From positions 2,356,001-2,420,000 of the forward strand of contig NZ_CP034550.1 of assembly GCF_009498035.1 (NCBI RefSeq): 64,000 nucleotides of DNA, in the 5' to 3' direction. The position numbers and the translations under genes were made by a program. How positions within the stretch are numbered: the first letter of the stretch is position 1; each line of letters starts with the position of its first letter. The stretch comes from Saccharothrix syringae (GTDB lineage: Bacteria > Actinomycetota > Actinomycetes > Mycobacteriales > Pseudonocardiaceae). This document shows positions 1 through 64,000 of the stretch, piece after piece. Below the pieces are notes generated by a model that saw only the letters and a program-made list of their open reading frames with translations, had not been told where the DNA came from and ran no database searches.

Positions 1-368
1 TCAACATCCGCTACCAGGCGCCCAGCTGCTGGAACGGGCGCGACCTCGACTCGGCCGACCACAAGTCGCACATGGCCTACCCGGACCGGGCGACGCTGGT
101 GTGCCCGTCGACGCACCCGGTGCCCGTGCCGATGCTGGAGTTCAAGATGGCATTCCCGGTGTCGGGTGACATGTCGCGCGTCCGGCTGTCCAGCGGGCGC
201 GGCTACACCTGGCACTACGACTTCATGATGGCGTGGGACGGCCCCACGCTCCAGGCGCTGGTGAGCCACTGCATCAACGGCGGCCTCCAGTGCGACCCGC
301 GCGGCTACGACCAGTACAAGCCGGACCGGGGCGCGGCCCTCGGGCCGGACTACCGCCTGCCGCGGTGA
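1..368 (+). CDS. DUF1996 domain protein, C-terminal part (5' end outside window)
   Basis: The open frame enters at base 3 and ends at TGA 366-368, about 121 codons. It shows the C-terminal signature of DUF1996: a CWNGRDLDS motif, then DHKSHMAYP, CPSTHPVPVP and a closing HCINGGLQC. Members are usually secreted proteins of actinomycetes and fungi with no established biochemical role. The spaced Cys residues (CW, VCPST, HCINGGLQC) fit an extracellular disulfide-bonded domain. The signal peptide and N-terminal part lie upstream of the window. Family assignment is firm; function is unknown. Confidence 0.85.
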   Translation, partial: NIRYQAPSCWNGRDLDSADHKSHMAYPDRATLVCPSTHPVPVPMLEFKMAFPVSGDMSRVRLSSGRGYTWHYDFMMAWDGPTLQALVSHCINGGLQCDPRGYDQYKPDRGAALGPDYRLPR

Positions 369-421
369 CGCCCGATCCCGGGGGCGCCCGTTCCCCGGCG
401 TCCCCAGGATCCCCGCGCGGG

Positions 422-433
422 TAGCGTCGTGCC
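422..433 (+). promoter_or_regulatory. Probable -10 element (TAGCGT) for leaderless DUF427 mRNA
   Basis: TAGCGT at 422-427 lies 6 nt upstream of the ATG at 434, the spacing expected if transcription starts at the A of the start codon. No Shine-Dalgarno sequence is visible. No good -35 is seen. Confidence 0.45.
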
Positions 434-1189
434 ATGAGCGCTGCTGCCGAACGCGGCCGGGTGCGGGTGGAGACCGGCTTGAAGCGGGTCCGGGCGTACC
501 TGGGGGGCGAGCTGGTCGCGGACACCACCCGGCCGGCCCTGGTGTGGGAGAAGCCGTACTACCCCACGTACTACGTGCCCGTCGCGGACGTGCGGGCCAC
601 CCTGGTGCCGACCGGCGAGGTCAGGCACTCCCCGAGCCGCGGCGACGGCCGGGTGCACGACGTGCGGACCGCCGCCGGCACCGCGGCCGGCGCGGCGCAG
701 CTGTTCCCCGACTCCCCGCTGGAACCGCTGCGCGACCTGGTCCGGCTGGAGTGGGACGCGATGGGCGAGTGGTTCGAGGAGGACGAACCCGTCTACGTCC
801 ACCCGCGCGACCCGTACACCAGGGTGGACGCGCTGGCGAGCAGCCGCCACGTCCGGGTGGAGGTCGACGGCGTGGAGGTCGCGAACTCCCGCCGCCCGGT
901 GATCCTCTACGAGACCGGCCTGCCCCCGCGCTACTACCTGCCCATGACCGACGTGCGCGTGGACCTGCTGCGCCCGACCTCCCTGCGCACCGCCTGCCCC
1001 TACAAGGGCACCGCCGAGTACTGGTCGGTAACCCTCCCCGACGCCACCCACGACAACCTGGCCTGGTCCTACCGCACCCCCCTCCCCGAGAGCCAGAAGA
1101 TCGCCGGCCTGATCGCCTTCTACAACGAAAAGGTCGACATCCACCTGGACAACACCCACCTCCCCCGCCCCCGAACCCCCTTCTCCTAA
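434..1189 (+). CDS. DUF427 domain protein (tandem DUF427)
   Basis: 251 aa. Two similar halves each carry the DUF427 pattern: residues about 20-60 with 'TRPALVWEKPYYPTYYVPV' and about 135-190 with 'SRRPVILYETGLPPRYYLP', followed by a GTAEYWSV strand. DUF427 is a small beta-rich fold common in actinomycetes, without a proven reaction. ATG 434 is chosen because a -10-like hexamer sits 6 nt upstream. The stop codon is only 13 bp before the 22-bp repeat array at 1202. The family is clear; the role is unknown. Confidence 0.85.
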   Translation: MSAAAERGRVRVETGLKRVRAYLGGELVADTTRPALVWEKPYYPTYYVPVADVRATLVPTGEVRHSPSRGDGRVHDVRTAAGTAAGAAQLFPDSPLEPLRDLVRLEWDAMGEWFEEDEPVYVHPRDPYTRVDALASSRHVRVEVDGVEVANSRRPVILYETGLPPRYYLPMTDVRVDLLRPTSLRTACPYKGTAEYWSVTLPDATHDNLAWSYRTPLPESQKIAGLIAFYNEKVDIHLDNTHLPRPRTPFS

Positions 1190-1201
1190 CCCCACCCCCG
1201 C

Positions 1202-1438
1202 GCGTGTCCTCCACCCAGACACCGCGTGTCCTCCACTCAGACCGCGCGAGTCGAACCTCCAGACCCGTCGTGTCGAACCTCCGCGACCCCCGAGTTCCAC
1301 ATTCACGCACCTCAGGCGTTCGACCCGGGGGGCGCGAACGTAGAACTCGGGGGTCCTGAGCGTTCGACACGAGGGTCCTGGAGGGTCGACTCGCGGTGTT
1401 CGAGTGGAGGACACGCGGTGTCCGAGTGGAGGACACGC
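1202..1438. repeat. Inverted array of 22-bp units (5 units, 17-bp loop, 5 units)
   Basis: Five contiguous 22-bp units face right (starts 1202, 1224, 1246, 1268, 1290). A 17-bp centre (1312-1328) follows, then five 22-bp units facing left (1329-1438). The unit plan is GYGWGTC + variable triplet + CGTTC-like + tail. Triplets from the left end are CTC, CTC, GAA, GAA, CCA; read from the right end on the other strand they are CTC, CTC, GAC, GAA, CTA. The two 110-bp arms therefore mirror each other, and I count 91 of 110 positions complementary. A transcript could fold into one very long hairpin. The unit is shared with the array at 15813-16142. Several reading frames stay open through the array, but 22 is not a multiple of 3 and no protein family is recognisable. 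Confidence 0.9.
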
Positions 1439-1509
1439 GGGGTTAGCGGGGGGTGGGGGGTGCCGCCCGGACGGCGGATGGTCGGGGTTGGGCCGTCCGG
1501 GGACGCTTC

Positions 1510-2121
1510 ATGACCATGGATGTCTTCCCCACCGTGCCGAGAGCCCACCGCAACCCCGTGGTCGTCGCTCGGAAGACGGCCCTGCTCACCGCGCCCCACA
1601 TGGCGAAGCTGACGGAGTTCGCCCGGCGGATCGCGACCGAGCGCAAGGCCGACGTCCCGCTGTTCGACCCGGCCGGCGGTGGCGTCAACAGCAAGGTGCT
1701 GCTCCTGTTGGAGTCACCGGGGGAGGGGTCCGCCAAGTCCGGCATCAACTCGCTGGACAACGACGACCCGACCGCCGCGAACGGCTTCACCGCGATGGCG
1801 GAGGCGGGCCTGTCGCGGCGGGTGTGCCTGAGCTGGAACGTCGTGCCGTGGCAGCTCAACGGCCGCAACCCCACGCCCGCCGACCTGCGGGCGGCCGTGC
1901 CGTACCTGGTCGAGCTGCTGCGGATGCTGTCGGGCCTCCAGGCGGTGGTGGTGCTCGGCCGACCGGCGGGCACGGGGTGGACGCTGTCCGGGCGCGGGCA
2001 CAAGCTCAAGGTGTTCAACGCGCCGCACCCGTCCCCGCTGTCGATCAACCGCGACCGGGCCACCCGGTGGCCGCAACTGGTGGATGCCTTCCGGCAGGCC
2101 GCGGCGGTGGTGGCCGGGTGA
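1510..2121 (+). CDS. Uracil-DNA glycosylase superfamily protein
   Basis: 203 aa from ATG 1510. The UDG-superfamily signatures are an N-terminal VLLLLESPG strand-loop (position of the GxxPG water-activating loop), a central SWNVVPWQL segment, and a C-terminal NAPHPSP motif corresponding to the HPSP DNA-intercalating loop. The spacing fits a compact UDG fold of roughly 200 aa, with no Fe-S cysteine pattern. Likely role: excision of deaminated bases. The exact UDG family and activity cannot be set from sequence. An in-frame upstream start at 1453 is less likely because it would run into the G-rich flank of the repeat array. Confidence 0.75.
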   Translation: MTMDVFPTVPRAHRNPVVVARKTALLTAPHMAKLTEFARRIATERKADVPLFDPAGGGVNSKVLLLLESPGEGSAKSGINSLDNDDPTAANGFTAMAEAGLSRRVCLSWNVVPWQLNGRNPTPADLRAAVPYLVELLRMLSGLQAVVVLGRPAGTGWTLSGRGHKLKVFNAPHPSPLSINRDRATRWPQLVDAFRQAAAVVAG

Positions 2122-2408
2122 GGTCGAATCGGGGTGCGCCCGGAGGGCCGCCGGAGGCCGGCGAGTAGCCGATGAGGAGTCGCCGGTGGAGGAAATCGAG
2201 TTCGCGGGAGTAGGTGGTTGCGGGATCGTCGGTCGCGCGGGTGGTCGGTCGGGCAGGGGGGGAGGGATCGCCGCCTCGGGCCGGGGAGTGCCCTGGAGTC
2301 CACGGAGTGGTGGGCGCGAGGGCGAGGTTTTCCCCGCGGGGTGTCGATCCGGGGCAGTCTGCTTCGTCGAACGGGTAGTGAGCCACCCGAACGCGGAGGG
2401 AGAGCACC

Positions 2409-2642
2409 ATGGACACCACCACCATCACCCCGAGGGACCGGGCCGTGCTGCGGGCCGTCGCGGCCGGGCGCTGCGCGTACGCGTCCGGCACGCTCCTGGT
2501 CGACGGGATCTGCTGCTGCGACCAGTTCGTCGGTCCCAGACTCGTCCGCGCCGGCCTCATCGGCGACCGGACCGGCCCGGCGCGGCTGACCCCGGCCGGC
2601 CGGGCGCTGCTGGCCGGCGACCTGGCCCCGCGGGCCGCCTGA
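2409..2642 (+). CDS. Small conserved hypothetical protein with winged-helix-like C-terminus
   Basis: 77 aa. A good ribosome-binding site (GGAGGGAG) precedes ATG 2409. The middle has an unusual ICCCDQ run with three adjacent Cys. The C-terminal 'LTPAGRALLAG' resembles the wing and last helix of small winged-helix proteins. No catalytic motif is seen. It could be a DNA-binding or metal-binding small protein, but I do not recognise the family. The 287 bp upstream contain no gene. Confidence 0.6.
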   Translation: MDTTTITPRDRAVLRAVAAGRCAYASGTLLVDGICCCDQFVGPRLVRAGLIGDRTGPARLTPAGRALLAGDLAPRAA

Positions 2643-2671
2643 GCCGTCGTGCGGGGCCCGCGGGTCCTCCC

Positions 2672-2683
2672 TAGCCTGGGTGC
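2672..2683 (+). promoter_or_regulatory. Probable -10 element (TAGCCT), leaderless tspO start
   Basis: TAGCCT at 2672-2677 is 6 nt before the tspO ATG at 2684, and no Shine-Dalgarno is present. This arrangement is typical of leaderless transcripts in actinomycetes. Confidence 0.45.
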
Positions 2684-3157
2684 ATGACCCACCTGGCGGC
2701 ACGACGCCCCCTGGCCGGCCTCGCGGTGTTCGTCGCCGCGGTCGCCGCGACGGCGGTGGTCGGCGCCCTGGCCGCGACCTCCGCCCCGGCCGAGTACGAG
2801 CGGCTGGTCACCCCGTCCTGGGCACCGCCCGCCTGGCTGTTCGGTCCGGTGTGGACCGCCCTGTACGCGCTGGTCGCGGTGTCCGGCTGGCTGTTCTGGA
2901 AGCGGTTCGGGGCCACCCGGGAACTGGGCCTGTTCGCCGTCCAGCTGGTCCTCAACGCCGCCTGGACGCCGCTGTTCTTCGCCGCCGGCCGCTACGGCTG
3001 GGCCCTGGTCGACATCGTCGCCCTGCTGGTCGCCGTCGCCGCCCTGGTCGTGCTCTTCGGCCGCCGGCACCGGCTCGCGGCGTGGCTGCTGGTGCCCTAC
3101 CTGGCCTGGGTCGCCTTCGCCACGGCCCTCAACGCGGGCATCCTCGCGCTGAACTAG
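2684..3157 (+). CDS. tspO: TspO/MBR family membrane protein
   Basis: 157 aa with five hydrophobic segments, the length and topology of bacterial TspO (tryptophan-rich sensory protein). Diagnostic motifs are PSWAPPAWLFGPVWT after the first helix, 'QLVLNAAWTPLFF' in helix 3 and 'PYLAWVAFATALN' in helix 5. TspO proteins bind tetrapyrroles such as protoporphyrin and act in stress responses. No haem gene lies nearby, so the physiological ligand here is inferred only from the family. Confidence 0.9.
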   Translation: MTHLAARRPLAGLAVFVAAVAATAVVGALAATSAPAEYERLVTPSWAPPAWLFGPVWTALYALVAVSGWLFWKRFGATRELGLFAVQLVLNAAWTPLFFAAGRYGWALVDIVALLVAVAALVVLFGRRHRLAAWLLVPYLAWVAFATALNAGILALN

Positions 3158-3238
3158 AACCCTCCGCGATCGCGGACCGGAGTTGTCCGCATTGGGCCAT
3201 AGCGTGGTCTCGACACCGCAACCGGAGGGACGAACCCG

Positions 3239-3751
3239 ATGACCACCGCGACCACCCGCACCGAGATCGACGACCTGCTGACCGCCCTGGCCCAGAACCG
3301 CCACTTCCTCCGCTTCACCGCCAACGGCCTGACCGACGAGCAGGCCAGGCTCCGGCCGACCGCCAGCGAGCTGTCCATCGGCGGCCTGATCAAGCACGTC
3401 AACACGGTCGAGCGGGCCTGGGTGCGGTTCGCCGTCGGCGGCGCCGAGCTGATGGAGAGCCACGACGGGGAGGCCGACCAGGACTGGGCCGACGGCTTCC
3501 GGCTGACCGGGCGCGAGACGCTGGAGGGCGTGCTCGCGGCCTACGAGGAGACCGCCCGCGCGACCGAGCGCACGCTGCGGGGGCTCGACCTGGGCACCGC
3601 CCACCCGCTCCCCGTCGCCCCCTGGTTCGAGCCCGGCGCCTCCTGGACCGTCCGCCGCGTGGTGGCGCACCTCATCTCCGAGACCGCCCAGCACGCCGGG
3701 CACGCGGACATCCTCCGCGAGACCATCGACGGCCAGAAGACGATGGGCTAG
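3239..3751 (+). CDS. DinB-family (DUF664) protein
   Basis: 170 aa, preceded by GGAGGG 9 nt upstream of the ATG. It has the DinB/DUF664 four-helix bundle pattern: 'LIKHVNTVERAW' with a metal-binding His near residue 60, and 'HLISETAQHAGHADIL' near the C-terminus with the two further His. Such proteins are often mycothiol- or bacillithiol-dependent enzymes, or of unknown function. The stop codon overlaps the stop of the convergent DUF985 gene in a shared CTAG (3748-3751). Confidence 0.85.
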   Translation: MTTATTRTEIDDLLTALAQNRHFLRFTANGLTDEQARLRPTASELSIGGLIKHVNTVERAWVRFAVGGAELMESHDGEADQDWADGFRLTGRETLEGVLAAYEETARATERTLRGLDLGTAHPLPVAPWFEPGASWTVRRVVAHLISETAQHAGHADILRETIDGQKTMG

Positions 3752-4194
3752 CGCCGGCACAGCCGGCGGATCGCCCCCGCGTGGTCGGGGTAGGCGGGGG
3801 CGAGGTCGTCGGCCGCGCCGAAGGTCACCACGTCGTCGGTGTAGGGCGGCACCACGACCGTGCCCACCAGCGACCACCCGCCGACCGGCTCACTGGCCTG
3901 CCACACCCCGGCGGGCACCACGACCTGCGGCCGCTGCCCGGCGGCCAGGTCCGGGCCCAGCACCGGCGTGGTCACGCCCCCGCCGGGGTGCAGGAGCAGC
4001 ATCCGCAGCGGCGCGCCGGCGTGGTGGGCGTAGACCTCCACGTGGTCCAGCCGGTGCACGCCGGAGAACTCGCCCTCGCGCAGCAGGTAGTAGATGGCGG
4101 ACACCTCGGGCGAGCGCCACGACTGCCCGAACCACCCGCCCTCGACCGGCAGCTCGGCCAGCCCCAGCGCCGCGATCACCTCGTCCGCGTTCAC
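3748..4194 (-). CDS. DUF985 cupin-fold protein
   Basis: 148 aa from GTG 4194. It has the compact DUF985 (YML079-like) cupin: 'EGGWFGQSWRS', 'SAIYYLL' and 'GVHRLDHVEVYAHHAG' metal-site strands, then 'VVPAGVWQAS' and 'SLVGTVVVPPYTDDVV'. Substrate is unknown for the family. The GTG overlaps the TGA of the upstream diguanylate cyclase by 4 bp, so the two are translationally coupled. Without that overlap the start would be ambiguous, since the frame is open far upstream. Confidence 0.85.
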   Translation of the reverse strand: MNADEVIAALGLAELPVEGGWFGQSWRSPEVSAIYYLLREGEFSGVHRLDHVEVYAHHAGAPLRMLLLHPGGGVTTPVLGPDLAAGQRPQVVVPAGVWQASEPVGGWSLVGTVVVPPYTDDVVTFGAADDLAPAYPDHAGAIRRLCRR

Positions 4195-5750
4195 GTCATC
4201 TCCGGGTTCATCCCGGCGGCCACGTCGGCACCCACGTCGGGGTCGACCTCCCCGTGCACCACGACCATCCCCTTGCCCAGCCGCTTGGCCGTGTACATCG
4301 CCGCGTCCGCGTTGCCCAGCAGGTCGTCCGCCGTCAGCGCCGGGTCGAACGCCTCCCGGTGCGAGATCCCGATCGACGCCCGGACCACGTGCGCGCCCGC
4401 CGCCGTCCGGTGCGGTTCGCGCAGCGCGTCCAGCACCCGCCTGCCGATCTCCTCCGGCGGCTGCGGGTAGCCGTCGACCAGCACGCCGAACTCGTCCCCG
4501 CCCAGCCGCGCCACCAGGTCCTCCGCCCGCACGCAGCGCTGGAGCCGCGCCGCCACGATCCGCAGCACCGCGTCGCCCTCGGCGTGGCCGTAGTTGTCGT
4601 TGACGTCCTTGAACCCGTCCACGTCGATGAACAGCACGACCAGCGGTGCGGGCCCGGCCAGCGCCGCGTCCAGCCGCTCCCGGAACAGCGCCCGGTTGGC
4701 CACCCCGGTCAGCGGGTCGTGGTAAGCCTGGTGCCGCAGCCGCTCCCGGCTCACGCGCAGCTGCTCGACCAGCTTGACGTTGTCGATCAGGGTCAGCAGC
4801 TGCCGCGCGATCACCAGCAGCACCACGCCCAGGCCGACGTAGATCTCCAGCGGGTTCAGCCGCACCCCGGTGGCCGTGCCGACCACGATGAACAGGCCGG
4901 TGACCATCATCGGCAGGTACGGCACCAGCAGGTGCAGCAGCTCGCCCGCGCGCAGCCGGGCCGTGCCGTGCCGCTCGCGCCCGCCGCCGCCCGGCGCGAT
5001 CGCGCTGAGGAAGAACAGGGCCGGGCACACCATGAACCCGATGTCGGCGGCCGTCGGGATGGCGGTGGCGCCCTGGCTGACCAGGTACGCGAACATCCAG
5101 CCCGACGCCGACTGCGCCACGCCCGCCAGCGCGATGAACAGCACGGGCAGCTGCCGCACCGAGCGGTGCGTCCACGACGAGACCAGCAGCACGACCAGCA
5201 TCACCAGGTACGCCGCCGGGTGCGCCACGACGGTGGCGAACCCCGGTCCCGAGGTCGCCCAGGCGCGGACCATCGACTCCAGCAGCGACACCCAGGTGAG
5301 CACGAACAGCGAGCCGACCACGATCAGCCCGTCCAGCACGACCACCAGCTTGCTGCGGTGCCCGGGCAGCGTGCCCGAGCCGCCGTGGGACAGCACCACC
5401 ACCGCGCACAGCGTCAGCGTGGGCACCAGCATGAACCCCAGCGGCGCCAGCGTCGACGACGGCAGCGACACGCCGAGGAACACCTGGCCCCAGATCCACG
5501 CGCACAGGCCCACCACCAGGCTGGCCATGGCCGCGGTCATCCACAGCCGCCAGCGCCGCGCCACGCCCGGCCGCCGCCGGGCCGCCCGCCAGTACGACAC
5601 CATCGCGGCGGCCGCGGCGACCAACTGGGTGAACTTGTCGACCGCCACCGAGGCGGACCGGTCCAGCACGCCGGAGACGACGAGGCAGACCAGGGCCAGC
5701 ACCAGGGCGCAGACGGCTGCGACGATGACGCCGAACCGCCTCAGGGTCAT
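4191..5750 (-). CDS. Membrane-anchored diguanylate cyclase (GGDEF)
   Basis: 519 aa. The first about 310 residues form several hydrophobic segments, a membrane sensor region without a recognised ligand domain. A short linker leads to a GGDEF domain (about 345-505) that converts two GTP to c-di-GMP. The active-site motif is an intact LGGDEF (GGDEF at 417-421). A RAED motif at 408-411 sits exactly five residues upstream, which is the RxxD product-inhibition site. DVDGFKDVND provides the Mg-binding Asp. No EAL domain is present. ATG 5750 is followed at once by a membrane helix. It is the first gene of a two-gene unit with DUF985. Confidence 0.92.
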   Translation of the reverse strand: MTLRRFGVIVAAVCALVLALVCLVVSGVLDRSASVAVDKFTQLVAAAAAMVSYWRAARRRPGVARRWRLWMTAAMASLVVGLCAWIWGQVFLGVSLPSSTLAPLGFMLVPTLTLCAVVVLSHGGSGTLPGHRSKLVVVLDGLIVVGSLFVLTWVSLLESMVRAWATSGPGFATVVAHPAAYLVMLVVLLVSSWTHRSVRQLPVLFIALAGVAQSASGWMFAYLVSQGATAIPTAADIGFMVCPALFFLSAIAPGGGGRERHGTARLRAGELLHLLVPYLPMMVTGLFIVVGTATGVRLNPLEIYVGLGVVLLVIARQLLTLIDNVKLVEQLRVSRERLRHQAYHDPLTGVANRALFRERLDAALAGPAPLVVLFIDVDGFKDVNDNYGHAEGDAVLRIVAARLQRCVRAEDLVARLGGDEFGVLVDGYPQPPEEIGRRVLDALREPHRTAAGAHVVRASIGISHREAFDPALTADDLLGNADAAMYTAKRLGKGMVVVHGEVDPDVGADVAAGMNPEMT

Positions 5751-5894
5751 GGCACCCCGCCTATGCCGCGACTGGAGTCGATCAGGTGGACCGAGCCACT
5801 GTAGTGACTTTCGTGACGCTGTGTCGATCGGGGGTGCCCCTTGGTGACACTGCGCGTGTCACGGGCGTGGGGGACCCCGCGACCCTCTAAAGTT

Positions 5895-5910
5895 TCGAAC
5901 GGGTGTTCGC
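5895..5910. promoter_or_regulatory. LexA (SOS) box upstream of ruvCAB
   Basis: TCGAAC-GGGT-GTTCGC at 5895-5910 matches the actinobacterial LexA site TCGAAC-N4-GTTCGA with one mismatch in the last base. It is about 93 bp before the ruvC start. Damage-inducible ruvCAB is known in mycobacteria; here it is inferred from the site. Confidence 0.75.
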
Positions 5911-6002
5911 CAACGCCCGCACGATGCCAGGGCGCCCTGACGGTACACCGCCGGGACGCGGTCGGGGCGGGCTCGTCGGGGCGGGCGGTGGAGAGGAGCG
6001 GC

Positions 6003-6632
6003 GTGCGCGTGTTCGGAGTCGACCCCGGCCTGACCCGGTGCGGGTTCGGGGTGGTCGACGGCGGTCCCGGGCGCACCGTGCGGCCGGTGGCCGTGGACGT
6101 GGTGCGCACGCCCGCCGACGCCGACCTGGCCGTGCGGTTGCTCCAGCTCTCCGACGCCGTCGAGCGGTGGCTGGACACCTACCAACCGCAGGTGGTGGCC
6201 ATCGAGCGGGTGTTCAGCCAGCACAACGTGCGCACCGCCATGGGCACCGCGCAGGCGGGCGGCGTGGTGGCGCTGTCGGCCGCGCGCCGCGACCTGCCGG
6301 TCGTGTTCCACACGCCCAGCGAGGTCAAGGCCGCCGTCACCGGCTCGGGCCGGGCGGACAAGGCCCAGGTCACCGCCATGGTCACCAAGCTGCTCGGGCT
6401 CAAGACCGCGCCCAGGCCCGCCGACGCCGCCGACGCCCTGGCCCTGGCCATCTGCCACCTGTGGCGGGCGCCCATGCGGTCGCGGCTGGAGGAGGCGCAG
6501 GCGAGGGCGGCCGAACTGGCCCGGGCGCACCGCGCGAGACTGGCGCAGGCAGTCGCCAGGACGGAAGGCGTCGCCAGGACGGGAACCGCGGCCAAGGCGG
6601 GAACCACCAAGACCGGAGGGAAGGCCCAGTGA
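6003..6632 (+). CDS. ruvC: Holliday junction endonuclease RuvC
   Basis: 209 aa from GTG 6003, chosen for the strong GGAGAGGAG ribosome-binding site and because homologues begin [10 protein letters not shown]. RuvC dimers cut Holliday junctions symmetrically after RuvAB branch migration. Catalytic acidic residues are visible: Asp in VDPGLTRCG, Glu in [12 protein letters not shown], and the C-terminal Asp pair in '[15 protein letters not shown]'. A Lys/Ala/Thr-rich tail of about 45 residues extends past the usual end. It is the first gene of ruvCAB; its TGA overlaps the ruvA GTG. Confidence 0.97.
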
Positions 6633-7219
6633 TCTCGTCGCTGCGCGGGCAGGTGCTGTCCATCGGACTCGACCACGCGGTCGTCGAGGTCGGGGGCGTG
6701 GGCTTCGCCGTGCAGGCCACCCCCGCGACCCTGGCCGGCCTGCGCCGCGGCGAGGAGGCCGTGCTGGCCACCTCGCTGGTGGTCCGCGAGGACTCGCTGA
6801 CCCTGTTCGGGTTCGCCGACACCGAGGCCCGCGAGCTGTTCGGGCTGCTCCAGACGGTGTCCGGGATCGGCCCGCGGATCGCGCTGGCGACCCTGGCCGT
6901 GCTGGAGCCGGACAAGCTGCGGGCCGCGCTGGCCGAGGGCAACGTCACCGTGCTCACCCAGGTGCCCGGCATCGGCCGCAAGGGCGCCGAGCGGCTGATC
7001 ATCGAGCTGCGCGACAAGGTCGGGCAGCTGGCGCCCGCGCCGGGCGCCGAGCAGGGCACCGGCCAGGTGCGCACCCAGGTCACCGAGGCCCTCCTCGGCC
7101 TCGGCTTCCCGGCGAAGCACGCCGAGCAGACCGTGGACGCCGTGCTGGCCGCGGACGGCACCCTCGGCACGTCCGAGGTGCTGCGCCGCGCCCTGGCCAC
7201 CCTGGGGCGCAAGCGGTGA
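6629..7219 (+). CDS. ruvA: Holliday junction branch-migration protein RuvA
   Basis: 196 aa, GTG 6629 overlapping the ruvC stop by 4 bp. The N-terminal OB fold begins '[20 protein letters not shown]'. The central tandem helix-hairpin-helix motifs are '[16 protein letters not shown]' and '[16 protein letters not shown]'. A flexible linker leads to domain III ('[15 protein letters not shown]'), which contacts RuvB. RuvA tetramers hold the junction open. Length and domain order are typical. Confidence 0.97.
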
Positions 7220-8265
7220 ACGCCGAGGAGGACACCCTCAACCCGCTGCCCGACCCCGCGGAGCGGGACGTCGAGTCCACCCTGCGACCGCGCGACCTGG
7301 GCGAGTTCGTCGGCCAGCCCAAGGTGCGCGAGCAGCTCGAACTGGTGCTGCACGGCGCGATGAAGCGGGGCGCGCCGCCGGACCACGTGCTGCTGTCCGG
7401 GCCGCCCGGCCTGGGCAAGACCAGCCTCGCCATGATCATCGCCGCCGAGCTGGGCGCGTCGCTGCGCATCACCTCCGGCCCGGCCCTGGAGCGCGCGGGC
7501 GACCTGGCCGCGATGCTGTCCAACCTGGTCGAGGGCGACGTGCTGTTCATCGACGAGATCCACCGGATGGCCCGCCCCGCCGAGGAGATGCTGTACCTGG
7601 CGATGGAGGACTTCCGGGTCGACGTGGTCGTCGGCAAGGGGCCCGGGGCGACCAGCATCCCCCTCGACATCGCGCCGTTCACCCTGGTCGGGGCCACCAC
7701 CCGGTCCGGCGCGCTCACCGGGCCGCTGCGCGACCGGTTCGGCTTCACCGGCCACATGGAGTTCTACGACCCCGACGAGCTGGAGCTGATCCTGCGCCGC
7801 TCGGCGGGCATCCTCGGCGTCGACCTGCGCGAGGAGGGCGGCCGGGAGATCGCGCGCCGCTCGCGCGGCACACCCCGCATCGCCAACCGGCTGCTGCGCC
7901 GGGTGCGCGACTACGCGGAGGTGCGGGCCGACGGCGCGGTCACCCGCGAGGTGGCCCGGGACGCCCTGGCCGTCTACGACGTGGACGAGCTGGGGCTCGA
8001 CCGGCTGGACCGGGCGGTGCTGGGCGCGCTGGTCCGCTCGTTCGGCGGCGGGCCGGTGGGCGTGTCCACGCTGGCCGTGGCCGTGGGGGAGGAGCCGACC
8101 ACGGTCGAGGAGGTGTGCGAGCCGTACCTGGTGCGCGCCGGGATGCTGGCCCGCACGCCGCGCGGCCGGGTGGCGACCGCGAGCGCCTGGCTGCACCTGG
8201 GGTTGCAGCCGCCGGCCCGGGCGCCGGGCGAGGGCACCCGGTCGCTGTTCGACGAAGGCGCGTGA
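7216..8265 (+). CDS. ruvB: Holliday junction branch-migration ATPase RuvB
   Basis: 349 aa, GTG 7216 overlapping the ruvA TGA by 4 bp. AAA+ motor with Walker [12 protein letters not shown], Walker [10 protein letters not shown], sensor 1 '[15 protein letters not shown]' and arginine-finger region 'LRDRFGF'. A C-terminal winged helix ends '.[17 protein letters not shown]'. Hexamers pump DNA through the RuvA-bound junction. It closes the ruvCAB operon; the 291 bp that follow hold no gene. Confidence 0.97.
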
Positions 8266-8556
8266 CGGCCCCGTCCGACGACGGTGCGTGACGGGGACGC
8301 TCGGGCGTTTCACCGGAGCGTGGCTCGGGTGGCCGAGCGGCCGTGACGGTGCGTCACGGTCGGGTGGCGGTGACGCCTGCCGGTGCCGCATCGGGCGCTG
8401 CGCCGGACGGGCTGTTCGCCGCCGCCGGTCGGGGTTGGGCGACGCCTCCGGGGGACCGGGATGACTGACCTGGCACAATCAGCACCTGCACCCCAAAAAA
8501 TCGGACGTTCCGGGCGCACCTCCGCGTCATCCGCGCGTCCGGCTGATCGGAGAATC

Positions 8557-8937
8557 ATGGAATCCTTGTTCTTCCCGCTGCTGCTCGTGCTGCTCGCGGT
8601 GCCGCTGTTCCTCAGCGCCCGGAAGCAGAAGCGGGCCGTCGCGGAGCAGCAGGCGCTGCTGAAGTCCTTGGAGCCGGGTGACCGGATCATGACCACCTCC
8701 GGGCTCTTCGCGACCGTCGCCGACGCGAGCGACGACACCACGATCGACCTGGAGGTCGCCCCCGGCGTGGTGACCACCTGGCTGCGCCAGGCCATCCGCG
8801 AGAAGGTCGCCGACGACGTCGAGACCACCGACGCGGTCGTCGACGACGTCGAGGACGTCGAGGACGTCCAGGGCGAGACCCCCGCGGCCGAGCTGCACCA
8901 GGACGTCAGGGAAACCCCGCAGGACACCAAGAAGTAA
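8557..8937 (+). CDS. yajC: Preprotein translocase subunit YajC
   Basis: 126 aa from ATG 8557, preceded by CGGAGA. One membrane helix at the N-terminus (ESLFFPLLLVLLAVPLFL) is followed by a basic SARKQKR stretch, then the YajC core LEPGDRIMTTSGLFATV. The C-terminal about 45 residues are very acidic (DDVEDVEDV repeats), an extension common in actinomycetes. YajC associates with SecDF at the Sec translocon. A longer frame upstream is open but has no ribosome-binding site. Confidence 0.93.
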   Translation: MESLFFPLLLVLLAVPLFLSARKQKRAVAEQQALLKSLEPGDRIMTTSGLFATVADASDDTTIDLEVAPGVVTTWLRQAIREKVADDVETTDAVVDDVEDVEDVQGETPAAELHQDVRETPQDTKK

Positions 8938-9095
8938 GCCCCGCGGGGTGGGGGCGGGCGCCCGCCGGGCGCCTACCCGGGCTCGGAGCCGGCAACTGTG
9001 AAAGTGCCGACTCCGGGCAGTGACGCGCAGCTCACACCGCTAGGGGTACGCTGCGCCCTCGCTGACCTTGTCAACTATCAGGAGACGGACGGACC

Positions 9096-10949
9096 GTGGC
9101 ACCTCCGGCCGGGCAAATCCGCCCCGCGAAATACCTGGGCGCGTTTGTCCTCATCGTGGTCGCGCTGTACTCCCTGGTGTTCTTCACCGGGGGCGGCAAG
9201 GCGACCCCCAAGCTCGGTATCGACCTCCAGGGCGGCACGCGCGTCACGCTGACCGCCCGGGCTCCTGATGGCCAGGCGCCCACCGAGGAAGCGCTCAACC
9301 AGGCCCGCGAGCTCATCGAGACGCGCGTCAACGGCCTGGGCGTCGGTGGCGCGGAGGTCATCCGGGACGGCGACAACCTGGTGATCACGGTCCCCGGCAC
9401 CGACAGCGAGGGCGCCAAGCGGCTCGGTCAGACCGCGAAGCTGAACTTCCGCAAGGTCATCGGCTCGCCGGTGCCCAACGCCGCGCCCGAGACGTCGATG
9501 CCGTCCACGACCGGCAGCGCGGCCCCGACCTCCGGCTCCGCGGCGCCCACCTCGGGTGCCGAGGCCCCGGCCACCACCGGCAGCGCGCCGTCGGAGAGCG
9601 TCTCGGCGCCCACCACCACCGCCCAGGGCCGCCCGGCCCCGCTGGTGGAGCAGCAGCCGGAGACCACGACCGAGGCGCCGCCGTCGACCGACCCGTCCGC
9701 GCCGGCCACCGACCCGTCCGCCCCGGCGGAGCCGCAGGTCGACTGCCGCGCGGTGTTCAACGGCCAGTACTCCGAGGACCCGACCAAGGCCATCGAGGAG
9801 GCCCGCACCTGCCGGCAGGACGCCCAGCTGACCACGCTGGACGCGCAGACCGTCTCGCAGGCCCTCACCGCCTTCACCTGCCCGTCGACCGACCCGCTGC
9901 TGGGCAACGACGACCCGGCCCTGCCGCTGCTGACCTGCAACCAGGACAACACCGAGAAGTACGTCCTGGCGCCGGTCTTCCCGCCGAAGGACGGCAGCGT
10001 CAAGGACGACGACTACAGCCTGTACTCGCGGCTGACCGGTGAGGACATCGACAACGCCGTGGCGGGCACCGACCCGCAGGGCGCCGGCTTCATCGTCAAC
10101 CTCACCTTCAAGGGCGAGGGCGGCACCAAGTGGGGCCAGTTCACCTCGGCGAACGTGCAGCAGCAGGTCGCCGTCGTGCTGGACAGCCGGGTCGTGTCCG
10201 CGCCGAACATCAACGAGGCCATCCTCGGCGGCAGCACCCAGATCAGCGGCCGGTTCAACCAGGCCGAGGCCACCGGCCTCGCCAACGTGCTCAAGTACGG
10301 CTCGCTGCCGCTGTCGTTCGAGGCGTCCGAGGCCGAGACGGTGTCCGCGACCCTGGGCCTGGCGTCGCTGAAGGCCGGCCTGCTCGCGGGCGGCATCGGC
10401 CTGGCGCTGGTGTTCGTCTACTGCCTGTTCTACTACCGCCTGCTCGGCGTGCTGACGATCCTGTCGCTGGCGCTGTCCGGCGTGGTCGTCTACGCGGTGC
10501 TGGTGCTGCTCGGCCGCTGGATCGACTTCACCCTCGACCTCGCGGGCGTCGCCGGCTTCATCGTGTCGATCGGTATCACCGCGGACTCGTTCGTGGTGTT
10601 CTTCGAGCGGTTGAAGGACGAGGTGCGCGAGGGCCGGTCGTTCCGCTCCGGCGTGCCGCGCGCCTGGGTCCGCTCCCGGCGCACCATCCTGTCGGCGGAC
10701 GCGGTCAGCTTCCTCGCCTCGGCCATCCTCTACATGATCGCGGTCGGCCAGGTGCGGGGCTTCGCGTTCACCCTCGGCATGTCGACCGTGCTCGACCTGG
10801 TCGTGGTCTTCCTGGTGACGCACCCGCTGGTCGCGCTGGTCTCCAAGTCGAAGAAGCTGTCCAACCCGAAGCTGACCGGCCTCGGCGGTGCCGTCCAGGC
10901 CGCCGTCGACGACCGTGCCGCCAAGGGCACCGCGGTGAAGGGGGCCTGA
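9096..10949 (+). CDS. secD: Protein translocase subunit SecD
   Basis: 617 aa from GTG 9096, with AGGAGA upstream. First membrane helix at residues about 10-30, then 'KLGIDLQGGTRVTL', the first periplasmic domain, and a C-terminal bundle of five helices with 'GIGLALVFVYCLFYYR', 'GIGLALV' and 'GITADSFVVFFERLKDEVREG'. SecDF uses the proton gradient to pull secreted proteins through SecYEG. Residues about 124-215 are an Ala/Pro/Ser/Thr-rich low-complexity insertion in the extracytoplasmic domain that core SecD lacks. Followed 1 bp later by secF. Confidence 0.97.
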   Translation: MAPPAGQIRPAKYLGAFVLIVVALYSLVFFTGGGKATPKLGIDLQGGTRVTLTARAPDGQAPTEEALNQARELIETRVNGLGVGGAEVIRDGDNLVITVPGTDSEGAKRLGQTAKLNFRKVIGSPVPNAAPETSMPSTTGSAAPTSGSAAPTSGAEAPATTGSAPSESVSAPTTTAQGRPAPLVEQQPETTTEAPPSTDPSAPATDPSAPAEPQVDCRAVFNGQYSEDPTKAIEEARTCRQDAQLTTLDAQTVSQALTAFTCPSTDPLLGNDDPALPLLTCNQDNTEKYVLAPVFPPKDGSVKDDDYSLYSRLTGEDIDNAVAGTDPQGAGFIVNLTFKGEGGTKWGQFTSANVQQQVAVVLDSRVVSAPNINEAILGGSTQISGRFNQAEATGLANVLKYGSLPLSFEASEAETVSATLGLASLKAGLLAGGIGLALVFVYCLFYYRLLGVLTILSLALSGVVVYAVLVLLGRWIDFTLDLAGVAGFIVSIGITADSFVVFFERLKDEVREGRSFRSGVPRAWVRSRRTILSADAVSFLASAILYMIAVGQVRGFAFTLGMSTVLDLVVVFLVTHPLVALVSKSKKLSNPKLTGLGGAVQAAVDDRAAKGTAVKGA

Positions 10950-10950
10950 C

Positions 10951-12147
10951 GTGTCCGAGCCCAAGAAGCTTGGGGTTTTCCAGCGGCTCTACGTCGGCAA
11001 CGGCGCGTTCGACATCATCGGCAAGCGCAAGCGCTGGTACGCGATCTTCGGGTTCATCCTGCTGGTCTGCGTGCTGTCGATCGTGCTCAAGGGCTTCAAC
11101 CTGGGCATCGACTTCACCGGCGGCACGCGCATCCAGATGCCCGCGCAGGGCGCGTCCGGCTCGATCTCGGTCGAGGCGGCGGAGCGCAGCTTCGCCGACG
11201 CCCTCCAGCGCGACCCCACCGCGGTGCAGACCGTGGGCACCGGCGACGCGGCGACCATCCAGATCCGGTCGGAGACGCTGAGCGCGGACGACGTCGCCAA
11301 GCTCAAGGCGGGCCTCAACGAGGACCTGCAGCCCAACGGCGGCGTGGGCGCGATCAGCGACAGCGCCGTGTCGGCGTCGTGGGGCGGCCAGATCACCACC
11401 CAGGCCCTGATCGCGCTCGCCGTGTTCTTCCTGGCCGTGGCGATCTTCCTGGCGGTCTACTTCGAGTGGCAGATGGCGGTCGCCGCGCTGGTCGCGGTGC
11501 TGCACGACGTGCTGATCACGGCCGGCATCTACTCGCTGGTCGGCTTCGAGGTCTCGCCCGCGACGGTGATCGGCCTGCTCACCATCCTCGGCTTCTCGCT
11601 GTACGACACGGTGGTGGTGTTCGACAAGGTCAAGGAGAACACCCGGGGCCTGCTCGGCCTCACCCGCCGCACCTACGGCGAGGCGGCCAACCTGGCGGTC
11701 AACCAGACCCTGATGCGGTCGATCAACACCTCGCTGATCGCGCTGCTGCCGGTGCTGGGCCTGCTGGCGATCGGCGTCGGCCTGCTCGGCGTCGGCACGC
11801 TGAAGGACCTGGCGCTGGTGCAGCTGGCCGGCATGGCGGTCGGCGCGCTGTCGTCGATCTACATCGCGACCCCGGTCGCGGTGGACCTGAAGATGCGCGA
11901 CCCGCGCTACAAGGCGCAGGCGTCGCGGGTGCGCGCGCGGCGGGAGAACCAGGCCCGCAAGGCGGCCGCCGCCGGTGCCCCGGCGGACGCCGCCGCCGAC
12001 ACCGCGGTGGTCGAGTCGACCGACGACGAGGCCCTGCAGGCCGAGCTGCGCCGGGAGAAGGCCGTGGCCGCGGCCGCGGGCACCCCGTCCCGGACGGCCA
12101 AGTCCGCCGACACCCGCCGCCGCCCGACCGGCAAGAAGCACCGTTGA
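10951..12147 (+). CDS. secF: Protein translocase subunit SecF
   Basis: 398 aa from GTG 10951. First helix 'WYAIFGFILLVCVLSIVL', then the SecF signature 'FNLGIDFTGGTRIQM', a short extracytoplasmic domain, and five C-terminal helices including 'GFSLYDTVVVFDKVKENTR' and 'NQTLMRSINTSLIALLPV'. Partner of SecD. A charged Ala/Arg-rich cytoplasmic tail of about 80 residues follows the last helix, typical of actinomycete SecF. The TGA overlaps the TTG of apt. Confidence 0.97.
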   Translation: MSEPKKLGVFQRLYVGNGAFDIIGKRKRWYAIFGFILLVCVLSIVLKGFNLGIDFTGGTRIQMPAQGASGSISVEAAERSFADALQRDPTAVQTVGTGDAATIQIRSETLSADDVAKLKAGLNEDLQPNGGVGAISDSAVSASWGGQITTQALIALAVFFLAVAIFLAVYFEWQMAVAALVAVLHDVLITAGIYSLVGFEVSPATVIGLLTILGFSLYDTVVVFDKVKENTRGLLGLTRRTYGEAANLAVNQTLMRSINTSLIALLPVLGLLAIGVGLLGVGTLKDLALVQLAGMAVGALSSIYIATPVAVDLKMRDPRYKAQASRVRARRENQARKAAAAGAPADAAADTAVVESTDDEALQAELRREKAVAAAAGTPSRTAKSADTRRRPTGKKHR

Positions 12148-12662
12148 AGCTGGACCGCGCGCTGAGCCTCCTGCGTGAGGTCCCGGACTTCCCCCGGCCG
12201 GGGGTCGTGTTCCGGGACCTCACGCCGGTGCTGGCGGACCCCGACGCGCTGCGCGCCGTGGTCGACGCGTTGCAGGACAAGATCGACCCCGACACGCAGG
12301 TGGTGGCCGCCGTCGAGTCCCGCGGCTTCCTGCTGGGCGCCGCCCTCGGGTACGGCTGGCGGTACGGCGTCGTGCCGCTGCGCAAGCCGGGCAAGCTGCC
12401 GGCGGTGTCGCACCGGGTGTCGTACGCGCTGGAGTACGGCGAGGCGACGCTGGAGCTGCCGGAGGGGGCCGTCCAGCCCGGTCAGCGGGTCGTGGTGGTG
12501 GACGACGTGCTGGCGACCGGCGGCACGGCGGCGGCCGCGTGCTCGCTGGTGGAGGCCGCCGGTGGGGTGGTCACCGGGGTGTCGGTGGTGCTGGAGATCC
12601 CCGCGCTGGGCGGTCGTGAGCTGCTGGCGGGGCGGGACGTGAGCGCGCTGCTGGCGGTGTGA
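12144..12662 (+). CDS. apt: Adenine phosphoribosyltransferase
   Basis: 172 aa. The start is TTG 12144, overlapping the secF stop (TTGA). No other in-frame start precedes the conserved 'VPDFPRPGVVFRDLTPVL', so the rare TTG is well supported. The PRPP-binding loop is VVVVDDVLATGGTA, and the flexible-loop region contains RKPGKLP. It converts adenine plus PRPP to AMP. The secDF-apt-rel order is conserved in actinobacteria. The last codons sit in an exact 20-bp tandem duplication that runs past the stop. Confidence 0.95.
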   Translation: MKLDRALSLLREVPDFPRPGVVFRDLTPVLADPDALRAVVDALQDKIDPDTQVVAAVESRGFLLGAALGYGWRYGVVPLRKPGKLPAVSHRVSYALEYGEATLELPEGAVQPGQRVVVVDDVLATGGTAAAACSLVEAAGGVVTGVSVVLEIPALGGRELLAGRDVSALLAV

Positions 12663-12700
12663 GCGCGCTGCTGGCGGTGTGAGCGGCTGTTGGTGGTGAG
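12641..12700 (+). repeat. 20-bp tandem duplication across the apt stop codon
   Basis: GAGCGCGCTGCTGGCGGTGT occurs at 12641-12660 and again, identical, at 12661-12680. A degenerate third copy follows at 12681-12700. The apt stop TGA (12660-12662) lies on the junction, so the duplication leaves the protein end unchanged. Confidence 0.9.
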
Positions 12701-12894
12701 CCGGGTGAGCCGCCGGCTGCACGGTCCCGATGCAGATGAGCGGGCTCAGTGCCGGCAGCACGGCGAGCGCGATGGCGCTGAGGTCGAGCGCCCTGAGGAT
12801 CGCCGGGACCGGCGTGTGGTCCCATCGGGCCGGGGAGAGGACTTGAGGGTCGCGGCCAAGCCCATGCAGGGCGGAACGGCCGCTCGGCTGTCCA

Positions 12895-13010
12895 CAGCCC
12901 TCGTTCGACTGTTCGCAGTCCTCGTTCGACTGGTCAGCCCTCGTTCGGCCGGTCAGCCGTCGTTCGACCAGTCAGCCCTCGTTCGACCAGTCAGCCCTCG
13001 TTCGACCGGC
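12895..13010. repeat. Tandem 19-bp repeat upstream of rel
   Basis: Six consecutive units of the form CAGYCCTCGTTCGACYRGT start at 12895, 12916, 12935, 12954, 12973 and 12992. The first unit is 21 bp and the rest 19 bp; the last two differ only at their ends. They fill much of the 584-bp gap between apt and rel. No open gene or tRNA is visible in this gap. The repeats could be a protein-binding array in the rel leader or selfish simple repeats. Confidence 0.85.
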
Positions 13011-13246
13011 CCCGCTGTCGGTGCTTGCCGGCATAATCGATTCAGGGGTCCCCTTGGCGGGGACGCCTGCGAAGCGTGGCCCTGGGCCGGCGAGGCGCGG
13101 ACCTGCGAGGGGAAGCGCGGGCCCTGCGACTGGTTGGACTGAACCTGTGGTGCTGCTCGTCGTGTGAAGTGCACCGCTCGTCGGCTCGTCGGCGAGGCTT
13201 CACCCCGGACGGAGTTATCCTCGGTTCCTAGACCCGAGGAGCGTGG

Positions 13247-15550
13247 TTGAGCCAGGACATCGAATCCGCCGCCCAGTCGACGCCACCCGTGCCCGCGCGG
13301 CCCGCGTCGGCCACCCGGCGCGTCCGCGCGCGATTGGCCCGGCGCATCACCGCCCAGCGGGCCGCGCCGGTCAAGCAGGTGCTCGAACCGCTCGCGGCGG
13401 TGCACCGGGACCTGCACCCGAAGGCCGACCTGGCGCTGTTGCAGCACGCCTACGACGTGGCGGAGGAGAAGCACCGGCCGCAGCGGCGGAAGTCCGGCGA
13501 CCCCTACATCACCCACCCGCTGGCCGTGGCCACGATCCTCGCCGAGCTGGGCATGGACACGACCACGCTGGTCGCCGCCCTGCTCCACGACACGGTGGAG
13601 GACACCGACTACTCGCTGGACCAGCTGCGCCAGGACTTCGGCAACGAGGTCGCGCTGCTGGTGGACGGCGTCACCAAGCTCGACAAGGTCAAGCTCGGGG
13701 CGGCGGCCGAGGCCGAGACCATCCGCAAGATGGTCATCGCCATGGCCAAGGACCCGCGCGTGCTGGTCATCAAGCTCGCGGACCGCCTGCACAACATGCG
13801 CACCATGCGCTTCCTGCCGCCGGAGAAGCAGGCCCGCAAGGCGCGGGAGACGCTGGAGGTGCTGGCACCGCTGGCGCACCGGCTGGGCATGGCGACGGTG
13901 AAGTGGGAGCTGGAGGACCTGGCGTTCGCCATCCTCCAGCCGAAGAAGTACGACGAGATCGTGCGGCTGGTCGCGAACCGGGCGCCGTCCCGGGACACCT
14001 ACCTGAGCGGTGTGATCAACGAGCTGTCGCAGCAGTTGGAGGGCGCGCGGATCACCGCCAAGGTGGAGGGGCGGCCGAAGCACTACTACTCGATCCACCA
14101 GAAGATGATCGTGCGCGGTCGGGACTTCGACGACATCCACGACCTGGTGGGCGTGCGCATCCAGGTGGACGAGGTCCGCGACTGCTACGCGGCGATGGGC
14201 GTCGTGCACGCGTTGTGGCAGCCGATGCCCGGGCGGTTCAAGGACTACATCGCGCAGCCCCGGTTCGGCGTGTACCAGTCGTTGCACACGACCGTCATCG
14301 GGCCGGACGGGAAGCCGCTGGAGGTGCAGATCCGCACCTACGACATGCACCGGACGGCCGAGTACGGCATCGCGGCGCACTGGCGGTACAAGGAGACGCG
14401 GGGCACGCACAGCGGCAAGGCCGTCGAGGTCGACGAGATGGCCTGGATGCGGCAGCTGCTGGACTGGCAGCGGGAGGCCGCCGACCCCGGTGAGTTCCTG
14501 GAGTCGCTGCGGTTCGACCTGGCGGCCCGGGAGATCTTCGTGTTCACCCCGAAGGGTGACGTGGTCACGTTGCCGACCGGGTCCACGCCGGTGGACTTCG
14601 CTTACGCGGTGCACACGGAGGTCGGGCACCGGTGCATCGGGGCCCGGGTGAACGGGCGGCTCGTGGCGTTGGAGCGCAAGCTGGAGAACGGTGAGGTCGT
14701 CGAGATCTTCACCTCCAAGGCCGAGGGGGCCGGGCCTTCCCGGGACTGGCTTTCCTTCGCCGCTTCGCCGCGGGCCAAGGCGAAGATCAAGCAGTGGTTC
14801 GCGAAGGAGCGCAAGGAAGAGGCCATCGAGGTCGGCAAGGACGCGATCGCGAAGGAGGTCCGGCGGGTCGGGCTTCCCCTGCAGCGGTTGGTGTCGGCGG
14901 ATTCGATGGGTGCTTTGTCCACCGAGCTGCACTACCCCGACGTGTCCGCGTTGTACGCGGCGGTGGGGGAGGGGCACACGTCGGCTCGGCACGTGGTCCA
15001 GCGGTTGGTCGCCCAGTTGGGCGGGGTGGAGCACGCTGAGGACGAGCTGGCGGAGCGGTCCACGCCGTCCACGGTGGCCCGTCGGCGGGTCACCGGGGAT
15101 GCCGGGGTCATCGTCAAGGATGCCGCCGATGTGTGGGTGAAGCTGGCTCGGTGCTGCACGCCTGTGCCCGGGGATGACATCCTGGGGTTCGTCACCCGGG
15201 GTGGTGGGGTTTCGGTGCACCGGACCGACTGCACCAATGCCGATGAGTTGTTGAAGACGCCCGAGCGGTTGTTGGATGTCGAGTGGGCGCCTTCTTCGTC
15301 TTCGGTGTTCCTGGTGGCGATCCAGGTCGAGGCTTTGGATCGGCATCGGTTGTTGTCGGATGTGACGAAGGTGTTGGCGGATGAGAAGGTCAACATCCTG
15401 TCGGCTTCGGTGACCACTTCTCGGGATCGGGTGGCGGTGTCCCGGTTCTCCTTCGAGATGGGGGATCCCAAGCATTTGGGGCACGTTTTGAAGGCTGTTC
15501 GGTCGGTGGAGGGGGTTTATGACGTGTACCGGGTGACTTCGGCTTCCTGA
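13247..15550 (+). CDS. rel: Bifunctional (p)ppGpp synthetase/hydrolase Rel
   Basis: 767 aa from TTG 13247, with GAGGAG 6 nt upstream. The domain order is the long RelA/SpoT form. The N-terminal HD hydrolase is intact: [12 protein letters not shown], then [11 protein letters not shown] with the HD pair near residue 114, and [10 protein letters not shown]. The synthetase (about 240-400) has [10 protein letters not shown], '[12 protein letters not shown]' and [17 protein letters not shown] follows ([13 protein letters not shown]), a zinc-finger/helical region ([13 protein letters not shown]) and a C-terminal ACT domain. Both hydrolase and synthetase residues are present, so it should make and destroy the alarmone. 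It is separated from apt by 584 bp and probably has its own promoter. Confidence 0.96.
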
Positions 15551-15637
15551 TTGTTTGGTTCACGGGCTTTCGGTTGGCCGCATCGGGGGTTCACGGGCGG
15601 GCGCTCGCCGCTGGGCAGGCCGCCGGGGGAAAAGCGG

Positions 15638-15760
15638 GCTCGTGCCCTCCCGCATGGCCTGCCGGAGGCAACCACCCTTGTCAAGGGCCCCGCGAAAAGC
15701 GTGCGGGACCCTTGACAAGCGCGGTAGGGCTGCGCCCAGGCCATACGGGAGACCACGAGC
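15638..15760. repeat. Nested inverted repeats downstream of rel
   Basis: Outer arms 15638-15661 and 15737-15760 (24 bp, 21 matching by my count) enclose inner arms 15677-15693 and 15703-15719 (17 bp, 16 matching) around a 9-nt GAAAA-containing loop. The structure lies about 90 bp after the rel stop, in the convergent gap before the cyclophilin gene. It may work as a two-way terminator or be a small mobile palindromic element. It has no protein coding. Confidence 0.8.
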
Positions 15761-15812
15761 AACCCCCCAGTGAACGAACACGCCACTCCCGTACGTGGTC
15801 ACGCTCCCACCG

Positions 15813-16142
15813 GCGTGTCATGCATTGAAGCCGGGCGAGTCATGCGTTTGGGGCGCGCGAGTCATGCGTTGGGGCCGGGCGTGTCATGCGTTCAAGCCGG
15901 GCGTGTCATGCGTTCAGACCGCGCGAGTCGAACGTTCAGGCCCGTCGTGTCGAACGTTCCGGGCCCCCGAGTTCTACGTTCAGGACCGGCGTGTCCTCCG
16001 GTCCGACACCGCGTGTCCTCCAGTCGGACACCGCGTGTCCTCCGGTCGGACACCGCATGTCCTCCACTCGGGCACGGTGAGTCGAACGTTCAGGACCCTC
16101 GTGTCGAACGTTCCGGACCCCTGAGTTCCGCGTTCGGGGTCG
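15813..16142. repeat. Direct array of fifteen 22-bp units
   Basis: Fifteen contiguous units of exactly 22 bp run from 15813 to 16142 without a single indel. GT at unit positions 5-6 is invariant, position 4 is A or T, and positions 11-15 are mostly CGTTC. Positions 8-10 form a 'word': ATG in units 1-5; GAA, GAA, CTA in 6-8; CTC in 9-12; GAA, GAA, CCG in 13-15. Units 6-8 and 13-15 form a 66-bp trimer that also builds both arms of the array at 1202-1438. There is no CRISPR-like repeat/spacer structure. The region is within the 718-bp convergent gap between rel and the cyclophilin gene. Confidence 0.92.
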
Positions 16143-16213
16143 GTGGGGCGGCGTCAGCGAAACGTCAGTGGTGGCTGCGACCATGCGCTGTCGGCTTCGG
16201 CCGACGGGGAAGG

Positions 16214-16250
16214 CGCAGGGCCCGGCACCCACTGGGTGCCGGGCCCTGCG
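16214..16250. terminator. Strong hairpin terminator after cyclophilin gene
   Basis: A perfect 17-bp stem, 16214-16230 with 16234-16250, closes on a 3-nt ACT loop about 20 bp past the cyclophilin stop. No U-tract follows on either strand, as is usual in actinomycetes. It could act in both directions. Confidence 0.85.
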
Positions 16251-16268
16251 TGTGCTCCTGGGGTCTGG

Positions 16269-17132
16269 TCAGGCGACCGTCACGCTCTCGAACTTCACTT
16301 CCTTGTTCGGCTTGCCGCCGCCGGGGGACGGGTCGAACGAGCCGTCGTGGCCGGCTCGGGCCACTTCGTCCACGAGCTTCAGGCCGGCTTCGTCCACGCT
16401 GCCGAAGACCGTGTAGTCCGGGGACAGTTGGGCGTCGCCGTAGACGATGAAGAACTGGCTGCCGTTCGTCCCCTTCTGGGTTTCCTGGTCCAGGCCGGCG
16501 TTCGCCATCGCGAGGTAGCCGCGGCCGTAGGTGAGTTCCGGCCACGTCTCGTTGTCGAACGTGTAGCCGGGGCCGCCGGAGCCGGTGCCGGTCGGGTCGC
16601 CGCACTGCAGCATCTGCAGGCCCTCGGTGCCGATGCGGTGGCACGTGGTGCCGTCGTAGTAGCCCTGCTTGGCCAGGCTGATGAAGCTGTTCACCGTGCA
16701 CGGCGCGAGGGCGCGGTCCAGGGTGAGCTTCAGCTCGCCGATGTTGGCCTTGATGGTGGCCGCCGCGGTGCCGGTGGACGGGATGCCGGTGGCCTCGGGG
16801 GCCTTGGTGCCCTCCTTCGACGCCGGTTCCTTGGACGCCGGGTACTCGCAGTTCACCGGGTTCGCCAACGCCGTCGGGCGGGTCGGCAGGGGCTTGACCT
16901 CGCTGGGGATCGTGATCGGCGCCGCGCTGGTCGTGCTGGCGGCCGCGGCGTCGGTGTTGTCGTCGCCGGGGCGGGTCGCCACGTAGTAGATGACGCCCGC
17001 GGCCACGATCACCGTGCCGAAGACCGAGACGATGGCGACCCAGCGGCGGCGCTTCGCGCGCTCGGCCCTGCGGGCGAGCTGACGTTCCAGCTTCCGCTTC
17101 GCCTGCTCGCGGCGCTGTACGTTGGTCGGCAC
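16269..17132 (-). CDS. Membrane-anchored cyclophilin-type peptidyl-prolyl isomerase
   Basis: 287 aa from GTG 17132 with GGGAGG upstream. A very basic N-terminus (QRREQAKRKLERQLARR) is followed by one membrane helix (about 31-53), an Ala/Thr linker and a C-terminal cyclophilin domain (about 125-287) facing outside. Cyclophilin signatures are 'FISLAKQGYYDGTTCHRI', YLAMANAG, GSQFFIVYGD and 'TVFGSVDEAG'. It probably assists folding of exported proteins. The cyclophilin/MBL/hisS neighbourhood next to rel is conserved in actinobacteria. Confidence 0.92.
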   Translation of the reverse strand: MPTNVQRREQAKRKLERQLARRAERAKRRRWVAIVSVFGTVIVAAGVIYYVATRPGDDNTDAAAASTTSAAPITIPSEVKPLPTRPTALANPVNCEYPASKEPASKEGTKAPEATGIPSTGTAAATIKANIGELKLTLDRALAPCTVNSFISLAKQGYYDGTTCHRIGTEGLQMLQCGDPTGTGSGGPGYTFDNETWPELTYGRGYLAMANAGLDQETQKGTNGSQFFIVYGDAQLSPDYTVFGSVDEAGLKLVDEVARAGHDGSFDPSPGGGKPNKEVKFESVTVA

Positions 17133-17277
17133 CTCAAACCTCCCTGGCTCTCCCGTCGACGGCGACGATCGGTGAGCAGTCTAGGGGGCTCGTATATGGC
17201 TGGTGTGTGCCGGATAGGCTGGTTGGCGGGGTCCACAGGGATCCGTTGTCGATCCGTTGCCGTCGAGAGGTGATCCC

Positions 17278-17976
17278 GTGCTCGTGATCGGGTTCCCGAC
17301 CGGCGCCCTCCAGGCCAACTGCTTCCTGCTGGCCACGGGCGCGGGCGGGCCGTGCGTGGTGGTCGACCCCGGCCAGGACGCGGCCGAGCCGATCGCCGAG
17401 GCGCTGCGCGAGCACCGGTTGTCCCCGGTGGCGGTGCTGCTCACGCACGGGCACTTCGACCACTGCTTCTCCGTCGCGCCGGTGTGCGACGGCAACGACG
17501 TGCCCGCGTGGGTCCACCCGGCCGACCGGGGGATGCTGGCCGACCCGCTCAAGGGCATGAGCCGCGAGTCGATGGCCTTCTTCGGCGGCAGGCTGGAGAT
17601 GCGCGAGCCCCGCGAGGTGCGCGAGCTGGCCGACGGCGCCGAGCTGGACCTGGCCGGGTTGCGGCTGACCGTCGACCACACACCGGGCCATACCGGCGGG
17701 TCGGTGATGTTCCGCACCGGCACCGAGGAGGGCGGGCGGCTCGTGCTGTCCGGCGACACCCTCTTCGCCGGGGCCATCGGACGCACCGACCTGCCGGGCG
17801 GGGACCACCGCGCGATGCTGACGTCGCTGCGCACCAAGGTGCTGACGCTGGCCGACGACACGGTGGTGCTCCCCGGCCACGGGCCCACGACGACCATCGG
17901 CCGCGAGCGCGCGGGCAACCCGTTCCTGCTGGAACTGGGGCCCGACGCGCCGGCCGCACCCCACCGAGGACTGTAG
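17278..17976 (+). CDS. MBL-fold metallo-hydrolase (glyoxalase II-like)
   Basis: 232 aa from GTG 17278, with GAGAGGTGAT upstream. The metallo-beta-lactamase metal motif THGHFDH is at residues 56-62. Further metal ligands are [15 protein letters not shown] and the C-terminal [11 protein letters not shown], the pattern of glyoxalase II and related thioester hydrolases. The substrate is not determined. hisS starts 2 bp after the stop, so they are probably co-transcribed. Confidence 0.9.
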
Positions 17977-17978
17977 AA

Positions 17979-19241
17979 GTGAGCACTTTCTCCGCGCCCA
18001 AGGGCGTGCCCGACTACTTCCCGCCGGTCTCGGCCTCGTTCCTGGCGGTCCGCGAGACCCTGGTCCAGGCCGCCCGGCTGGCGGGCTACGGCTACATCGA
18101 GCTGCCCGTGTTCGAGGACACCGCGCTGTTCGCGCGCGGCGTCGGCGAGTCGACCGACGTGGTCAGCAAGGAGATGTACACGTTCACCGACCGCGGCGGG
18201 CGTTCCATCACGCTGCGTCCCGAGGGCACGGCCGGCGTCATGCGGGCGGTCATCGAGCACGGCCTGGACCGGGGCCAGCTGCCGGTGAAGCTCGCCTACG
18301 CGGGGCAGTTCTTCCGCGCCGAGCAGCCGCAGGCCGGGCGCTACCGGCAGTTCCACCAGGTCGGCGTCGAGGCCGTCGGCGTCGACGACCCCGCGCTGGA
18401 CGCCGAGGTCATCGCGGTCGCCGACGCCGGGTTCCGCGCCCTCGGGCTCACCGGGTACCGGCTGGAGCTGACCTCGCTGGGCGACGCCACGTGCCGGCCG
18501 CAGTACCGGGAGACGCTGCAGGCGTTCCTGGCGAAGCTGCCGCTGGACGAGGAGACGCGCCGGCGCGCCGAGATCAACCCGCTGCGCGTGCTGGACGACA
18601 AGCGGCCCGAGGTGCGGGCCCTGCTGACCGACGCGCCGCTGATGGTGGACCACCTGTCGGCCGAGTCGCGGGCGCACTACGAGCAGGTCAAGGGCTACCT
18701 GAACGACCTGGGCGTGAAGTTCGCGGAGAACCCGCGGATGGTGCGCGGGCTCGACTACTACACCAAGACCACGTTCGAGTTCGTGCACGACGGGCTGGGC
18801 GCGCAGTCCGGCATCGGCGGCGGCGGGCGCTACGACGGGCTGATGGAGCAGCTCGGCGGGCAGCCGCTGTCCGGCGTCGGCTTCGGGCTCGGCGTCGACC
18901 GGGCGCTGCTGGCCTGCCAGGCCGAGGGGCTGGCACCCGGTGACGTCGCTCGGTGCGACGTGTACGGGGTGCCGCTGGGCGAGGCGGCGAAGTCGCGGCT
19001 GGTCGCGCTGGCGGCGCCGCTGCGGGCGGCCGGGGTGCGGTTCGACCTGGCCTACGGCGGCAAGGGCCTCAAGGGCGCGATGAAGGGCGCCGACCGGTCG
19101 GGCGCGCGGTTCGCGCTGGTGCTGGGCGAGCGGGACATCGAGGCCGGGGTCGTGCAGCTCAAGGAGCTGTCGTCCGGCGAGCAGGTGCAGGTGCCCCTGG
19201 CGGACGCGGTGAACTCGGTGCTGGGGGCGTTGGGCCGGTGA
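17979..19241 (+). CDS. hisS: Histidyl-tRNA synthetase
   Basis: 420 aa from GTG 17979, 2 bp after the MBL gene. Class II synthetase: motif 2 region [19 protein letters not shown], histidine-specific [12 protein letters not shown], and motif 3 GGGGRYDGL followed by [12 protein letters not shown]. The C-terminal anticodon-binding domain is at about 325-420. It charges tRNA-His with histidine. The TGA overlaps the GTG of the next gene. Confidence 0.97.
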
Positions 19242-19861
19242 GCGGGCACATCCCCCTGGACCTGCTGGACCCGAACGCGGTGCGCAGGCGCGCCCGCGGG
19301 GTCGCGGTCGGCGCGCTGGTCGTGGCCGCCGCGTTCGGCGGCGTCCTGGGGCTGCTCGCCGGTCGGACGGCCGGGCTGGTCACGGGCGCGGTGTTCGCCG
19401 TGCCCCTGCTGCTGCTGGCGGTCTCGGAGGCGCGGCGGCGCGTGTGGCTGGAGGGTCACGTGCTGTCCGTCCGCGCTTTCGGGACGCGGTCGGTGGACCT
19501 GCGCGGTGCCGACCAGCTCGACCTGCTGGTGACCGACGTGCGGGGGACGCGCACGGTCGGGCTGTTCGTGCGCGGCGGCGGCAAGGCGATCAACCTGGCG
19601 CTGGCCATCTACGCGGGGACCGGGGGGCGCGAGCAGGGCGTGCTGGCGCTGCGCCGGCTGGCCGACGTGCTGGCCGGGCGGGGTGACGCGCCGGGGCTGG
19701 TGTTCTCCGAGCTGCTGGTGGCGCAGCTGCGCGCGGAGGCCCGCGGGCTGGCCGCGGCGGACCGGCCGCTGTACCGGCTGGGGTCGATGGCGCCGGCGGG
19801 GCGGTTGGCGCAGAAGCTGAACCCGGAGGCGATCTCGCGGTTCGTCGCGACGCTGGACTGA
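19238..19861 (+). CDS. Uncharacterised membrane protein downstream of hisS
   Basis: 207 aa from GTG 19238, overlapping the hisS stop by 4 bp. Two adjacent membrane helices (about 20-65) are followed by a soluble domain of about 140 residues with a beta-rich '[20 protein letters not shown]' strand region resembling a small PH-like fold. No catalytic motif is visible. Translational coupling to hisS suggests co-expression but not shared function. Confidence 0.7.
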
Positions 19862-19922
19862 GGCGGGGCCGAGGACGCGCTCGGCTGCCTCCTGCTGCCG
19901 GGGACCCCTGCGCGGCGCGGCC

Positions 19923-20786
19923 TCAATCGACCGACAGGCCCCACGTGCCCCTGGGCGGCGGGGGTGACTGGGTGGCGGTCTCGTCCGTGGTCGGCGGTGC
20001 GCCGCCGATGAAGCGGGTCAGGGACGACTCGTGCTCGACCCGCCCGGGGAACGGGTCGCCCGCGGTGCGGCGGGTCAGGTCGGTGACCGGCAGTTCGGCG
20101 TCCGAGGCGACCAGGACGAAGTTGCCGAAGCGGCGGCCGCGCAGGACGGCGGGTTCGGCCAGGACGCACGCGTGCTCGAACACGGCCCGCACGGTGGCCG
20201 CCTGGGCCTTGGCGAACGCCAGGTCCCGGCCGTCGCCGATGTTGGCCGTGTAGACGCCTCCCGGGCGCAGCGCGCGGGCCGCCAGGGTCACGAACTCCAC
20301 CGACGTCAGGTGCGCGGGGGTGCGGGCGCCCGCGAACACGTCCATCACCACCAGGTCGAACGCCGCCTCCGGCGCCTTGGCCAGCACGGCCCGCGCGTCG
20401 CCGTTGCGGATGCGCAGGCGCCAGGTGCGGTCCAGCGGCAGCACGCCGCGGACCAGGTCGACCAGGGCCGCGTCGATCTCGACCACCTGCTGGCTGGAGC
20501 GGGGGCGGGTGGTGGCGATGTAGCGGGGCAGGGTCAGCGCGCCGCCGCCCAGGTGGAGGGCCCGGATCGGGGTGCCCGGCTCGGCCACCAGGTCGGTCAC
20601 GTGGCCCAGCCGGCGCACGTACTCGAACTCCAGGTGGGTGGGGTCGTCCAGGTCCACGTGCGACTGGGGCGTGCCGTTGAGGCACAGCGTCCACGCCCGC
20701 GGGACGTCCGGGTCGGGGACCAGTTCCGCGATGCCCGAGTCCACCTCGCGGCTGATGGTCTCGTCGGCCTTCCGGATGCGTCCCAC
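19923..20786 (-). CDS. Spermidine synthase-like methyltransferase-fold protein
   Basis: 287 aa from GTG 20786. Rossmann fold of the spermidine synthase family: 'ALHLGGGALTLPRYIA' is the nucleotide loop, VVEIDAALVDLVR the acidic strand-2 end, NGDARAVL, and VVMDVFAG at the catalytic Asp position. Polyamine specificity cannot be claimed, because actinomycete members of this family often lack a decarboxylase partner, and none is nearby. A Pro-rich C-terminal tail extends the fold. The GTG is supported by a TAGGTT hexamer 7 nt upstream (leaderless). Confidence 0.75.
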   Translation of the reverse strand: MGRIRKADETISREVDSGIAELVPDPDVPRAWTLCLNGTPQSHVDLDDPTHLEFEYVRRLGHVTDLVAEPGTPIRALHLGGGALTLPRYIATTRPRSSQQVVEIDAALVDLVRGVLPLDRTWRLRIRNGDARAVLAKAPEAAFDLVVMDVFAGARTPAHLTSVEFVTLAARALRPGGVYTANIGDGRDLAFAKAQAATVRAVFEHACVLAEPAVLRGRRFGNFVLVASDAELPVTDLTRRTAGDPFPGRVEHESSLTRFIGGAPPTTDETATQSPPPPRGTWGLSVD

Positions 20787-20799
20787 GTCGGACAACCTA
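20787..20799 (-). promoter_or_regulatory. Probable -10 element (TAGGTT) for leaderless spermidine-synthase-like gene
   Basis: On the minus strand TAGGTT (20799-20794) lies 7 nt before GTG 20786, with no Shine-Dalgarno sequence. Confidence 0.4.
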
Positions 20800-20929
20800 T
20801 CCCGGCAGGGCCCGCGCGCCGTGCGGCCGGTCGACCACCCGGGTCGGTGGGACCCCCGTGGTCCGGCTGGGTGCGGTCCGCAGCATGCCCGTACGGTACC
20901 CACCCCTACCAGGGGGGCGGGTGTGGATT

Positions 20930-22303
20930 TCACTCGTCGGTGGGACGGGGACGGGTCCGGGGGCGCCGCCACGGGCCCTTGGCCGGGTCGTAGCCGGTGC
21001 GCAGGTCGCCCACCACCCGGTGGTGGCGCAGGTCCGGTTCCCGGTAGGGGGTCGGCGGCGCGACGGCCTCGACGGCCTCGGGCTCCCCGCCACCGGCAAC
21101 GGCCTCGCGGCCCGCCACGAACGCGGCCAGCGCCGTGGTGATCGGCACCGCCGCCACCAGGCCGACGCTGCCCACCAGCGTCCGCACCACCTCCTGCGCC
21201 ACGTCCTGCGCGGTCAGCACCTCGGCCAGGCTCCGCCCCGACAGCGAGAACGCCAGCAGCAGCGGCAGCGCCGTGCCCGCGTACGCCATGACCAGCGTGT
21301 TCACCACCGACGACAGGTGGTCCCGGCCGATCCGCGACCCGGCCGCGTACAGCTCCCGGAACCCCAGCGCCGGGTTGGCCCGCCGCAGCTCCCACACCGC
21401 GCTGGTCTGCGTCACGGTCACGTCGTCCAGCACGCCCAGCGCGCCGATGATGGTGCCCGCCAGCAGCAGGCCCCGCGTGTCGACGCCCGCGCCGAGCAGC
21501 GACACCAGGTTGGCGGTGTCCTGGTCGAGCCCGGTGAGCCTGGAGAACGCCGAGAACGCCGCGCCCAGCACGCCGATCAGCACCAGGCTCGCCAGCGTCC
21601 CCAGCACCGCCGTGGACGTGCGCGCCGACACCCCGTGCGTCACGTACAGCACCACGAACATGATCAGCCCGGCGCCCACCACGGCCACCGGCAGGGGGCT
21701 CTCGCCGGCCAGGATCGCGGGCAGCACGAACACCACCAGCACCAGCAGGCTCAGGCCCAGCGCGCCCAGCGACGCCAGCCCCTGCCACCGCCCCAGCACC
21801 AGCACCGCCGCCGCGAACAGCACGCCGAGCAGCAGCAGCGGCGTGCCGCGCTGGAAGTCGACCAACTGGTAGGACGCGCTGCCGGCGGGGTCGCCGCCGC
21901 TGAAGGACAGCACCACCGCGTCACCGACCGCGAACGACGGGGTGCCCGGCTGGTCGGGCACGGGCACCTGCACGTCCCGGCCGGCCGCCGCGCCGTCGGT
22001 CATCCGCACGGTGACCAGCACGCAGCCGGTGGCGCCCGGCTCCCGCGCGTCCGGCCCGCACCCGCCCCGCGCCACCGCGGTCACGTCGCCGCGCACCGGC
22101 ACCTGCGCCAGGCCCACCTCCGCGCCGGTGCGCTGGTCGTGCCCGAACGGGTAGAGCACCAGCGCGCCGACCACCGTCGCCAGCACCAGCGGCAGCAGCA
22201 GGACCAGCAGCAGGGTGCGGACCTTCCGGGAGGCGGGGCCGGTCGGGCGGCCGTGTCCGTGGCCGTGCGCGGCGATCAGGTCCTTGACGTGCACGGCGCA
22301 CAT
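20930..22303 (-). CDS. YibE/F family membrane protein
   Basis: 457 aa from ATG 22303; an in-frame ATG at 22333 is an alternative. A His-rich start (AAHGHGHGRP) leads to one membrane helix (about 28-50) and an extracytoplasmic domain of about 100 residues. About seven further helices follow, with the YibE/F core 'GIIGALGVLDDVTVTQ'-like segment and 'HLSSVVNTLVMAYAG'. The cytoplasmic tail is Arg/Pro-rich. YibE/F proteins are predicted transporters of unknown substrate. Divergent from the nitroreductase gene at 22404. Confidence 0.8.
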   Translation of the reverse strand: MCAVHVKDLIAAHGHGHGRPTGPASRKVRTLLLVLLLPLVLATVVGALVLYPFGHDQRTGAEVGLAQVPVRGDVTAVARGGCGPDAREPGATGCVLVTVRMTDGAAAGRDVQVPVPDQPGTPSFAVGDAVVLSFSGGDPAGSASYQLVDFQRGTPLLLLGVLFAAAVLVLGRWQGLASLGALGLSLLVLVVFVLPAILAGESPLPVAVVGAGLIMFVVLYVTHGVSARTSTAVLGTLASLVLIGVLGAAFSAFSRLTGLDQDTANLVSLLGAGVDTRGLLLAGTIIGALGVLDDVTVTQTSAVWELRRANPALGFRELYAAGSRIGRDHLSSVVNTLVMAYAGTALPLLLAFSLSGRSLAEVLTAQDVAQEVVRTLVGSVGLVAAVPITTALAAFVAGREAVAGGGEPEAVEAVAPPTPYREPDLRHHRVVGDLRTGYDPAKGPWRRPRTRPRPTDE

Positions 22304-22403
22304 ACTGCCCGACGCGCCCCCGGCGTCCGGCATCCGGACGTTCCGGTGCGGATTTCGCGCCGACCACTTCAACCCGGGCGGTCGCGGTGCCAGGCTCTGG
22401 CAC

Positions 22404-23096
22404 GTGACCACGAACTGGACACCCAACCACGGAGAGCCCTTCGACCCGGTGCCCTACCGACCCGCCCGGATGCCGGTCGAGGAGTCCCTGCGCGCGGCCG
22501 CCGACCTGCGCGCCCGCATGGACGCCCGCCGCACGGTCCGCATGTTCTCGCCCGACCCCGTGCCGGAGCGGGTGGTGCTCGACGCGATCGCGGTCGCGGC
22601 CACCGCGCCCAGCGGCGCGCACCAGCAGCCCTGGACGTTCGTCCTGGTCCGGGACCCGGAGGTGCGCCGCCGCATCCGGGAGGCGGCCGAGGAGGAGGAG
22701 CGGGTCTCCTACGCGGGCCGCCTCGGCGAGGAGTGGCTGGCGGCGCTGCGCCCGCTGGGCACCGACGACGTCAAGCCGCACCTGACCGACGCGCCCGCGC
22801 TGATCGTCGTCTTCCAGCAGCGCTACTACCTCGACGAGCACGGGGTCAAGCGCAAGCACTACTACGTCGACGAGTCGGTGGGCATCGCGGTCGGCATGCT
22901 GCTGACCGCGCTGCACCTGTCCGGGCTCGCCGCGCTCACCCACACCCCCTCGCCGATGGGCTTCCTCGGCGAGGTGCTCGGCCGCCCCCGCAACGAGAAG
23001 GCGTTCGCGGTGGTGCCGGTCGGCTACCCGGCCGACGACTGCGTGGTGCCCAACCTGGTCCGCAAGTCCCTGGACCAGGTCCTGGTCACCGTCTGA
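22404..23096 (+). CDS. Nitroreductase-family FMN oxidoreductase
   Basis: 230 aa from GTG 22404, with CAGGCT 7 nt upstream suggesting a leaderless start. Nitroreductase fold: 'RRTVRMFSPDPVPERVV' FMN phosphate-binding start, 'AATAPSGAHQQPWTFVLV', and C-terminal 'SVGIAVGMLLTALHLSGL' with PVGYP. The helical lid between them resembles iodotyrosine deiodinase/BluB-type members more than NfsB. Substrate is unknown. The last 11 bp overlap the 3' end of convergent nadR. Confidence 0.85.
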   Translation: MTTNWTPNHGEPFDPVPYRPARMPVEESLRAAADLRARMDARRTVRMFSPDPVPERVVLDAIAVAATAPSGAHQQPWTFVLVRDPEVRRRIREAAEEEERVSYAGRLGEEWLAALRPLGTDDVKPHLTDAPALIVVFQQRYYLDEHGVKRKHYYVDESVGIAVGMLLTALHLSGLAALTHTPSPMGFLGEVLGRPRNEKAFAVVPVGYPADDCVVPNLVRKSLDQVLVTV

Positions 23097-24171
23097 CCGG
23101 GAGCGGGTCGGCGAACCGGAAGTGCCGGGCGAACGCCTCCCCGCAGGCCGCCAGGGCCTGCCGCAGCCGCTGGTCCGGCGACCCCGTGACCAGCCGCCAC
23201 GGCACGCCGCGCGCCTCCAGGCCCGCCCGGAACAGCCCGGTCATCCACGCCCGCAGGTGCTCGCCGTCCCGCCAACCGTCCTGTTCGAACGGCACGCCCT
23301 CGTGGTCGGTCAGCAGGTACAGGGCGGGGCGGTGGGCGTCCGGCGCGATGTCCGGGCGCGGCGCGCCCAGGTAGCGGTGCCCCCACACGGTGGCCGCCCA
23401 CGGGTCGTTGTCGCACACCAGCACCGGCCCGGTGACCGCCGCGTCGGCCAGCTCCCCCTGCCGCCGGGCCACGTCCTGGAAGTCACCGACCGTCCACACC
23501 AGACCGTCGACGGTCGCCGCCGGGTCGAACGCCCGGGCAGCCGCCAGCTTGGCCTCCGTGTGCGCCCGGCCGTACTCGGGCACCCACGGCGCGCCCAGGT
23601 GCTCGGCGAGCCGCCGCGACAGCGTGGTGGTGCCGGTGCTCTCCGCGCCGAGCACCACCACCCGGGCGCACAGGCCGACGCGGGTCGCCCGGGCCAGGTG
23701 GTGCCAGTGCGCCCGCGGGTCGGCCCGCACCGCGGTACCCGACACCGGGAACGCCGACCGCTCCAGGTCCACCAGCACGTGGCGCGCGCCCAGGCGCTTG
23801 GCCATCTCGTCGCCGTAGTGCTCGCTGGAGAACACCGCGTCCACGGCCGCGCCGGCCGGGTCGCCGTCGGCGATCGCGCGCCGGGCCAGCACCGCCCGCG
23901 CCACGCCCATGTGCAGCTCCCACACGGCGTCGCTGCCGAAGTCCATCTCGTGGTCGTCGACGTCGCCGAGCACCACCAGGCCCGGCGTGCCCGCGTGCTC
24001 GGCGCGCAGCCACGCCACCCGGTCGGCCACCGGGATCGACTCCGCGGCCGACGCCAGCACGGTCACGGTCGTGCGCCTGCTCCGCGCGGCCGCCGCGCGG
24101 ACGAGGTTGTGGTGCCCGGCGTGGGGCGGGTAGAACTTGCCGAGCACCAGTGCGTGGTCGAAGTCGGTCAC
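23086..24171 (-). CDS. nadR: NadR-like NMN adenylyltransferase / ribosylnicotinamide kinase
   Basis: 361 aa from GTG 24171, overlapping the pnuC stop by 4 bp. The N-terminal nucleotidyltransferase has GKFYPPHAGHH at 11-21, the HxGH ATP site, with ISSxR-like region 'FSSEHYGDEMAKRLGA'. The C-terminal kinase starts at the P-loop GAESTGTTTL (175-184). The invariant Lys of Walker A is replaced by Thr. It is expected to phosphorylate nicotinamide riboside and adenylate NMN to NAD. Coupling to PnuC supports this role. No HTH repressor domain is present. Confidence 0.88.
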   Translation of the reverse strand: MTDFDHALVLGKFYPPHAGHHNLVRAAAARSRRTTVTVLASAAESIPVADRVAWLRAEHAGTPGLVVLGDVDDHEMDFGSDAVWELHMGVARAVLARRAIADGDPAGAAVDAVFSSEHYGDEMAKRLGARHVLVDLERSAFPVSGTAVRADPRAHWHHLARATRVGLCARVVVLGAESTGTTTLSRRLAEHLGAPWVPEYGRAHTEAKLAAARAFDPAATVDGLVWTVGDFQDVARRQGELADAAVTGPVLVCDNDPWAATVWGHRYLGAPRPDIAPDAHRPALYLLTDHEGVPFEQDGWRDGEHLRAWMTGLFRAGLEARGVPWRLVTGSPDQRLRQALAACGEAFARHFRFADPLPVRR

Positions 24172-24809
24172 GCGGCGACCCGCTCGTCCGCGCGCAGCGC
24201 CTTCGTCCAGTTGCGCAGACCCAGCACGCACAAGGCCATGAAGCCGACGTAGAGGATCGATGTCAGCCACAGGTCCTTGTAGGCGTACAACGGGACGTAG
24301 ATGACGTCCGCGGCGATCCAGAGCCACCAGCACTCGACCTTCTTGCGGGTCTGGCCCCACGTCGCCAGCAGCGAGAGCGCGGTGGTCGCCGAGTCGGCCC
24401 ACGGCACGGTGGAGGAGGTGAACGAGGTGAGCACCCACACCAGCAGCAGGGTGCCCGCGACGCCCGCCGCCAGCAGCGCCCACCACTGGGTCGCGGTGGT
24501 GCGGCTCACCGGCAGCGCGGAGTGGTCCTCGCCGCCGCGCAGCCACGCCCACCAGCCGTACAGGGCCAGTGCGATGTAGACGACCTGCAACCAGGAGTCC
24601 GCGTACAGGCCGCTGGTCGCGAACAGCACCAGGAAGGCGAGGTTGTTGAGGATGCCGATCGGCCAGTTCCAGGGGTTCTGCCTGGCGACGAGCCACACGC
24701 ACAGGGCGCCGGTGACGAAACCCGCCACCTCTCCCCAGCTCGTGGTGACACCGGCGAAGGTGACCGCGGGGGTGTTGAAGGGCCACAGGATGATGTCCAG
24801 CAACGACAC
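24168..24809 (-). CDS. pnuC: Nicotinamide riboside transporter PnuC
   Basis: 213 aa from GTG 24809 with CGGAG 5 nt upstream. Seven hydrophobic segments and the PnuC pattern 'CVWLVARQNPWNWPIGILNN', 'YADSWLQVVYIALALYGWW' and 'ECWWLWIAADVIYVPLYAYK', rich in Trp and Asn as in nicotinamide riboside carriers. It facilitates uptake of the vitamin, which the overlapping nadR product traps by phosphorylation. Its promoter region abuts the SOS box of the divergent radical SAM gene. Confidence 0.93.
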   Translation of the reverse strand: MSLLDIILWPFNTPAVTFAGVTTSWGEVAGFVTGALCVWLVARQNPWNWPIGILNNLAFLVLFATSGLYADSWLQVVYIALALYGWWAWLRGGEDHSALPVSRTTATQWWALLAAGVAGTLLLVWVLTSFTSSTVPWADSATTALSLLATWGQTRKKVECWWLWIAADVIYVPLYAYKDLWLTSILYVGFMALCVLGLRNWTKALRADERVAA

Positions 24810-24820
24810 GGGAACTCCGT

Positions 24821-24855
24821 TTGACCATGTTTCGAACACGTGTTCGAATGGGGGC
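24821..24855 (+). promoter_or_regulatory. Leaderless SOS promoter of the radical SAM gene
   Basis: TTGACC (24821-24826) is followed after 17 bp by TCGAAT (24844-24849), which is 6 nt before ATG 24856. The -35 match is good and the -10 weak. The LexA box occupies the spacer and the -10. Confidence 0.5.
24832..24847. promoter_or_regulatory. Perfect LexA (SOS) box
   Basis: TCGAAC-ACGT-GTTCGA at 24832-24847 is a perfect palindromic match to the actinobacterial LexA site. The symmetry extends one base each side (TTCGAAC...GTTCGAA). It lies 8 bp before the radical SAM start and 23 bp before the divergent pnuC start. Confidence 0.9.
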
Positions 24856-26732
24856 ATGAGGTGGGACGGGCAGAAGGACGGGGCGGACCGGCAGCGGGCA
24901 CTGCCGGGGTTGGCGGGACTGGTGCGCAGCGTACGAACCCCGGGCTTCGCGGACGTGGTGTTCCACGAGGTGCGCGCGAAGTCCGTGCTCGACAAGGTCC
25001 CCGGTGACGGCCTCCCCTTCTCCTGGACGGTCAACCCGTACCGCGGCTGCACGCACGCGTGCACCTACTGCCTGGCCGGTGACACCCCGGTGCTGCTGGC
25101 CGACGGCCGCACCAAGCCCATCGCCGAGCTGGCCGTGGGCGAGGAGGTCTTCGGCACGCACCGGGGCCGGTTCGTGGTCACCCGCGTGCGCGCGCACTGG
25201 AAGACCACCAAGCCCGCCTACCGGCTGACGCTGGGCGACGGTACGCAGGTGGTGGCCAGTGGCGACCACCGGTTCCTCACCGACGAGGGCTGGCGGCACC
25301 TCACCCCCGGCCGGTGCGAGGACGCCGAGGAGCGGCCGCACCTGGCCCGGGGCGCCCGGCTGGTCGGCACGGGCCGGTTCGCCACGCCGCCCGCGCACCT
25401 GCCCGACTACCGGCGCGGCTACCTGTGGGGCGCGGTGCGCGGCGGCCCGCCGTCCGACCCGGACGTGCTGGCGCGCCTGCGCGAGTTCGGCGGCGGCGTG
25501 CCGCGCGAGCACGAGCTGGTCGAGCCGCCCGCCGAGCCGGGCGAGGAGTGGACCAAGGGCTTCCTGGCCGGGGTGTTCGACGCGCGCGGCAGCTCGACCG
25601 GCGGCGAGCTGGTGCTGTCCAGTCCGGACGGTGCGGTGTTCGACGCGGTGGTGCTGGGCCTGCGCCGGCTCGCCGTGCCGCACGTGGTCGAGGTGCGCGG
25701 CGTGCGCGTCGTGGGCGGCCTGGCCGAGCGGCTGCGGTTCCTGCACCTGGTGGGCCCGGCGTTACCGCGCGGCAACGCGGTCGAGGGCATGGCCGTGCCC
25801 GCGGGGCCCGGCCTGGAGGTGGTGTCGGTGGAGGCGCTGGGCGTGTCCCGGGCGCTCTACGACATCACCACCGGCACGGGCGACTTCGTGGCCAACGGCC
25901 TGGTGAGCCACAACTGCTTCGCCCGCAACAGCCACACCCACCTCGACCTGGACGCCGGGCGCGACTTCGACACCCGGGTGGTGGTGAAGGTCAACGCGGT
26001 GGAGGTGCCGACCGCCCAGCTGCGCTCGAAGCGCCGGCGGCGCGAGCACGTGGCCATGGGCCCGACACCGACCCGTACCAGCGGGCCGAGGGCCGATACG
26101 CGCTGATGCCGGGGATCATCCGGGCGCTGGCCGACTCCGGCACGCCGTTCTCCGTGCTCACCAAGGGCACCGTGCTGGCGCGCGACCTGCCGCTGCTGCG
26201 CTCGGCCGCGGGCTCGGTGGAGGTCGGCGTCGCGGTGTCGCCGGCCCTGCTGGACCCGGAGCTGCAGGACCGCCTGGAACCCGGCACGCCGAGCCCCCGG
26301 GCGCGGCTGGAGCTGGTGCGCCGGGTGCGGGACGCGGGCCTGCCGTGCGGGGTGTTCGTCGCGCCGGTGCTGCCCGGCCTGACCGACTCGGACGAGCGGT
26401 TGGACGACCTGCTGGGCCGGGTGGCCGAGGCGGGCGCGACCGGGGTGACCGTGCTGCCGCTGCACCTGCGGCCGGGCGCGCGCGAGTGGTTCGCCCGCTG
26501 GCTGGTCCGCGAGCGGCCGGACCTGGTGGACCGGTACCGCGCCCTGTACGCGCGCGGGTCCTCTGTGGACGTGCGCTACCGGCGGCGGCTCGCCGCGCGC
26601 GTCGGGCCCCTGCTGGAGCGGCGCGGGCTGGGGTCGCGCGGGCGCGACGACGAGGACGCCTGGCCGGCCGGGAGCCTGCCCGCGTCGGCGCCCGCCGCGC
26701 CGGTCGTGCCGGAGCAGCTGACCCTGCTCTAG
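24856..26732 (+). pseudogene. Rv2578c-family radical SAM protein, intein-containing, with a -1 frameshift
   Basis: ATG 24856 opens a radical SAM protein of the Rv2578c (SplB-like) family. The N-extein ends at the cluster motif CTHACTY. An in-frame intein (25069-25914) interrupts it, and the C-extein resumes CFARNSHTHLDLDAGRDF. Translation in the first frame stops at 26104-26106. From about 26062 the homologous sequence continues in the next frame (TDTDPYQRAEGRYALMPGII) to TAG 26730-26732. Restoring one base after ATG-GGC (26056-26061) would rejoin them (expected MGTDTDPYQ). Family members bind a 4Fe-4S cluster and SAM and are linked to DNA damage responses; the SOS box upstream agrees. The lesion may be a true mutation, a sequencing error, or less likely recoding. 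Confidence 0.85.
25069..25914 (+). other. Intein within the radical SAM protein
   Basis: 282 codons, from Cys (TGC 25069) to Asn (AAC 25912-25914), followed by C-extein Cys. Block A is CLAGDTPVLLADG. Block B carries the conserved His in VVASGDHRFLTDEGW. Block F/G is ALYDITTGTGDFVANG ending LVSHN before the +1 Cys. All splicing residues are present (Cys1, block B His, penultimate His, last Asn, Cys+1). Between the splicing halves are two degenerate LAGLIDADG motifs, GYLWGAVRGG near residue 117 and FLAGVFDARGS at 165-175. Both lack the catalytic Asp at motif position 8, so the homing endonuclease is probably dead. Confidence 0.92.
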
Positions 26733-26733
26733 C

Positions 26734-27815
26734 TGTACTGACTCGTGACGTTGTTGACGTCTAGGCGGCCAGTCGGGTGGCGGGTGGCTGGCCGCCCAGG
26801 GCGCTGTGGGCGCGGCGGGTGTTGTAGTGCTCGACCCAGTCGGGCAGGGCGGTCAGGCGGTCGGTGTTGGAGGTCCAGGCCCGGGCGTAGGCGAACTCGT
26901 GTTGCAGGGTGCGGTTGAAGCGTTCGGCTTTGCCGTTGGTCCAGGGGCAGCCGGGTTTGGTGAAGCGGCGTCGGATCCCGAGGGCGACGCAGACCGCCCG
27001 CCAGTTGCCGCCGACGCGGTAGACCTTGGCGTTGTCGGTGAGCACCCGCAGCACCACCACGCCCCGGTCGCGGAACCAGGCCACCGCGCGATGCAAAAAC
27101 CCCGCGCAGGTGAGGTCCTTCTCGTCGGGCAGCGCCTCGACGTAGGCGATGCGGGTGCGGTCGTCGACGGCGACGTGCAGGTAGTCGTAGCCGATGCCCC
27201 GGCCGCGGGCGGCCTCGGTGCGGCCGTGCACCCGCCACCCGCCGCCGTCGGGGACCCGGCCGAGTTTCTTGACGTCGACGTGCAGCAGGTCGCCGGGGCG
27301 GGGGCGTTCGTAGCGGATGCCGGTGTGACGGCGCCGCACCGGCAGGCCGGTGAGCGGGTCGACCGCGGCCAGGGCGGGCTCGTCGCGACGGCGCAGGACC
27401 CGGCCGATGGTGGAGGCGGGCAGCCCGAGCAGCCCGGCCAGGTGCACCGGCCCCCGCCGTACCCGCCGGCGGACCGCGAGGATGCGGTCCTCGACCTCGA
27501 CCGGGGTGCGGCGGGGGCTGCGGTGCGGGCGCGAGCTGCGGTCGAGCAGGCCGGCGTCGCCCTCACGCCGGTGCCGGGACAGCCACTTGTGCACGGTGGC
27601 GCGGGAGATGCCCAGCTGCTCGGCGATGCAGGCCGGCGACCACCCGGCGGCGCGGCGGGTCACGATCAGCCTGCGGGCGTGCAGGGTGGTACGGGCGTTA
27701 CTGTGCACGCGAGGACCTCCGTGTGCCGATGGGATGCGTCAGACACATCCACTCCGCCCGGAGGTCCTCCCGTGTTCAACCTGACACGCCGTCAACAACC
27801 TGATTAGTCACTACA
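26734..27815. mobile_element. Complete IS481-family insertion sequence
   Basis: 1082 bp. Terminal inverted repeats begin TGTACTGACT (26734) and, read from the other end, TGTAGTGACT (27815 inward). Both continue to a shared GTTGTTGACG at 26750-26759 and 27790-27799. A 6-bp target duplication TCTAGC flanks it (26728-26733 and 27816-27821). It contains one transposase gene on the minus strand and looks intact and recent. Removing it fuses CTGCTCTAGCGCGTC, where the stop codons of the two flanking convergent genes overlap. Confidence 0.92.
26761..27708 (-). CDS. IS481-family DDE transposase
   Basis: 315 aa from GTG 27708, preceded by GGAGGT. N-terminal helix-turn-helix ('SPACIAEQLGISRATVHKWL'), then the integrase-type catalytic core with all three acids: Asp in LLHVDVKKLG, Asp in VLTDNAKVY, Glu in TNGKAERFNRTL. 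It ends HYNTRRAHSALGGQPP, typical of IS481. Single frame, full length, no frameshift. It is predicted functional. Confidence 0.95.
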   Translation of the reverse strand: MHSNARTTLHARRLIVTRRAAGWSPACIAEQLGISRATVHKWLSRHRREGDAGLLDRSSRPHRSPRRTPVEVEDRILAVRRRVRRGPVHLAGLLGLPASTIGRVLRRRDEPALAAVDPLTGLPVRRRHTGIRYERPRPGDLLHVDVKKLGRVPDGGGWRVHGRTEAARGRGIGYDYLHVAVDDRTRIAYVEALPDEKDLTCAGFLHRAVAWFRDRGVVVLRVLTDNAKVYRVGGNWRAVCVALGIRRRFTKPGCPWTNGKAERFNRTLQHEFAYARAWTSNTDRLTALPDWVEHYNTRRAHSALGGQPPATRLAA

Positions 27816-27816
27816 T

Positions 27817-29220
27817 CTAGCGCGTCCCGGCCTGCACCGACTGCGGGAACAGCAGCACGCGGTCCGGGTCGTACCGCCGGGCGACGCGGCGCAGCCGGGG
27901 CAGGTTGTGCCGGTAGGCGGTGGCGGCCCAGTCCTCCTGGAGCGGGTCGAGGTAGTTGACGTAGGTGCCGGTGCCCACCAGCCGGGCCAGCTCCCGCTGC
28001 ACCTCGTCGACCTCGCGCGTGACCCGCTCCGCCGGCAGGGCGCCGACCTGGGCGAAGGGCTGGAGCGAGGTCACCGCGCCCCGGTGCGGGTAGGCGGTGT
28101 CGGTGGGCGAGGGCCGGTCGACCGCGCCGCCCAGCGCGTTGGCGATGAGCAGCACGCCCTCGCGGCCGCGCAGCGTGCCCGCGACCGCGGCGGGGTCGGT
28201 CCAGGAGCGGTCCGCGATGCGCGACGAGCCCCGGAACGCGTCCCGGGGGAGCTGGTCGACGCTCATGACGCCGATCGCCGTGGGGTAGTCGACCTCGGCG
28301 TCCTCCAGCGGCGCCCGCGCGCCCACGTCGGCCAGCAGGCGGGCGACCTCGGCGCGCAGCGCCGCCGCCGGGGCGACCGCGCAGCCGGTGAGGTCCACCG
28401 AGCCGTCCGGCAGCACCACGCACGTGCTCGACACCGCCTCCGGCACGGCCGCGCCCCACGGCTGCCACGCCCCGAGCACGTCCGCCGCCGCGCCCGCGGG
28501 GAACCGGACGCGGAACACCGTCAGCAGCTCCGGTGCCGGGACGGTGGCGAACTCGAAGGACGTGACCACGCCGAAGTTGCCGCCGCCACCGCCGCGCAGG
28601 GCCCAGAACAGGTCGGGCTCGCGGTCCGGCGAGGCGGTCAGCAGGCGGCCGTCCGCGGTGACCACGCGCGCCGACCGCAGCCGGTCGCAGGTCAGGCCGA
28701 ACGTCCGCTCCAGCCAGTTGAACCCGCCGCCCAGGGTCAGACCCGAGATGCCCACGGACGGGCAGTTGCCCAGCGGCAGGCAGCGGCCCGCCGCGGTCAG
28801 GGCGGCGTAGATATCCCGCAGCCGCGCGCCCGCGCCCACCGCGATCGTGCCGTCGGGCCGCACCTCGACCCGCGACATCGGGGCGAGGTCGACCACCAGG
28901 CCCTCGTGCGGGGTGGAGTGGGCGGCGTAGCTGTGGCCGCCGCTGCGCGCCGCGACCCGGACGCCCGAGCGCCGCGCCTCCTCCAGGCAGTGCTGCACGT
29001 CCTCGGGGCGCGCGCACCTCGCCACCGCGGCGGGGAGGTGGTGGTCGTACAGCGAGTTGTACGGCAGCCGCGCGGTGTCGTAGCCGTCGTCGCCGGGCAG
29101 CAGCAGCGCACCGGACAGCCGCGCCCGCAACCGGGCCCACCGCGGCGGCCGCGCGCCCGGTGCCGCACCCGCCAGGGCGGCCGCCGCCCACCCCAGCACC
29201 TTCCGCCGTGAAGGGACCAC
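27817..29220 (-). CDS. Secreted BBE-type FAD-linked oxidase
   Basis: 467 aa from GTG 29220 with GAGGAGG upstream. A Tat signal (SRRKVLGWAAAALAGAAPG) predicts folded export with cofactor. FAD_binding_4 domain: ARSGGHSYAAHST supplies the 8-alpha His and GNCPSVGISGLTLGGG the Cys for bicovalent flavin. The C-terminal BBE segment is 'YVNYLDPLQEDWAATAY' and YDPDRVLLFPQSV. Relatives oxidise sugars, alkaloids or polyketides with O2; the substrate here is unknown. The stop CTA (27817-27819) is part of the IS target duplication and is preserved. Confidence 0.9.
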   Translation of the reverse strand: MVPSRRKVLGWAAAALAGAAPGARPPRWARLRARLSGALLLPGDDGYDTARLPYNSLYDHHLPAAVARCARPEDVQHCLEEARRSGVRVAARSGGHSYAAHSTPHEGLVVDLAPMSRVEVRPDGTIAVGAGARLRDIYAALTAAGRCLPLGNCPSVGISGLTLGGGFNWLERTFGLTCDRLRSARVVTADGRLLTASPDREPDLFWALRGGGGGNFGVVTSFEFATVPAPELLTVFRVRFPAGAAADVLGAWQPWGAAVPEAVSSTCVVLPDGSVDLTGCAVAPAAALRAEVARLLADVGARAPLEDAEVDYPTAIGVMSVDQLPRDAFRGSSRIADRSWTDPAAVAGTLRGREGVLLIANALGGAVDRPSPTDTAYPHRGAVTSLQPFAQVGALPAERVTREVDEVQRELARLVGTGTYVNYLDPLQEDWAATAYRHNLPRLRRVARRYDPDRVLLFPQSVQAGTR

Positions 29221-29303
29221 GCCGACCTCCTCGTCCGCGAACCCCCATGGAACAGGGAGCGCTCCCACGACGGCACCGCTGATCGGCCGTCGGGCGCGCG
29301 AGA

Positions 29304-29338
29304 ACCGGGTCGGGGCCCGCGAGGGGCCCCGACCCGGT
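29304..29338. terminator. Hairpin terminator
   Basis: A 14-bp perfect stem, 29304-29317 with 29325-29338 (extendable by one C-G pair), lies about 10 bp after the stop of the small secreted protein gene on the minus strand. No U-tract follows. Confidence 0.8.
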
Positions 29339-29348
29339 CCGCCCGCCG

Positions 29349-29774
29349 TCAGGCGAGCTGGATCGCGCCGAAGTTGACCACCGTGGCGGGCGGGCCGCAC
29401 ACGCCGCGCAGGTTGTACGTGCCCACGGCGGGCAGCACGGCGCTGAAGTAGCGGTTCCCGTCGGAGCAGTCCAGGAACAGCTGGATGGCGCCCGACGTCA
29501 CCTGGCAGGTGAAGTCGACGAGGTAGAACGGCGCCCGGCCGAAGTAGTTGCACGCGAACACCGCGTTCGTGCTCACGTCGTCGCTGGCCATCTGCCGGTG
29601 ACCCGTCACCGGGGCCACCCCCTCGGACCATCCGAGGTGCCGGGCCGCGGCGTCCGCGGCGGGCGAGGCGGAGGCCGCCGCGGGTGCGACGGCGAGGGCG
29701 GCGAACAGGGCGAGCAGGACGAGCAGCGGTCGCACCACCGCCGGGGCGGCGGAGCCGTGCGGGGCGAGTCTCAT
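29349..29774 (-). CDS. Small secreted hypothetical protein
   Basis: 141 aa, with AGGAGAGG before ATG 29774. A Sec signal peptide (hydrophobic core VVRPLLVLLALFAALAVAP, cleavage near ASA-SPAA) leaves a mature protein of about 100 aa with four Cys (FACNYF, FTCQVT, FLDCSDG, GVCGPP), suggesting two disulfides. No family recognised. Possibly a surface or matrix protein. The 29304 hairpin lies just downstream. Confidence 0.7.
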   Translation of the reverse strand: MRLAPHGSAAPAVVRPLLVLLALFAALAVAPAAASASPAADAAARHLGWSEGVAPVTGHRQMASDDVSTNAVFACNYFGRAPFYLVDFTCQVTSGAIQLFLDCSDGNRYFSAVLPAVGTYNLRGVCGPPATVVNFGAIQLA

Positions 29775-29900
29775 GGTGTCCCTCTCCTGATGGGCCGGTG
29801 GACCGCCGATCGGTCACACCGGGTGGAGCGGAATCAGCCTCCTGACCTCGACTGGACGTTCGCTGAACGTTGTTTGGACAGGGCTCGCGCCCTGTCGTAC

Positions 29901-29922
29901 GCCGTACGGTACGATGTACGGC
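29901..29922. promoter_or_regulatory. Inverted repeat framing the -10 element of the SnoaL-like gene
   Basis: GCCGTAC (29901-29907) and GTACGGC (29916-29922) form a 7-bp inverted repeat around TACGAT (29910-29915). That hexamer is 7 nt before ATG 29923. A repressor bound here would cover the promoter of a leaderless mRNA. Confidence 0.5.
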
Positions 29923-30312
29923 ATGAGTGCTGTGACGGGGTTCGTGCCGACCGACGAGGACGTCGCCGGCGTGCTCGCGTGGTTCGAGGAGTGGGACGCG
30001 CTGGCGGTCGCCAAGGACGTCGAGGCGATGGCCGGGATGGCGTTGTTCCCGGTCAACGCGGTGACCGACGGGTCGGCCCAGAGCTGGGACCGCGCGCGGT
30101 TCCTGGCCGACATGGGGGCGAACCTGGGTGGAGGGGACGTGAGGATGGAGTCGGTGCGCACGCCGCACTTCGTCAGCGCCGACCTGGTGTTCGTGATCAC
30201 CGACGCGACCATCACCGTCGGGGGGCACTCGCAGGTCGTGCGGTACGGGGACCTGCTGGTCAAGACCGGTGGGCGGTGGCTGTTCCAGACGATGGTGCAG
30301 GGCGGGTGGTGA
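29923..30312 (+). CDS. SnoaL-like (NTF2-fold) protein
   Basis: 129 aa from ATG 29923; an in-frame ATG at 29914 overlaps the -10 and is less likely. The NTF2-like cone fold is shown by 'VLAWFEEWDALAVAKDVEAM', a central 'RARFLADMGANLG' helix and the closing strands 'RYGDLLVKTGGRWLFQTMV'. Members are small isomerases, hydrolases or ligand-binding proteins. No catalytic residue is diagnostic here, so function is unknown. Confidence 0.7.
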   Translation: MSAVTGFVPTDEDVAGVLAWFEEWDALAVAKDVEAMAGMALFPVNAVTDGSAQSWDRARFLADMGANLGGGDVRMESVRTPHFVSADLVFVITDATITVGGHSQVVRYGDLLVKTGGRWLFQTMVQGGW

Positions 30313-30348
30313 GCCGGGGCGGGTGGTGAGCCGCCGATCCCGCACGAC

Positions 30349-30404
30349 CGGGTCACTTACAAACAGTCTTGACTGTTTGTAAGTGACCCGGAACACTCGC
30401 CCCC
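30349..30404 (+). promoter_or_regulatory. 42-bp perfect palindromic operator and leaderless promoter of the acyl-CoA operon
   Basis: Arms 30349-30368 and 30371-30390 are perfectly complementary over 20 bp with a 2-nt TT centre. The core reads TTACAAACAGTC / GACTGTTTGTAA, AT-rich in a GC-rich context. TTGACT (30369-30374) spans the centre as a -35. AACACT (30392-30397) follows after 17 bp as a -10, 7 nt before ATG 30405. Binding by the TetR product of the first gene would block its own promoter. Confidence 0.8.
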
Positions 30405-30998
30405 ATGACCACCGGACCCGCGACCAGGCAGCGGCAGGCCGACCGCAGCCGCGAGACCCGGCGGAAGCTCATGAAGGCGACCGTCGAGTGCCTGGTCGAG
30501 CTGGGCTGGGCGGGCACCACCACCACGGTGGTCGCCGAGCGCGCCGGCGTGTCGCGAGGCGCCCAGCTCCACCACTTCCGCACCCGCGGCGAGCTGGTCG
30601 CCGCCGCCGTCGAGCACCTGGGCGCGGAGAGCGTCGAACACCTCCGGGAGCGCGCCGAGCGGGTCAACGGCAGCGTCGTGGCCGTGGTCGAGCTGATCGC
30701 CGACTTCTACGCCAGCGACCTGTTCACCGCCGCCCTCGAACTGTGGGTCGCCGCGCGCACCGACCCCGACCTGCGCACCGTGGTGGTGCCGCTGGAGGCG
30801 CGCCTGGGCCGGGAGACGCACCGGCTGGCCGTCGAGCTGCTGGGCGCCGACGAGAGCAGGCCGGGGGTGCGCGAGGCCGTCCAGATCACCCTGGACCTGG
30901 TGCGCGGCCTGGCGCTGGCCAACCAGCTCACCGACGACGGCAGGCGCCGCGAGCGCATCGTCCGCCACTGGGCGCGGATGCTGGAGGAGTCGCTGTGA
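30405..30998 (+). CDS. TetR-family repressor of the acyl-CoA operon
   Basis: 197 aa. N-terminal HTH at about 39-65 ('[20 protein letters not shown]') preceded by the usual Arg-rich start. The C-terminal helical ligand domain is '[18 protein letters not shown]'. It opens an operon of acyl-CoA enzymes whose starts all overlap the preceding stop, and sits directly behind a perfect palindrome. It is therefore probably a local repressor released by an acyl-CoA or acid intermediate (inference). No Shine-Dalgarno precedes the ATG; the transcript looks leaderless. Confidence 0.88.
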
Positions 30999-31735
30999 TC
31001 CACGAACTGCTGGCGGACCTGAGCGCGGAGAGCCAGGTGCTCGACGACCTGGTGGCCGGCGCCGACTGGGCCACCCTCACCCCGGCCGAGGGCTGGACGA
31101 TCGCCCACCAGATCAGCCACCTGCGGTGGACCGACCGGGTGGCCGCGCTCGCCGCGCGCGACCCGGACGGGTTCGCCGAGGCCCTCGGGACGGCCACCCC
31201 CGACATGGTCGACCGGGGCGCGGAGGAACCGGTCACCCTGGCCGAGTGGCGCGCCGGCCGCGAGGAGCTGGCCGAGGCGCTGCTGGCGGTGCCGCCGGGC
31301 ACCAAGGTCCCCTGGTTCGGCCCGCCGATGAGCCCGGCGTCCATGGTCACCGCCCGCCTGATGGAGACCTGGGCGCACGGCCAGGACGTGGCCGACGCGC
31401 TGGGCGCCACCCGCGAGCCCACCCACCGGCTCCGGCACGTGGCCCACCTGGCGGTGCGCGCGTTCGGCTACGCGTTCCTGGTCAACGGCCTGCCCGCGCC
31501 GACCGACCCGGTCCGCGTCGAGCTGACCGGCCCGGCCGGGGAGCCGTGGGCCTGGGGCCCGCCGGACGCGGCCGACCGGATCACCGGGCCCGCGCTGGAC
31601 TTCTGCCTGCTGGCCACCCAGCGCCGCCACCGCGACGACCTCGCCGTCACCGCGATCGGCCCGACCGCGTCCGCCTGGCTGCCCATCGCGCAGGCGTTCG
31701 CGGGACCTCCCGGCGCCGGGCGGGGGAAGTCGTGA
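30995..31735 (+). CDS. TIGR03084-family (DinB-like) metal-binding protein
   Basis: 246 aa from GTG 30995, overlapping the tetR TGA. Maleylpyruvate-isomerase-like N-terminal bundle with the three metal ligands expected: His in IAHQISHL, and Glu/His in [17 protein letters not shown]-terminal SCP2-like domain follows ('[17 protein letters not shown]'). The TIGR03084 family is found mainly in actinobacteria, and in my recollection beside AtuA and acyl-CoA carboxylase genes. A mycothiol-dependent or hydration step is conceivable but unproven. Confidence 0.8.
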
Positions 31736-32973
31736 TCCGCATAGGCAACGCCTCGGGCTTCTACGGCGACCGCTTCACCGCCGTGCGGGAGATGCTGACC
31801 GGCGGTCACCTGGACGTGCTCACCGGCGACTACCTGGCCGAGCTGACCATGCTCATCCTCGGCCGCGACCGGGCGAAGGACCCGCGCCTCGGCTACGCCC
31901 GCACGTTCCTGCGCCAGCTTGAGGACGGCCTCGGCGAGGCGCTGGAGCGCGGCGTGAAGATCGTGTCCAACGCGGGCGGGCTCAACCCCGAGGGCCTGGC
32001 CGAGGCGGTCGACGCCCTCGGCCTCGGCGCCGAGGTCGCCTACGTGACCGGCGACGACGTGCGCGCGGACTTCCCCGAAGCGCTGACCGCCAACGCCTAC
32101 CTGGGCGCGTGGGGCATCGCCGAGTGCCTGGGGGCGGGCGCGGACGTGGTCGTCACCGGCCGCGTCACCGACGCCTCCCTGGTCGTCGGCCCGGCAGCGG
32201 CCCACCACGGCTGGCGGCGCGACGACTGGGACGCGCTGGCCGGCGCCACGGTCGCCGGGCACGTGCTGGAGTGCGGCACCCAGGCCACCGGCGGGAACTA
32301 CTCCTTCTTCACCGAGATCGACGCCGAGCGGCCCGGTTTCCCCGTCGCCGAGGTGGCCGCCGACGGCTCGGCCGTGATCACCAAGCACGAAGGCACGGGC
32401 GGCGCGGTCACCGTCGACACCGTCACCGCCCAGCTGCTCTACGAGATCGGCGCGCCCGCCTACCCGGGCCCGGACGTGGTCAGCCACTTCGACACGATCC
32501 GGCTCGACCCGCACGAGCGGGGCGTGCGGATCTCCGGCACGAGGGGCTCGCCGCCGCCGGACACCCTCAAGGTCTGCCTCAACACCCTGGGCGGGTTCCG
32601 CAACTCCACCACGTTCGTGCTCACCGGGCTGGACGTGGAGGCCAAGGCCGCCCTGGTCCGCCGCCAGCTGGAGGCGGCCGTGGGCGGGCGGGACCTGACC
32701 TGGGCGCTGGCCCGCACCGACCACGCCGACGCCGACACCGAGGAGACCGCGAGCGCGCTGCTCCACGTCACCATCAAGACCTCGGACCCCCGGCGCGCCA
32801 AGGCGTTCTCCCGCGCCGGCATCGAGCTGGCGCTGGCCTCCTACCCCGGGTTCCACGTCGCCGCGCCACCCGGCGACGGCACGCCGTTCGGCGTCTACCG
32901 CGCCGCCCACGTCCCCCGGGAGTCGGTCCCGCACCGGGCGGTGCTGCCCGACGGGCGGGTGGTCGAGGTATGA
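31732..32973 (+). CDS. AtuA-like protein (DUF1446)
   Basis: 413 aa from GTG 31732, overlapping the previous stop. DUF1446 family: '[20 protein letters not shown]' start, '[18 protein letters not shown]', '[16 protein letters not shown]' and '[17 protein letters not shown]'. In Pseudomonas, AtuA belongs to the acyclic terpene utilisation operon but its reaction is not settled. Here the protein lacks the C-terminal about 100-residue domain, which the next gene encodes separately. Confidence 0.88.
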
Positions 32974-33290
32974 GGGTCCCGCTGGGCACCATCGCGGGCG
33001 CGCGCTCCGGCGACAAGGGCGGCGACGCCAACCTGGGCGTGTGGGTGCGCACCGACGCGCGGTACGAGTGGCTGCGCGCGGAGCTGACCGTCGAACGCCT
33101 CAAGGAGCTGCTGCCCGAGGCGGGCGAGGTCGACCGGTACGAGCTGCCCAACCTCAGGGCGCTCAACTTCGTGCTGCACGGCCTGCTCGGCGACGGCGTG
33201 GCCTCGTCCACCCGGTTCGACCCGCAGGCCAAGGCGCTGGGGGAGTGGCTGCGCTCCCGGTACGTGGACGTCCCCGAGGAGCTGCTGTGA
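32970..33290 (+). CDS. AtuA C-terminal-domain-like protein
   Basis: 106 aa from ATG 32970 (ATGA overlap with the previous stop). It begins 'VPLGTIAGARSGDKGGDANL' and carries 'YELPNLRALNFVLHGLLGDG', matching the C-terminal domain of full-length AtuA. With the preceding gene it reconstitutes an AtuA split into two polypeptides. They are translationally coupled, so a 1:1 complex is likely (inference). No catalytic role is known. Confidence 0.82.
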   Translation: MRVPLGTIAGARSGDKGGDANLGVWVRTDARYEWLRAELTVERLKELLPEAGEVDRYELPNLRALNFVLHGLLGDGVASSTRFDPQAKALGEWLRSRYVDVPEELL

Positions 33291-34441
33291 GCACCACCGG
33301 CGAGCTGTTCGACACCCCGGAGCGCCGGGACCTGCGCGCCACCGTCCGCCGGTTCACCGAGCGCGAGGTGGTGCCGCACCTGGCCGACTGGGAGCGGGCC
33401 GGCGAGCTGCCCCGCGAGCTGCACCGCGAGGCCGCCGCGCTCGGGCTGCTGGGCATCGGCTTCCCCGAGGCGGTCGGCGGCGCGGGCGACCTGCTCGACA
33501 CGGTCGTGCTCACCGAGGAGCTGATCCAGGCGGGCGGCTCGTCCGGCCTGGTCGCCGGGCTGCTCACGCACGGCATCGCGCTGCCGCACATCGTCGACTC
33601 GGGCAACGCGGACCTGGTCGACCGGTTCGTCCGGCCCACCCTGGCCGGCGAGCTGATCGGTGCGCTGGCCGTCACCGAGCCCGGCGGCGGCTCGGACGTG
33701 GCGGCCCTGCGCACCACGGCCCGCCGGGACGGCGACCACTACGTCGTCAACGGCACCAAGGCGTTCATCACCTCCGGGGCGCGCGCCGACTTCGTCACCA
33801 CGGCCGTGCGCACGGGCGGTCCGGGCCACCGGGGCGTGAGCCTGCTCGTGGTGGAGCGCGGCACGCCCGGCTTCACCGTCGACCGCAGGCTGGAGAAGAT
33901 GGGCTGGCACTGCTCGGACACCGCCGAGCTGTCCTTCGTCGACGCCCGCGTGCCCGCGGCGAACCTGGTGGGCGCGCGGGACGCCGGGTTCGCGCTGATC
34001 ATGCGCCAGTTCCAGGTCGAGCGGATCTCCCTGGCCGTGCAGGCGTACGCGACGGCGCAGCGCGCGCTGGACCTCACCGTCGCCTACACGCGCCGGCGCG
34101 AGACGTTCGGCAAGCCGCTGATCGCCCGCCAGGTGGTCAGCCACCGGCTGGTGGAGATGGCGCAGCGCGTCGACCTGGCCCGCACCTACACCCGCGAGGT
34201 GGCCGTGCGGGCGTCGCGGGGCGAGGAGGTCGTGGCGCAGGTGTGCTTCGCCAAGAACGCGGCGGTGCAGGCGTGCGCGTTCGCGGTGGACGCGGCGGTG
34301 CAGCTGCACGGCGGCGCCGGCTACCTGCGCGACAGCGAGGTCGAGCGCCACTACCGGGACGCGCGCATCCTGGGCATCGGCGGCGGCGCCACCGAGGTGA
34401 TGGCGGAGCTGGCCGCGAGGCGATTGGGGTACACGGCATGA
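33287..34441 (+). CDS. Acyl-CoA dehydrogenase
   Basis: 384 aa from GTG 33287, overlapping the previous stop. Flavin site motifs 'ALAVTEPGGGSDVAALRTTA' and 'YVVNGTKAFITSGARAD'. C-terminal 'QLHGGAGYLRDSEVERHYRD' and ILGIGGGATEVM are typical of the branched-chain/AtuD/LiuA group. It would introduce the alpha-beta double bond before carboxylation by the two next gene products. The substrate chain is not readable from sequence. Confidence 0.92.
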   Translation: MSTTGELFDTPERRDLRATVRRFTEREVVPHLADWERAGELPRELHREAAALGLLGIGFPEAVGGAGDLLDTVVLTEELIQAGGSSGLVAGLLTHGIALPHIVDSGNADLVDRFVRPTLAGELIGALAVTEPGGGSDVAALRTTARRDGDHYVVNGTKAFITSGARADFVTTAVRTGGPGHRGVSLLVVERGTPGFTVDRRLEKMGWHCSDTAELSFVDARVPAANLVGARDAGFALIMRQFQVERISLAVQAYATAQRALDLTVAYTRRRETFGKPLIARQVVSHRLVEMAQRVDLARTYTREVAVRASRGEEVVAQVCFAKNAAVQACAFAVDAAVQLHGGAGYLRDSEVERHYRDARILGIGGGATEVMAELAARRLGYTA

Positions 34442-36033
34442 CCACGTTGCGGAGCGCGCTGGACCCCCGGTCGCCCGGGTACGCGGCGAACCGGGAGGCG
34501 TTGCTGGCCAAGCTCGCCGAGCTGGAGGCCGAGCACGCCAAGGCGCTCGCCGGCGGCGGGCCCAAGTACGTCGAGCGGCACCACGGGCGCGGCAAGCTGC
34601 TGGCCCGCGAGCGGGTCGAGCTGCTGCTCGACCCGGACAGCCCGTTCCTGGAGCTGTCGCCGCTGGCCGCGTGGGGCACCGACTACCCGGTGGGCGCGAG
34701 CGTGGTCACCGGCATCGGCGTGGTCGAGGGCGTGGAGTGCGTGGTCGTCGCCAACGACCCGACCGTGCGCGGCGGCGCGAGCAACCCGTGGACGCTGCGC
34801 AAGACCTTCCGCGCCAACGACATCGCGCTGCAGAACCGGCTGCCGCTGATCGGCCTGGTCGAGTCCGGCGGCGCGGACCTGCCCAGCCAGAGCGAGATCT
34901 TCATCCCCGGCGGGCGCGCGTTCCGCGACCTGACCCGGCTGTCCGCCGCGGGCATCCCCACCATCAGCGCGGTGTTCGGCAACGCCACCGCCGGCGGCGC
35001 GTACGTGCCGGGCATGTCCGACTACGTGATCATGGTGCGGGACCGGGCCAAGGTGTTCCTCGGCGGCCCGCCGCTGGTGCGGATGGCCACCGGCGAGGAG
35101 GCCGACGACGAGTCGCTGGGCGGCGCGCACATGCACGGCACCACCTCCGGCCTGGCCGACTTCGTGGCCGCCGACGAGGTGGACGCGATCCGGCTGACCC
35201 GCCGCGTGGTGGCCCGGCTCAACCGGCGCAAGCTCGGCCCCGCGCCCAAGCCCTCCCGGCCGCCCCGGCACGACGAGGAGGAGCTGCTGGGCCTGGTGCC
35301 CACCGACCCGCGGGTGCCGTTCGACCCGCGCGAGGTGATCGCCCGGCTGGTGGACGGCTCGGAGTTCGACGAGTTCAAGCCCGACTACGGCACCAGCCTG
35401 GTCACCGGCTGGGCCGACCTGCACGGCTACCCGGTCGGCGTGCTGGCCAACGCGCGCGGCGTGCTGTTCAGCGCCGAGGCGCAGAAGGCCACCCAGTTCA
35501 TCCAGCTCGCCAACGCCGCCGACACCCCGCTGCTGTTCCTGCAGAACACCACCGGCTACATGGTCGGCGCCCAGTACGAGCAGGGCGGCATCATCAAGCA
35601 CGGCGCGATGATGATCAACGCGGTGTCCAACAGCCGCGTGCCGCACCTGACCGTGGTGATGGGCGCCTCCTACGGCGCGGGCAACTACGGCATGTGCGGC
35701 CGGGCCTACGACCCCAGGTTCCTGTTCACCTGGCCCAACGCCAAGTCCGCGGTGATGGGCCCGGCGCAGCTCGCGGGCGTGCTGTCGATCGTGGCGCGGC
35801 AGGCCGCCGCGGCCAAGGGGCAGCCCTACGACGACGAGCACGACGCCGCCATGCGGCGCGTGGTCGAGGAGCAGGTCGAGCAGCAGTCGCTGGCGCCGTT
35901 CCTGTCCGGGCGGCTCTACGACGACGGCGTGATCGACCCGCGCGACACCCGCACGGTCCTCGGCCTGTGCCTGTCGGCGATCCACAGCGGACCGGTCGAG
36001 GGCGCCACCGGCTACGGCGTCTTCCGGATGTGA
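34438..36033 (+). CDS. Acyl-CoA carboxylase, carboxyltransferase (beta) subunit
   Basis: 531 aa from ATG 34438 (ATGA overlap). Two crotonase-fold halves: 'IGLVESGGADLPSQSEIFIP' and GNATAGGAYVPGMSDY in the first; 'LFLQNTTGYMVGAQYEQGG' and 'GASYGAGNYGMCGRAYDPRF' in the second, the oxyanion loops of methylcrotonyl- or geranyl-CoA carboxylases. It transfers CO2 from biotin to a 3-methyl-2-enoyl-CoA. The LiuB/AtuC type is more likely than propionyl-CoA carboxylase, judging from the FIPGGR and GMCGRAYDPRF wording and the operon context. Confidence 0.9.
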   Translation: MTTLRSALDPRSPGYAANREALLAKLAELEAEHAKALAGGGPKYVERHHGRGKLLARERVELLLDPDSPFLELSPLAAWGTDYPVGASVVTGIGVVEGVECVVVANDPTVRGGASNPWTLRKTFRANDIALQNRLPLIGLVESGGADLPSQSEIFIPGGRAFRDLTRLSAAGIPTISAVFGNATAGGAYVPGMSDYVIMVRDRAKVFLGGPPLVRMATGEEADDESLGGAHMHGTTSGLADFVAADEVDAIRLTRRVVARLNRRKLGPAPKPSRPPRHDEEELLGLVPTDPRVPFDPREVIARLVDGSEFDEFKPDYGTSLVTGWADLHGYPVGVLANARGVLFSAEAQKATQFIQLANAADTPLLFLQNTTGYMVGAQYEQGGIIKHGAMMINAVSNSRVPHLTVVMGASYGAGNYGMCGRAYDPRFLFTWPNAKSAVMGPAQLAGVLSIVARQAAAAKGQPYDDEHDAAMRRVVEEQVEQQSLAPFLSGRLYDDGVIDPRDTRTVLGLCLSAIHSGPVEGATGYGVFRM

Positions 36034-36040
36034 GGTGGCG

Positions 36041-37936
36041 ATGATCCGCAAGCTGCTGGTCGCGAACCGGGGCGAGATCGCCCGCCGGGTCATCCGGACG
36101 TGCCGGGAGCTGGGCGTGTCGCCGGTGGCCGTGTGCTCCGACCCGGACGCGGGCGCGCCGCACGTGCGCGAGGCCGACGCGGCGGTGCGCCTGCCCGGTG
36201 CCGCGCCCGCCGACACCTACCTGCGGGCCGACCTGCTGGTGGCCGCCGCGCTGGCCGCCGGCGCGGACGCCGTGCACCCCGGCTACGGGTTCCTGTCCGA
36301 GGACGCGGCGTTCGCCCGCGCGGTGGTGGCCGCCGGGCTGACCTGGGTCGGGCCCGCCCCCGGGGTGATCGAGGCGATGGGCTCGAAGGTCGCGGCGAAG
36401 AAGCGGATGGCCGCGGCGGGCGTGCCCGTGCTGCCGGAGCTCGACCCGGACTCGGTGGTGGAGTTCCCGCTGCTGGTCAAGGCGTCCGCCGGTGGCGGCG
36501 GGCGCGGCATGCGGGTGGTGCGCTCGCGGGCGGAGCTGGCCGGCGCGGTCGAGTCGGCGCGGCGGGAGGCGGAGTCGGCCTTCGGCGACGGCACGGTGTT
36601 CTGCGAGCCGCTGCTCGAACGCGCCCGGCACGTCGAGGTGCAGGTGCTGGCCGACGCGCACGGCACGGTGTGGGCGCTGGGCGAGCGCGAGTGCTCGGTC
36701 CAGCGGCGGCACCAGAAGATCGTCGAGGAGGCGCCCGGCCCGGCGGTGACGCCGGAGCTGCGGGAACGGCTGTTCGCCGCCGCCACCAGGGCCGCCGAGG
36801 CCATCGGGTACGTCGGCGCGGGCACCGTGGAGTTCCTGTGCGCCGATGACGGCGCGTTCCACTTCCTGGAGGTCAACACCCGCCTCCAGGTGGAGCACCC
36901 GGTCACCGAGGCGGTGTTCGGCCTGGACCTGGTGGCCTGGCAGCTGGCCATCGCCGAGGGCGAGCGCCTGCCCGCCGAACCGCCCGCGCCGAACGGGCAC
37001 GCGGTCGAGGTCCGCCTGTACGCGGAGGACCCGGCGCACGACTGGCGGCCCGCGAGCGGCACGCTGCACCGGTTCGCCGTGCCCGGCGACGTGCGCGTGG
37101 ACAGCGGGGTGGAGGACGGCAGCGAGGTCGGCGTGCACTACGACCCGATGCTGGCCAAGGTGATCGCGTGGGCGCCGACCCGGCGCGCCGCGGTGCGCAA
37201 GCTCGCCGCCGCGCTGGAGCGGGCGGAGCTGCACGGCCTGGTCACCAACCGCGACCTGCTGGTGCGCACGCTGCGGCACCCCGCGTTCGAGGCGGGCCGC
37301 ACCCACACCGGGTTCCTCGACGAGCACGACCTGACCACGCCGCCGGCGTTCGACCCGGGGCCCGCGGCGCTGGCCGCCGCCCTCGCGCTGGCCGAGCGCC
37401 GCCGCACGCACCTGCCCCCGGGCTGGCGCAACCTGCCGTCGCAGCCGCAGCGCGCGGTGTTCGAGCACGCCGGCCGGGAGGTCGTGGTGGAGTACCGGCA
37501 CACCCGCGCGGGCGTGGTCAACGACCTGGGCGCGACGGTGGTGGCCGCGTCGCCGGACGCGGTGGTCCTGGAGCGGGACGGGGTGCGCGAGGCGTTCCCG
37601 GTCGCCGTCCACGGCGAGCCGGCCACCGGGATCACGGTGGAGGTGGGGCCGACGAGCACGGGCAGCGTGTCGCTGGTGCTGCGCCCGCGCTTCCCCGAAC
37701 CCCGGACCGGGCTGGTGGAGGGCGCCACCGCGGCGCCCATGCCCGGCACCGTGGTCCGGGTGTCGGTCGAGGCGGGGCAGCGCGTCGAGGCGGGCGCGGA
37801 GCTGCTGGTGCTGGAGGCGATGAAGATGGAGCACCGCGTGCTCGCCGCGCACGGCGGCGTGGTCGGGCGGGTGCTCGTCGAGGCGGGGCAACAGGTCGAT
37901 GCGGGCGACGTGCTCGCCGTCGTGGAGGCGTCATGA
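36041..37936 (+). CDS. Acyl-CoA carboxylase, biotin carboxylase/carrier (alpha) subunit
   Basis: 631 aa from ATG 36041, with GAGGTGG just upstream; GTG 36035 is an in-frame alternative. Biotin carboxylase start KLLVANRGEIARRVIRT, ATP-grasp loop KASAGGGGRGMRVV, active-site 'FLEVNTRLQVEHPVTEAVFG', then a BT linker domain and a C-terminal biotinyl domain with EAMKM (Lys biotinylated). It partners the beta subunit encoded just upstream. The last codons overlap the following ATG (ATGA). Confidence 0.93.
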   Translation: MIRKLLVANRGEIARRVIRTCRELGVSPVAVCSDPDAGAPHVREADAAVRLPGAAPADTYLRADLLVAAALAAGADAVHPGYGFLSEDAAFARAVVAAGLTWVGPAPGVIEAMGSKVAAKKRMAAAGVPVLPELDPDSVVEFPLLVKASAGGGGRGMRVVRSRAELAGAVESARREAESAFGDGTVFCEPLLERARHVEVQVLADAHGTVWALGERECSVQRRHQKIVEEAPGPAVTPELRERLFAAATRAAEAIGYVGAGTVEFLCADDGAFHFLEVNTRLQVEHPVTEAVFGLDLVAWQLAIAEGERLPAEPPAPNGHAVEVRLYAEDPAHDWRPASGTLHRFAVPGDVRVDSGVEDGSEVGVHYDPMLAKVIAWAPTRRAAVRKLAAALERAELHGLVTNRDLLVRTLRHPAFEAGRTHTGFLDEHDLTTPPAFDPGPAALAAALALAERRRTHLPPGWRNLPSQPQRAVFEHAGREVVVEYRHTRAGVVNDLGATVVAASPDAVVLERDGVREAFPVAVHGEPATGITVEVGPTSTGSVSLVLRPRFPEPRTGLVEGATAAPMPGTVVRVSVEAGQRVEAGAELLVLEAMKMEHRVLAAHGGVVGRVLVEAGQQVDAGDVLAVVEAS

Positions 37937-39096
37937 CGATCAACTTCACCGAGAGCGAGGAGCGGCGGGCCCTGCGCGCGGCGGTCGCCGACCTGGCCCG
38001 CAAGTACGGCCACGACTACTTCACCGCCAAGGCGCGGGCCGGGGAGAAGACCGACGAGCTGTGGGCCGAGGCCGGCGCGCTCGGCTACCTCGGCGTGGCC
38101 GTGCCCGAGGAGTACGGCGGCGGTGGCGGCGGCATCGGCGACCTGGCCGCGGTCTGCGAGGAGCTGGCCGCGGCCGGGTGCCCGCTGCTGCTGACCGTCG
38201 TCTCGCCCGCCATCTGCGCCACGGTCATCGCCCGCTTCGGCACCGCGGAGCAGAAGCGGCGCTGGCTGCCGGGCTTCGCCGCGGGCACCACGAAGATGGG
38301 CTTCGCCATCACCGAGCCGGACGCGGGGTCCAACTCGCACCGGCTCACCACCGCCGTCCACCGCGACGGCGACGAGTGGGTGCTCAACGGCGGCAAGTAC
38401 TACATCTCCGGCGTCGACGAGGTCGAGGCCGTGCTGGTGGTGGCGCGGCACGTGGACGCCACCGGCAACCGGCTGCTCCCGTCGTTGATGATCGTGCCCA
38501 CCGACGCGCCCGGCTTCACCTACCGGCACATCCCGATGGAGGTGGTGTCGCCGGAGAAGCAGTTCACGTGCTTCTTCGACGACGTCCGACTGCCCCTCGA
38601 CGCGCTGGTGGGCACCGAGGACGCGGGGTTGGCCCAGCTGTTCGCGGGGCTCAACCCGGAGCGGATCATGGCGGCTTCGTTCGCCACCGGCATGGCCCGC
38701 CGCGCACTCGACCTGGCGGGCGACTACGCCCGCACCAGGACCGTGTGGGACACCCCGATCGGGGCGCACCAGGGCATCGCACACCCGCTGGCGCAGTGCG
38801 CGATCCAGGTCGAACTGGCGAGGTTGATGACCCAGAAGGCCGCGGCTCTCTACGACGCTGGGGAGGACCGGGCCGCGGGCGAGGCGGCCAACATGGCCAA
38901 GTACGCGGCGGGGGAGGCGGTGGCGGGGGCGGTGGACCAGGCCATCCAGGTGCACGGCGGGAACGGGCTGTCGTCCGAGTACGGACTGGGTGCCATGCTC
39001 GCCGCGTCCAGGCTGTCCCGGATCGCCCCGGTCAGCCGGGAGATGATCCTGAACTTCGTGGCGCAGCACACCCTGCGGCTGCCGCGCTCCTACTGA
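37933..39096 (+). CDS. Acyl-CoA dehydrogenase (second of operon)
   Basis: 387 aa from ATG 37933 (ATGA overlap). Motifs 'GFAITEPDAGSNSHRLTTA', 'WVLNGGKYYISGVDEVEAV' and 'IQVHGGNGLSSEYGLGAML'. The two dehydrogenases of the operon are clearly different in sequence, so they probably act at different steps or on different chain shapes. It is the last gene of the operon; its TGA is 1 bp from the stop of the convergent HTH gene, leaving no room for an intergenic terminator. Confidence 0.92.
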   Translation: MTINFTESEERRALRAAVADLARKYGHDYFTAKARAGEKTDELWAEAGALGYLGVAVPEEYGGGGGGIGDLAAVCEELAAAGCPLLLTVVSPAICATVIARFGTAEQKRRWLPGFAAGTTKMGFAITEPDAGSNSHRLTTAVHRDGDEWVLNGGKYYISGVDEVEAVLVVARHVDATGNRLLPSLMIVPTDAPGFTYRHIPMEVVSPEKQFTCFFDDVRLPLDALVGTEDAGLAQLFAGLNPERIMAASFATGMARRALDLAGDYARTRTVWDTPIGAHQGIAHPLAQCAIQVELARLMTQKAAALYDAGEDRAAGEAANMAKYAAGEAVAGAVDQAIQVHGGNGLSSEYGLGAMLAASRLSRIAPVSREMILNFVAQHTLRLPRSY

Positions 39097-39097
39097 A

Positions 39098-40057
39098 TCA
39101 CCATTCCCAGCGCAGGCCGACCACGCCGGGACCGAAGTCGAGCGCCACCGCGTAGGCGTAGCCCCAGGTGTCCACCGGGGCCTCGCGCACGTCGGTTGGT
39201 TCTCCACCGGTCAAACCGGTCGTGAATTGTTCACAACGCGAGGGTCGGCAACGCGAGTCGTACCTGACCTCCAGGACGTACTCGCGCACCGGGTGCCGGA
39301 AGCGGCGCGAGTGGGTGTTGTCGAACGTGGGGTGGTGCGGTGCGACGTGGATCAGCTCGTACTCGACGGCGGTGCGCTCGCCGCGGCGCAGCGGGCGGTC
39401 GAACAGCAGTTCGGCGACCATGAGACCGTTGCGCGGGTCGGCGGACACCCGCCCGAGTCTGCACGAGCGCAGGGTGCCGATGACCGGCAACGGGTCGCCG
39501 GGCAGCCGGGTGTCGTAGCCCAGCAGCACGCGGTCCACGCCGGACCGCTCGGCGCGCAGCACCTGCCGCGAGCGCACCCGGCGCGTGCTGCCGTCCATGG
39601 CGAGTTCCACCTGGTCGCGCAGGCTCAGCCTGGTCAGGTCCTGGTCGGTGCTGGTGTCGACGTCGGCCAGCAGCTCGGCGATCGAGCTGTGGCAGTTGTC
39701 GCCCACCCACCCCTCGGGGCCCTGCGCCGGCGGCCGCGGCCTGGCCTTGCCCCGCGGGCGCGGCGGGCCCAGCAGCGTGCTCAGCCCTCCCTCACCGACC
39801 TCCAGGATCTCCTCCAGGTGGCTGACGGCGGTCAGCGAGTCCGGTCGTTCGGGTCGCCGCCTGCCCGACTGCCAGTAGCTCAACGCGGCGATGCTCACGG
39901 CCACGCCGCGCGCCCGCAGCTTGTGCTGGATCCGCTCCAGGCTGAGCCCCTTGGCCCGGATCGCCGCCCGCAATGCGTCCGCGAAGGGGTCGGCCCCCGC
40001 GTCGACCCGTCGGGGATCGCGCAGCCGCGATTCCTGTCCGACGACTGGCGTTGGCAT
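39098..40057 (-). CDS. Helix-turn-helix (XRE-like) protein with C-terminal beta-rich domain
   Basis: 319 aa, CGGAG before ATG 40057. The N-terminal about 25-90 resembles an XRE HTH ('IQHKLRARGVAVSIAALSYW' then QSGRRRPERPDSLTAV). The C-terminal about 200 residues form a beta-rich region seen in actinomycete regulators with no known ligand; it contains 'VEYELIHVAPHHPTFDNTHS' and a CRPSRCEQF pair of Cys. Likely a transcription factor of unknown targets. Confidence 0.7.
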   Translation of the reverse strand: MPTPVVGQESRLRDPRRVDAGADPFADALRAAIRAKGLSLERIQHKLRARGVAVSIAALSYWQSGRRRPERPDSLTAVSHLEEILEVGEGGLSTLLGPPRPRGKARPRPPAQGPEGWVGDNCHSSIAELLADVDTSTDQDLTRLSLRDQVELAMDGSTRRVRSRQVLRAERSGVDRVLLGYDTRLPGDPLPVIGTLRSCRLGRVSADPRNGLMVAELLFDRPLRRGERTAVEYELIHVAPHHPTFDNTHSRRFRHPVREYVLEVRYDSRCRPSRCEQFTTGLTGGEPTDVREAPVDTWGYAYAVALDFGPGVVGLRWEW

Positions 40058-40708
40058 CTTCGCTCCGTTCTCCCGTGGACAAGGCGAGCGACGTTATCGC
40101 GAGAAATCGCCGGCACGGTACAGCCGATCGGGTTTGTCGGCGCGGATTTAACCGAATCGGCGGGCAGAATCCGGTCGGCGGTGGAATGCTTGAATTCTCA
40201 TTAACAGTAGTGGTGTGAAGGTCCCGGACCGGATGATCCGGTGGCTGTCCGCGACCGTCGCGGGTGCCCGACCGGGGGTCCCGCACAACCTTGGCTACGT
40301 GGGGTGATGTAGAGCACACTCCCAGCGCTCAAGATCACGCCGCGCCGGCCGCCGGGGGTCGCCCGGCCCCGCACGTGCATGCGCACGCGCACGCCCGGCC
40401 GCTAGCTGTACCGGTTCGGCATAAGCGCTGGTCAAACGTCTGCGGGTGGTATCGGGGCGGATGTCCGCCATCGATCGGTCGAACGCGTTCTCCGCAACGG
40501 CGCGGAGAACGACTTGTTCTTTCGCAAGAAGTTCCGTGCTATTTCTCCACAGCGTTGAATGGATGTTCAATCACGTCCGCCGGCCCGCGGGGGTTCCCGA
40601 ACCGACGCCCGCGGGCGGCTCCCGCGGCCCGACCGGGTTGGGCACACTCGGTGAACCCCGGCGCGCGACCCGCGCCGGTTCGCCCTCACCCCTGCGGAGG
40701 AACCCCCC
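40058..40708. other. 651-bp non-coding gap upstream of the S8 protease
   Basis: No convincing gene. The stretches 40130-40210 and 40480-40570 are locally AT-richer than their surroundings and probably hold the promoters of the divergent HTH gene and the protease. No repeat, tRNA or strong hairpin was seen. Confidence 0.6.
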
Positions 40709-41836
40709 ATGCGCAAGCTCTTACCGGGCCTCGCCGCGATCGCCCTGGCCGCCGCCGGCGCCCCGCACGCCTCCGCCGAGGCCGCGGTCCTGCACGCGGG
40801 CTCGCCGACCGCCGTGCCCGGCAGCTACATCGTCAAGCTGGCCGACGGCGTGGCCGCCGCCGCGGTGGCCGGGCGGTTCGCCGACCGGACCACCCGCACC
40901 TTCCCCGGCTCCTTCCGCGGGTTCACCGCCCGGCTCACCCCGCGGCAGGCGCGCCTGCTGGCCGCCGACCCGGCGGTCGAGTACGTCGAGCAGGACCAGT
41001 ACGTGCACGCCAACGCCACCCAGCCCAACGCGCCGTGGGGCCTGGACCGGATCGACCAGCGCAACCTGCCGCTGGACACGACCTACGGCTACACCACGGC
41101 CGGCCGGGGCGTCACCGCCTACGTCGTCGACACCGGCGTCCGCACCACCCACGTCCAGTTCGGCGGCCGGGCCGTGCACGGCTACGACGCGGTGGACAAC
41201 GACTTCACCGCCCAGGACGACAACGGCCACGGCACGCACGTCGCCGGTGCCATCGCGGGCAGCACCTACGGCGTGGCCAAGGGCGTGCGGATCTGCGCGG
41301 TGCGGGTGCTCAACGGCACCGGCAGCGGCACGATCTCCGGTGTCGTCGCGGGGGTGACCTGGGTGACCGACAACGCGGTCAAGCCCGCCGTGGCCAACTT
41401 CAGCCTGGGCGGCTCGGCGTCGGTCGCGCTGGACGACGCGGTCCGCAGGCTGATCGCCTCCGGCGTCACCGCCTCGGTCACCGCGGGCGGCAGCAACACC
41501 GGCGTCGCCAACACCTCGCCCGCCCGGGTGGTCGAGGCGGTCACCTCCGGCGCCACCAACCAGGCCGACGCGCGGGCCCCGTTCTCCAACTACGGCACGG
41601 GCGTGGACCTGTTCGCGCCGGGCGTGGGCATCACCTCGGCCTGGCACACCAGCGACACCGCGACCAACACGCTCAGCGGCACGTCCGTGGCCACCGGCTT
41701 CGTCAGCGGCGTGGTCGCCCGGTACCTGGAGACCGCGCCCGCGGCCACGCCGGCCCAGGCGCACGCCGCGGTCGTCGCCCAGGCCACGCCGCTGCCGTGG
41801 GGCGGTCGGCTCCTGCACTGGCCGCCGACCGGGTGA
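40709..41836 (+). CDS. Secreted S8 (subtilisin-like) protease with altered active-site loops
   Basis: 375 aa, GGAGGAA before ATG 40709. Signal peptide to about residue 23, I9 propeptide (YIVKLADG to EYVEQDQYVH), then the peptidase domain. The triad is present: Asp141 (VVDTGV), His174 (NGHGTHVAG) and Ser326 (SGTSVATG). The oxyanion-hole Asn is missing: the AAGN of relatives reads TAGG (Gly261). The usual GTSMATPHVAG is GTSVATGFVSG. It is a close paralogue of the gene at 42719. Activity may be impaired or redirected. Confidence 0.88.
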   Translation: MRKLLPGLAAIALAAAGAPHASAEAAVLHAGSPTAVPGSYIVKLADGVAAAAVAGRFADRTTRTFPGSFRGFTARLTPRQARLLAADPAVEYVEQDQYVHANATQPNAPWGLDRIDQRNLPLDTTYGYTTAGRGVTAYVVDTGVRTTHVQFGGRAVHGYDAVDNDFTAQDDNGHGTHVAGAIAGSTYGVAKGVRICAVRVLNGTGSGTISGVVAGVTWVTDNAVKPAVANFSLGGSASVALDDAVRRLIASGVTASVTAGGSNTGVANTSPARVVEAVTSGATNQADARAPFSNYGTGVDLFAPGVGITSAWHTSDTATNTLSGTSVATGFVSGVVARYLETAPAATPAQAHAAVVAQATPLPWGGRLLHWPPTG

Positions 41837-41887
41837 CCGGGAGGGGCACCCGCGCCACCGCTTCGCAGGACGACGACGGGTACGGCA

Positions 41888-41932
41888 CCGCCACGCCGTC
41901 CGCCGCCGCCGGAGCGGCGGACGGCGTGGCGG
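41888..41932. terminator. Hairpin terminator after the first S8 protease
   Basis: A perfect 19-bp stem, 41888-41906 with 41914-41932, has a 7-nt loop and lies 51 bp past the protease stop. Short GC-rich tandem copies of a CGACCGCCCTGCCGGC-like word follow at about 41970-42040. Confidence 0.85.
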
Positions 41933-42025
41933 CTCGACCCGGCGCGGGTGTGCGCCGCCGTCGCGGGGCCGACCGCCCTGCCGGCCGACCGCCCTGCCGG
42001 CGGCCCGCCCTACAGGCCGCCCGCC

Positions 42026-42484
42026 CTACAGGTCGCCCGCCAGGTGGGCCGAGGGGGCGAGCCGGTGGCGCATCACCAGCTCGCCCCCGTCCACCTCGCC
42101 GGTCTCGGTGAAGCCGAACGCCGCGTACAGGCCGCGGGCCACCGCGTTGGCCGGCACCACCCCCAGCGCCAGCTCCGACCGCCCCTCGGCGCGGGCCAGC
42201 TCGGCGATCGCCGCGAGCCCCTTGCGGCCCAGGCCCCGGCCCTGCGCCCGCCGGTCGATCATGAAGCGGGCGATGTGCAGCACGTCGGGGGAGTCCCGCT
42301 CCAGCAGGGTGAACCCGACCAGGTCCTCCCCGTGGTAGAGCGCCAGCGGCTGGAGCTTCGGGCGGTGCACCCAGGCGTCCGCGATGGACTTGAGGTTGGT
42401 GGCGACGAAGGTCCGCTGGTCTTCGTGGACCTCCAGGCCGATCACGGCCCGGTAGTTGTCCTCGGTCACGGGTGCCAAGCGCAT
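42026..42484 (-). CDS. GNAT-family N-acetyltransferase
   Basis: 152 aa. GNAT fold with acetyl-CoA pyrophosphate loop 'RRAQGRGLGRKGLAAIAE' and 'LGVVPANAVARGLYAAFGF' with GFTETGE at the C-terminus. 'ALYHGEDLVGFTLLERD' gives the beta-4 edge. Resembles small polyamine/amino-group acetyltransferases of the diamine acetyltransferase type. ATG 42484 has TACCGT 6 nt upstream on its strand, suggesting a leaderless mRNA. It lies inverted between the two S8 proteases. Confidence 0.85.
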   Translation of the reverse strand: MRLAPVTEDNYRAVIGLEVHEDQRTFVATNLKSIADAWVHRPKLQPLALYHGEDLVGFTLLERDSPDVLHIARFMIDRRAQGRGLGRKGLAAIAELARAEGRSELALGVVPANAVARGLYAAFGFTETGEVDGGELVMRHRLAPSAHLAGDL

Positions 42485-42718
42485 GGCCGGACGGTAGCGC
42501 CGCGGGTTGTACCACGCCTCTCAAATTTCGGGAAACAGCAGGTCAAGTCGATTGTTGACGATGGCGAATAAGTGGTAAATGTTCACACTTCCGGGTAAAC
42601 CACCTGGTTGCTTACGTTGTGACTGTCAGCGAGGGCAAGGTGGCCCAACGTCACCCACCTGAGCCCTGCAAGCTCCTCGGGTCGAGGTTGGGGTCACCGC
42701 ATCGAAGAAGGAAACCGC

Positions 42719-43900
<1,182 letters not shown>

Positions 43901-43921
43901 CCCGCTCCACAGCTCGTCCCA

Positions 43922-43964
43922 GGGGCCGCCTCCCTCGTCGCGAGGGGGGCGGCCCCGCCCTTTT
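43922..43964 (+). terminator. Intrinsic terminator after the second S8 protease
   Basis: A 16-bp stem, 43922-43937 with 43941-43956 (one G-U pair), has a 3-nt loop and is followed by GCCCTTTTGC. It is one of the few hairpins here with a T-run. Confidence 0.85.
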
Positions 43965-44095
43965 GCACCCCCCTAGTTCACGCCGCTGACCTGCGCATTA
44001 AAGGATCTTGCAATATTCGTTCAGCACCGGTCGGACACACTGGTCTCGCGGCGGTCCCAGGGGGGACGACCCGGGGTAGGCGGGTCGTGGGGGGC

Positions 44096-44217
44096 GGGCC
44101 GCCGCGCTCCTCCTCGGCGGCGCCTGGTGGCCCGACTCCACCGGGCCCCGCCGAGGAGGACCGACCGCGGGCACCCGGCCGGGGGCCGCCGCGGTCCTCC
44201 TCGGCGAAACCTGGTGG
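44096..44217 (+). repeat. Repeat and inverted-repeat structure in the aspS leader
   Basis: A 35-bp segment at 44096-44130 recurs at 44183-44217 with few differences (GGGCCGCCGCG...CTGGTGG). Between them, 44146-44163 carries the reverse complement of the CTCCTCGGCGG part. The middle copy can pair with either outer copy, giving alternative hairpins just upstream of the aspS start. The rest of the 390-bp gap from 43901 holds only the protease terminator. Confidence 0.65.
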
Positions 44218-44290
44218 CACCGGCCACGGGGGCGTTGGCTAGCCTTGACGACCGACCGTCAGTTGAGCTACCCCGAGGAGAGCAGTACCC

Positions 44291-46063
44291 GTGATGCGCA
44301 CGCACGAGGCCGGGACGCTCCGCGCCGAGCACGCCGGGCAGTCCGTCACCCTGACCGGGTGGGTGGCCCGCAGGCGCGATCACGGCGGCGTCATCTTCAT
44401 CGACCTGCGGGACGCCTCCGGCGTGGTCCAGGTCGTGTTCCGCGAGGGCGAGATGGCCGAGCGCGCCCACCGGCTGCGCTCCGAGTTCGTGGTCCGGGTC
44501 GTCGGCGACGTCTCCCGCCGCCCCGAGGGCAGCGAGAACCCCGAGCTGCCCACCGGCGAGGTCGAGGTCTACGCCTCCGAGCTCCGGGTGCTCAACGAGG
44601 CCGCCCCGCTGCCGTTCCAGCTCGACGACCACCTGGAGGTCGGCGAGGAGGCCCGGCTGCGGCACCGCTACCTGGACCTGCGCCGCAGCGGCCCGGCCAA
44701 GGCCATGCGCCTGCGCAGCGAGGCCAACCGGATCGCCCGCGACGTGCTGCACGCCGAGAAGTTCGTCGAGGTCGAGACCCCCACGCTGACCCGCTCCACC
44801 CCCGAGGGCGCCCGCGACTTCCTGGTGCCCGCCCGCCTGCGCCCCGGCTCGTGGTACGCGCTGCCGCAGTCGCCGCAGCTGTTCAAGCAGCTGCTGATGG
44901 TCGGCGGCCTGGAGCGGTACTACCAGATCGCCCGCTGCTACCGGGACGAGGACTTCCGCGCCGACCGGCAGCCGGAGTTCACCCAGCTCGACATCGAGAT
45001 GAGCTTCGTCGAGCAGGACGACGTGATCGCGCTGTCCGAGAAGATCCTCCGCGCCCTGTGGCTGGAGCTGGCCGGGCACGAGATCGCCCTGCCGATCCGC
45101 CGGATCAGCTACGCCGAGGCCATGGCCAAGTACGGCACGGACAAGCCCGACCTGCGCTTCGGCCTGGAGCTGACCGAGCTGACCGAGTACTTCAAGGACA
45201 CGCCGTTCCGCGTGTTCCAGGCCCCGTACGTGGGCGCGGTCGTGATGCCCGGCGGCGCCTCCCAGCCCCGCCGCACGCTCGACGCCTGGCAGGAGTGGGC
45301 CAAGCAGCGCGGTTCGAAGGGCCTGGCCTACGTCCTGGTCAACGAGGACGGCACGCTCGGCGGCCCGGTCGCCAAGAACCTCTCCGACGCCGAGCGCGAC
45401 GGCCTGGCCAAGGCCGTGGGCGCCAACCCCGGCGACTGCGTGTTCTTCGGCGCGGGCGACCCGGACACCGCGCGCGCCCTGCTCGGCGCGGCCCGCGTGG
45501 AGATCGCCCACCGGGTCGGCTTGATCGAGGAAGGTGCCTGGTCCTTCGTCTGGGTCGTGGACTTCCCGATGTTCGAGGCCGCGGACAAGACCGACGACGT
45601 GGCGGTGGGCAGCGGCAAGTGGACCGCGCTGCACCACGCGTTCACCTCGCCGACCCCCGAGTGGGTCGACCGGCTGGAGGAGGACCCGGGCAACGCCCTG
45701 GCCTACGCCTACGACATCGTCTGCAACGGCAACGAGATCGGCGGCGGCTCGATCCGAATCCACCGCGCGGACGTGCAGCAGAAGGTCTTCGGCATCATGG
45801 GCATCGGCCCGGAGGAGGCGCAGGAGAAGTTCGGCTTCCTGCTCGACGCCTTCAAGTACGGCGCCCCGCCGCACGGCGGCATCGCGTTCGGCTGGGACCG
45901 GATCACCATGCTGCTCGGCGGGTTCGACTCGATCCGCGAGGTCATCGCCTTCCCCAAGAGCGGCGGCGGCTACGACCCGCTGACCGCGGCGCCCGCGCCG
46001 ATCACCCCGCAGCAGCGCAAGGAGGCGGGCGTGGACTTCAAGCCCGCGCCCACCGAGAAGTAG
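44291..46063 (+). CDS. aspS: Aspartyl-tRNA synthetase
   Basis: 590 aa from GTG 44291 (ATG 44294 follows directly); GAGGAGAG lies upstream. Anticodon OB fold '[20 protein letters not shown]', class II motif 2 '[20 protein letters not shown]', bacterial GAD insertion (about 300-420) and motif 3 [15 protein letters not shown]. Charges tRNA-Asp. Actinobacteria make Asn-tRNA through GatCAB, so this enzyme may be non-discriminating; sequence alone does not decide. Confidence 0.96.
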
Positions 46064-46066
46064 CCG

Positions 46067-47008
46067 GTGCTGCACCTGCGGGTGGTGAGCCCGGTCGACC
46101 GCACCGACGGGGTGCTCGACCTGCTCGGGGCGCACCCCGGCGTCACGCACGTGGTGCTGCTGCGCGGTGCCGCCGTCGACCCCGCGGGTGACGTGGTGGA
46201 GGCCGACGTCGCCAGGGAGGCCGCCGACGAGGTGGTGGCCTCCCTGTGCGCGCTCGGCGTCGACCGCTCCGGCGGGATGACCCTGGAGCAGGTCGACACC
46301 GCGCTGTCGGACGCGGCCGACCGCGCCGAGGAGGCCGTGCCGGGCGACGGCGCGGACGCCGTGGTGTGGGAGGAGCTGATCGCCCGCACCGGCGAGGAGT
46401 CGCGCCTCAACGCCACGTTCCAGGCGTTCCTGACCATCGCGTGCCTGCTCACCGCGGTCGCGGTGGTCACCGACTCCCCGGTCACCCTGGTCGGCGCGAT
46501 GGTGGTGGGCCCGGAGTTCGGGCCGCTGGCCGCCATCGCGGTCGGCCTGGTGCTGCGGCGCTGGGACCTGGTCCGCCGCGCCGGGACCGCGCTCGCGGTC
46601 GGGTTCCCGCTGGCGATGCTGATCACCGCGTTCGGCGCGTGGCTCGGCTCCCGCGCCGACCTGTTCGACCGCGACCTGGCGCTGGCCGGGCACCAGGTGG
46701 ACTTCGTGTTCGAGGTCGGCCCGTTCTCCTTGATCGTGGCGCTGCTCGCGGGCGCGGCCGGGATGCTCTCGATGACCTCCGCCAAGTCCGCGGCGCTCGT
46801 CGGGGTGTTCATTTCGGTCACCACCGTGCCCGCCGCGGGCTACGCCGCCGTCGCCGCGGTTCTCGGGGAGTGGGACATATGCCTCCGGTCGGTTGCGCAG
46901 TTGGCCGTCAACCTGGTCGGCGTGGTCGTGGCCGCGGCGCTGGTCCTGGCGCTGCGCAACCGGCGCGGCCGGCGCCGTGACGTGGGCCGACCGTTGTCGA
47001 GCGGCTGA
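46067..47008 (+). CDS. DUF389 family membrane protein
   Basis: 313 aa from GTG 46067, 3 bp after the aspS stop. N-terminal soluble domain (about 1-115) followed by the DUF389 membrane core: 'ATFQAFLTIACLLTAVAVVT', GAMVVGPEFGPLAAIAVGL, 'FSLIVALLAGAAGMLSMTS' and 'SVTTVPAAGYAAVAAVLGEW'. Six to seven helices. The family has no proven function. The location suggests co-transcription with aspS. Confidence 0.85.
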   Translation: MLHLRVVSPVDRTDGVLDLLGAHPGVTHVVLLRGAAVDPAGDVVEADVAREAADEVVASLCALGVDRSGGMTLEQVDTALSDAADRAEEAVPGDGADAVVWEELIARTGEESRLNATFQAFLTIACLLTAVAVVTDSPVTLVGAMVVGPEFGPLAAIAVGLVLRRWDLVRRAGTALAVGFPLAMLITAFGAWLGSRADLFDRDLALAGHQVDFVFEVGPFSLIVALLAGAAGMLSMTSAKSAALVGVFISVTTVPAAGYAAVAAVLGEWDICLRSVAQLAVNLVGVVVAAALVLALRNRRGRRRDVGRPLSSG

Positions 47009-47120
47009 CTTCGCGTCGATTTCGCCAAAAGGTGGCATCCGGTGCCGGGCGAGCACTACCGTCACGGTGCCCGGACGGGTTCTGTCAGGTCGGGGGCCAC
47101 CGGGGGTAGGGTCGGAGGCA

Positions 47121-48320
47121 ATGAGCGTGGACATCACCGCCGGCCCGCAGGACATCGACGACGCTGCCCCCTCCGAGCTGGACGACGCGGTGAAGGCGGC
47201 GGAGTCCGTGTTGAGCGGGAGGTTCGGAGCGCCGGTCCGGCTGGCCGACCCCGAGGACCTGGGGGGAGCGGGCCGGTCCGTGGTCGCGCGCGTCCGGGTG
47301 GCCCACACGCCGTTCTCGCTGCCGCGCACGCTCGTGCTCAAGCGCTACCCCTCGCCGGTGGCCGACCGCGACCCGTTCGCGCACGAGGTGGTGAGCCACA
47401 AGCTGCTCACCGCGCTGCCCGGCGAGGACCGGCTGACCCCGGAGCTGGTGGCGCAGGACAACGGCAAGCGGCTGGTGGTGCTGGAGGACCTGGGCAAGGC
47501 GCCCCGGCTGGCGGAGAAGCTGCTGGGCACCGACGCGCGGGCCGCCGAGCGGGGCCTGCTGGCGTGGGCGCACGCCATGGGCAGGCTGCACGCGGCCACG
47601 GCGGGCCGGGACGCGGACTTCGACGCGCTGATGCGCCGCCAGGGCAGCCAGTGCTGCGCCGACCCGATCGCGGTGGACGTGCACACGGCCCTGGCCGGCC
47701 TGCCGGAGCTGCTGGCCGACTCGCTGGGGGTGCCCACCCCGGACCCGGTGCGCGAGTTCGCCGAGCAGGCCGTGCGCGGGTTCGTCACCTCCCGCCGGCG
47801 GGCGTTCAGCCCGTCCACCTCGTGCCCGGACAACAACCTGGTGACCAGCCGGGGCGTGCGGTTCCTGGACTTCGAGGGCGGGTGCGTGCGCGACGTCGTG
47901 TTCGACGCGGCGTGCCTGCGGGTGCCGTTCCCGTCGTGCTGGTGCGCCTACGGCCTGCCCGCGGGCATGTCGGAGGCGATGGTCGCGGCGTGGCGGGCCG
48001 AGGTGTCGTCGGTGTGGCCGGACCTGGACGACGACGCGGTGTTCCTGCCGCGGCTGCTGGAGGCGCAGCTGCTGTGGGTGTGGCTGGGCACGTGGCGCGG
48101 GCTGCCGGGGCTGGGCGCGGCGCTGCCGTCCGGGCACCGGCCGCTGGACTCGCCGCCGCGCGGCACGGTGCTGACCGCGCGGTGGGCGCGGCTGCGGGCC
48201 GACGCGCTGGCGCTGGGCGTCAAGCACGTCGCGGCGCACGCCGACGAGGTGGTCTCGGCGCTGGTGGCCCGGTACGGGGCGCACGTGGCGGAACTGCCGG
48301 TGTACCCGGCATTCCGGTAG
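47121..48320 (+). CDS. Aminoglycoside/choline-kinase-like phosphotransferase family protein
   Basis: 399 aa from ATG 47121, with GGAGG at 47115 and a TAGGGT hexamer at 47107. APH-like kinase fold: 'RTLVLKRYPSP' carries the ATP-binding Lys, 'LVVLEDLGKAPRLAEKL' the hinge, SCPDNNLVTSRG stands where HGDxxxxN is usual (Asp and Asn retained, His replaced), and RFLDFEGGCVRD gives the metal Asp. Substrate is unknown. Not evidently a resistance gene. Confidence 0.75.
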   Translation: MSVDITAGPQDIDDAAPSELDDAVKAAESVLSGRFGAPVRLADPEDLGGAGRSVVARVRVAHTPFSLPRTLVLKRYPSPVADRDPFAHEVVSHKLLTALPGEDRLTPELVAQDNGKRLVVLEDLGKAPRLAEKLLGTDARAAERGLLAWAHAMGRLHAATAGRDADFDALMRRQGSQCCADPIAVDVHTALAGLPELLADSLGVPTPDPVREFAEQAVRGFVTSRRRAFSPSTSCPDNNLVTSRGVRFLDFEGGCVRDVVFDAACLRVPFPSCWCAYGLPAGMSEAMVAAWRAEVSSVWPDLDDDAVFLPRLLEAQLLWVWLGTWRGLPGLGAALPSGHRPLDSPPRGTVLTARWARLRADALALGVKHVAAHADEVVSALVARYGAHVAELPVYPAFR

Positions 48321-48371
48321 CGTTCCGCTGCCCGTACCCCGCCTTTCACGTGGCTGCGCGATCGTTCCGAC

Positions 48372-49211
48372 GTGGCCGATGCGGTGCGCCGGAGGGTGGA
48401 CAGCCTGGTGGTCCTGGGCGACTCGACGACGGCGGGCGTGGGTGACCCCCTGCCCGGTGGTGGGTGGCGGGGCGTGGGCCCGCTGCTCGCGGCGGCCTTC
48501 CCGGGCGCCCGGTACCTCAACACCTCGGTGACCGGGGCGCGGGCGGCCACGGTGCGGCACGGGCAGCTCGGGCCGGCGCTGGCGGCCCGCCCGGACGCGG
48601 CGGTGGTGCTGGTGGGCATGAACGACGCGCTGCGGTCGGACTTCGACGCCCGGCGGCTGCACGCGGACCTCGACGCGGTCGTCGGCGCGCTGGCGCGGGC
48701 CGGCGCGGTGGTGGTCACCGCGCGGTTCCACGACCACAGCCGGGTGTTCCGCCTGCCCGGCCCGCTGCGGCGGGCGCTGCGCGCCCGGGTCGGGGAGCTG
48801 AACGCGGTCGTCGACGCGGTGGTGCTGCGGCACGGCGCCGGGTGCGTCGACCTGGACCGGGTGGCCGGGGCCTACGAGCCCGGGACGTGGGCGGTCGACC
48901 GGCTGCACCCCTCGGAGCTGGGGCACCGGCGGCTGGCGGCGGCGTTCGCGGCGCGGCTGGCCGAGCTGGGCTGCGAGGTGCCGGGGCGGGTGTCGCTGAC
49001 GTGCACCGGCGGGCTGCGCACCACCCCGCTGCACCACGCCGGTTGGCTGGTGGTGAAGGGCGTGCCGTGGCTGTGGCGGCGGGGCCGCGACCTCGTCCCG
49101 CACGCGGCGGCGATCCTGTACCGCTCGTGGGTGGGGCGGCCCGAACCACGGGCGGGGGCGGTGGCGCCACCCCCCGTTCCCGCGCCACCGCCCCTGCCGG
49201 CCGACGGTTAG
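48372..49211 (+). CDS. SGNH/GDSL hydrolase
   Basis: 279 aa from GTG 48372. Block I 'SLVVLGDSTTAGVGD' holds the catalytic Ser, block III 'VVLVGMNDALRSD' the Asn, and block V 'VDRLHPSELGHRRLAAAF' the Asp-His pair. No signal peptide; about 70 residues follow the fold and end in an Ala/Pro-rich tail. Likely an esterase or acyl-hydrolase. The 3' end overlaps the convergent glycosyltransferase by 4 bp (TTAG). Confidence 0.88.
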   Translation: MADAVRRRVDSLVVLGDSTTAGVGDPLPGGGWRGVGPLLAAAFPGARYLNTSVTGARAATVRHGQLGPALAARPDAAVVLVGMNDALRSDFDARRLHADLDAVVGALARAGAVVVTARFHDHSRVFRLPGPLRRALRARVGELNAVVDAVVLRHGAGCVDLDRVAGAYEPGTWAVDRLHPSELGHRRLAAAFAARLAELGCEVPGRVSLTCTGGLRTTPLHHAGWLVVKGVPWLWRRGRDLVPHAAAILYRSWVGRPEPRAGAVAPPPVPAPPPLPADG

Positions 49212-51013
49212 CCGAGCTTGTAGACCGTCGTGCCCCCCACGGTGGTCTCCTCGAAGTTGGCCGCCACCCAGTCGCCGATCTCACCGCCGCCACCACCGGG
49301 ACCGCCGCCCATGCCGCGGCCGCCGACGACGTAGTAGCCGATCCGGCCCTCGGCGACGTACCGCTGGAACTCCTCCAGCGTGGGCGCGGGGTCGCCGCCG
49401 CTCCAGCCGCCGATGCCGATGACCGGCCTGCCGGAGTCCAGCGCCAGTTGCGCGGCGCTCTGCGCGCTGACCGTGGCCGCGGCCCACGTGCCGGTGGTGC
49501 CCTTGAGCAGGTCGACCAGCTCCTGCGACGTGCCACCGCCCATTTCGCCCATGCCGCCCATCCGGTCGGCGTAGGCACCGGGCCCGGACATCGGGATGGA
49601 CCCGCTGTGCGCGGTGGCGGCGGTGGCGACGCCGAACGCGGTGGAGGACAGCACCGCGGTGACCGCGGCCAGCGCGGCGACGCGGCGCACGCCCATCACG
49701 ATCGCGGTGGCCACCAGGACGGTCAGCGCGGCGACGGTCCACCGGACGGCGGGCACCCAGTCGGGGTAGCGGTTGAGCAGCGCGAAGCCCCAGAACCCGG
49801 CGGCGGCGACCACCAGCGCGAGCGCCACGCGCACCGGCAGGTGGGCGCGCCCGCGCCACAGCTCGCGGCCGGTGATCGCGACGATCGCGGCCACGCCCGG
49901 CGCCGCGGCGACCGTGTAGTACGGGTGGGTGATGCCGCTCATGAAGCTGAACACGACGCCGTTGACCAGCACCCACAGGCCCCACAGCACCAGCGCGGCG
50001 CGGGTGCGGTCGGTGCGCGGCGCCCGGCGGGTGAACCACAGCCCGGCGAGCAGGCCGATCAGCGCGGCGGGCAGCAGCCACGAGATCTCGCCGCCCATGC
50101 TGGCCCCGAACAGCCGGTCGATGCCGGTGCTGCCGCCGAAGCCGATGTTGCCGTTGCCCATGCCGCCGCCCATGCCGCCGCCGGCACCGCCGAAGATGCG
50201 GCCCAGGCCGTTGTAGCCCAGCGCCAGCTCCCACAGCGAGTCGTTGGACGAGCCGCCGATGTAGGGCCGGGACTCCTTCGGCCACACCTCCACCAGCAGG
50301 ACGAACCAGCCCGCGGACACGACCAGCGCGAGCCCGGCGCCCAGCAGGTGCAGGAACCGCTTGCCCAACGACGTCGGCGCGGCCAGCAGGTAGGCCGCGG
50401 TGAACGCGGGCAGCACCAGCAGCGCCTGGCCCATCTTGGTCAGGAACGCGAACCCGACCGCCACGCCCGCCAGCGCCAGCCACCACGCCGAGGCGCGCTC
50501 GGTGGCCCGCACCGCGCAGTAGGCGCCCGCCACCATCAGCAGCACCAGCAGCGCGTCGGGCAGGTTGAACCGGAACATCAGCACGGCCACCGGGGTGACC
50601 GCGAGCGCCGTGCCCGCCATCAACCCGGCCACCGGGCCGGAGGTCCGCTTCACCGCGGCGTGCAGCAGCCACACGGCCAGCACGCCCTCGATCGCCTGCG
50701 GTGCCAGCACGGTCCAGCCGGAGAAGCCGAAGACGCGGGCGAACAACCCGCTGACCCACAGCGAGGCGGGCGGCTTGTCCACGGTGATCACGCCGCCGGC
50801 GTCGGAGCCGCCGAACAGCCAGGCGGTCCAGCTCTGCGCGCCGGCCTGGGTGGCGGCGGCGTAGTAGCTGTTGCCCCAGCCGGAGTCGGTGAGGTGCCAC
50901 AGGTAGAGCACCGCGGTGCCCGCGAGCAGCACGACCAGCGCGGGTGTGGTCCAGTTCCGCCCGGGTGCCGGCGCGGCGGGCGCCGGGGCGGGTGCGGTCA
51001 GGGTCGCGGTCAT
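49208..51013 (-). CDS. ArnT/PMT-like glycosyltransferase (YkcB-type), second copy
   Basis: 601 aa from ATG 51013 (ATGA overlap with the GT2 stop). Some 11-12 membrane helices. The GT-C acidic loop is 'AGGVITVDKPPASLWVSGL', with 'VLMFRFNLPDALLVLLMVAG' and 'SGITHPYYTVAAAPGVAAIV'. Gly/Met-rich loops interrupt it (GGAGGGMGGGMGNGN; RMGGMGEMGGG). A C-terminal extracytoplasmic domain ends TTVGGTTVYKLG. It should move a sugar from a polyprenyl carrier, supplied by the GT2-GtrA partner, to an extracellular acceptor. Confidence 0.85.
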   Translation of the reverse strand: MTATLTAPAPAPAAPAPGRNWTTPALVVLLAGTAVLYLWHLTDSGWGNSYYAAATQAGAQSWTAWLFGGSDAGGVITVDKPPASLWVSGLFARVFGFSGWTVLAPQAIEGVLAVWLLHAAVKRTSGPVAGLMAGTALAVTPVAVLMFRFNLPDALLVLLMVAGAYCAVRATERASAWWLALAGVAVGFAFLTKMGQALLVLPAFTAAYLLAAPTSLGKRFLHLLGAGLALVVSAGWFVLLVEVWPKESRPYIGGSSNDSLWELALGYNGLGRIFGGAGGGMGGGMGNGNIGFGGSTGIDRLFGASMGGEISWLLPAALIGLLAGLWFTRRAPRTDRTRAALVLWGLWVLVNGVVFSFMSGITHPYYTVAAAPGVAAIVAITGRELWRGRAHLPVRVALALVVAAAGFWGFALLNRYPDWVPAVRWTVAALTVLVATAIVMGVRRVAALAAVTAVLSSTAFGVATAATAHSGSIPMSGPGAYADRMGGMGEMGGGTSQELVDLLKGTTGTWAAATVSAQSAAQLALDSGRPVIGIGGWSGGDPAPTLEEFQRYVAEGRIGYYVVGGRGMGGGPGGGGGEIGDWVAANFEETTVGGTTVYKLG

Positions 51014-52341
51014 CGGGTGGTCTCCAGGGGGTTGTCGCCCGGGGCGGGGCTGTGGGTGTTCTCGGGGACGGGGCCGTGGGCCGGTTCCGGGGCGGCGGCC
51101 TGTCGCGCCCGGCCCGGGCGGAAGACCCAGTTGCGCAGCAGCAGGAACCGCAGCACGGTGGCCAGCAGGTTGGCGCCGACGACGGCGCCCAGCTCGGCCG
51201 GCCCGCCGGGCTCGGCGACCCGGTGCACCAGCGCGAGCGAGCCGCTGGTCAGCGCCAGGCCGAGGGCGAAGACGAGCAGCCCCTCGAACTGGTGCCTGCC
51301 GGCGTCGCGCCTGCCGCGCACGCCGAAGGTGAACCGGCGGTTGGCCGTGGTGTTCGCGATCGCGGTGACCAGCAGCGCCACCAGGTTCGCGCCCTGCGCG
51401 CCGATGCCGCCGCGCAGCAGCACGAACAGCAGCAGGTAGGCCAGGGTGCTGACCACGCCGATCGCGCCGAACCGGACGAGTTGGCGGAACAGGCCCACGG
51501 GCACCCCCGGTGTCCTCGGCTCCAGCGGTCGCCTGCCCAGCTGGGCGCTCAGCTCGCCGACCGGGATGCGCCCGGTGGCCAGGCCGCGCATGACCCGGGC
51601 CACGCCCTTGAGGTCGGCCACGGCGGTGGACACCAGGTCGACCCGGCTGTCGGGGTCGTCGACCCAGTCGACCGGCACCTCGTGGATGCGGGCGCCCGCG
51701 CGTTCGGCCAGCACCAGCAGTTCGGTGTCGAAGAACCAGCCGGTGTCCTCCACGTGCGGCAGCAGCCGGCGCGCCACGTCGGCGCGGATGGCCTTGAAGC
51801 CGCACTGGGCGTCGGTGAACCGGGCGGCGAGCGTGCCGCGCAGGATCAGGTTGTAGCAGCGCGAGATGAACTCCCGCTTGGGGCCGCGCACCACCCGCGC
51901 GCCGCGCGCGAGCCGGCTGCCGATCGCCAGGTCGGAGTGCCCGGAGATCAGCGACGCCACCAGCGGCGCCAGCGCCGCCAGGTCGGTGGACAGGTCGACG
52001 TCCATGTACGCCAGCACCGCGGCGTCCGACGCCGACCACACGGCCTTGAGCGCCCGGCCCCGGCCCTTCTGCGCCAGGTGCACCGCCGCCACGCCGGGCA
52101 GTTCGCGCGCCAACCCGTCGGCGACCTCGGCGGTCCGGTCGGTGCTCGCGTTGTTCGCGATGGTGATGCGGAAGGGGTAGGGGAAGGTGCGGGAGAGATC
52201 GGCGTGCAGCTTGCGCACGCACGGCCCGAGGTCGCGCTCTTCGTTGTACACGGGGACCACCACGTCGAGCACCGCGGTCGTCAGCGTCGCGAAGGTCATG
52301 GCCTCACCGTCGTGCCCGGGGCTTGGCGCTTCGTGTGTCAT
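51010..52341 (-). CDS. Bifunctional GT2 glycosyltransferase / GtrA flippase-like protein
   Basis: 443 aa from ATG 52341, overlapping the stop of the upstream ArnT-like gene (ATGA); a second in-frame ATG is at 52299. GT2 domain (about 22-250): VVVPVYNEERDLGPC, MDVDLSTDL as the DxD site, DAQCGFKAI. A GtrA domain with four helices (about 285-410: 'VRFGAIGVVSTLAYLLLFVL', NLVALLVTAIANTTANRRF) follows. It probably loads a hexose on polyprenyl phosphate and helps flip it for the two ArnT-like enzymes. Confidence 0.9.
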   Translation of the reverse strand: MTHEAPSPGHDGEAMTFATLTTAVLDVVVPVYNEERDLGPCVRKLHADLSRTFPYPFRITIANNASTDRTAEVADGLARELPGVAAVHLAQKGRGRALKAVWSASDAAVLAYMDVDLSTDLAALAPLVASLISGHSDLAIGSRLARGARVVRGPKREFISRCYNLILRGTLAARFTDAQCGFKAIRADVARRLLPHVEDTGWFFDTELLVLAERAGARIHEVPVDWVDDPDSRVDLVSTAVADLKGVARVMRGLATGRIPVGELSAQLGRRPLEPRTPGVPVGLFRQLVRFGAIGVVSTLAYLLLFVLLRGGIGAQGANLVALLVTAIANTTANRRFTFGVRGRRDAGRHQFEGLLVFALGLALTSGSLALVHRVAEPGGPAELGAVVGANLLATVLRFLLLRNWVFRPGRARQAAAPEPAHGPVPENTHSPAPGDNPLETTR

Positions 52342-54107
52342 GCCTGTGCGCCCGCTGTGAGGTCGTAGACGGTCACACCGTCCACTTCGGTCGCGGTGAA
52401 GTTCTCCTCGACCCACTCGGCGATCCGCTGGGACGCGTCGCTGCCGGACTCGGCGGGCATGCCCGCGCCGCCCAGGAAGTAGTGGACGCGTCCGTCCTCG
52501 ACGAGCTGTCGGAACTGCTCCGGCGTCGGTGCGGGGTCGGTGCCGTTGAACCCGCCGACGGCCATCACCGGCATGCCGCTGCCGAGCTGGAACCCGGCCG
52601 CGTTGTTCGACCCCACGGCCGCGGCGGCCCACGTGTAGCCGTCGCTCTCGCGGAGCAGGGCGACCAGTTCGTCACCCGGTTCGCTGGCGCTGAGCAGACC
52701 ACCGGGCCCGCCCATGCCGCGCATCATGGTGAACCCGCCGCCCATCCGGCCGCCCAGCGCCGGGCCCGCGCTGGGGATCGCGCCGGAGTGCGGCGTGGCG
52801 GCCGTGGCCACCGAGTAGGCGCCCGGCCCGAGCAGCACGGCGACCAGCGCGACCGGCACGACCGCCGCGGCGGGCGCGACGGCGGCCAGGAACAACCCCA
52901 CCGCGGCCAGCAGCCCCAGCACCAGCACCACCGAGGCGAGCAGCGCGGACCAGCCCAGCAGCAGCAGGTAGCACTGGAGCGCCGACACCGCCGCCGCACC
53001 GGACAGCGCCGCGGCGGCGACGGGTTCGTGCCGCCTGCGCCACAGCGCGAGCGCGCCGGTGCCGATCAGGCCGCCGATGGCCGGTGCCAGGGCCACCGTG
53101 TAGTAGGAGTGGATGATGCCGCTCATGAAGCTGAAGACCAGGGCGGTGACCACCAGCCAGCCGCCCCACAGCGCGAGCCCGGCGCGCCCGGTCCGGTCGG
53201 CCGCCCACCAGCCGGCGACCAGCAGCACCACGGCGGTCGGCAGCAGCCAGGCGATCTGGCTGCCCATCTCCGAGCCGAGCAGCCGGCTCCACCCCGTGGA
53301 CCCCCACCCGCCACCGCCGCCGACGCTGCCGACCTCCTCACCGGTCAGCCGGCCGAGGCCGTTGTAGCCCAGGGCGAGTTCGAGCACGCTGTTGCCCTGC
53401 GAGCCGCCGATGTAGGGGCGGGAGCCGGCGGGCACCAGCTCCACCGCCAGCACCCACCAGCCGCCCGCGACGACCACCGCCCCCAGCGCCGCGGCCAGGT
53501 GCCGGAGCTTGCGCGCCGTTCCCGCCGGCGCGAACACCAGGTACACCAGGCCGAACGCGGGCAGCACCAGGAACGCCTGGAGCATCTTGGCCAGGAAGCC
53601 GAAGCCCACCGCCACGCCCGCGAGCACCAGCCACCGCGCCGAGGCGCGTTCGGTGGCCCGCACCGTGCAGTAGGCGCCCGCCACGAGCAGCAGCACCAGC
53701 AGCGCGTCCGGGTTGTTGAACCGGAACATCAGCACCGCCACCGGCGTGAGCGCCAGCACCGCGCCCGCGACCAGCCCGGCCGCTTCGCCGGACGTGCGGC
53801 GCACAGTGGCGTGCAGCAGGCCGACGCTCGCCACGCCCATCAGGGCCTGGGGGACCAGGATGCTCCACGCGTTGACCCCGAACAGCCGGGCCGACAGGCC
53901 CATCACCCAGGTGGCCGCGGGCGTCTTGTCGACGGTGATGGCGCCGGAGGCGTCGGTGGCCCCGAAGAACCAGGCGGACCAGCTCCGGGCACCCGCCTGC
54001 GCGGCGGCGGAGTAGTAGGCGTTGGCCCAGCCGGAGTCGCCCAGGCGCCACAGGTACAGCACCGCCGTCCCGGCCAACAACAGCAACAGGGGTAGTCGCG
54101 CTCGCAT
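52338..54107 (-). CDS. ArnT/PMT-like glycosyltransferase (YkcB-type), first copy
   Basis: 589 aa from ATG 54107; GTG 54188 is an in-frame alternative that would add a non-hydrophobic leader. Same architecture as the 49208 gene: 'SGAITVDKTPAATWVMGL', 'VLMFRFNNPDALLVLLLVAG', 'SGIIHSYYTVALAPAIGGLI', a Gly/Met-rich stretch GGRMGGGFTMMRGMGGPGG, and a C-terminal domain ending VDGVTVYDLTAG. First gene of the three-gene operon. The paralogue pair suggests two acceptors or a heteromeric transferase. Confidence 0.83.
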   Translation of the reverse strand: MRARLPLLLLLAGTAVLYLWRLGDSGWANAYYSAAAQAGARSWSAWFFGATDASGAITVDKTPAATWVMGLSARLFGVNAWSILVPQALMGVASVGLLHATVRRTSGEAAGLVAGAVLALTPVAVLMFRFNNPDALLVLLLVAGAYCTVRATERASARWLVLAGVAVGFGFLAKMLQAFLVLPAFGLVYLVFAPAGTARKLRHLAAALGAVVVAGGWWVLAVELVPAGSRPYIGGSQGNSVLELALGYNGLGRLTGEEVGSVGGGGGWGSTGWSRLLGSEMGSQIAWLLPTAVVLLVAGWWAADRTGRAGLALWGGWLVVTALVFSFMSGIIHSYYTVALAPAIGGLIGTGALALWRRRHEPVAAAALSGAAAVSALQCYLLLLGWSALLASVVLVLGLLAAVGLFLAAVAPAAAVVPVALVAVLLGPGAYSVATAATPHSGAIPSAGPALGGRMGGGFTMMRGMGGPGGLLSASEPGDELVALLRESDGYTWAAAAVGSNNAAGFQLGSGMPVMAVGGFNGTDPAPTPEQFRQLVEDGRVHYFLGGAGMPAESGSDASQRIAEWVEENFTATEVDGVTVYDLTAGAQA

Positions 54108-54320
54108 GCGGTCGAGCCTGTCCGGCCGGGCTGGGTGGTCCTTGTGCCCCGCCTGTGAGCCGGCTGTGCGCGGGAAGATCACCCGCACCCGGCGGCTCGC
54201 GCCGAACCCGCCCGCTCAAGCCCTGCTTGCGCCCAGCCCTGCCCGGGCCCAGCCCTGCCCGCGCCCGGTGTCCCGCCCCAAGTTTGATGGAGGTGTCGAA
54301 CACCCGGAGGATTCACGGTC

Positions 54321-54601
54321 ATGGCGGCACCGCGGAAGTACCCCGACGAGTTGCGGGAGCGGGCCACGCGCTTGGCGGTCGAGGCCGGGCACGACCACGA
54401 CGGACGCGGCCAGGATCGCCACGCACACCCACCCGACCAGCACTGCTGCTCTGACCGGTTGAACTCACCCAGTACCGGGTGATCCGCTGCACCCGGCGGC
54501 TGGCCGAGGCGTTCAACTCGTTGCACAAGGTCGAGTTCGTCCGCGATCGCGGCTCGTGGTGGGGCCCGGACGACCCGGAGATCGCGACCGTCGAGTACAT
54601 C
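54321..54601 (+). pseudogene. IS3-family transposase remnant (orfA start and orfB end)
   Basis: ATG 54321 starts AAPRKYPDELRERATRLAV, the first residues of IS3-type OrfA. The similarity is lost after about 20 codons (stop at 54480-54482). From about 54488 to 54601 a different frame reads 'LAEAFNSLHKVEFVRDRGSW' and WGPDDPEIATVEYI, the C-terminal part of the IS3 OrfB integrase. The catalytic middle is deleted. Confidence 0.8.
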
Positions 54602-54609
54602 GAGCCGAG

Positions 54610-54905
54610 AAGCTCACCCGCGCCCGCGATGATCCGGAACGGCTGACTCGCGGCCTGGGCTCGCGGCACCACCCGACCGGGCAGGCCGGCACCGACCGGG
54701 TCACGGCCACCGACCCCGCCACCGGCAAACCCACCCTGACCTGGTGGTTCGACCAGGCCGCACTGGACGCCGAAGCCGCTACCGACGGTCTGCCCGGCAT
54801 TGCCGATCTTCTGCCTCATCGAGCGTTCCGTCCGCCGGGCCCTCGCCCCGGACACCACCACGACCGGGCTGCATCCCGGCTCGCGGTCGACCCGACCCGA
54901 CCACC
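54610..54905 (+). pseudogene. IS1634/IS4-like transposase remnant
   Basis: 'EKLTRARDDPERLTRGLGSR' and ATDPATGKPTLTWWFDQAAL in one frame, then after an internal deletion and frame change 'IFCLIERSVRRALAPDTTTT', are pieces of an IS1634-type transposase. The DDE core is missing. It directly abuts the IS3 remnant. Confidence 0.75.
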
Positions 54906-54972
54906 ATGATCGATCAATCCCCGATTCCGGGGACCACCTCACTCATCGCCATGTGCGAAAGACGGGGCTAGC

Positions 54973-56001
54973 GTGGCAGTAACTCGACTGTTGAGGGTGA
55001 CTGCGATGGCGGAGGGTGCCGGGGTGCCCGGGATGGTGCCGGTGGAGCGGGCCGAGCTGGCTACCCGGGACATGGATGTATTGGCTGACATGGTCAGGGA
55101 GCTGGTCGTTGACCACACGCCCAGCTTCCGGTGCCCCGACCCCGGCCAGGCCGCTGGGCTGATCCGCTCGGCGACGGCGCAGGGGCTGAACGCGGCCTTG
55201 TTCCGTTACCAGGGTTTCGCCTACAGCGCCGAGATGAGCCCGACCAGCCCGCCCATGGCGGTGACGTTCCTCCGGGGCTCAGGTGTCATCGCGACCGCCC
55301 AGGAGGAGATCCGGCCCGCGGACGGGGACGTCTTCCTGCTGCCGCCCCACCAGCCCGCCACGGCCACCATCGACCAGATGGAGGCCATCATGCTGCGGAT
55401 CCCGTGGGCTGCGGCCGCTGATCTGGCCCAGCACCATGCCGGGCTGCCCGCGGGCGAGCTCCGGTTCGAGGCCATGGTCCCGGTCTCGCCGGCCCGGCAG
55501 CGCGTGTTCGCCCGGACGGCGCAGTTCATCTGCGGTCAGGTGACCACCTCCGGGGCGGCCGGAATCCACCCGTTGGTGCTGCCGGAGCTGACCCGGGTGG
55601 CCGCCGCCGCGTTCCTGGAAACGTTCCCGAACACGACGATGACGGCCGGGTACGTGCCCGGCCCGGGCTGGGTGGCGCCGGCCGCGGTGCACCGGGCGGT
55701 CGTGTTCATCACCGAGAACGCCGCCCAGCCGGTCACGGTCGCCGAGATCGCGGCGGCGGCCGGGGTCACCGGCCGGGCGCTGCGGGAGGCGTTCCTCCGT
55801 TATTTCGAGATCACGCCACAGGGTTTTCTGCGCCGGGCCCGGCTGGAGCGCGCCCACGCCGACCTCACCGCCGCCGAACCGGGCAGCGGGGTGACCGTCG
55901 CCGAGGTGGCCCGCCGGTGGGGCTGGGCCGGCAGCAGCCAGTTCAGTGCCGCCTACCGGCAGCGGTTCGGGGTCACGCCCGGCCGCACCCTGCGAGGCTG
56001 A
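54973..56001 (+). CDS. AraC-family transcriptional regulator
   Basis: 342 aa from GTG 54973; ATG 55006 is an alternative start. N-terminal AraC_binding_2-type cupin domain (about 40-190) and a C-terminal double HTH: 'VTVAEIAAAAGVTGRALREA', then FEITPQGFLRRARLERAHAD and 'VTVAEVARRWGWAGSSQFSA' with YRQRFGVTPGRTLRG at the end. Complete, unlike the fragment that follows. It is flanked by transposase remnants, so acquisition by transfer is plausible. Targets unknown. Confidence 0.88.
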   Translation: MAVTRLLRVTAMAEGAGVPGMVPVERAELATRDMDVLADMVRELVVDHTPSFRCPDPGQAAGLIRSATAQGLNAALFRYQGFAYSAEMSPTSPPMAVTFLRGSGVIATAQEEIRPADGDVFLLPPHQPATATIDQMEAIMLRIPWAAAADLAQHHAGLPAGELRFEAMVPVSPARQRVFARTAQFICGQVTTSGAAGIHPLVLPELTRVAAAAFLETFPNTTMTAGYVPGPGWVAPAAVHRAVVFITENAAQPVTVAEIAAAAGVTGRALREAFLRYFEITPQGFLRRARLERAHADLTAAEPGSGVTVAEVARRWGWAGSSQFSAAYRQRFGVTPGRTLRG

Positions 56002-56003
56002 CG

Positions 56004-56524
56004 GTGGTGCCCCCCGAGGTCCGCACCTCTGAAATCGAGGTCTCCGGTGCGGAGGGGATGGAACACCTCCTCACCGGTGCCTACGGCACGTCCACCCGCA
56101 TCCGCGCCGATGGCGGCCCGCATCTGATGCGCCACCACCGACCGACGCGGGCCTGATCCCCCTGGCTGCCGTCCACCAGTCGGCCGACCTCCAATGCGAG
56201 GTCGAGCCGCTGCACACGGTGGTCGTCAACCGCGCGTTGACCTCGCAGGGGGAACGCGCCGGCGGCTCCAGCGACCGCCGCTACGGCACCGGGGAACTGT
56301 TCGTCAACAGCTACCCAGACCTGCCCTGCACCGCCCGGTGGACGCCCGGCCAGATCGACAACACCACCATCGACCCGGCCCTGCTCGCCCACGTCGCGGC
56401 GACCGCCCCCGCCCGCCGCCCGCGGTCGCTGCGGCTCACCGCCCTGGACCCCTGCTCACCGCAGGCCGCCGACTACCGCCGCGCCTACGGCACCGCCCCC
56501 AGCCAGACCCTGCGCGACGGCTGA
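56004..56524 (+). pseudogene. Degenerate AraC-family regulator
   Basis: GTG 56004 reads VVPPEVRTSEIEVSGAEGME with 'HLLTGAYGTSTRIRADGG', the start of an AraC_binding_2 domain, and stops at 56154-56156. A second frame (about 56160-56524) continues the domain ('VEPLHTVVVNRALTSQGERA', GTGELFVNSYPDLPCTARW). It jumps to the very end of an HTH (YRRAYGTAPSQTLRDG). So there is at least one frameshift and most of the DNA-binding domain is deleted. It lies 2 bp after the intact araC gene. Confidence 0.8.
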
Positions 56525-56549
56525 CCAAGACTGACGCCGGACGCACCCG

Positions 56550-56680
56550 CCCCGGCAACGACCTCGCCCTGGACGCGCTGCAGATGGCGATCCGGCGCCG
56601 ACCTGACCGGATCGGTGCGTCACGGCGACCGCGGCGTGCGGCACCGGGTGATCCGCTCAACCCACCTGTGCCGACCCCAC
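56550..56680 (+). pseudogene. IS3-family orfB fragment
   Basis: 'NDLALDALQMAIRRR' in one frame, then DLTGSVRHGDRGVRHRVIRS in another, correspond to the IS3 OrfB segment before and at the second catalytic Asp (usual wording H-S-D-R-G; here HGDRG). A frameshift separates them. Only about 130 bp survive. Confidence 0.7.
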
Positions 56681-56686
56681 CGCGGC

Positions 56687-58126
56687 TCAGCGCGGCAGCC
56701 GGACCGTGAAGGTGGTCCGGCCCGGCCGGCTCGTCACCCGCACGCCGCCCTGGTGCGCCGCCACCACCGCGGCCACGATCGACAGCCCCAGCCCGGTGCT
56801 CCCCGCCGCCCGCGAGCGGGACGTGTCGCCGCGCGCGAACCGCTCGAACACCTCGCCCTGCAGCTCCTCGGGGATGCCCGGCCCGTCGTCGGTGACCGCG
56901 ACCTCCACCGCCCCGCCTCCGACGCCGATCGAGGTCACCACGGTCGTCCCCGGCGGCGTGTGCACGCGGGCGTTGGACAGCAGGTTCGCCAGCACCTGGT
57001 GCAGCTTGTGCTGGTCACCGGTCACCAGCACGGCGTCCGGCGGCAGCCGCAACCGCCACTCGTGGTCGGGCCCGGCGATCCGCGCGTCGCTGACCGCGTC
57101 GACCACCAGCCGCGACAGGTCGACCGGTTCCCGGCCCAGCGGCCGGCCCGCGTCGAGCCGGGCGAGCAGCAGCAGGTCCTCCACCAGCGACGTCATCCGC
57201 ACCGCCTCGGACTCCACCCGCCGCATGGCGTGCCCGACCTGCGGCGGCACCTCGTCGTTGCTGCGGCGGGTCAGCTCCGCGTAGCCGCGGATCGCCGCCA
57301 GCGGCGTGCGCAGCTCGTGGCTGGCGTCGGCGACGAACTGCCGGACCCGCGTCTCGCTGGCGTACCGGGCCTCCAGCGCGCTGCCGACGTGGCCGAGCAT
57401 CTTGTTCAGCGCCAGGCCGACCTTGCCGACCTCGGTGTCGGGGTTGGCGTCCTCCTCGGCCACCCGCTCGGCCAGCGCCACCTCGCCCTTGTGCAGCGGC
57501 AGCTCCGCGACCCGGGTGGCGGTCTCGGCGACCCGGTCCAGCGGGCGCAGCGCCCGGCGCACCACGAACGTCCCGGCCAGGATCGCCGCGGTCAACCCGG
57601 CCAGCGACACCCCGCCGAGGATCAGGCCCAGCTGCCACACCGTGCTGTTCACGTCGTCCAGCGGCAGGCCGGTGATCAGCGTGTCGCCGGTCCGGGTGAC
57701 GGTGGAGATGACCCGGAACTCGCCGAGGTCGCCGCCCAGGTCCACGGTGCGGGGCCCGCTGCCGGTGGCGCCGGCGACCAGCGCGCTCGCCTCGCTCGGC
57801 AGTTGCTCGGCCTGGGCGCTCTCGTCCAGCCGGTAGCCCTCCCGGCCGCCGTCCGGGGAGGTGACGACCAACAGCGTGCCGAGGTCGAAGCCGGGGCCGC
57901 CCAGCGGTCTTTCCGGCCGGGGGTTGCCGGGCAGCGGGGGCAGCATGCGGGTGGCCCGCTCGGCCGCCAGCTGCAGCTGCTCGTCCAGCCGGCCGACGAG
58001 GAAGTCGCGCAGCGCGAACCCGCTGACCACGCCGATGATCGCGCACAGCACGGCGAGCAGGGCCAGTTGCCCGACCAGCAGCCTGGTCCGCAGCGACCAG
58101 GTCCTAGGTCGCAGGCTTGAGGACAT
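56687..58126 (-). CDS. Sensor histidine kinase
   Basis: 479 aa, overlapping the response-regulator 3' end by 23 bp. Two membrane helices (about 16-37 and 163-189) bracket an extracytoplasmic sensor of about 125 residues. A HAMP linker (RRALRPLDRVAETATRV), HisKA with the phosphoacceptor His270 in ASHELRTPLAAIRGY, and HATPase_c with N box 'HQVLANLLSNARVHTPPG', DDGPGIP and STGLGLSIV follow. Orthodox EnvZ/MprB-like kinase. The signal is unknown. In related genomes such pairs often adjoin ArnT-like glycosyltransferases. Confidence 0.94.
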   Translation of the reverse strand: MSSSLRPRTWSLRTRLLVGQLALLAVLCAIIGVVSGFALRDFLVGRLDEQLQLAAERATRMLPPLPGNPRPERPLGGPGFDLGTLLVVTSPDGGREGYRLDESAQAEQLPSEASALVAGATGSGPRTVDLGGDLGEFRVISTVTRTGDTLITGLPLDDVNSTVWQLGLILGGVSLAGLTAAILAGTFVVRRALRPLDRVAETATRVAELPLHKGEVALAERVAEEDANPDTEVGKVGLALNKMLGHVGSALEARYASETRVRQFVADASHELRTPLAAIRGYAELTRRSNDEVPPQVGHAMRRVESEAVRMTSLVEDLLLLARLDAGRPLGREPVDLSRLVVDAVSDARIAGPDHEWRLRLPPDAVLVTGDQHKLHQVLANLLSNARVHTPPGTTVVTSIGVGGGAVEVAVTDDGPGIPEELQGEVFERFARGDTSRSRAAGSTGLGLSIVAAVVAAHQGGVRVTSRPGRTTFTVRLPR

Positions 58127-58844
58127 ACCCGGCGCCCCGCATCGTGTGGATCATCGGCGCTCTGCCGGCGTCGATCTTCTTGCGCAGGTAGGAGATGTAG
58201 AGCTCGACGATGTTGGCCTGGCCGCCGAAGTCGTAGTTCCACACCCGGTCCAGGATCTGCGCCTTCGACAGCACCCGCCGGGGGTTGCGCATCAGGAACC
58301 GCAGCAGCTCGAACTCGGTCGCGGTCAGGTCGATCGACCGGCCGCCCCGGCGCACCTCGCGGGTCTCCTCGTCCAGCACCAGGTCGCCCACCACCAGCTC
58401 GGTGCCCGCGCTCGCCTCGGTGACGCCGGTGCGGCGCAGCAGGCCGCGCAGCCTCAGCACGACCTCCTCCAGGCTGAACGGCTTGGTGACGTAGTCGTCG
58501 CCGCCCGCGGTCAGCCCGGCGATCCGGTCCTCCACGGCGTCCTTGGCGGTCAGGAACAGCACCGGCAGGGCCGGGCTGTCGGCGCGCAGCCTGCGCAGCA
58601 CCTCCAGGCCGTCGAAGTCGGGCAGCATCACGTCGAGCACGACCACGTCCGGGCGGAACTCGCGCGCGACGCGCACCGCGGACGTGCCGTCCAGGGCGGT
58701 GCGCACCTCCCACCGCTCCATCCGCAGGGCCATGGACATCAGCTCGGCGAGCGTCGACTCGTCGTCGACCACGAGCACCCGTACCGGACTGCCGTCCGGG
58801 CGGCGGAGTTCAGGGGAGGCCCCTGCGGCGGACACTGAGCGCAT
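58104..58844 (-). CDS. OmpR/PhoB-family response regulator
   Basis: 246 aa from ATG 58844; a later in-frame GTG at VRVLVVDDE is possible. Receiver domain with acidic pocket VVDDES, phosphoacceptor Asp71 (VVVLDVMLPDFDG), and Lys in YVTKPFSLEE. C-terminal winged helix with 'LTATEFELLRFLMRNPRRVL' and 'NIVELYISYLRKKID' ending HTMRGAGYVLKP. It pairs with the overlapping kinase. Confidence 0.95.
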   Translation of the reverse strand: MRSVSAAGASPELRRPDGSPVRVLVVDDESTLAELMSMALRMERWEVRTALDGTSAVRVAREFRPDVVVLDVMLPDFDGLEVLRRLRADSPALPVLFLTAKDAVEDRIAGLTAGGDDYVTKPFSLEEVVLRLRGLLRRTGVTEASAGTELVVGDLVLDEETREVRRGGRSIDLTATEFELLRFLMRNPRRVLSKAQILDRVWNYDFGGQANIVELYISYLRKKIDAGRAPMIHTMRGAGYVLKPAT

Positions 58845-59005
58845 GCTCCCATCGTCGGCGCGGCCCTTGAGCCCCTGCTGTGCCGACCCTGTGTACCACC
58901 TGTGAACGGCTCCCGCAGGTCAGGGCGCGATCGGCGGGCCGACGCACAGCCCACGCCCAACGACCGCACAGCCCACGCACAGGCGGACCCGCGACGGTGG
59001 TGACC

Positions 59006-59551
59006 ATGAGCACCGAACCCGAGAACCCGACCTGGGGTGACCAGCCGCCGCCGCAGGCCGCTCCCGGTAGCGGCTGGAACGGCCGCAGGACACTCGTCGC
59101 GGTCGCGATCGCCGTGGGCATCGCCGCCGCCGGTGGCGGGGTCATCTACGCCGCCAGCAACTCCGAGGCGGCCCAGCAGGGCATGGGCGGGCCGCGCGGC
59201 TACATGATGCGCGGTGGTCCCGGCATGGTCCTCATGGGCGGCCCGTTCGGCGACTCGCAGCACGGCGAGTTCCAGAACGGCGAGGTCACCGAGGTCTCCG
59301 ACTCCTCCATCACGGTCAAGAGCGGCGACGGCTACACCCAGACCTACAAGATCGACGGCGACACGAAGGTCAACGGCGGCAAGGGCGACCTGGACGACAT
59401 CAAGACCGGTGACCCCGTCACCGTGGTGTCGACCGAGTCCACCGCCGACAGCATCATGGCCGTCGGCGACGTCATGCGGGGCGGCGGGGACGGTCGGCAG
59501 CAGGGCGGCCGGCCGCCTGCGGACGGGCAGGGGACACCCCCGACGCGGTAG
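59006..59551 (+). CDS. DUF5666-like anchored protein with Gly/Met-rich segment
   Basis: 181 aa from ATG 59006. Cytoplasmic Pro-rich start, one membrane helix (about 28-49), then a Gly/Met-rich stretch (QQGMGGPRGYMMRGGPGM) and a small beta domain 'NGEVTEVSDSSITVKSGDGY' typical of DUF5666. The Met cluster next to a CopC-like gene hints at metal contact, but this is inference. Divergent from the two-component system, so it could be a target of that regulator. Confidence 0.75.
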   Translation: MSTEPENPTWGDQPPPQAAPGSGWNGRRTLVAVAIAVGIAAAGGGVIYAASNSEAAQQGMGGPRGYMMRGGPGMVLMGGPFGDSQHGEFQNGEVTEVSDSSITVKSGDGYTQTYKIDGDTKVNGGKGDLDDIKTGDPVTVVSTESTADSIMAVGDVMRGGGDGRQQGGRPPADGQGTPPTR

Positions 59552-59561
59552 AACTACCGGT

Positions 59562-60242
59562 ATGACCCGACTGGCGCTCTCGGCGCTGCTGGCGGCACTG
59601 GCCCTGTTCGGCACGGCGTCCCCGGCACTCGCCCACACCGAGCTGACCTCCAGCGACCCGGCGAACGGGGCGGTGCTGCCGCAGCGGCCCACGCGGCTGA
59701 CGCTGACGTTCACCGAACCGGTGCCCGCCGAGAGCGCCACCATCACCGTGACCGGCCCGGACGGCAGCGCGTGGCCGCTGGGCGAGGTCGGCGCCGAGGG
59801 CACCAGCCTGGTCGTGCCGATGAAGCAGAGCGGTGCGCCGGCAGGCCAGTACCGGTTGACCTGGATGGTGCAGTCCCTGGACGGCGACTTCGTCGACGGC
59901 GTCATCACCTTCACCATGCCCGCGCCGGCCGCCGCGCAGCCGCCGCCCACCACGGCCACCGCGTCCGCGCCGACCACCACCACGACCGGCGCGGCCGCCT
60001 CCACCACCACCGGCGCGCCGACCACCACGACCACCACGACCACGTCGGCCGCCGCGGTTCCGGAGGCCGCCCGGGAGGACGACGGCGGCGGGGTGCCGCT
60101 GTGGGTGTGGATCGCGGCCGCGGTGGTGCTGGTGGCGATCGGCGTGGCGATCGCGCTCGGCCGGCGCAAGGGGGAGTCCGAGCCGGGTGCCGGGGCTTCG
60201 GGCGCCGGCGCCTCGGGAACCGACACCGAGCCTGCCGAGTAG
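59562..60242 (+). CDS. CopC-domain protein with C-terminal membrane anchor
   Basis: 226 aa from ATG 59562. The signal peptide is cleaved before HTELTSSDPANGAVL, placing the copper-binding His at the mature N-terminus. The CopC beta-sandwich ends 'RLTWMVQSLDGDFVDGVITF'. The second His ligand of the classic DGH motif is Asp here (DGD). A Thr/Ala-rich linker (about 125-165), one membrane helix and a short acidic tail follow, the usual actinobacterial surface-anchored form. Copper binding is therefore uncertain. Confidence 0.88.
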   Translation: MTRLALSALLAALALFGTASPALAHTELTSSDPANGAVLPQRPTRLTLTFTEPVPAESATITVTGPDGSAWPLGEVGAEGTSLVVPMKQSGAPAGQYRLTWMVQSLDGDFVDGVITFTMPAPAAAQPPPTTATASAPTTTTTGAAASTTTGAPTTTTTTTTSAAAVPEAAREDDGGGVPLWVWIAAAVVLVAIGVAIALGRRKGESEPGAGASGAGASGTDTEPAE

Positions 60243-60250
60243 TCCACCCC

Positions 60251-60281
60251 GGTCGGCCGGGCGCTGGTCGCCCGGCCGACC
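60251..60281. terminator. Hairpin terminator after the CopC-like gene
   Basis: A perfect 13-bp stem, 60251-60263 with 60269-60281, has a 5-nt loop and lies 8 bp after the stop codon. No U-tract. Confidence 0.8.
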
Positions 60282-60331
60282 GTGCGTGCCTCGCGTGCGT
60301 GCCTCGCGTGCGTGCCTCGCGTGCCTGCCGG
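60281..60331 (+). repeat. 13-bp tandem repeat
   Basis: CGTGCGTGCCTCG occurs three times in perfect tandem (60281-60319) with a partial fourth copy, between the terminator and the promoter of the 5'-nucleotidase gene. Confidence 0.85.
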
Positions 60332-60354
60332 TCGCCCGGTCAACCGTCAATGAC

Positions 60355-60366
60355 TACGGTCACCCC
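60355..60366 (+). promoter_or_regulatory. Probable -10 element (TACGGT), leaderless 5'-nucleotidase start
   Basis: TACGGT at 60355-60360 is 6 nt before ATG 60367, with no Shine-Dalgarno sequence. Confidence 0.4.
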
Positions 60367-62169
60367 ATGACCGGTTCTCCTCTGCCCCGCCGCGCCCTGC
60401 TCGCCGGCGGCGCCGCGAGCGTCCTCGCCGCCGCCGGGTTCCGCTCGGTGGCGCACGCCGCCCCGGACGACCGCGCGGCCGGGGCCCGCCGGTTCACCCT
60501 GACCGTCATGGGCACGACCGACCTGCACGGCAACGTGTTCAACTGGGACTACTTCGCCGACCGCGAGTTCGACGACTCCGCCCACAACGACATCGGCCTG
60601 GCGAAGCTGTCCACCCTGGTCAAAGCGGTCCGCCAGGAGCGCGGCGCCCACCGCACCCTGCTGATCGACGCGGGCGACACCATCCAGGGCACCCCGCTGG
60701 CCTACTACTACGCCAAGGTCGAACCCATCGGCCGCCGCAAGGTGCACCCGATGGCCACCGCCATGAACGAGCTGGGCTACGACGCCGCCGCGCTGGGCAA
60801 CCACGAGTTCAACTACGGCATCCCCCTGCTGCGCGCGTTCGAGAAGCAGCTCGACTTCCCGCTGCTGGCCGCCAACGCCCTGGACGCGACCACCGGCAAG
60901 CCCGCGTTCCGGCCCTACGTGATCAAGACCGTGTGGCGCACCGGCGCCGCGCCGCTGCGGGTCGGCGTCCTCGGCCTGACCAACCCGGGCATCGCCATCT
61001 GGGACAAGGCGAACGTCGAGGGCCGGATGACCTTCCCCGGCGTGCTGGAGCAGGCCAGGCACTGGGTGCCGAGGGTGCGCGCGGCGGGTGCCGACGTCGT
61101 GGTCGTGGCCGCCCACTCGGGTGCCGACCTGTCCTCCTCGCTGGGCGACCTGCTGCCGTTCCCGGAGAACTGCTCGGCGCTGGTCGCCGAGGAGGTGCCG
61201 GGCATCGACGCGATCCTGGTCGGCCACGCCCACACCGAGATCGCGCAGCGCTTCGTCACCAACAGGGCCACCGGGAAGCAGGTGCTGCTGACCGAGCCCC
61301 TGTTCTGGGGCAAGCGGCTGAGCCTGGTGGAGTTCGACCTGGAGTGGACGCCCCGCCGGGGCTGGCAGCCGACGGCGTCGCGCTCGCAGGTCCTCAACAC
61401 CAACACGGTCCCCGAGGACCGGGTGATCGTCGACAAGCTGCGGGCGGACCACGAGCGCGTGGTGGCCTACGTCAACTCCAAGATCGGCACGTCGAAGGCC
61501 GCCATGTCCGCCGCGACCTCCCGGTACGAGGACACCGCCGCCCTCGACTTCGTCAACCGGGTGCAGGCCGAGGCGCTGAAGGCGACCCTGACCGAGGCGC
61601 TGCCGGTGCTGTCGCTGGCCTCGCCGTTCAACAAGGCCGCCGCGATCCCGGCGGGCGACGTGTCCGTGCGCGACGTGGCCGGCCTCTACATCTACGACAA
61701 CACCCTGTTCGGCGTGCGGCTCACCGGCGCGCAGCTCAAGGACTACCTGGAGCGCTCGGCCGGCTACTTCAAGGCGGTGGGCACGGCCGGACCGCACCAG
61801 CCGGACGCGCTGACCAACGCGAACGGCACCCCGGACTACCTCTACGACGTGGCCGCCGGCCTGGACGCGCCGCTCACCTACGACATCGACCTGGCCAAGC
61901 CGGTCGGGCAGCGGATCGCGGGCCTGGCCTACGGCGGCACGCCCGTGGCGCCCGACCAGGCGTTCGCGGTGGCGGTGAACAACTACCGGCAGTCCGGCGG
62001 CGGCAACTTCCCGCACATCTCCACCGCTCCGGTGCTGCACAACCGGCAGTTGGAGATCCGGCAGCTGCTGATCGAGTGGGTGCAGGAGCGCGGCGAGATC
62101 GACCCGGCCGCGTTCGCCTCCACCGACTGGCGGCTCGTGGTCGACGGGGCGCCGGTGGTGGTCGCGTGA
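60367..62169 (+). CDS. Tat-exported 5'-nucleotidase/2',3'-cyclic phosphodiesterase-like protein
   Basis: 600 aa. Tat-type signal (LPRRALLAGGAASVLAAAG). Calcineurin-like metallophosphatase domain (about 40-340) with metal ligands in TTDLHGNVFNWD, LIDAGDTIQG, ALGNHEFNYG, AAHSGADLS and VGHAHTEI. C-terminal 5_nucleotid_C domain (about 360-580) with 'GDVSVRDVAGLYIYDNTLFG' and 'AVNNYRQSGGGNFPHI'. It likely releases phosphate from extracellular nucleotides. Overlaps the mug start by 4 bp. Confidence 0.92.
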   Translation: MTGSPLPRRALLAGGAASVLAAAGFRSVAHAAPDDRAAGARRFTLTVMGTTDLHGNVFNWDYFADREFDDSAHNDIGLAKLSTLVKAVRQERGAHRTLLIDAGDTIQGTPLAYYYAKVEPIGRRKVHPMATAMNELGYDAAALGNHEFNYGIPLLRAFEKQLDFPLLAANALDATTGKPAFRPYVIKTVWRTGAAPLRVGVLGLTNPGIAIWDKANVEGRMTFPGVLEQARHWVPRVRAAGADVVVVAAHSGADLSSSLGDLLPFPENCSALVAEEVPGIDAILVGHAHTEIAQRFVTNRATGKQVLLTEPLFWGKRLSLVEFDLEWTPRRGWQPTASRSQVLNTNTVPEDRVIVDKLRADHERVVAYVNSKIGTSKAAMSAATSRYEDTAALDFVNRVQAEALKATLTEALPVLSLASPFNKAAAIPAGDVSVRDVAGLYIYDNTLFGVRLTGAQLKDYLERSAGYFKAVGTAGPHQPDALTNANGTPDYLYDVAAGLDAPLTYDIDLAKPVGQRIAGLAYGGTPVAPDQAFAVAVNNYRQSGGGNFPHISTAPVLHNRQLEIRQLLIEWVQERGEIDPAAFASTDWRLVVDGAPVVVA

Positions 62170-62675
62170 CGCTGCCCGACGTGCTGAAGCCGGGGTTGGA
62201 CGTGCTGTTCTGCGGCATCAACCCCGGCCTGCTCTCGGCGGCCAAGGGGCAGCACTTCGCGCGGCCGGGCAACCGGTTCTGGCCCGCGCTGCACCTGTCC
62301 GGCTTCACCCCGCGCCTGCTCAAGCCCTCCGAGCAGGACGAGCTGCTCGACCTCGGCCTGGGCATCACCAACCTGGCGGCACGCCCCACCGCGCGGGCCG
62401 ACGAGCTGGCGGACGAGGAGCTGCGGGCCGGTGGCGAGCGGCTGACCGAGGTGGTGCGGGAGTACCGGCCGAGGTTCGTGGCGATCGTGGGCGTGACGGC
62501 CTACCGCACGGCGTTCGGGCGCAAGACGGCCCGCGTCGGACCGCAGGACGAGCGCATCGCCTCGGCGCGGCTGTGGGTGCTGCCGAACCCGAGCGGGCTC
62601 AACGCGCACTACAGCCTGGCCGCGCTCGCCGAGGTGTTCGGTGAGCTGCGGTCAGAGGTTGCGCAGGCCGACTAG
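62166..62675 (+). CDS. mug: G/U mismatch-specific DNA glycosylase
   Basis: 169 aa from GTG 62166, overlapping the previous TGA. Mug-type UDG: 'VLFCGINPGLLSAAKGQHFA' has the catalytic GINPG loop, PGNRFWPALHLSGF follows, 'LGLGITNLAARPTARADEL' is in the middle, and VLPNPSGLNAHYS is the intercalation loop. It removes uracil or thymine derivatives opposite G. The 3' end overlaps the convergent DUF742 gene by 24 bp. Confidence 0.93.
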   Translation: MTLPDVLKPGLDVLFCGINPGLLSAAKGQHFARPGNRFWPALHLSGFTPRLLKPSEQDELLDLGLGITNLAARPTARADELADEELRAGGERLTEVVREYRPRFVAIVGVTAYRTAFGRKTARVGPQDERIASARLWVLPNPSGLNAHYSLAALAEVFGELRSEVAQAD

Positions 62676-63689
62676 CACCCGTTCCAGCAGCGCCAGGTCG
62701 GGACCGCCGGGCGCGGCGGCGTTGTCGTGCACCGCCATCACGCCCATGCTGATGAGGTCGCCGATGAGCACCCGCGCCACGCCCAGCGGCACCGCCAGCA
62801 GCGCGGAGACCTCGGCGACCGAGCGCGGGTGGTTCGCGCACATCTCCACGATCGACCGCTGCTCGTGGCTGGAGTCCCGCATGGCGATGGCGATGCCGCT
62901 GTCCTCCAGCGAGACCAGGGTCTCCAGCCTCAGGTCGTGGTGGGAGGACGTGCGGCCGCCCGTCCACGCGTAGGGGCGGACCAGCGGCCCGGAGAACTCC
63001 TCGACGGGCTCCGGCTCCGGCTCCGGCGCGCGGCCGGGCGGGACCACCGGCTGCCCACCGGTGACGGCTTCGGCGAAGGGCGCGGTGTCCTCCAGCTCCG
63101 CTCCGCCCCGCTCCTCCCAGCCTTGCCCCGCCCACCCCTGCCCGGCCTGCCCGCGCTCCGCCCCGGTCTGCCGGGCCCACCCCTGTTCCTCGCGCTCCCA
63201 CCACTCCGCCCGGCTGGCCCGCTCCTCCTCCGCCCGCCGCTCCTCCGCGTCGCGCCAGGACTCCGCGTCGCGCCAGGACTCCGCGTCGCGCCAGGACTCC
63301 GCGTCGCGCCAGGACTCCGCGTCGCGCCGGGCCCCCGCGTCGCGCCAGGACTCCGCGTCGCGCCGGGCCCCCGCGTCAGGTAGGGCCTGCGCCTCCGGCC
63401 CGTTCTCCGGGCCGTGCCCGCCCCCCGCTTCGCCCCGCTCCTCTTCCCGCTCCAAGCTCCGGCGCAGGGCGGCCGAACCGAACCGGGCGCCCGTCGTGCC
63501 CACCTCGCCGCGCAGCGACCGCCGCCGCCGGGGCGGCTTGGGCTGCTCGACCGACCTCTCCTCTAAGCTCCGGCGCAGCGCGGGCGAGCCGAACCGGGCA
63601 CCGGTCGTGCCCACCTCACCGCGCAACGACCGACGGCGTCTTCGCTCACCACCGCCGGCGGGATCCGGGTCCGAGCTGGCTGTGCTCAC
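62652..63689 (-). CDS. DUF742 protein with repeat-rich N-terminal extension
   Basis: 345 aa from GTG 63689; an upstream ATG at 63752 is open but third-position GC is low there. The C-terminal about 120 residues are DUF742 ('[20 protein letters not shown]', '[20 protein letters not shown]'), the CvnC component that accompanies Roadblock/small-GTPase/kinase conservons; none of those partners is adjacent. The N-terminus holds two copies of a 26-residue module ([16 protein letters not shown]) and tandem six-residue DAESWR units. It then becomes Glu/Gly/Trp-rich and is probably disordered. Confidence 0.8.
63247..63372 (-). repeat. 18-bp coding tandem repeat ([12 protein letters not shown] units)
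   Basis: Seven 18-bp units starting at 63247 share GCGTCGCGCC. Five end AGGACTCC (DAESWR) and two end GGGCCCCC (DAGARR). Because 18 is a multiple of 3, the copy number can change without breaking the DUF742 frame. Confidence 0.9.
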
Positions 63690-63809
63690 ATTCCGGGAAC
63701 CGTAGACCGAACCACGTTCGGCGGATGTCGACCGTGTTTCCAGTGCGTGCAATCCTGGTTAACCGGTGCTCGTGCGGAAGCTTCCGGGCCCCTGCGCGAT
63801 GATGGTCGC

Positions 63810-64000
63810 GTGCGCATCCGCGAGGTGGCGATCTCCGACGACATGATCAGGCTGGGCCAGTTCCTCAAGCTGGCCGGCCTGGCCGACAACGGCGCCCACG
63901 CCCGTGAGCTGGTCGAAGACGAAGAGGTGACGGTCAACGGCCGCGTCGAGACCCGCCGGGGCGCCCAGCTCAAGCACGGCGACGTGGTGGCCGTCGGCAC
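63810..64000 (+). CDS. S4-domain RNA-binding protein (3' end outside window)
   Basis: 63 full codons from GTG 63810 to the window edge. The S4 fold is clear: 'IRLGQFLKLAGLADNGAHAR' helices followed by VEDEEVTVNGRVETRRGAQL and GDVVAV, as in YbcJ/YaaA-type small RNA-binding proteins. Most members are about 70-80 aa, so only a few residues should be missing. Confidence 0.85.
   Translation, partial: MRIREVAISDDMIRLGQFLKLAGLADNGAHARELVEDEEVTVNGRVETRRGAQLKHGDVVAVG

What the first reader, a model, noticed from the sequence alone, without database searches (positions are those of the whole stretch)
15813..16142. Fifteen-unit direct 22-bp array with a word-like variable triplet
330 bp with no indel although units differ at many positions. 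Variation concentrates in the triplet at positions 8-10 (ATG, GAA, CTA, CTC, CCG) and in the tail, while GT at 5-6 is invariant and CGTTC nearly so. Strict phase with diversified content suggests selection on spacing (two helical turns) or a copying mechanism, rather than simple slippage.
Basis: seen in the sequence. Interest (0 to 1): 0.78.

Follow-up and report, generated by a model that had tools for sequence, protein, structure and literature searches.

The report
Phased 22-bp arrays at gene ends
The 15-unit array is real and belongs to a family of strictly spaced 22-bp repeats found mostly near the ends of genes in this soil bacterium and some relatives; each unit keeps a short core, so an unknown protein probably reads it.

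Summary
Confirmed: fifteen 22-bp units at 15812-16141, no indel, between convergent relA and cyclophilin genes. It is one of 99 arrays (590 units) in 0.79 Mb examined of this genome (probably Saccharothrix). Each unit keeps a 9-bp core, GWGTYNNNC, while positions 13-22 vary. All 565 strong units are in phase; 1927 substitutions, no phase break. The "word-like" triplets are labels of a few unit classes, not free variation; relatives use other words in the same frame. Many arrays, often head-to-head, abut stop codons; few lie between divergent genes. This copy is the 3' tail of a composite: a structured hairpin body plus the array. The array is absent beside relA in 24 of 24 genus relatives (a diverged body stands there in 3). 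RNA pairing is not what is conserved: this array does not fold, and arms of inverted pairs match in class, hardly in tails. The REP transposase RAYT was not found. Best reading: a REP/BIME-like 3'-end element whose unit is a recognition site held at about two helical turns, read by an unidentified protein. Its position is that of known REPs; phased direct arrays, fixed core, genome-specific words and missing RAYT differ.

The parts
15812..16141 (+). 15-unit phased array: 5 ATG-class units (15812-15921), AGTCGAA / TGTCGAA / AGTTCTA block (15922-15987), 4 CTC-class units (15988-16075), second AGTCGAA / TGTCGAA / AGTTCC block (16076-16141)
15588..15811 (+). Body I of the composite (structured core about 15597-15762) plus spacer of about 50 nt leading into the array; six near-identical copies in this genome (97-100% identity), each followed directly by an array
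   Evidence: 19 of 50 predicted pairs with changes on both sides
13289..15550 (+). relA/spoT-type gene upstream (HD, RelA_SpoT, TGS, ACT); its stop is 261 bp before the array
16269..17132 (-). Cyclophilin-type peptidyl-prolyl isomerase gene, convergent with relA
16214..16250 (.). Terminator-like hairpin after the isomerase gene; similar hairpins seen by eye in orthologous regions without the array
   Evidence: read by eye, not scanned
1201..1310 (+). Left arm (5 units) of an inverted pair of arrays, starting 11 nt after the stop of the DUF427 gene
1330..1439 (-). Right arm (5 units) of that pair; the pair folds to -201 kcal/mol, z -19.67

Best explanation
The array is one copy of a dispersed, REP/BIME-like family of gene 3'-end elements. 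The working part is a 9-bp core (GWGTYNNNC) repeated every 22 bp, about two helical turns, so that one sequence-specific DNA-binding protein can occupy all units on one face of the helix. Shown: the family, its strict phase, the conserved core with a free tail, the bias to gene 3' ends, presence/absence between species at two loci, the failure to find RAYT in this genome, and the body-plus-array layout of this copy. Inferred: that a protein reads the core; that the same protein or a partner enzyme spreads the arrays; and that the resulting nucleoprotein array marks or closes the end of transcription units in either orientation, with paired arrays also able to snap back as hairpins. At this locus the array was gained between relA and the isomerase gene in this lineage.
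For: Core fixed, tail free: in G000 G4 588/590, G6 585/590, T7 582/590, C12 589/590, while tail positions depart from the class consensus at rates up to 0.64; repeated in 632 units of relatives (G4 628, G6 613, T7 627, C12 609). Phase: 565/565, 0 same-strand phase breaks, 1927 substitutions. Gene context: 31 convergent, 31 tandem, 1 divergent, 3 undetermined of 66 clusters, against 65/204/68 background gene pairs (chi2 p 1.4e-7); in relatives 52/27/3 and 1 undetermined of 83 clusters. Arms whose unit 5' end faces a gene start 2-16 nt after the stop in 25 of 46 cases in G000, and at -5 to +11 nt in 65 of 87 in relatives; for arms facing with the 3' end, the stop lies inside the array in 15 of 49 and 12 of 44 cases. 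Orientation towards genes is mixed (49 against 46 in G000), which favours DNA-level action. Loci are polymorphic: no array within 1.5 kb after relA in 24 of 24 relatives or after the DUF427 gene in 16 of 16. Words differ by genome in one frame.
Against: No binding protein or dispersal enzyme was identified. Two turns of B-DNA are nearer 21 than 22 bp. Core conservation could serve a transposition enzyme only, without benefit to the host. Stop abutment is far from universal: 13 of 49 and 17 of 46 gene ends in G000, 19 of 44 and 9 of 87 in relatives, are more than 50 nt from the array. The copy studied lies 261 and 127 bp from its neighbours, beside a terminator-like hairpin, so a termination role here would be redundant. 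Position at gene ends could be tolerance rather than function. Relatives' arrays were found with a query and PWM made from G000, which favours similar units; six same-strand neighbours, some of them phase breaks, do occur there.
Confidence: 0.5

Rival explanations
1. Purely selfish REP-like elements: the core is the recognition site of an unknown transposase or nuclease that copies arrays into gene 3' ends, and the host gains nothing.
For: Arrays absent at the two loci tested in relatives, patchy distribution (7 of 150 family genomes with 20 or more GWGTYSWACGTTC matches; 15 of 24 genus relatives with array matches), REP-like placement (PMC3733652 section 15).
Against: No enzyme found; RAYT family PF01797 has no match in G000 and matches in 5 of 25 genus genomes, 4 of them array-bearing, so it is neither general nor excluded in those four; strict phase over up to 15 direct units is not needed for a simple end-recognition site; no match of this array in the plasmid or phage collections.
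Confidence: 0.3
2. RNA hairpin elements: paired arrays are bidirectional transcription terminators or mRNA 3'-end stabilisers, and pairing is what selection keeps.
For: The inverted pair at 1195-1445 folds with z -19.67; stop abutment and convergent bias; arms of one pair are more alike than arms of different pairs, 0.796 against 0.736 over 32 pairs, 0 of 10000 permutations.
Against: The array in question does not fold better than shuffles on either strand (z -0.54, -0.64). With unit class matched, tails within a pair are hardly more alike than between pairs: 0.653 against 0.640 in G000 (292 of 2000 shuffles reach it); 0.698 against 0.679 in relatives (58 of 2000, a weak signal in favour). 36 of 66 clusters are single arrays without an inverted partner.
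Confidence: 0.14
3. Ordinary satellite: replication slippage and unequal recombination made the arrays, and they drift.
For: Units vary in number between copies and blocks are re-ordered.
Against: No phase break in G000 against 1927 substitutions and conservation limited to half of each unit, repeated in other genomes; drift alone would not do that.
Confidence: 0.05

Closest known systems
REP / REPIN / BIME elements (GTAG- and CGTC-tagged REPs; PMC3733652, PMC3116915)
   Same: Dispersed, high copy, extragenic; convergent copies under 20 bp from both 3' ends, tandem copies near the upstream 3' end; ends can supply a TAG stop; inverted doublets forming hairpins.
   Different: Up to 15 direct units in fixed 22-bp phase; fixed core with free tail; words differ between genomes; no RAYT match in this genome. 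The word Actinobacteria has 0 occurrences in the main text of PMC3733652.
Mycobacterial interspersed repetitive units (MIRU), recalled, not read
   Same: Actinobacterial intergenic tandem repeats said to overlap stop codons.
   Different: Longer units, tandem only, no fixed core in two-turn phase as far as recalled; not compared here.
TAACTGA direct-repeat arrays of Beggiatoaceae, Cyanobacteria and Bacteroidetes (PMC4679880, abstract and passages)
   Same: Intergenic direct-repeat arrays in many copies, patchy distribution, unknown binding protein.
   Different: Heptamer units, in BOGUAY mostly just upstream of start codons in forward orientation; here 22-bp units near stop codons in both orientations.

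Membership tests
REPIN/RAYT system | RAYT (Y1 transposase, PF01797) in the genome | tested here: not met
   0 in G000; 5 of 25 genus genomes over the cut-off; 5 of 14 control genomes ring. A RAYT too diverged for PF01797 is not excluded
REPIN/RAYT system | Extragenic position at 3' ends, convergent and tandem | tested here: met
REPIN/RAYT system | Short imperfectly palindromic unit tagged GTAG or CGTC at one end | tested here: inconclusive
   Read by eye from the consensus classes: most are not palindromic over the unit, but CTC-class units can pair GTGTCC with GGACAC, and the last-unit class read in reverse contains GTAG
REPIN/RAYT system | Inverted doublets forming hairpins | tested here: inconclusive
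   Met for paired arrays (33 adjacent pairs; one folded), not for this array
Intrinsic terminator | Stable hairpin in the transcript | tested here: not met
   z -0.54 and -0.64 for this array; met for the pair at 1195-1445
CRISPR array | Identical repeats separated by unique spacers | tested here: not met
   Head-to-tail 22-bp units, no spacers; cas genes not searched
Known structured RNA family (Rfam 15) | Match at the gathering score | tested here: not met
   0 matches in the window; for 15540-16280 only matches below gathering, the best Atu_L6 at 16159-16261, E 2.2e-05, 32.6 bits against 100, outside the array
Protein-coding repeat | Coding potential or protein family match | tested here: not met
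   No gene called; no Pfam match for two ORFs
MIRU | Sequence and layout of the mycobacterial family | not tested
   Recalled only

The most novel reading that the evidence does not exclude
A new kind of chromosomal address system: genome-specific 9-bp words in one fixed frame, laid out every two helical turns near the 3' ends of genes and mostly in the origin-proximal half of the chromosome, read by an undiscovered protein whose specificity changes together with the word, and spread without RAYT. The composite with a structured body would be its mobile form.
Probability: 0.3. Interest if true: 0.8.

Novelty: new variant of a known kind. Interest (0 to 1): 0.6.

Why it matters
REP-like elements are common bacterial repeats, yet their function and, outside RAYT genomes, their spread are unsettled. 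Here there are many units with a fixed core and free tail, several words across species, and present/absent copies at otherwise conserved loci: good material to find the reading protein and to test whether such arrays end transcription, shape the chromosome or only spread.

Tried and rejected
Coding repeat: rejected. CRISPR-like array: rejected on layout. RNA hairpin as the conserved property: rejected for this array, weak for pairs. RAYT-driven REPIN: not supported for this genome. Plasmid or phage carriage: no match in either collection. A tRNA T-arm or LexA-like reading of the GAA class was considered from memory and dropped because the other classes do not fit. Literature: ten paper runs, nine answered; no title listed describes these arrays, but three lists were cut (15 of 22 shown; 10 of 1,396; 10 of 65), and only three papers were opened.

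Unresolved: the six type I bodies are 98.5% identical on average while their arrays are 85.4% identical (type II, 12 copies: 95.3% and 89.5%), although diverged body I homologues without array also lie after relA in 3 of 24 relatives (G011, G016, G023; 70-77% identity; four further relatives, G001, G003, G018 and G021, gave only 18-28 nt matches). Recent spread of bodies with tails exchanged between arrays would fit; not tested.

Full report
What is there. The window is G000:C1:2356001-2420000 of a one-contig, 10,929,570-base genome. The array occupies 15812-16141 between a relA/spoT-type gene and a convergent cyclophilin gene.

Family in the genome. BLAST of the array against its own genome gave 56 matches, with 40 of 212 candidates scored. 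In 78 merged segments (789,450 bases; about half of the bases are 20 stretches sampled at roughly 0.5-Mb steps, the rest the window and stretches fetched because they hold matches) a PWM found 99 arrays with 590 units, and its control on reversed sequence 0. Units fall into ATG, AGTCGAA, TGTCGAA, TTC and CTC classes; 66 of 99 arrays contain the block AGTCGAA-TGTCGAA-TTC, 78 of 99 if the W base is ignored. Of 66 clusters 36 are single arrays and 30 hold two or more; there are 33 adjacent opposite-strand pairs.

What is conserved. Positions 4-12 (GWGTYNNNC) are almost fixed and positions 13-22 vary; the triplet positions are fixed within a class by definition. The same holds in 632 units from relatives. 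All 565 strong units within arrays and 70 bp around them are in phase, with no same-strand neighbour within 120 bp and 1927 substitutions against class consensus. In relatives six same-strand neighbours appear, at gaps of -2, 2, 23, -2, 22 and 64, some of which are phase breaks. Gaps between arms of +/- pairs: 58 junctions, R 0.71 at period 11; in this full set the control periods 9, 13 and 16 are significant too, because 23 of the 58 gaps are 8 or 9 bp. For the 19 gaps of 13 bp or more p is 0.0009 at period 11, 0.003 at 10.5, 0.20 at 22, and 0.012, 0.06 and 0.20 at the control periods 13, 8 and 9. Common descent of junctions makes these p-values too small; this is suggestive only.

Where the arrays sit. 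Of 66 clusters 31 lie between convergent and 31 between tandem genes, 1 between divergent genes, 3 undetermined; background gene pairs 65, 204 and 68 (p 1.4e-7). In relatives, of 88 loci given, 5 (L117-L121) had no array by the PWM and the other 83 gave one cluster each: 52, 27, 3 and 1 undetermined (p 5e-15). Among 23 tandem clusters without body, the mean share of the free distance lying on the upstream-stop side is 0.14 (Wilcoxon p 0.0004; overlaps set to 0); 0.22 in 27 from relatives (p 0.0001). Stop distances, misses included, are: within -15 to +16 nt are 26 of 49 and 25 of 46 gene ends in G000, 21 of 44 and 65 of 87 in relatives (unit 3' end and 5' end facing the gene). Gene calls are from a home-made codon-usage caller, not an annotation.

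Chromosome position. dnaA is at 78-1697. Of 46 places more than 2 kb apart from the whole-genome pattern search (72 matches), 41 lie in the half nearest dnaA and 5 in the other (KS p 4e-7). For seven other genomes I entered 47 places from the capped list, out of 89 matches there; some are neighbours; mean relative distance 0.34 (KS p 2e-5), taking the chromosomes as circular. Conserved genes are also origin-proximal in such genomes (recalled), so this may be indirect.

This copy. It is the tail of a composite: body I (15 matches: 6 full near-identical copies, 1 diverged, 6 reverse-strand matches of the same palindromes, 2 short) or body II (13 copies, 12 of them followed by an array, and for the one without). 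Beside the diverged body I copy at 2491564 the array lies on the 5' side instead. Body I alone is a conserved structured element: in 14 sequences from 9 genomes, 19 of 50 predicted pairs show changes on both sides with the pair kept. In other genomes bodies mostly stand alone: of 44 loci examined (two of them the same place) 3 had an array, on the 5' side.

The locus in relatives. In 11 of 13 named loci where relA was also matched, homology ends near the relA stop and resumes at 16141 or later, except that Saccharothrix tamanrassetensis (L134) has a 73% match to the body at 15629-15758. Of 80 named isomerase loci one (L136) holds a 3-unit array, about 3 kb from the isomerase gene. In 24 of 24 genus genomes no array lies within 1.5 kb after relA; the isomerase gene was located in 19 of these 24. 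The inverted pair at 1201-1439 is absent in 16 of 16 other genomes with the DUF427 gene, UDG being found next in 15.

Spread among species. By DNA query 22 of 80 genomes (own included) match; in the genus 15 of 24 relatives. By the pattern GWGTYSWACGTTC, 7 of 150 family genomes have 20 or more matches (G000 137, G020 364, G022 77, G007 82, G045 20, G086 176, G198 77); the rest have 11 or fewer and controls at most 2; only seven genus members were among these 150. Several genomes favour one word: in the capped list, the rows of G198 all read GAGTCCAAC and those of G086 all but one GAGTCGTAC.

Against RNA pairing as the function: as given above. Against RAYT: no match in G000, but matches in 4 of the 15 array-bearing relatives and in 1 without array matches. 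Literature: PMC3733652 (passages and section 15) describes the same positional habit for REPs, including TAG stops supplied by the repeat; PMC3116915 (passages) describes REPINs; PMC4679880 (abstract and passages) describes another intergenic direct-repeat family. MIRU is from memory. Nothing on these arrays was seen in the nine answered literature searches, some with cut lists.

Verdict. A real, unusual dispersed family. As a positional class it is REP-like; the phased direct arrays with a conserved core, genome-specific words and no RAYT match make it a new variant. The reading protein, the dispersal enzyme and the host function remain inferred or open.

Noticed in passing
15588-15762 (body I), with homologues at L244-L252 and L262-L270: Dispersed structured hairpin element with strong compensatory changes and an inner stem that differs between copies; no Rfam match at gathering score; a candidate new structured element family in its own right.
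   Followed up: partly
L043:1320-1499; homologues L273-L283 and L285-L299 (body II): Second dispersed palindromic element with ends CGATTTGACATGGG / CCCATGTCAAATCG; up to 60 matches in one relative, where both strands of one palindrome may count.
   Followed up: partly
15588-16141: Bodies nearly identical while the attached arrays differ by about 15%; diverged body I homologues also lie after relA in 3 of 24 relatives. Not explained.
   Followed up: partly
-/+ array junctions in G000: The central loop of several junctions (as GGTGGGAGCGCTCCCACC) resembles, in its right half, the end of the body I spacer, as if the body had replaced the left arm of an inverted pair.
   Followed up: no
12895-13009: Six-copy 19-bp tandem repeat (TRF), of another unit than the 22-bp family.
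   Followed up: no
63243-63428: 18/54-bp tandem repeat (TRF).
   Followed up: no
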